Assembly: GCA_002179805.1 (NCBI GenBank)
Contig: NAVB01000824.1
Span: forward strand, 1 to 24,521
Direction: 5' to 3'
Length of the DNA: 24,521 nt
Source: Acanthamoeba lenticulata
Taxonomy: Eukaryota > Discosea > Longamoebia > Acanthamoebidae
This document shows positions 1-24,521 of the stretch, in pieces (position 1 is the first letter of the stretch; the number at the start of each line of letters is the position of its first letter). Below the pieces are notes generated by a model that ran no database searches, was not told the DNA's origin, and was given only the letters and a program-made list of their open reading frames with translations. Both the position numbers and the translations under genes were made by a program.

Positions 1-58
1 CAGGTCATGAAAAGAAAAGAAAGTAATTTCCAAAAAAAAATCGAAGAAGGTGGCCGAC

Positions 59-293
59 CTGTGGCCACAGGAGGTGATCATGACGGCCTCTTCCTGCACA
101 CAGCGAGAAGAGGTGAGCAAAAAAAATTATGAAGAAGAGGTAGAAGAGGCCGGAGGCTAACCACGAGGGTGAGGGTGATGGGGTCGACGAGCTCAGGCGG
201 GAGCTCCTCCCGCGGGCTAGCACCATCGTCACTCATCTGCCTCTCTTCTCCGGTGCGCTTGTGGCGAGACCGTTGGTCGTCCGTTTGTGCCAC
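59..293 (-). CDS. U-box domain E3 ubiquitin ligase, N-terminal part (cut by left edge)
   Basis: Partial gene read leftwards. Exon 1 is 293-162 (44 codons from ATG) and ends at a GTTAGC donor. An intron with a T-rich 3' end and a CAG acceptor follows, then a 35-base exon at 93-59 ending AG|GT; the rest lies outside the window. The joined reading gives PPELVDPITLTLV followed by EEAVMITSCGH. This is the start of a U-box: the proline/Asp-Pro-Ile-Thr opening, a hydrophobic middle, then the C-G-H turn. U-box proteins recruit ubiquitin-loaded E2 enzymes without zinc. An in-frame second Met at codon 20 could also be the start. Substrate-binding domains cannot be seen, so the exact protein is unknown. 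Confidence is limited by having only about 55 residues. Confidence 0.6.
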
Positions 294-613
294 AGCTACG
301 CGAGCGGTTTTCGCCTCCTGGCTCCTATCGTTTCACGTAATCCAAATTCTTGCAGGATTGGTAGCCGCCAGCTGGAGTTCGGTTTTTTAAGCAGGCAGGA
401 CCTTTGGGACAGACCACAAGAGCACGAGGCACAAGAGCGCAAGAACAGAAGACCTTGACTTCTTGGCCGGCCCAAGTGGAACTTTTCGTTCGCCTACGAC
501 ATCACGCGTACATAACAAACAAAGCCTTGATGACTTTCAATCTTTTCATGTTCATGTTTCCTCACCTCCACCATCAGCAACACAACAGCGTAATCCAAGC
601 CAACGCGTGATCA
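294..613. other. Spacer between the U-box gene start and the Rpn9 gene end
   Basis: 320 bases with no supported gene. On the minus strand this must hold the 3' end of the Rpn9 transcript and the promoter of the U-box gene. Short open frames on the plus strand here have no recognisable domain or splice support. No clear AATAAA was seen close to the Rpn9 stop. Confidence 0.5.
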
Positions 614-2170
614 TCACATGACGGTCTCCGGAGTGCCCTGCTCGATGTAGAGGGAGGTCCGGTCAACCTTCTGGGTCCACTCGTGGAGGTTGTCTCGCAT
701 CTTCTTGATGTGGTCGAGGCTCAGCACGCGCGACTGCACCCACGTCACGTTGAACGTCTGCGCGAGCTGGTCGATCTTGCCCTTGAGCAGCTTCAGCGAC
801 AGCGCCTTCATCACAAGCAGCTCCACCTGAGAAAGACACAATCGCATGAGACCCTCTTCTTCTTCTCCTTCTTCTTCTTTTGTTGGGTATTTCATGAAGA
901 GCGTACCATGTCGAGAGGCACTTTAGTGGCCTCAGCAATGGCGGCGAGCGGGATGCTCCTCTCGACGGCCTGGCGGGCAAAGATGAGCTCGATGAGGCAC
1001 AGGATGGAGATCTTCTCCTTCATCCGGTCGGCGTGCTGCACGAGGCTTGGCTGGTTGGCCAGCTGCTGTTCGTACTGCGCCACGAGCTGCTCGTACTTGG
1101 TGATGTCGCCTCGGTTGAAGGCATGGAGCAAGTGGTGCAGCCACTCGCCCTGCGTGCCCACCAGCAATTCCACGATGGGGTGCGCCAGCTGTGTGTAGAA
1201 GAATTGTTGAGCACCATGAAGGCAACCACAAAAAGAAGAAAAAGAAGAAGGGCGTACGAGGTCGCCAAAGCTGTAGATGTCCTCGCCGACGAGGGCAGAG
1301 AGGCCCAAGTCAAACGCCATCTGCAGCCGCTCCTGCTCAGAGAGGGACTCGATGGGCGTGTAAGAGAGATAGAGGAGAGCGTTTCGGTAGAACTCAGCCG
1401 AAAGGCCGGCAGCCTGCACAGAGGAAGAAGGATGTTACTATAAGCTCCCAAGTAGAAGAAGGAAAGTGAAGAAGGGAAATACCTTGTGGTAGATGGCCTG
1501 AGCCTTGTAGTAGTTGGCGTAAACGGAGGTGTCGATGCCAGCCACGCCCTCAAGGCGGTTCTGAACAGACTCGAGCAGCTCCTTGACTTCCTCCCGGTTG
1601 CTGGGGTCCTGCAGCTTGAGCTGAGCGATCACCGAGCGCAGTAGCAGGTAGGCATCGGGGTTCTCAGCTCCAGACAGCTTGGTGGCAACGCCCTCCAAAA
1701 ACTTAACCGCTTCCACAGGATCTGCACGCCGCACAGTAGCGAGATTAGCTTAGATCAAGGACGATTATGTGAGAAGAAGGTACCTCGGTAGGCCTTAGAG
1801 ATGGCGAGGATGATGTGAGCAAAGCTGAGCTGGTTGAGCTTAGACTCAAAGTGCTTGATGAAATCAGTGTAGAGACTGATGAGCTGAGGCGAATCCTTGA
1901 GGCTAGGGTGGTTCACCAACTCGAGCAGCTTGGAGGTGAGGTTGTGCCAGAGCCTGTGAGCCGATAACGTTCTTTGTCAATCAACCGGCCTTCAAGAGTG
2001 CCTCCAACTGAGCTGCATTCGATTGCGCAAGCACCACCCCGCATCACTCCTCATTTGGCGTACCGCTTCTCGAAGAGAACCAGCAGCTCCTCGAACAAGG
2101 CAGCCAACTCAGGGCTCTGCCCCGCACTCGCGGCAACCGACTGTTCCAAATACGTTCTGGCAGCGTCCAT
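614..2170 (-). CDS. RPN9: 26S proteasome regulatory subunit Rpn9 (PSMD13), PCI-domain lid subunit
   Basis: Non-ATPase subunit of the 19S lid, a scaffold that helps assemble the lid around the deubiquitinase. Six exons read leftwards: 2170-2064, 1953-1784, 1721-1483, 1413-1258, 1188-907 and 826-614. All phases agree and give 388 residues, against about 376 in human. Matching blocks to PSMD13 run the whole length: RLWHNLTSKLLELVNHP, the SLYTDFIKHFESKLNQLS region, ALVGEDIYSFGDL followed by AHPIVELL, then the C-terminal PCI/winged-helix part with VELLVMKALSLKLLKGKID and TWVQSRVL. Donors are mostly GTACG/GTACC. The gene is divergent from the acid phosphatase gene, with 298 bases between starts. 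Nothing is missing; a very confident call. Confidence 0.95.
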
Positions 2171-2468
2171 CTTTATGTGATGTGTTTAGCGGTCGTCTCT
2201 TTATCAATTGCTTTCGATTCTCGCTGGCGATCTTGTTGCCCACAGCGAAGGTCTCGCTGGCGCTCTGCTCGGATTTGCCCTGCAAAACCTATCTTCCGGT
2301 TTTTGGGGCCAAAATTGGATTCTTGGCGCAACAGCGCTTGGGAAGAAAGCTGAAACTCGGTAGCCTCGTCTGAATGCGCATGGACAAGTACGTATGATTG
2401 CAGCCACATAAGAGCCATCTATCTTCTCGACACGCTCTACGGAATCTGAATTGATTTTTTCCACACCA
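2171..2468. promoter_or_regulatory. Shared divergent promoter region, Rpn9 / acid phosphatase
   Basis: 298 bases separate the two start codons, which point away from each other, so both promoters and both 5' leaders must lie here. No convincing TATA box was recognised. This is inferred from gene layout only. Confidence 0.4.
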
Positions 2469-4518
2469 ATGAGAGATCTCTACCGCCCCACAACACTTCT
2501 CACCGCCTTTGGCCACCTCTTCCTCCTGTCCTTCCTGCTCATCCTCTTGGCGAATCCACCATGCGGACTTGCACACGCCACCACACAACAACGCGCGCTT
2601 GCAGCAGAAGGCATCTCCTTCCTGGTGGTAGGTGATTGGGGAAGCGGGGACGATCCCACCTACGCCCCTACGCAAGCCGCTGTCGCCAGTGGCATGGCCA
2701 GAGTGGGCGCACAGTACTGTCACCTCATTTCTCCCATCTTGACCACCTCAACTTTTTAATCTGAATTTTTAATTAATTATAAATACATAAAATAGGGAGA
2801 ACATCCAGTTCGTGGTTTCGGTGGGCGACAACTTCTACGAGGATGGCGTCCAGTCCGTCGATGACCCCAAGTGGAACACCTCATTTGGTATCCCACCCGC
2901 TCTTCTGCAGAGCAGCTCTATTGCCCTCGGCGTAGACCATGATCTCATGTCTTCTCATGTGTGCACGCACGCCGATTCGCAGTAAATATGTATGCGGGGG
3001 AAGCGCTGCAAAAGCGATGGTATCAGATGCTGGGCAATCACGACTACCAGGGCAGCGTACGTCGTCATCATTGTCGTCGTCACCTTCCTTGCCGTTCATC
3101 GCCGTTGTTGACAACTCCGTTGTGGTCGGCCACAGGTCGAAGCGCAGCTGCACTACAAGGCCGACCCGCGATGGTACATGCCCAGCCGCAACTACAGCTT
3201 CACCCTGCCCGTCACGCGCGACATCCAGGCCACCTTCAGTTCGCACACGCCCTCCTCGACCGCCATGCCCGCGTCTGCGTGTGCCTAACTCGTGTGTGCG
3301 GCGCGTGTGTGTTGGACAGTCGTGCTCGACACGACGCCGTTCGTGAACGAGTACTACAATTACCCCAAGAATGACGCCATGCGCGACCAGTTGCGCGACC
3401 AGCACTGGCAGGCGCAGCTCGAGTGGGCCACCGAACAGTTCAAGAAGGTGCCCAAGACCGACTGGCTGATCGTCTTCGGGCACCACCCGATCTTCTCTGG
3501 CCACCGCATCGAGGGCCACAATGAGTTCTACGGTTCGCTCAGCTCCGAATTTTTATTGTTTACTTATTAATTATTTCAAGGGTTTACCTAAATATTTATT
3601 CTTTGTTTGAATTAATTTAACAAATAAATAAATAATTCATTTTTTTTGTTGCAGGTGGACACAAGGAACTGCAGGCCAGCATCCAGCCGCTGCTGGAGCA
3701 GCACGAGGCTGTGGCCTACATCGCTGGGTCCGCTCCTCCTTTCGGATCCCCGCCCCACCGCTGCGCGCGTTTAACATGGTCTCTCTGTCGGACAGGCACG
3801 TGCACGACCTCGAGCACGTGATGTTCAAGAACGTCCAGTACTTTGTGTCCGGCGGCGGCTCTCGCGTCAAGATCCTCCCGCGCGCCGAGCAGCCGTGCGT
3901 CCTCCACCGCACACGCGTGCGCTCCACCGCCGCCATCGTCGACTCACGCCGCACATGCACCGCACACGCGCGCACAGGACCGAGATCGAGTCCTATTTCC
4001 ATCACGACGGGGCCGGGTTCATGCACATCGCGCTCGGGCGGGACAACCTGACGGCCACCTTCTACGACGAGACCGGCGCGAAGCTGTACACGGGCCATGC
4101 GGCCCGGCGCGAGCGGACGCTGCCCATGCTCGACTTCCACCTGCTCATGCAGTGGAACGGGAGCCTGCTGCTGCTCTTGTTCGTCCTGGGCACGGTCAAC
4201 GTGATCGCGCTCGGCGCGCTGCTGGTCCTCTACCTCCGCAAGCGCCACCGGCGACGGCAGCAGATGATCCCCATGCGGCCGCTGGGCGGGGCCCACTACG
4301 AGATCGGCGAGGACGAGGGCGACGACCCCGAGGCCCACCGTGTCGGCGTCCTCCCCGCCGATGAAGAAGAGCAGCGCGCGGATGATGGCGAAGATGATGC
4401 AAATGGGAAGCATGAGGATGGGGCGAACGACTCCACAAGCAACGGGCAGCACGCAAACGGCCTCGGCAGCATCAAGGAGAAGGAGGCTGCCACGGACACA
4501 CAACCCAACAACTTTTGA
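2469..4518 (+). CDS. Membrane-anchored purple acid phosphatase (tartrate-resistant / ACP5 type)
   Basis: Binuclear-metal phosphomonoesterase acting outside the cytosol. Exons: 2469-2713, 2796-2887, 2983-3056, 3136-3238, 3320-3532, 3655-3727, 3796-3894, 3978-4518; phases fit and give 479 residues. All five metallophosphatase motifs are intact: VVGDWG (Asp56), SVGDNFY (Asp93, Tyr96), LGNHDY (Asn131), VFGHH (His226) and GHVH (His268, His270). The N-terminus is a signal peptide (hydrophobic residues 10-35). Unlike the soluble secreted mammalian enzyme, a hydrophobic helix at about 362-387 is followed by RKRHRRRQQ and an acidic tail of about 80 residues, which suggests a type I membrane protein with its active site in the lumen or outside the cell. 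ATG 2469 is the first usable start. Several introns are strikingly AT-rich. Confidence 0.9.
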
Positions 4519-4797
4519 TCCCAAAACAATGAACTCAACGCCTTTTGGCCACATGCTTCTGGATCCAGTTGGCCATGGTGGACAGTGCCATTGATAGGCG
4601 ACTTGTAGTTGAATATAGCCTTGGGCAAAGTACAGACAACATTCTGGAAAGCCAGATTGTGCATCATTCAAAGTGTTCATAGAATTAAGTGATCCAGACC
4701 TTAGTTAACATTATCTCCTTCTGCCACACCCACTTGGCTCACCTTTGACCACCCTATTAGATGACTTATACGAGCAAATGCAAGTTGTCATGCCCCT
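4519..4797. other. Gap after the acid phosphatase gene
   Basis: 279 bases, less GC-rich than the flanking exons. No gene, RNA or clear polyadenylation signal recognised. It should contain the 3' end of the phosphatase transcript. Confidence 0.4.
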
Positions 4798-5464
4798 CTA
4801 TTGGGTGGACTTTTTCATGGGTTTTTTTGTTGGTGAAAAAGTGTCCAGGTCAGACTGAGGAATAAGAATGACTTTCTGCCATGTCAAGCAGCATCCAGCC
4901 AACAATTGGTGCCTCATGTGGCGGCCTCTGACTTGGCAATGGAAAATCACTGCCAGGAGAGCTAAAGGCGGCACCTCAGGGAAAGAGGACCACACATGCA
5001 AAGGTCCACACACGCAATGGCAATGGATGTGCTCAAAGGCAACATGATGGGCAATTTGTGTGTTTGTTGATGAAAAAGACAAAGTTGAAACAAGAGAAGA
5101 GGCTACAAGTTTCTTAAGATCATCTGCAAAAGACCAGCCTTGAGGTGAACTGCCCAGTGAGCTACGGCTGGAACTGATGCGCATTGAAGTAACGCCTTGT
5201 CTAGTAGCGCTGGAAGAGAAATCACTCGAACCACGTCGCCCTTTGTTATTGCCTTTGGTGTAAACAGATTCGTCGACCAGGTGCTGCCCTGGTTCGGTTC
5301 TCAAGCCATCAAGTGTGATGCGCAACGAGTGGTATTTGTTTGTGGCCAAGTGGGAGATAGGTTCTTTCCTTGCCCATTTGTGGTGATACTTTTCTCCAAC
5401 CGCGCTGCACGATGAAGCTCCGCTCGTGCTCGCAGCACGGGGCCTCGCTTTTTTCCTTGAGCAT
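4798..5464 (-). pseudogene. Frame-disrupted partial copy of the 6133-7268 gene
   Basis: A frame read leftwards contains NKYHSLRITL, then a 13-residue spacer, then VDESVYTKGNNKGRRG. It is plainly related to NKYHTLQFHC ... VDKSVYTKGNNKRRG in the gene at 6133-7268. The DNA around it aligns too (AAA-TGG-GC here, AAA-CGG-GC there). An ATG at 5464 followed by LKEKSEAP resembles the paralogue's start MLGQKRTAP, but it is in a different frame: 85 bases separate it from the aligned block, one more than a multiple of three, with no plausible intron. After GRRG the similarity ends and the frame runs 100 residues to a stop without the second half of the domain. It may be a decayed duplicate, or a diverged gene whose 5' exon I have not recognised. 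Confidence 0.5.
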
Positions 5465-6132
5465 CAACACGACGAGGCAAGAGGAGGCCGTAGAAGAATT
5501 TTTTACAACTGCCCAGCGGCCCAAGGTTGCCCTACAACTTCAGTGGTTCGTCCGGGCTCAACTCACGCAACGTTTCAAGGCACAGGGTCTAACGAGCAGA
5601 CAACAAGAAACTGCAGTAAGACTGAACGTGTTGTTTATGAAAGTGTTCAAGAAGGTGTTGGGAAGAAAGGTGATGTCGTGGGCAGGGTTGAACTGGCGCA
5701 AATGAGCGCTGCCGGGTACGGTAAGCACGCTGCTGGATCGAAGCCTGGATTCCGGCCCTCACCACCACAAGGTCACGTGTAGATGTCGCTGTCTCTGTCC
5801 GTCCGTGTATGTGTACGTGTGTGTAGCTCTCTCTCTCTCTCTCTCTGGTCTTTGCACCTCCTTCACATCATAACCATAGTCAGCCCTGCGCTACAAACAC
5901 GTACAATTGGGGAGGGAGGAACGTACAAGACAAGGCCAAAGCCGGTGCGCAACGAGAGCCGAGAGTGGTACCACGCAATTGAGGTGGCACCAGGACACAC
6001 ACCTACACACACAAACACGGACAAACAGAGACAACAGCACCTATACGCGACCTTGTGGCGGAGAGGGTCGAAATCAAGGCTTCGATCCGGCAGCGCATTG
6101 GCCACTTTCAAACCTCGCACGAAGGGACGGCC
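5465..6132. repeat. Non-coding stretch with (CT)n and CA-rich simple repeats
   Basis: 668 bases between the partial paralogue and the intact gene. It carries GT-rich sequence followed by a (CT)n tract at about 5825-5848, and a CA-rich stretch at about 5993-6018. Open frames on both strands here have no recognisable domain and consist largely of repeat-encoded residues. No gene supported. Confidence 0.5.
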
Positions 6133-7268
6133 TCATCGAGCAAATCTAGTGACGTTCACACAGCGAGCATGAGCATCGAATGGACGAGTTGATGGTGCTG
6201 GGATAAGGTGTGTACCGAAAAAGTCGTCGTCAAACCACGTCATGAGCCAGTTGTTCGTTTTCTGCTGAGACCCCTCACCCATATGGGGTGGGGATTCCGA
6301 CAGATCAAACGGCAACAGCGGAGACTGATTGTAGTCGTAGTGGAGCGTTTCGAAGTCTCCCGCGCGAAGAATGTCGAGTTCGGGCGAGGAGAGGTACGCA
6401 AGCGGCGAGAAGTCTGGCTCTGAGAGGGAGCTAGCGTCGTCACTGGTGCTCGAGGACGGCATCATGACCGGCAACGTGTAGCTGTACACCTGTCCCTCGG
6501 GGGTGACAAAGTCGGGTAATTGCGGCGGTGGCGGCGGCGTGGCAAGCACCGGTTCCAACCACAGCTCGCTGGGGATTTCAACTGTCGGGCAACTGATCTT
6601 CTTGTTTGGCCTGCGGGAACCAAAGACAACGCCGACTGTGGAATTGAAGGTGAAACGAAGTGAGTAAGTGGGAAGGAAAGGGAACGAGTAAAAGAAAGGT
6701 CGGAAACGTACCAGAAAGGACGGCCTGGAACAATGGCTGGCCTTGGTCACATTGCACCCAGAAGCGAACCTGGAAGGGGTGATCTTCTTGTTTTCCGTAA
6801 TGGCACGAACAGCAGTTGATTCGCAACTTGCTGGTGAAGTGCGTTGGTGTAGCGATGCTAGGGCCTCCCCGGTGGAAGATCTCGGCCAGTGGGCGACCAT
6901 GAGATTGGGAGCAGGTCTCTGGGCAGGTCCTCAAGGCGTCCTGTTACAAATCAGGGTAAGTCTTCAACAGATAGTTGAGTTGCCGAAGGTATCAGGTTCG
7001 GTACCCCATCGGAACCCGCATGCTCCAGCTGAGCGAACAGCTTGTAGTCGCTGGGGGAAGGGGCGTTGCAACCGCGTCGCTTGTTATTGCCCTTGGTGTA
7101 AACGGATTTGTCCACGACTAAACGCTGGCTTGGTCCGAGAGGAGGGCAGTGGAACTGCAGTGTGTGGTACTTGTTGGCGCGCAAGTAGTAGATTGGTCCT
7201 TTCTTGGCCCGTTTGCACGCCGGCGTACCCACGCTGCGCGACGGTGCCGTTCTTTTTTGGCCGAGCAT
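6133..7268 (-). CDS. Unrecognised, probably DNA-binding protein with acidic C-terminal region
   Basis: Three exons read leftwards, 7268-7005, 6940-6712 and 6635-6133 (donors GTACCG, GTACGT; acceptors AACAG, CACAG), give 331 residues. The start is chosen at 7268 because MLGQKRTAP resembles the paralogue's start; in-frame Mets exist upstream. Residues 1-25 are basic. A conserved block at about 30-60 has the core VDKSVYTKGNNKRRG. Exon 2 gives LRINCCSCHYG and FQVRFWVQCDQGQPLFQAVL, which reads like beta strands, followed by a basic GSRRPNKKIS. The C-terminal half is Pro/Ser-rich and acidic, with DDASSLSEPDFSP and MTWFDDDFF, like activation domains. The layout suggests a beta-sandwich transcription factor (p53/STAT/CudA style is only a guess). 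I could not assign a family. Divergent from eRF1, 289 bases apart. Confidence 0.6.
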
Positions 7269-7557
7269 CGAAAGAACGAAAGAGGAGCGGTTCTGCGTGT
7301 GTGAGCGAACGAGGTTTATGAAAAATGCCGCGAAGCTGCGCTTCAAACGAAACGTGAGCCAGAGAAACGCAAGAGAAAATCGCATATCCATTCTTGGCGT
7401 TTTCGAAGAATTGCTTCACAGAAGATTCCTTAGTGGGCGCCCATGAAGCTCGTTGGGGGTCCTCGTGGAGCGTTTTTCACGTCCCACCGAGCGAGCGTAC
7501 AAGAACATCCCCGATCGAGCGATCACCACGACCAACCCCCAACAACAACAAGAAGAA
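7269..7557. promoter_or_regulatory. Shared divergent promoter region, DNA-binding protein / eRF1
   Basis: 289 bases between divergent start codons. The eRF1 side ends in a CAACAACAACAAGAAGAA leader directly before its ATG, typical of an unstructured, well-translated leader. In-frame upstream Met codons exist for the minus-strand gene. Inferred from layout. Confidence 0.4.
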
Positions 7558-9299
7558 ATGGCCAACTTTGATATGGACAGCGTAGAGGCCTGGCGCCAAA
7601 AGAAGATTGTGGAGCAGTTGGAGAGCGCCAAGGGCAACGGCACCTCGTGCATCACCATCATCGTCCCGCCCAACTACCAAATGGTCAACCTGACCAAGCT
7701 GCTGACCCGCGAGCTGGGTTCGGCGTCGAGCATTAAGAGCCGCCTCACGCGTAACTCGGTCATCGACGCGCTCAAGTCCATCCAGCACCGCGTCAAGCTC
7801 ATCACGCGCCCGCCTACCAACGGCCTCGCCATCTTCTGCGGCACCGTCCTGCGCGACCGCCGCGAGAAGAAGGAGCTGACGGTGTGGGAGCCCATCCAGC
7901 CGCTTAAGCAGTTCTCCTACCTCTGCGACGGCCAGTTCCATGTAGAGCAGCTCAAGGACCAGCTCAACGAGCACGACAAGTACGGCTTCATCGTCCTCGA
8001 TGGCCACGGTACCTTGTTTGCCACCGTCCAGGGCAACCACGTCAACGTGCTCCAGCGCTACACGGTGGCCCTCCCCAAGAAGCACCGCCGAGGCGGTCAG
8101 TCAGCCGCCCGCTTCTCTCGGTTGCGTTTTTAACGCGAGGCATACCTACCTCGTACGTCTTCTTCTTGACTCCTTCTTTCCCATCTTTATCCATATCTCT
8201 GACGTTTGGTGTATGTCTTGTGCAGACGAAGGTGGCCGAAACAGCGGTCCACTGCTTCGTGGGTAGGGACGACCAGCCCACGGTCAAGGGCCTTGTCGTG
8301 GCCGGCTTGGCAGACCTCAAGGCCGAGCTGACGTCGAACCCGAAGCTGCTCGACAAGCGCCTGCTGTCTCGAGTGCTCAAGACCGTCGACACAGCCTACG
8401 GCATGGAGAAGGGCCTTCACCAGGCCATCGCCCTGTCCGCCGACGTACTTGGCGAGGTTCGACTGCTCAAGGAGCAGCGCCTGCTCGAGCGCTACTTTAC
8501 CGAGCTGGGCGCGGTCAGCGTCACCGACGCCGGCAGCCGAGCCGCCTGCGGGCTGCGCGAGACCGTGGCCGCCCTGCGCGAGGGCGTCGCCGACAGCATC
8601 ATCTGTTGGGAGCGCCTCGCCGTCGTGCGCTACACGCTCCAGCACGCCGCAACGGGTCGCACCGAAGTCGTCCACCACACCCCGCGGCCTGGCCGCCCGG
8701 AGCCCACGGTGGCCGAGCTTCTGGCCGACACAGCGGAGCAAGGCTGGGCGATCGTCGAGCAGGCGCCGCTGGTGGATTGGCTCGCGGAGCACTACCGCGA
8801 GTTTGGCGCCCAGCTGGCCTTTGTCTCAGGCAACTCGGAGCTGGGCCACCAGTTTGTGCAGAGCTTTGGCGGCCTCGGCGCCGTCCTGCGCTATCCGGTC
8901 GACTTTGAGGCGCTCGACATGCCCGCGGTCCGCGAGGACGAGGATGACGAGGACGACGACTTTGACGACTTTGATCTCGAGAGCTGCTGTGTCAGCGAGC
9001 CTGAGCCCAAGCCGCTGGGCCCCAACGAGGAGGTCCTCGAGTTTGCCGAGGAGGACTTTATAGATGACGACGATGACGACGACGACGACGGTCATGACGA
9101 AGCCGGCCGTTGCGACAACAAGGGAAACGACAAGGGCAAGGAGAGGGTCGGATTGCCGCCGCGTGCAGGGGGCAACAACGACAAGGCTGCTGCTTGCCCA
9201 GTCAAGCCGGCGCGCCAGCTGACAAGCAAGATCAGGCCCACCGACAGGGTGTTTGTGCCGAACGGCCGTAGCAGCTCGACTGCAGGCGCCGCCCAGTAA
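7558..9299 (+). CDS. eRF1: Eukaryotic peptide chain release factor 1 (eRF1), needs a +1 frameshift
   Basis: Recognises stop codons in the ribosomal A site and triggers peptidyl-tRNA hydrolysis with eRF3. Exon 1 is 7558-8152 and exon 2 is 8226-9299 (donor GTACGT, acceptor GTGCAG). Domain N has GNGTS at 26-30, SIKS at 58-61 where NIKS is usual, and YLCDGQF at 121-127 (the YxCxxxF motif). Domain M has PKKHRRGGQ with GGQ at 179-181. The rest matches eRF1 through VDFEALDM. After RFSRLRF (codon 191) the frame meets TAA at 8131-8133, but the following conserved residues NARHTYL, up to the donor, lie in +1. Skipping one T restores alignment to human RLRMEKRHNYVRKVAETAV without a gap, for about 555 residues in all. 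The extra C-terminus is about 115 residues: Asp-rich, then basic. An error in the T5 run, or a pseudogene, cannot be excluded, but the downstream exon is fully conserved and open. Confidence 0.9.
8128..8134 (+). promoter_or_regulatory. Candidate +1 ribosomal frameshift site in eRF1 (TTT TAA C)
   Basis: Zero-frame codons are TTT (8128-8130) and TAA (8131-8133), followed by C. A P-site tRNA-Phe on UUU can move one base forward and pair again perfectly with UUU (8129-8131), leaving AAC in the A site. A stop followed by C is a weak termination context in many eukaryotes. The arrangement mirrors the bacterial RF2 site CUU UGA C. The protein alignment shows that the frame changes here; that the ribosome does it is inference. 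Confidence 0.6.
8145..8267 (+). promoter_or_regulatory. Stem-loop in spliced eRF1 mRNA just after the frameshift site
   Basis: With the intron 8153-8225 removed, CCTACC (8145-8150) pairs with GGTAGG (8262-8267). After one bulged T (8151), CACGAAG (8152 plus 8226-8231) pairs with CTTCGTG (8255-8261). Inside the loop, GTGG (8232-8235) pairs with CCAC (8249-8252), and CCG (8236-8238) with CGG... via 8245-8247. Together that is about 20 base pairs, starting 11 bases after the TAA. It cannot form in unspliced RNA in this arrangement. Whether it stimulates shifting is inference. Confidence 0.5.
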
Positions 9300-9495
9300 G
9301 CGGCCATCGCCTCGGGGGCCTGAGCCAACTCCAGTAGTGGAAGACGGTCGTCGTGCAACATGTTCAACTTCCTCCCCGTCTTTGCACCACCACTTGGAGA
9401 ATTTTATCGTTAAAAATCAAATGCATTTCCACATCAACTTTTTACATTTTGTTTTTATTGTTTTTAATATTTTGTAAACTTTTTTTTTGTGGGCC
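9300..9495. terminator. Convergent 3' ends of eRF1 and the DUF547 gene
   Basis: 196 bases between two stop codons facing each other, AT-rich from about 9400. On the minus strand an AATAAA (9459-9454) lies about 37 bases after the DUF547 stop and is a good polyadenylation signal for that gene. No equally clear signal was seen for eRF1. Confidence 0.5.
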
Positions 9496-10621
9496 CTACC
9501 AGAAGGAAGTGGAACGAAGCAGGGAGTTCTCGAAGCTGTTGAGCTCCCACTTAAAGTTGAAGTAGTTCACTTGTAGGCGAGAGGCGTTGGCCGCGAGGTA
9601 GCGCTTGACCGCCGGGCTGGCCTGCATGTGGGCCGACACGTAGTTGACGACGCTCCCGTACTGGCGGGTGAAGTCTTCCTCCTCCCAGGAGAAGATGCGC
9701 GACAGCGTCAACGTGCCGGTGGTCATGTCCAGCTGAAGGCCCTTGCCGGTGTCGTTGAGGAAAAGCGCGGCCGACTGGTTCATCTGGGCCTCCAGGGTTA
9801 AGCCCGTGTAGGCCTCGCCGAGAAGCGACGGGCACGACACGCAGGCGCTGACCATGCACGACCACGCACGCGCGTCGTTGAAGCCCCGCACGACGTCGCG
9901 CACCTGGCGCAGGGTGTAGCTCCGCCCGCCGACCGTGCCCGCCTCGACATCCCAGTTGGACTGTGCACAATCAAGAAATTGTGACAAAAGGCGGGAGCGA
10001 GTGAGTGCGAGCTGCGCCATCACAGAGCTTGGGGCAGCACACTTACCTCGCCGAGACCGCCGAGCTCGCGGATGCTGCGCGCGGGCCAGCAAAAGCGACC
10101 AAACGTGACACGGCACGGGTTGTTGACCACCTGACGCACCACGAACGCGTTGTACACGTTCTGCTCGAGCGGGAAACGACAGGTAAGAAAGATGTAGAAG
10201 ACAAGAGAGAGGTTCAGTTCAGCCAGAAGCCGTACGAGCCAGAAGGCCAAGGTCTCCTCAGGAGACTGCGCCAGCGAGGAGGGGTCGAAGGCGGCCAGCT
10301 GGGCAAGATAGGCAGCAAAGTCGGGGTCGGCTCGCCGGCGGAGCGCTTGATAAGCCACCACAGTCTCCTCTATCCCATCAATCTTGGCTGGCGTACACAC
10401 CATGTCCCGTAAGAAATGTATTTCAAACAAAGAAAGCGATGAAAAAGCGAAAGAGAAGTACCAGAAGAGGCATAAGTTTGGAGGACGCGGGTCCACCGGG
10501 AATGGTCAAACGATGGAGAAGGCGAAGCCACTGCTGGCAAAGATGTGCCGTCAATTGCAGGAGCCGACAGTAAGGCGAGCAGACAAATCAACACCACACC
10601 AGCTGTTGTGCCGTGCTCCAT
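9496..10621 (-). CDS. Secreted DUF547-domain protein
   Basis: Four exons read leftwards: 10621-10462, 10387-10236, 10160-10047 and 9960-9496 (donors GTACTT, GTACGG, GTAAGT). Phases fit and give 296 residues. The N-terminus is a signal peptide with hydrophobic GVVLICLLALLSAPAI. The junction of exons 2 and 3 restores LAFWLNVYNAFVVRQVV, the hallmark tryptophan/Asn-x-Tyr-Asn-Ala block of DUF547. DUF547 is a papain-like-fold domain of uncertain activity, found in plant and bacterial proteins. Exon 4 holds a CMVSACVSCPSL segment, a GLTLEAQMNQSAALFLND segment typical of the family, and a short aromatic C-terminus ending at TAG. Biochemical role unknown; likely acts in the secretory path or outside the cell. 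Confidence 0.75.
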
Positions 10622-10946
10622 CACGGGAGAAAGGTGCTCGTTCTCTTCCCGTGGCGAAGCTTTTCTTTTGCTTATTTCCTGCTCTAATTTCTCTCTCTGT
10701 ACGACACGTGCAAAGTGGTCTTTTTCTTTCTAGAACTCCGGGCTTTTACCGCTTATTTGGGACGAGCTTCTGTCCCGCGTCAGAGGCATTCAAATTATTG
10801 TAGGCCAGGCTTGATGGAACATCTTCAAATTCCCGTCTGATCGATCAGATTCTCGGGCTGAATGAGAACAATGACGAGAGCAAAACGGGGCGAGCTTGCC
10901 GAAACGGCAAAGCACCAACAGTTCCCCATCTACACCACAACTCACC
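10622..10946. promoter_or_regulatory. Divergent promoter, DUF547 / NTF2-like, with two palindromes
   Basis: 325 bases between divergent start codons. It holds a perfect 14-base palindrome TCTGATCGATCAGA (10836-10849) and an inverted repeat TTGCCG-AAA-CGGCAA (10896-10910) that ends 36 bases before the NTF2-like ATG. Both look like sites for dimeric regulators, but no factor is known for them. Confidence 0.4.
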
Positions 10947-11348
10947 ATGGTCGATAAGGTTGCCATTGCCGCGCAGTACATGAAGGCCCGTATGGCCGAG
11001 GACCATGATACCCTCCTTTCGCTCGTTACCGACGACATCACCCTCATCAGCTCGAGGTGCGCAGACACTGCTGATTTTTTTTGCTTTCTTTCGATTTGCG
11101 CTCACGCCTGGCTGGAACGTTTCATTCCTCTTTCCTCCAGGGACGGCACCCACCAGGGCAAGGAGGCGTTCGCCAAGTACCTCAAGTCGGTGAAGCCCAC
11201 CGGCAAGTGGGAGGACCCCGTCCTCGAGGGCGAGCAGGCTGTTGTCAAGGGCGCTGTCACCGTCATGTTCATCAACTGGAGCGTGGCTTGTTTCTTCGAC
11301 TTCACTGATGACGGCAAGGTCAAGAAGATCGAGATCAAGAGGGTGTAA
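10947..11348 (+). CDS. Small NTF2-like / SnoaL-like fold protein
   Basis: Two exons, 10947-11056 and 11141-11348 (donor GTGCGC, acceptor CCAG), encode 105 residues. The pattern is that of the NTF2-like cone fold: an N-terminal helix (VAIAAQYMKARMAEDHDTLLSLVTDD), a first strand ITLISSRDG with the usual G-rich turn, KEAFAKYLK, then strands ending CFFDFTDDGKVKKIEIKRV. At this length it is a stand-alone domain. The family includes transport factors, isomerases and orphan small proteins, and the sequence does not decide which. An AATAAA at 11379-11384 follows the stop by 31 bases and should direct polyadenylation. Confidence 0.7.
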   Translation: MVDKVAIAAQYMKARMAEDHDTLLSLVTDDITLISSRCADTADFFCFLSICAHAWLERFIPLSSRDGTHQGKEAFAKYLKSVKPTGKWEDPVLEGEQAVVKGAVTVMFINWSVACFFDFTDDGKVKKIEIKRV

Positions 11349-11378
11349 AAAACTTCAACAATCTGACGGAAAAATATT

Positions 11379-11384
11379 AATAAA
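11379..11384 (+). terminator. Polyadenylation signal AATAAA of the NTF2-like gene
   Basis: Canonical hexamer 31 bases after the stop codon at 11346-11348, in a locally AT-rich stretch. Confidence 0.5.
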
Positions 11385-11505
11385 CGTGTTGCGAGGAACA
11401 AACATCGAGTTGGTCCTGCAACATCTGCAACATGTGCTCCATCTAGCCCCATAAGAAATCCTTCATTTTTTCGTTGCGCCAAGAATGAGAAAAATGAAGT
11501 AGTAA

Positions 11506-14500
11506 ATGAATACACTCGAAATTCTCGCCAGAAGAAGTCGGAACGCCGGCACCAGCAACTCCCCGCACCCGCAACAGATGCACGCCCAGCCTGGTGGCTA
11601 CGCGGCCTATGGGGCCCCTCAACAGCCCATCCTCTTTTACTCCACGGGTGTGTGCTCGCTCCTCTTCCATCTGACCCTGTGTAGTCGCGGACACAGCTGT
11701 GCTTGTGCTTGTGCATCTCATCTGCAGAACTTGTTTTTGTCGTTGATGCCCTCTCAACTTTGCTTTCGATGCCCAGCAGGAAGCGGGCCGCTGCCTCACA
11801 TCGCGAGTACTGCACCTCAGGTCTTCGTGTCCCGCAAGCAGCAGGCCCAGGCGCCCGTTGGCACGTCACCCCACTTCCTGGCGCTCCAGTATTCCGTGCC
11901 TGCCACCCCAGTCCCTTCTGTCCCGCAGTCCGTCTGTACGTCCTCTCTTGCTTCTCCTACTCCTCCTTCTCCTTCTTCCGTGCCTCATCTTCATCTTCGA
12001 CGTTCAGGGGGTGCCGAACAACAACATGTCGCCGCCTACGGGCCCTACGCGCCCATGCAGCCCGTCTACGCGGCCGCGCCCGGCTACATGCTTCCACCTC
12101 CTCAGCTGCAACAAAACCCATTCCTTCAGCCTCTGCCTCAACAGCCTCCACCTCAGCAGTTGCAGCAGCAGCAACATCTCATGATGCAGCAGCAGCAGCA
12201 GCCTTTGCAGCAACAATCGCAGCAGCAACTTTACCAGCAGCAGCAGCATCAACATCAACATCAACTATATCAGCAACAGCAGCAACATCTCATGATGCAG
12301 CCGCAGCAGCCTCCGCCCCAGCAGCAACCACAGCAGCAGCAGGCCTTTGCCGCAGCGCCATCGGGCCAGACCAGCCCGGCCTTTACGCCCTATCATCCGC
12401 CCGGCGCCCTCCACACCCAGCAGCCTCAGACACAACCTCAGCACCAGTATCAGCCGCAACAGCCTCAGCCTCAGCTGCAGCAACCTCAGCCTCAACAGCA
12501 GCCTCAGCATCAAGCTCAGCCTCAACTGCAGCGGCGGCCATCGCTCGTGGCCGACCCGTCGTCGTCCCCGGTCGTCCCGCAGCCGGCCTTTCCGGCCTCA
12601 CCGCAGTTTCCGCTGTCGATCGCGACCCCCGCAGCGGCCTCGACCATCGCCACGGCCTCGGCCATCGCGGCAGCGGCCTCGGCCACGGTCACGGCGCGGT
12701 CGCCCCGGGGCGCAGGCGGCAACACACTGTTGTCGGCCGTCACGCCCGTGGTGCCGTCGCCCCACAGCGCCCCCGCCGCGGCGCAGTCCACCGCCGCCGC
12801 TGACACTGCCCAGCCCTCGGCTCACCCCTCCATCCAGCCCGTTCAGGCCGCGCCCGCCGCGGCCGCGCAGGCCCGCCCGCAGGGAAAGCGCCTGCCCAGC
12901 CTCCCGCCGACGCCCGCCCAGCCCGTGCAGCCCGGTCAGCAGACCGTCGCCCAGCCCGGCCTGGCGCAGGCCATTCAGCAGCCCGACCCGGCGCAGCTGG
13001 GCCAGCGCATGCCCAGCCTCACGCCCGCCCAGCGTGCCTACTCGATGCAGCAGCTTCAGTCCCAGCCCCAGCCCCAGCCCCAGCCCGCTTCGGTGGCCGT
13101 CTCGTACGTTGTCGTTGTCGTCTTCATGAAGATGATGGTGGTGAAGGCTGACAAGGGCGGAGAGGACAGGGATTTGGGCGGGCCGGCGCTGGCGCCGGAG
13201 ATCAAGCGGGAGATCAATATGTTCCAGTTGGAGGGCTACGCACAGCACTACTTCCGGACGGTCAAGAAGGGCTTCTTCAAGCGCACCGTCCCCGTGCGCG
13301 AGCTCCTCGTCTGGTCCAAGGGCGACATCGGCGGCGGACTCCTCAAACACGCCAAACGCGACACCCACAAGGCTGCAATCAAGCTCTTCCGCAGTACCTC
13401 ATCATCTTCTTCTCCTTCATCTTCATCTTCATCTTCATTCTCTCCTTTGTTGGCGTCATGGGGCTCATCCGAGGTGATGGTGATGGACAGGCATCCAGCG
13501 GTTTATGGGCGACCGGGAGGTCAAGGCGGGCCAGCCCAGCGGCGACCAACTCGCGCTCGACATCGCCGTGCAGGGTACTCGAGCGTCCCCCCCCCCCGTG
13601 TTTCCACCGCCGTTTGGCACAGCGATTCACCCCCATGGGCGTGCGTGCGGTGTGGATGTGCGCGTGTGCGGCGCAGTGGATCGTGTCCCGGAGCTGCGCG
13701 ATGAAGCTTACATCCAAGTCTGCAAGCAGACCACCCAGAACCCCTCCTCGTACCGCCTTTGCTTTCCACTTCCTCTTCCTCGTTTCGCTCCTGAGATTCC
13801 TTGAAGAGCCTAGAGCCAAGGATTGATTCCTGTGATGCGCACAGGAAGAGCAACGTGCTCGGATGGGAGCTGCTGGCCATCATCTCCTGTACGTAGCCAC
13901 ACATGGCCTCGACCCCAGATTCCTCCCCTTCCCCAGTGCCTCACGTGTGTCGGACGGTGATTTCTGGGCAGCGATCTGCTACCCGACGAAGGATCTGGAG
14001 GTGCATCTGGTGGCCTACCTCAACTTTTACGTCGGCTGGAACGACGACCAGGTGCGCCCCCATCCATTCTCTCTCTCCCCGCTTGCCCCTTTCCTCTCCC
14101 TGCACGCGAGCACACACGCGCGCACGTACACACACGGGCACTGAGACGCGTGTGCTTGCTCGGGTGGCGGTGTGTGATCGGCAGGTTCGTGCGATAGCGC
14201 ACTACTGCCTGCGGAAACTGATGCAGCGAGGCCGGCCTGCGTCCCTCCACCGCGCCATCACTCTCCAGGAGATCCAGCGGTATAAGGCACGCGAGCCTCT
14301 TCCTTTTCTTCTTCCTCTTCATGATCATTTGCGTCTTCTTCCGACGGCCTTACGTGTTGTTCAACTCTTCGTATCCGCAGGCGGCGCCGTTCCACAAGTC
14401 GTGGTTCGGAAGCGCGCTGCAGGACCAGCTCGACATGCCGGTGTCCTCGTCCGTCGCCTCCACGGCCGCTTCTGACGTGCCGCTCATCCTGCCGGCCCTC

Positions 14501-15243
14501 ACCCGCGCCATCGAGATCGCTGGTGGTACGTGTGTGTTTGTCGTGTGCGTGCACGTGCGTTTGTACAGTGGGACTCACATGCCAAACACGCACGCGTGCG
14601 GTCACAACGCATAGGGTTCAAGACAGAGGGCCTGTTCCGCATCTCGGGAGACGGCGCCGCGGTGAGCCGCCTGCGCGCGCAGGTCGAGGGCGGTGACCTC
14701 GCGTTCGACCCGCAGGCGTGTCCGCACGACCTGGCCGCCCTCTTCAAGTCGTGGCTCCGCGAGCTCACCCCTGTCGTCATCGTCCCCGAGCTCTAGTACC
14801 TTCATCCTCCCTTTCATCATCGTCTTCATCGTCATCTGCTTCATCTGACGGCGGGGCCGAACAGCCAAGCGTTCCTGGACGGGTGCGAGCAGGGCGAGGT
14901 CCTTCGCGAGCTGGTCGAGCACCGGCTGCCGCCGCTCCACGCTAAGGTGCTGGTCCACGTCCTGCAGTTCCTGCAGGCCCTGACCCACCCCGACAACCTG
15001 CCGGCCACCAAGATGACGGCCTCCAACGTCGCCCTCCTCTTCTCGCCTCTGCTCCTCCGGTTCGGCCGCCCTTCTCCTGATTTTTCTATATATTTAATCA
15101 TTCTATAACTATTTTTATATTTTACTTATTACTTTTTTCTATTTATGTGGTGCAGTTGCCCAAGCGACGACCCGATGGTGATGCTGGAGAACACCAAGGC
15201 CGAGAGCAAGGCGGTGGCCACCCTTCTCCAGCTCGACTGGTGA
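11506..15243 (+). CDS. MyTH4-RhoGAP protein with long Gln/Pro-rich N-terminus
   Basis: GTPase-activating protein for a Rho/Rac-type GTPase. Thirteen exons: 11506-11647, 11780-11935, 12008-13103, 13170-13393, 13491-13574, 13677-13749, 13845-13888, 13972-14051, 14185-14286, 14381-14525, 14615-14795, 14865-15059, 15156-15243; 869 residues, all phases consistent. Residues 1 to about 465 are low complexity, with Gln runs around 12150-12350 and PQ repeats. The MyTH4 domain (about 490-640) shows LLVWSKGDIGGGLLKHAK, HKAAIKLFRSIQRFMGDRE and VLGWELLAIIS. RhoGAP (about 685-869) shows FKTEGLFRISG with the arginine finger (Arg724), PELY and MTASNVALLFSPLLLR. MyTH4 plus RhoGAP is the core of ARHGAP39/Vilse, but no WW domain is seen here. 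Intron 9 begins GC. The start could also be the Met at 11578. Confidence 0.85.
12150..12345 (+). repeat. CAG/CAA repeat tract coding polyglutamine
   Basis: Interrupted CAG/CAA runs mixed with CAT, CCG and CTC codons inside exon 3 of the RhoGAP gene. They encode Gln-rich sequence with scattered His, Leu and Pro. Similar but weaker PQ repeats continue to about 12540. Confidence 0.8.
13398..13441 (+). repeat. TTC/ATC simple repeat in RhoGAP intron 4
   Basis: A TCATCTTC-type tract makes up the front half of the intron at 13394-13490. A C11 homopolymer lies in the next intron at 13587-13597. Confidence 0.6.
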
Positions 15244-15346
15244 AGAAGCCACCACGCACCCCATACTTTATTTATTCATGTTTTTATAATTTTAAAACCT
15301 ATTTATTAAATAGTTTTTATTGAGAGAAACGTTTTATCTTTTTGTA
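15244..15346. terminator. Convergent 3' ends of the RhoGAP and oxidase genes
   Basis: Only 103 bases separate the two stop codons. The sequence is AT-rich. On the minus strand AATAAA occurs at 15321-15316 (26 bases after the oxidase stop) and again at 15307-15302. No clear plus-strand AATAAA is present. Confidence 0.5.
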
Positions 15347-17071
15347 CTACACGCGGACGCCATGAGCGAGGCGCATGTAGGCGCGGAACTGCTTGGCAGC
15401 CAGTGGGTCGCGGTCAAAGAAGGGATAAGGCGCGCCGACGCGATGGGCCGCAGCCAGGCCCGAGATGACGGCGATCTCGTGGGTGTTGACCAGCGTGTAG
15501 CTCCCACAGAACCACGTCCGGCCGCGGCCGCCCTGCAGGAAGCGCATCCATGGGACCGTCAAGGCGTAGTGCCGCCACGTGTGGGCAAACTGGCGCCACC
15601 ACTTGCGCAACACCACGCGGGCCGGGTCGATGTCGTCGATCGTCCACGACGTCGCGCAGCGGTCGTCCAAGAAGATCGTCTGGAACACGTTGCCCGTCGT
15701 GCGGTCCCGCCCGGCCAGCTGCGGCTGATACTGGCGCAGGTTGAAGCTCATCTCTGTGGAAAAGCCACCTCCAAGCCGTCAGACGCGCGACACATGACAC
15801 GACACGCGCGCGTGTGTGCGGCACGACATGACACGACACGCACCAATTTTCTCGGGATCGCGATCGTCGGTGCGGGTGAGGTATTGGTCGCCATCGGGTC
15901 CGAGGTTGATGTCGTAGTGGCGCCGCATGTAGTCGAGGTCCGTGTGGGTGACGGTGACATCGTTGAAGAACTCGACGTTGCCCAGCACCAGGCGCTCGGC
16001 GCGCGTGGCCCCGGCGCCGAGCATGCGCAGGACCTGCTCGGCGTCGCACGCAAAGATGATGTCGTCGAACTCGGCCCGGTGGCCGTTAGCGTCGACCACG
16101 ACGACGCGGTCCTCCAGCCGTACGACCGACTCCACGGCGCAGTTCAGCCGAAACTTGACGGCTTGTCCCGTTTGTGTCGACAACGTAGCGGCCGACGAAG
16201 AAGATGAAGGCGAAGAAGAGGAGGACTCGAGGCGGCGCATGATCGTGGAGTAGAGGCTGTCCAGGGACGGGAAGGCATACATGAGGGGTTTCTGACTGAG
16301 GAGGGTCTTGGGGTCGTATTCAAAGAGGCGGAGGTCGTCGTCGAGAAAGACCCGCGCGACGATGGCGGCCGACACGTTGGGGGTCTGGTTGCCCGTGCCA
16401 AAGAAGACAGCGACGAGGGGGAAGACCATGCGGTCTCGAAAGGCGGCGCTGAAGCCCAGAACGCGCAGAACGAGCCTGATGGGCACGAACACGAACAACG
16501 GCTCCAGTCTGTAAATCCACTGCAGTACACGACCAAATCGATCGATTTCGGGCCTCAGCTTCTCCACGAGCGAGGAAGACGCGTAGTTGGTCCAGTGGTT
16601 ATCGCCCCTTCCAAAGGAGATGGTGATGTGGAACGGGCTGCCTTTAAATCCAAAGGCCTCCATCAAGAGGAGCGTGTTACGGTAGGTGGGCGCCGCCGCC
16701 TGCACGCCGTCGTTGATGAAGACATTGTCCTCACCACCGTCTTCATCCGACGAGGAAGATGGTGTCAGGGGCTTCTCTGAGGTAGCAACACCGCCAGGCC
16801 GGGGCAAGCGGTCCCAGGCCTCGATCTCGAAGCGTTCGGGGAAGCGGGCAAGGCTCCACACGGCCGCCATCCCGGCAGCGCCCGTGCCCACCACACATAC
16901 CCGTTTTCGTCGCCCTGCGGGCATGGGTGCGGGGGCGTCATCGCTGGGCTGGGGGAGGGGAGGTGAGTTAGCCTTAAATGCCGAAAATGTAATCCACTGC
17001 GCTTGTACCTTGAGCAGCCAGAGCACAAGAAAGATTAGGACCACAAAGCCTCCTATCGTGTAGAAAATCAT
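15347..17071 (-). CDS. Membrane-anchored FAD-dependent amine-oxidase-like protein
   Basis: Exons read leftwards: 17071-17009, 16948-15844, 15753-15347; 524 residues. The first 21 residues are a hydrophobic anchor (FVVLIFLVLWLL). A Rossmann FAD-binding motif VCVVGTGAAG follows (GTGAAG at 42-47), with EAWDRLPRPGGVAT acting as the acidic strand end and GG doublet typical of flavin amine oxidases and desaturase-like relatives. The C-terminus has WFCGSYTLVNTHEIAVISGLAAA, matching the second FAD contact of this family. The substrate cannot be told. The 60-base segment 16949-17008 is open in frame but has a GTACAA start, CTAAC and a pyrimidine-rich CCCCCAG end, so I treat it as an intron; if retained it adds 20 residues. 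The last intron carries a repeated CATGACACGACACG. Confidence 0.75.
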
Positions 17072-17652
17072 CACCTAGCTGAAGTTGCATAATGATTTCG
17101 GCGCAGTCATGAAAGACAAGCTCTAACGCCAGTCATCCTTCACACTGGCTAACGAACAAAGGCGTAATAATTTCCAGAAATTAGCAAAAGAAAAAGGACA
17201 CGTTTTCAAAGTTTCTGGTTCTGTCCTTGTCGGGACCGCCAGAGCTGAGGGCAAGCGGAGCCGTCTTGTTGCTGCTCCACACCGAGTTTGACGAACTGCA
17301 GATCGGTGACGCTCCGATTCCCGCTGCGTCGCTCGTGGGTTAGTAACAAAGCAGACGCTGCTCTCCGATCTTCTTCCGGCCAAGTTGCCGCTTGCCATCA
17401 AAGCGCTCATCATCGGAGCCACATCATTCTTCATTCCATTCATCTGCTACAACGATCCTCATCACTGCCTCTCCATCTGGCCTCTTTCCCACTGCGTAGT
17501 GGCTGACGGCTTGGTGGACAGCCATGTTAACATGGCAACACTTTTGCCTTTAGTATCTTTTGTGGAAAGCGTAGCGGAAAAGTCGGAGTGGAACTCCTTT
17601 TCTTCCTGTTGCTCTTCCGTTTGTCACGGGCGCCGAGGGAGTTGCACACAAC
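17072..17652. promoter_or_regulatory. Divergent promoter region, oxidase / ERF4-like
   Basis: 581 bases between divergent starts. Short open frames occur on both strands, but none has a recognisable domain. No TATA box or clear operator recognised. Confidence 0.35.
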
Positions 17653-18363
17653 ATGAAGACCGAGACACAGCACCTCTTGGACAGTCAAGCCGACTTTGCA
17701 GTGCTGCGAGAGTTGACCCTCCCCATCGCCATGCCGCTCTGTCGGAGTGCATGCTTTCCAGTTTACACTTTGCCTACGCCCCTGCAGGACCGGATGTGTG
17801 AAGAACAGTACCAGGACATCCTACACCAACTGGACCGAATTTTACTCGCCTGGCCCTTCTGGCGGGTCGTCACGCCCGTGTGCTTTGTCACGGGCTTTAT
17901 TCCACTGTACGCCGTTGTCGTGCCCGTCTCGCTGGGGCTCCTTCCAACAGCTTTCATTTATGCAACGTTGGGATTTGCCGTAGTCATGTCCATCCTTGCT
18001 CTTGTCGGGCTCCATGTCCACCAGAGCAAGGCACGTCTCTCTCTTCTGTGCCAACTTGACCTCTTCTTCAAGAACTGAGCAACCACATGTGTACAGCTTG
18101 TCGAGCAGATCAACAACGTTCTTGCCCACGCCAACCAGACGCTGAACGTGCAGGGCATCAACTTTCGTCTGTGCGAGTACAGCCGCCACAGAGACCTGGC
18201 CATCAGCATTGTGCCACCTCCAAGCGAGAGTGGCGGACAGCAACGACCTTATGGTATGAACGCCCATCTGCACGTGAGCTCGGTTCAGCCCCCCGCCGCC
18301 GCCCAGGAGGGAAGAGGAGACTCACCCATTTCGACAAACGTTGGAGGACAGACTCTCGAATGA
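17653..18363 (+). CDS. Probable ERF4/Golgin-A7-type palmitoyltransferase subunit
   Basis: Exon 1 17653-18030, exon 2 18097-18363; 214 residues. Golgin-A7 and yeast Erf4 are partners of Ras palmitoyltransferases at the Golgi/ER. Matching features are a CFPVY opening, RMCEEQYQDILHQLDRILL ahead of a long hydrophobic region (about 75-120, probably two membrane-dipping segments), then VEQINNVLAHANQTLN and LAISIV, like the family's QEQNEKIY...LRVIEITI ending. The intron (18031-18096) starts GCACGT, so it is a GC-AG intron; a GT donor three bases on would put exon 2 in the wrong frame. The C-terminal 45 residues are low complexity. An overlapping +1 frame stays open to 18515, so the true 3' end may differ. 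The assignment rests on pattern only. Confidence 0.55.
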
Positions 18364-18566
18364 CGCCCAAACCCAAGTCCTCCGCCAAGTCCGAAACTGA
18401 CCGGCCAAGGAGCTTCCAGTGGCCCGGCGAGGTAAAGGACGTCTGGGAAAGCAACTTGCGCCTGGCTGAGGCAACAAGACAGGCCCACAAGACGCCAGCT
18501 GATGGCGGCGTGTAAGTCATTTTTGTAGATGTTAAATGGTGATGTAGTGATAATGATGAGGAGGTA

Positions 18567-20174
18567 TCATGGCTTGAGCGAGTCGAAGAAGCTGTTCCGT
18601 TTGGCGCGTTGCACAACGATCATGCAGTCGCGGAAGGCCGTGCCTGTGAACGCGGGAATGCTGTCGATGTCCAGCTCGGGCGCGGCCCCGTGCGCGCAGA
18701 GGACCTCGACGACCGCCAGGTTGCCTCGCCGAATGGCGCGCTCCAGCGGCAAGCGCCAGCCGCCTTCGGCTGCCGTCCGGGCGCCGTAGTCGAGCAGGAG
18801 CCGCACCATCGGCGCTCCTTGAGCGACGGCCTTGAGCAGCAGCGGCTTGCTGCGGTAGCGCGTTCGCGTGTTCGGGCTGGCGCCGGCGGAGAGAAGCACG
18901 CGAGCCCCTTCGAGGTCGTTCCGGCCTACGGCCTGGACGAGCCCGTGGTTGAGCGCCAGGTTGTAGAGCTCCAGGTCGACGTAGTGCAGCTCGAGCATGA
19001 GATCGAGCGTCTCAACGTCGGGGCCAAGCGCCAACTGAAAGGCCATCTCGATGCGCCGGGCCTCGAGGAGCGGCTCGGGCGCCCGGGCGAGCAGGAGCCG
19101 GACCACCTCTGGCGTGCCCTGGAGCACGCCCTTGTCAAAGAGCGCCTCGTCGATCTCGGCGCCATGGTCAAACAGCAGCCGAAGCACGGCGGCTTGGCCG
19201 CGTTCGACTGCCGCCATCGCAGCGCTGTGCATCCGCTCGAGCAGGTCGAGCGACACGTCGCCGTCATTATTCTGTCGCAAGCCGAGCCCTTGGCCAGGCC
19301 AGCCAAGCCCTTGCACCGGCCGCTGGCGCCCGAGCGTCGTGTAGCCCTTCCGCAAGTTGAATCCCTCAGACGAGGTGATGGGCGGCGGCGGGCAGGCCGC
19401 CAGGCGTCCGAGCTCAGCGAGGCTCTGCCGCACGGGCTCGGTGTAGCCGTTGAGGGCGGCCCAGGTGAGGCGCTTGGTCCACTTCTTCTGCTCGAGCGTC
19501 CACTTGCTCCTCTCGGCCTCGCGGTCACACTCCAAGTCTTGCTGGACCGCCCACATAAGCGCCCGCTGGAGCTGCTCGATGGGCGCCTTGCTTTCTCCCT
19601 CTTCTTCCTGTTCTACATCGACGTCCTCTGGGCCAACCACCCCTCCAGAAAAGGCGTCGAGCTCGCGTTCGGCGCTGCGCTCGTCCTTTTCCCCTCCATT
19701 GCTGTTGGCCGGGGGCGTGGCCACGTCGACGCCCAGCAAGCGGCGGTGGAGGTGCTGCCACAGGCTCGGGTCGCGCGCCAGCGTGCGCCAGCCGCGGCAG
19801 ACCAGCGGCACCTGGCGCACGAGGCTCTCGACTGGGACCCATCGCAGCACCTCCATCTGTAACTCCAAGGGCAGGTCCGTGACGTCTGCTGTGCTGGAGC
19901 TGGACGTGCTGCCTCGTCTTCGCTTCTGTTTCTTAAGAGGCGCTTGCTGCTCATCTTTGTCTCCTGTGCACGTATCGTCGACGTCGTGCCTCTTTTGCTT
20001 CAGTATGGAAGAAGCCGGCGTGCATGAAGGTAAGGGGATGGTGGCGGCTGCGTCGGTCCCTAGTACGCGAACCAAAAGTGTGGGTGCAATGTTGCTGCTA
20101 ACGACGACTTGCGCCTGAGTCTGTACCGAGAGCTGAACGCGCCATCCGCCCACCTCGACCTCTCGTTCATCCAT
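18567..20174 (-). CDS. F-box and ankyrin-repeat protein, single exon
   Basis: Intronless, 535 residues from the ATG at 20174; the open frame extends upstream but has no ATG. A basic stretch KKQKRRRGS (about 81-89) precedes an F-box at about 100-147 (DLPLELQMEVLRWVPVESLV, VPLVCRGWRTLARDPSLW), which would bind Skp1 and make this a substrate receptor of an SCF ubiquitin ligase. An acidic linker follows, then ankyrin-like repeats in the second half: AAVLRLLFDHGAEID, GTPEVVRLLLARAPEP, DLEGARVLLSAGASPNTR, GAPMVRLLLDYGAR and NLAVVEVLCAHGAAPE. Lack of introns in an intron-rich neighbourhood suggests retroposition or lineage expansion, common for F-box/ankyrin families. Target unknown. Confidence 0.8.
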   Translation of the reverse strand: MDEREVEVGGWRVQLSVQTQAQVVVSSNIAPTLLVRVLGTDAAATIPLPSCTPASSILKQKRHDVDDTCTGDKDEQQAPLKKQKRRRGSTSSSSTADVTDLPLELQMEVLRWVPVESLVRQVPLVCRGWRTLARDPSLWQHLHRRLLGVDVATPPANSNGGEKDERSAERELDAFSGGVVGPEDVDVEQEEEGESKAPIEQLQRALMWAVQQDLECDREAERSKWTLEQKKWTKRLTWAALNGYTEPVRQSLAELGRLAACPPPPITSSEGFNLRKGYTTLGRQRPVQGLGWPGQGLGLRQNNDGDVSLDLLERMHSAAMAAVERGQAAVLRLLFDHGAEIDEALFDKGVLQGTPEVVRLLLARAPEPLLEARRIEMAFQLALGPDVETLDLMLELHYVDLELYNLALNHGLVQAVGRNDLEGARVLLSAGASPNTRTRYRSKPLLLKAVAQGAPMVRLLLDYGARTAAEGGWRLPLERAIRRGNLAVVEVLCAHGAAPELDIDSIPAFTGTAFRDCMIVVQRAKRNSFFDSLKP

Positions 20175-20494
20175 GGCTTGAGTGTATGGCTGAGCTGCCG
20201 GCCTTGCTTCAGGCTGAAGCACAGAAAAAACGACACTTTTTCTTTTTCTTTTTTTTCTGTCTGATTTTGGCACTGCGATAAATATAATTTTCAATTTTTA
20301 AAAAGTTAATTGATTTTTATCGAAATACGAAGAGAGCTGTGTTTTGCGAGAGAGATAGAGAGAAAAAGAGAGAAGAGACACACAATTATAAGAAGAAAAA
20401 AAAACGCGGGTTCTTCTCCCTCCCGTCCCCCAACCAAACCACTTGGTCGCAGGCCGTGTGCGGACGGCAACGTTGTTGGCTTCATGGAGGCCTT
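20175..20494. other. Spacer between the Rab gene end and the F-box gene start
   Basis: 320 bases; both flanking genes are read leftwards, so it holds the Rab 3' end and the F-box promoter. It contains A/T-rich tracts near 20220-20320 and a purine-rich GAGA-like stretch on the plus strand at about 20340-20405. No gene seen. Confidence 0.4.
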
Positions 20495-21650
<1,156 letters not shown>

Positions 21651-22084
21651 TGTGTGTTTTCTTTCTGAATGAAAGTCAATGCGTGAGCAGAAGCGATCAA
21701 CGCCAGTTCACGGCTTTGTAGCAACCCAAGGAAAACCGGGTTTCGTTCAGCAGACTCCGTTAACTCCATAACCACCGAAATTTCTCCCAGCGAGGCACGT
21801 TTCGGGCCGATTAACACACTCCCGATTATGCTACCGCGTTGGGGGGGGGGGACGAGAACCTTTGGCCTCCTTGACGCGCCCTCGACGCTTCCTTCTTCGT
21901 GGTAACTCAAAAGATGAGGGATTGAGCGGCACCAGCGCGCCAAAACCTATTCCAATAACTTCCTTCTTGGACGCCCGTAGACTGACGACACGCTACACCT
22001 CGGCGACATGCACAAATGCACAATATTAAAAACAAAAAAAGGAAACAGAAAAAGAAAAGAAAAAAACAGATTGAAGGGACAAAG
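21651..22084. promoter_or_regulatory. Divergent promoter region, Rab / SUZ protein
   Basis: 434 bases between divergent starts. It contains an uninterrupted G run of 11 at 21841-21851 and an A-rich leader (about 22020-22075) before the SUZ ATG. No gene or RNA recognised. Confidence 0.4.
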
Positions 22085-22920
22085 ATGAGCGTGTGGGATG
22101 ACGACGACGATAATTGGGTACAGTCTTTAGAGCCAATTGTGCCAATTGCAGTTCTTCAATGACTGATTTAGCAAACGCAATCGCACAGCCCTCTCTTCAG
22201 TCTGCAGCCCAGAAGTCAACCAAGTGCGTTTTTGCCTTGTGTTTGCGTCCTTTGATCAGTAAACTGACATGCGCATTATGGCCAGCAGACAAGCGGTGAA
22301 CTGGGGCTCTGGCCCTGCTGAGCCTCTGCCTTCCGACGCCCTCCGGTACTCGCGTGCTCCCTTTCGTGGCCTCATTCCGCACGCTCTGGCTGGCCACCTG
22401 TGATGGTGACCTGCGAGGTCGCGCTCTTATGCTCGCTGCGTTCCTGGTCTGCCACTCCTGCAGGGGCGCGCACCCGTACTTTGCAGCACAGCCCACGGTG
22501 CGCATCCTGGCGCGGCGGGACGCCTCACCGGTGGCGTCTCCGCCGCAGATCCTCCAGCGTAGTAGTGGGCCAGCTGCCGCGGGAGAGGGCGCAACCGCCG
22601 TGTCGACGACAGGTTCTTTCGGGGAGGCCAGGCCCGTCCCCCACCAGCAGAAGAGCCTCGAGGAGCGCCAGCGCGAGTACGAGCTGGCGAAGCAGAAAAT
22701 ATGGAACGAGAACAGCGCGGCAGCGGCTCAGGCACCACCGCACGAGCGGCGGGGCCGAGGCGAGCGCGAGCGGGACTACAGCTCTCGGTCCCGACCATCC
22801 GCCGCGCCTCCACGACGAGGCGAAGGAGGTGAAGCCCGGAGCAGTGGAAGTAGCAGCGGCGGCCGGGGCGGCCGAGGCCGAAGCAATGGTGGCCGCGGCC
22901 GAGGCAGGGGCGGCCAGTAA
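22085..22920 (+). CDS. SUZ-domain protein with RGG tail (SZRD1-like)
   Basis: Exons 22085-22117, 22201-22223, 22289-22345 and 22464-22920 give 189 residues. It starts MSVWDDDDDNW; the second exon is only 23 bases. The last exon carries PTVRILARRDASP, then QKSLEERQREYELAKQKIW, the two ends of a SUZ domain (the RIL(K/R)RP-like motif and the closing basic/acidic helix), a conserved RNA-binding element. SZRD1 in animals has the same short acidic start plus SUZ. The tail (about 160-189) is GRGGRGRSNGGRGRGRGGQ, an RGG box that also binds RNA and is usually arginine-methylated. Likely a cytoplasmic or nuclear mRNA-binding protein. The first three exons were chosen because phases and splice sites agree; alternative joins exist. 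Confidence 0.7.
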
Positions 22921-23640
22921 CGCACGCGTCCTGTGGTTGGTTTTATTTTTTTTTCTGGTTCGGCGTTGGCCAAAACAAAAAGACAAAAAGAAAGCGCCAC
23001 AGCACAAAACCACGCAGCGCCTCTCGCGAGATGCGGCCGGAAGAGGCCTTCTTCCGCCGTCGTGGAGAGGGGCAGAGAACGGAAAAGAAAGAACAAACTC
23101 ACAGGAGCGGCGAGACCCGTGTCCAGAGTAGTGTGGTGATGTATCTTTTTGTTGCATCGTTGGCGCACTTGCGGGGGCGGTCGGGCCGGTAGGGCAGTGC
23201 AGCAGGCCCTGCAAAGAGGCCTCCAATCGTTCCTCATGGTCGTTAACGACCGTAGGACCAAGAACAACCTGTGGCCAAACCGCCATGAAACAAATCCCGC
23301 AGGTACCCTAAGGGCCTGGGCTCGGGGCTGTTTTTTGCGGAAGGCAGGTAGCGTTGGTCAGAAAAGCAAACGACCAGCACAGAACCTTTGCACGGTTCGC
23401 GTCTGCGTCTGCCAGCCTCAGTTGGCTTGGCGCTAGCGGTGTCGTGGTGCTGATATCTTTCGCGCGATTGAGCGTGAGCTCCTGTGCTGGAATCGCCACA
23501 TATCCTTAGCATGCAAGTCAGTGAAACCCAAGCTTTATGGTTGTGGCCTACGCTTACCACTGCTCCCAAACATCACCCGTCTTGTCGTGCATGCTCGGCC
23601 TAAGGCAAATTCATGAGGCGGGAGCGTTGACTCCTGTCCG
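22921..23640. other. Downstream region of the SUZ gene, no gene seen
   Basis: 720 bases holding the SUZ 3' UTR. Long minus-strand frames here are mostly antisense to the SUZ exon or low complexity. An AATAAA on the plus strand occurs at 23649-23654, rather far from the SUZ stop. No tRNA or other RNA gene recognised. Confidence 0.4.
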
Positions 23641-23646
23641 TTTTCC

Positions 23647-23841
23647 TCAATAAACGCTCCAGCTGCAGGAAAGGTGCAATCCATTGTCAATCACTCTGCC
23701 TCCTGCGGCCTTGGGAGCGACGACGTACAATTGCGATCCTCCTTCGACTGCGTCGTTACTGATGATTGTAGGTAACACGGCTCTGCTGACGGCATTGCTC
23801 ACCACCAAAAAGTCCCCTTCACTCTGAGTGAATGTCACCAC
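23647..23841 (-). CDS. Possible last exon of an unidentified gene (about 64 residues)
   Basis: Minus-strand open frame ending TGA, with balanced, protein-like composition: VTFTQSEGDFLVVSNAVS, then VLPTIISNDAVEGGSQLYVVA, ending HLSCSWSVY. It reads like alternating beta strands and is not low complexity, unlike the surroundings. There is no ATG in frame (a GTG sits at the front) and an upstream stop in the frame; a CAG acceptor lies about 9 bases upstream, so it could be a terminal exon or a relic. I do not recognise the family. Confidence 0.3.
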   Translation of the reverse strand: MVTFTQSEGDFLVVSNAVSRAVLPTIISNDAVEGGSQLYVVAPKAAGGRVIDNGLHLSCSWSVY

Positions 23842-23914
23842 CGTTGTAGCTGCTCAACTAGTTTGCTGATTATTCGCTGCGAGATGCCTTCAGCCTAGCC
23901 TTGCCGCCATTGTT

Positions 23915-23994
23915 CATGTTTAGTGCCTATGTCCTCTTCACTCATGATCGCCATCACGAGCGGCACAGTGAAGAGGTCATAGACACTAAACATG
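23915..23994. repeat. Imperfect inverted repeat, 28-bp stem with 24-base loop
   Basis: The left arm 23915-23942 (CATGTTTAGTG...) pairs with the right arm 23967-23994 in 26 of 28 positions. Mismatches are at 23926/23983 and 23932/23977. It lies in non-coding DNA. Size and shape would suit a hairpin small-RNA precursor, a foldback element or a transposon end; no target-site duplication was recognised. Confidence 0.7.
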
Positions 23995-24048
23995 ACTTTT
24001 CTCGACAATGCAAAAGCACGTCCTGATCCTCCGAACCGAAGTACTCAT

Positions 24049-24137
24049 CCCTTTCCTTCCCCCTCTTTCCTCTTTACCAGTCCTTCGCTTTCTCCCTTTC
24101 CTTCCCCCCTTTCCTCTTTACCAGCCCTTCGCTTTTC
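24049..24137 (+). repeat. CT-rich tandem duplication, two units of about 45 bases
   Basis: Unit 1 (about 24049-24093) and unit 2 (about 24094-24137) share CCCTTTCCTTCCCCC, TTTCCTCTTTACCAG and CCTTCGCTTT with only a few differences. The whole plus strand from 24040 to 24385 is pyrimidine-rich. Confidence 0.7.
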
Positions 24138-24217
24138 CTTCTTTTGCTTCGTTTTTTTTTTACATCGTCGACATGAATTAATAATTTGGGCACAAGAAGG
24201 CAGCACTTGCTCCTCTG

Positions 24218-24521
24218 ATGCACGAAGTGTGGGACAAATGCGCCTCTTTTGCTGCCACTCTTTCCTCCTCGCTTCTTTCCTCTGTTCTTGAGCAGTTCCC
24301 TTCTCCTTCTCCTGCAGGCTCCTCTCCGACACCCACCCCTCGCCCCCTCCCCTCCACCTCTCCTTCCTCTCTTCCTTCTGCACTGGAGCCGAACCTCCTA
24401 AGGGATGCCCTACCCTCGTGGGCTCACCCTTTTATCTCCTCCTCCTTCTCCTCTCTAGCCGAGTGGCTGCCCCTGCCAGCCTCAGATGCTGGGGAGTTGC
24501 TGCCTCTTGTCCTGTGGGCCA
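24218..24521 (+). CDS. Possible partial reading frame at right edge
   Basis: From ATG 24218 (MHEVWDKCASFAATLSSS) a frame stays open to the end of the window. Much of it is Ser/Pro-rich because of the pyrimidine-rich DNA, but the last 45 residues (LEPNLLRDALPSWAHPFI..., SLAEWLPLPASDAGELLPL) look less biased. The same frame is open a little upstream, back to a TAA at about 24178. No domain recognised and no splice support; could be chance. Confidence 0.25.
   Translation, partial: MHEVWDKCASFAATLSSSLLSSVLEQFPSPSPAGSSPTPTPRPLPSTSPSSLPSALEPNLLRDALPSWAHPFISSSFSSLAEWLPLPASDAGELLPLVLWA

Follow-up and report, generated by a model that had tools for sequence, protein, structure and literature searches.

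A divergent second eRF1 gene of Acanthamoeba lenticulata, very probably completed by a conserved +1 frameshift at its own stop codon

In plants, the efficiency of termination feeds back on the eRF1 gene by stop codon readthrough, not by frameshifting, and in the antizyme (OAZ) genes the signal for frameshifting is polyamine. The antizyme shift is a +1 event at a weak stop, with UCC as the slip codon and a pseudoknot as 3' RNA structure, and it serves feedback (PMC9841425). In bacteria, prfB, which encodes RF2, carries within its own coding sequence the site CUU UGA C, where release competes with a +1 slip helped by a Shine-Dalgarno-like stimulator; what the shift yields is the cell's own RF2, a member of a protein family unrelated to eRF1 (PMC3521657, PMC13245932). 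The closest precedent for the gene described here is found in the eRF1 genes of giant viruses, with CUU UAG C in Mimivirus and CUU UAA C in Megavirus (PMC3521657). R726 of Mimivirus and mg280 of Megavirus are eRF1-type genes interrupted by a +1 frameshift stop, for which autoregulation was proposed, and they have an extra upstream UGA stop that is read through; +1 shifting was demonstrated at the Mimivirus site in Escherichia coli (PMC3521657). Interrupted eRF1 genes were later extended to other mimiviruses (PMC6582330). Among cellular organisms, Acanthamoeba castellanii is described as expressing a deep-branching second eRF1, in which the authors report no internal stop codons (PMC3521657).

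The window analysed here is the whole stretch of 24,521 nucleotides of the A. lenticulata contig NAVB01000824.1 (assembly GCA_002179805.1). It contains an eRF1-type gene with the following features, all on the forward (+) strand.

7558..8130, +: exon 1 in the zero frame, from the ATG at 7558, 191 codons encoding the eRF1 N domain and the start of the M domain
7729..7740, +: SIKS, where canonical eRF1 has NIKS, placed by alignment to the canonical copy (relatives have CIKS or SIKS)
7918..7938, +: YLCDGQF, the YxCxxxF stop-recognition motif
8092..8100, +: GGQ, the peptide-release motif
8125..8134, +: shift site CGU UUU UAA C, with the stop at 8131-8133 and a run of five T at 8127-8131, identical on the second copy of the region (C73)
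8132..8152, +: NARHTYL, read in the +1 frame as far as the splice donor, in gap-free alignment with canonical eRF1
8145..8267, +: predicted hairpin of the spliced mRNA (8145-8152 plus 8226-8238, paired with 8245-8267), a candidate stimulator found by folding
8153..8225, +: 73-nt intron, GTACGT...TGTGCAG, predicted from the sequence
8226..9299, +: exon 2 in the +1 frame, encoding the rest of the M domain, the C domain and an acidic tail, with a TAA stop
9225..9260, +: SKIRPTDRVFVP, a degenerate stretch in the tail that resembles PAM2, the PABP-binding motif, identified from the sequence

The zero frame reads GGQSAARFSRLRF-UAA: CGT TTT at 8125-8130 is followed by TAA at 8131-8133 and then by C. 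Coding for eRF1 resumes only one base later, in the frame that is +1 to the upstream one at the stop, and continues to 9299. No other stop occurs in 7558-8130, so the additional upstream readthrough stop of the Mimiviridae type is absent; these viral genes were compared by description, and the Megavirus site is nearly the same as UUU UAA C. Exon 1 matched eRF1 chains of the PDB over residues 8-190 (E = 1.2e-58) and Pfam eRF1_1 and eRF1_2 above cut-offs. Exon 2, which opens with TKVAETAV and ends in TAA at 9299, matched eRF1 chains over residues 2-233 (E = 4.7e-47) and eRF1_2 and eRF1_3 above cut-offs, so that Pfam found domains 1, 2 and 3 across the two exons. GGQ is present, as is YxCxxxF, which has a role in stop recognition (PMC3521657), and the NIKS position is occupied by SIKS. 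Since SIKS replaces NIKS while the other two motifs are kept, the stop preference of this protein may differ from that of canonical eRF1.

When one T of the run is omitted and the intron removed, the gene yields a product of 555 aa, which aligns with the canonical eRF1 of the same genome at 43% identity over 421 columns, gap-free at the shift site (SAARFSRLRFNARHTYLTKVAE in the shifted product versus SALRFARLRLEKRHNYLRKVAE in canonical eRF1). A gap-free alignment through the site was obtained only in +1. The earlier note on this DNA had read CGT TTT TAA C after GGQ, with NARHTYL and TKVAETAV one base later, and had claimed an alignment to eRF1 free of gaps up to the GTACGT donor once one T is skipped; the reading was right in each point checked, and the canonical eRF1 of the genome confirms the alignment. 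A rare-codon choice at the slip site was rejected, because UUU is the commonest Phe codon of the gene (14 of 20). Elsewhere in the window, two ORFs on the minus strand (15779-17074 and 18567-20294) resemble a flavin amine oxidase and an F-box/ankyrin protein, an impression from the letters only.

We searched the genome (48.5 Mb, the window being contig C635) with the two halves of the gene and found three good loci: the window itself, C73 and C295. The exon 2 query also gave a weak match on C152 (E = 0.0015). Two profilin loci of this genome had the Acanthamoeba profilins II and IA as their best PDB matches. C295 encodes an eRF1 that is complete and free of introns (443 aa; L006, 223-1554); NIKS, YxCxxxF and GGQ are all present. 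The gene in the window is thus a divergent eRF1 paralogue beside an intact canonical eRF1 and is not the sole supply of the factor, so the simple self-feedback of a single eRF1 that the earlier note had envisaged is not the model; the presence of the intact gene also weighs against any firm claim that the shifted product matters. This also separates it from prfB, since the shifted product here is a second factor.

C73 aligns with the window region at 94.6% over 8,432 columns and is most simply its other haplotype. Between the start codon and the splice donor (7558-8152), the C73 copy (L003) shows no difference from the window in 595 bp, shift site included. Exon 2 has 9 substitutions (6 synonymous and 3 nonsynonymous) and gaps of 9, 3 and 6, while the intron has one mismatch and one gap of 6. 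The flanks show 10 mismatches at 7400-7557 and 19 at 9300-9500, with 11 gaps over both (1, 1, 1, 1, 2, 2, 2, 3, 7, 7 and 7). The identity of exon 1 and the frame-keeping gaps of exon 2, next to flanks gapped otherwise, therefore indicate that both parts are kept as coding, and from these sequences the paralogue does not look like a decaying copy. The identity of 595 bp between copies whose flanks clearly differ points to either constraint or gene conversion.

Single-base differences in homopolymers are a common type of error, and an intact eRF1 does exist elsewhere in the genome, as would be expected if the interruption were an assembly error or belonged to a decaying copy. However, the shift site is found on both the window and C73, and an assembly slip would therefore need to have hit both copies. 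Together with the frame-keeping gaps and the same end point in eight proteins from other data (below), this makes error or decay extremely improbable. The earlier note had listed normal eRF1 from another locus among what would overturn its reading: such a locus exists on C295, but judged by the comparison with C73 this copy does not have the appearance of decay.

The same note had proposed looking for the site in relatives. In addition to the identical site on C73, relatives share its end point at the protein level. Exon 1 alone was searched against 5.8 billion proteins with length limits of 0.55 to 1.75 times its 191 aa, limits that favour cut proteins, and gave 26 matches from 106 candidates. 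Eight of the 26, all metagenomic relatives (P0121, P0122, P0123, P0124, P0125, P0127, P0128 and P0132), stop exactly after ...RLRF, the same residue as in the window; their identity to the window is 50 to 82%, and the lowest value between any two of them is 46%. They do not amount to eight independent events, P0123 being close to P0125; they represent about three sublineages beside the window's own. A ninth member of the clade, P0126, ends in GGQSGKF on a contig of 943 bp, too short for its end point to be judged. An intron beginning with GT directly behind the Phe codon would append Val or alter the last residue, and the eight ORFs must therefore meet a stop there. P0132, the most diverged of the N-terminal halves ending in RLRF, lies on a contig of 195,460 bp and was not found in two scans of viral contigs.

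This end point is peculiar to these proteins among those fetched. GGQ is present in 173 of the 192 and absent from 19. Counting from it, eight proteins stop at the 13th residue, all with Phe, one is shorter, and 164 continue past that position, where they carry M, L, E, D, T, V, I, R or Q and in no case Phe (0/164). Judged from these sequences, the sharing of the RLRF end by 8 of the 26 exon 1 matches appears to be beyond chance. A search with the full-length product, in which only the 8,000 candidates sharing most words were scored, gave no uninterrupted clade member among the best 120 of its 223 matches. Among those 120, the matches belonging to the clade were C-terminal parts (P0001, P0004 and P0006, 56 to 59% identity), other rows having 39 to 48%.

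A profile of the C-terminal half retrieved a further relative, P0183, which starts with VVSRALDSRGCVFEARHNYRRKVAE. Its ORF crosses the shift site without an intron and, one base back, can be read as GGQS??RF?RLRF-stop. The stop, if there, is UGA, and Arg is also allowed by the peptide alone. Only 4 of 300,000 random 14-mers from the fetched proteins fit this pattern, and a shift in the other direction fails to match it. The C-terminal part of this distant, intronless relative thus apparently overlaps the same site in the +1 frame. The arrangement is then common to relatives at the protein level, with eight N-terminal halves ending at RLRF and P0183 fitting +1, and the +1 shift at UUU UAA C that the earlier note proposed is well supported by both. 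A 19-nt GT-AG intron (8121-8139) would restore the frame of the window gene, but it was rejected because it removes LRFNAR, which eRF1 keeps; the equivalent intron in P0183 would be of 14 nt and gives no +1, which also counts against it.

In trees of the two halves, the clade of the N-terminal half (11 rows) had supports of 98/65 (bootstrap/SH-aLRT), with a bootstrap that had not settled, and that of the C-terminal half (10 rows) 100/99. P0183 forms a long branch outside the other paralogue rows, its placement being unsure, and a single clade including it was not rejected (p-AU = 0.446). Among the rows of the C-terminal half, the shift site is visible only in the window and P0183, and the others are called shifted by kinship, which is an assumption. 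P0146, P0152, P0173 and P0175 read through the site in frame and, with P0187, form the sister group in the C-half tree (joint support 99/87); because of this position, the interruption was probably gained within the wider paralogue family.

A longer intron would remove the problem in another way: the stretch from GGQ to KVAE would be spliced out, giving a protein without GGQ that meets no stop. The Balamuthia mandrillaris protein P0158, which groups with the paralogue rows, speaks for it, as its NCBI model passes from KKHKAG straight to EQALHHFLD and omits the stretch from GGQ to KVA; so do the report that the A. castellanii paralogue is free of internal stops (PMC3521657) and the window itself, where joining a G|GT donor at GGQ to the AG at 8240-8241 would likewise leave the frame intact. 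Yet eRF1 protein sequence is preserved throughout this stretch, split over two frames in the window and reaching to the stop in the eight relatives, which an intron would not require, and the acceptor positions differ by two codons between the window gene and the Balamuthia gene. We consider this intron very unlikely. The gap in P0158 probably reflects an intron wrongly predicted across the shift site, as a gene finder avoiding a stop would place it. The A. castellanii paralogue, compared by description, is probably the orthologue of the window gene, and the conflict with its reported lack of stops (PMC3521657) would arise either because gene prediction passed over the stop, as for Balamuthia, or because the strains differ.

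The frame might instead be restored in the RNA, by transcriptional slippage or by editing, and the run of five T at the site is what such slippage would use. We infer, however, that this run is short for the purpose, and the mRNA of the Mimivirus eRF1, though that of another gene, was found to be equal to its gene (PMC3521657). Restoration at the RNA level seems even less probable than the long intron. A shift by the ribosome is hence the reading we retain: a conserved, programmed +1 frameshift in a second eRF1 is very probably present, as the comparison of protein sequences suggests.

We predicted the structure of the spliced mRNA after the stop. A hairpin begins 11 nt past the stop, and its 5' arm spans the exon junction. 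It has 20 pairs, 19 with a probability of 0.94 to 1.0 and one of 0.78 (287 nt folded). The 112-nt stretch folds at -52.4 kcal/mol, compared with -38.5 in shuffles (z = -3.96). With synonymous shuffles of 16, 20, 24, 28 and 33 codons from AAC, z was -1.83, -3.09, -3.94, -3.33 and -2.27, and 21, 1, 0, 1 and 4 of 500 shuffles, respectively, were as low. Along the gene (133 windows, 60 shuffles per window), the lowest three started at codons 189, 193 and 197 (z = -4.27, -4.21 and -2.23), the next being at -1.83. We did not accept the hairpin as proof of stimulation, since the canonical eRF1, a stop-free control, has its strongest structure in the corresponding stretch as well: the lowest 5 of its 105 windows start at codons 197-213 (z = -2.58 to -3.45; -2.5 to -3.06 with 500 shuffles), with a hairpin different from that of the window gene. 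Folding leaves the hairpin as a possible stimulator. The canonical Acanthamoeba eRF1 mRNA is likewise most structured just past the GGQ-RLR region.

The tail of the paralogue has a trait of its own. PAM2 is the motif through which eRF3 binds PABP (PMC2854688). The PAM2-like stretch of the window lacks the alanine, and Pfam gave no PAM2 match. A strict pattern was found in 2 of the 192 proteins (LDPRAEPFVP in P0180 and FNIDAPVFLP in P0151) and a loose one in 10 of 192, 8 of these 10 in the paralogue clade; the Balamuthia tail has no PAM2-like motif. A PAM2-like motif thus occurs at the C-terminal end of an eRF1 paralogue clade, where eRF3 would be the expected carrier.

Scans of viral contigs and of genome contigs gave no viral kin of the gene, but the Mimivirus eRF1 was likewise not retrieved, which makes these negatives weak. 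A search for antizyme as a second +1 gene in this genome gave no match and is uninformative, as control genomes gave none either. Searches of the open-access literature yielded no frameshifted eRF1 of a cellular eukaryote. The earlier note's statement that it knew of no described eukaryotic eRF1 of this kind holds for cellular genomes in those searches, but not against the giant-virus precedent (PMC3521657).

We propose that this gene is an old second eRF1 completed by programmed +1 ribosomal frameshifting at CGU UUU UAA C. Ribosomes that have read ...RLR-Phe(UUU) would meet the UAA-C stop, which is expected to be weak; UAA-C is among the most efficient inducers of frameshifting in yeast (PMC3521657). 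Many would terminate there and release a piece of 191 aa with an incomplete M domain and no C domain. In some, tRNA-Phe would move on by one base to the overlapping UUU, and translation would continue with AAC GCG AGG, giving the factor of 555 aa with GGQ and the eRF1 C domain. On a UUU codon in front of any stop, the tRNA can re-pair perfectly after a slip of one base. The slip would compete with termination by eRF1, so output should follow termination shortage, rising when eRF1 activity is short and falling when it is ample, as in RF2. The main quantity sensed would be canonical eRF1, and the paralogue would be the product. As in antizyme, a different gene, a +1 shift at a weak stop followed by 3' structure would be put to use in feedback. 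A junction-spanning Lys-C peptide, HRRGGQSAARFSRLRFNARHTYLTK, is predicted from the shifted product.

The slippage itself, its frequency, the part played by the hairpin and the feedback are what we infer. By analogy with RF2, sensing of termination capacity by the paralogue is plausible. A real +1 shift could also run at a fixed rate with no sensing, the stop being merely tolerated, as argued for Euplotes, where many frameshift sites have no regulatory function (PMC10235951). Against this, the site lies in a release-factor gene, like those of RF2 and the Mimivirus eRF1, and relatives as little as 50% identical still end at the same point, which nearby in-frame relatives lack. We regard a fixed rate as unlikely, although it deserves more weight than the alternatives above, and the whole model, frameshift plus termination feedback, as the reasonably probable one.

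Control of a release factor by frameshifting was already known from bacteria and giant viruses. If true, a conserved case in cellular eukaryotes would apply the same logic to an unrelated protein family and could serve as a naturally occurring reporter for termination capacity in eukaryotes. The case is also relevant to a puzzle raised in PMC3521657, namely that viruses infecting this host genus use a "bacterial-like" mechanism; the same paper reports that the transcripts of the two host eRF1 genes fall during giant-virus infection. The widest reading, to which we give slightly less than even credence, is that SIKS/CIKS proteins form an eRF1 subfamily of several protist lineages, several with PAM2-like tails, under a conserved RF2-like control: complete only after a +1 shift at its own stop, such a protein would be a second release factor supplied on demand when canonical eRF1 falls, for example in giant-virus infection. 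Such genes may be hidden by ordinary gene models, as in Balamuthia, whose model omits the GGQ stretch.
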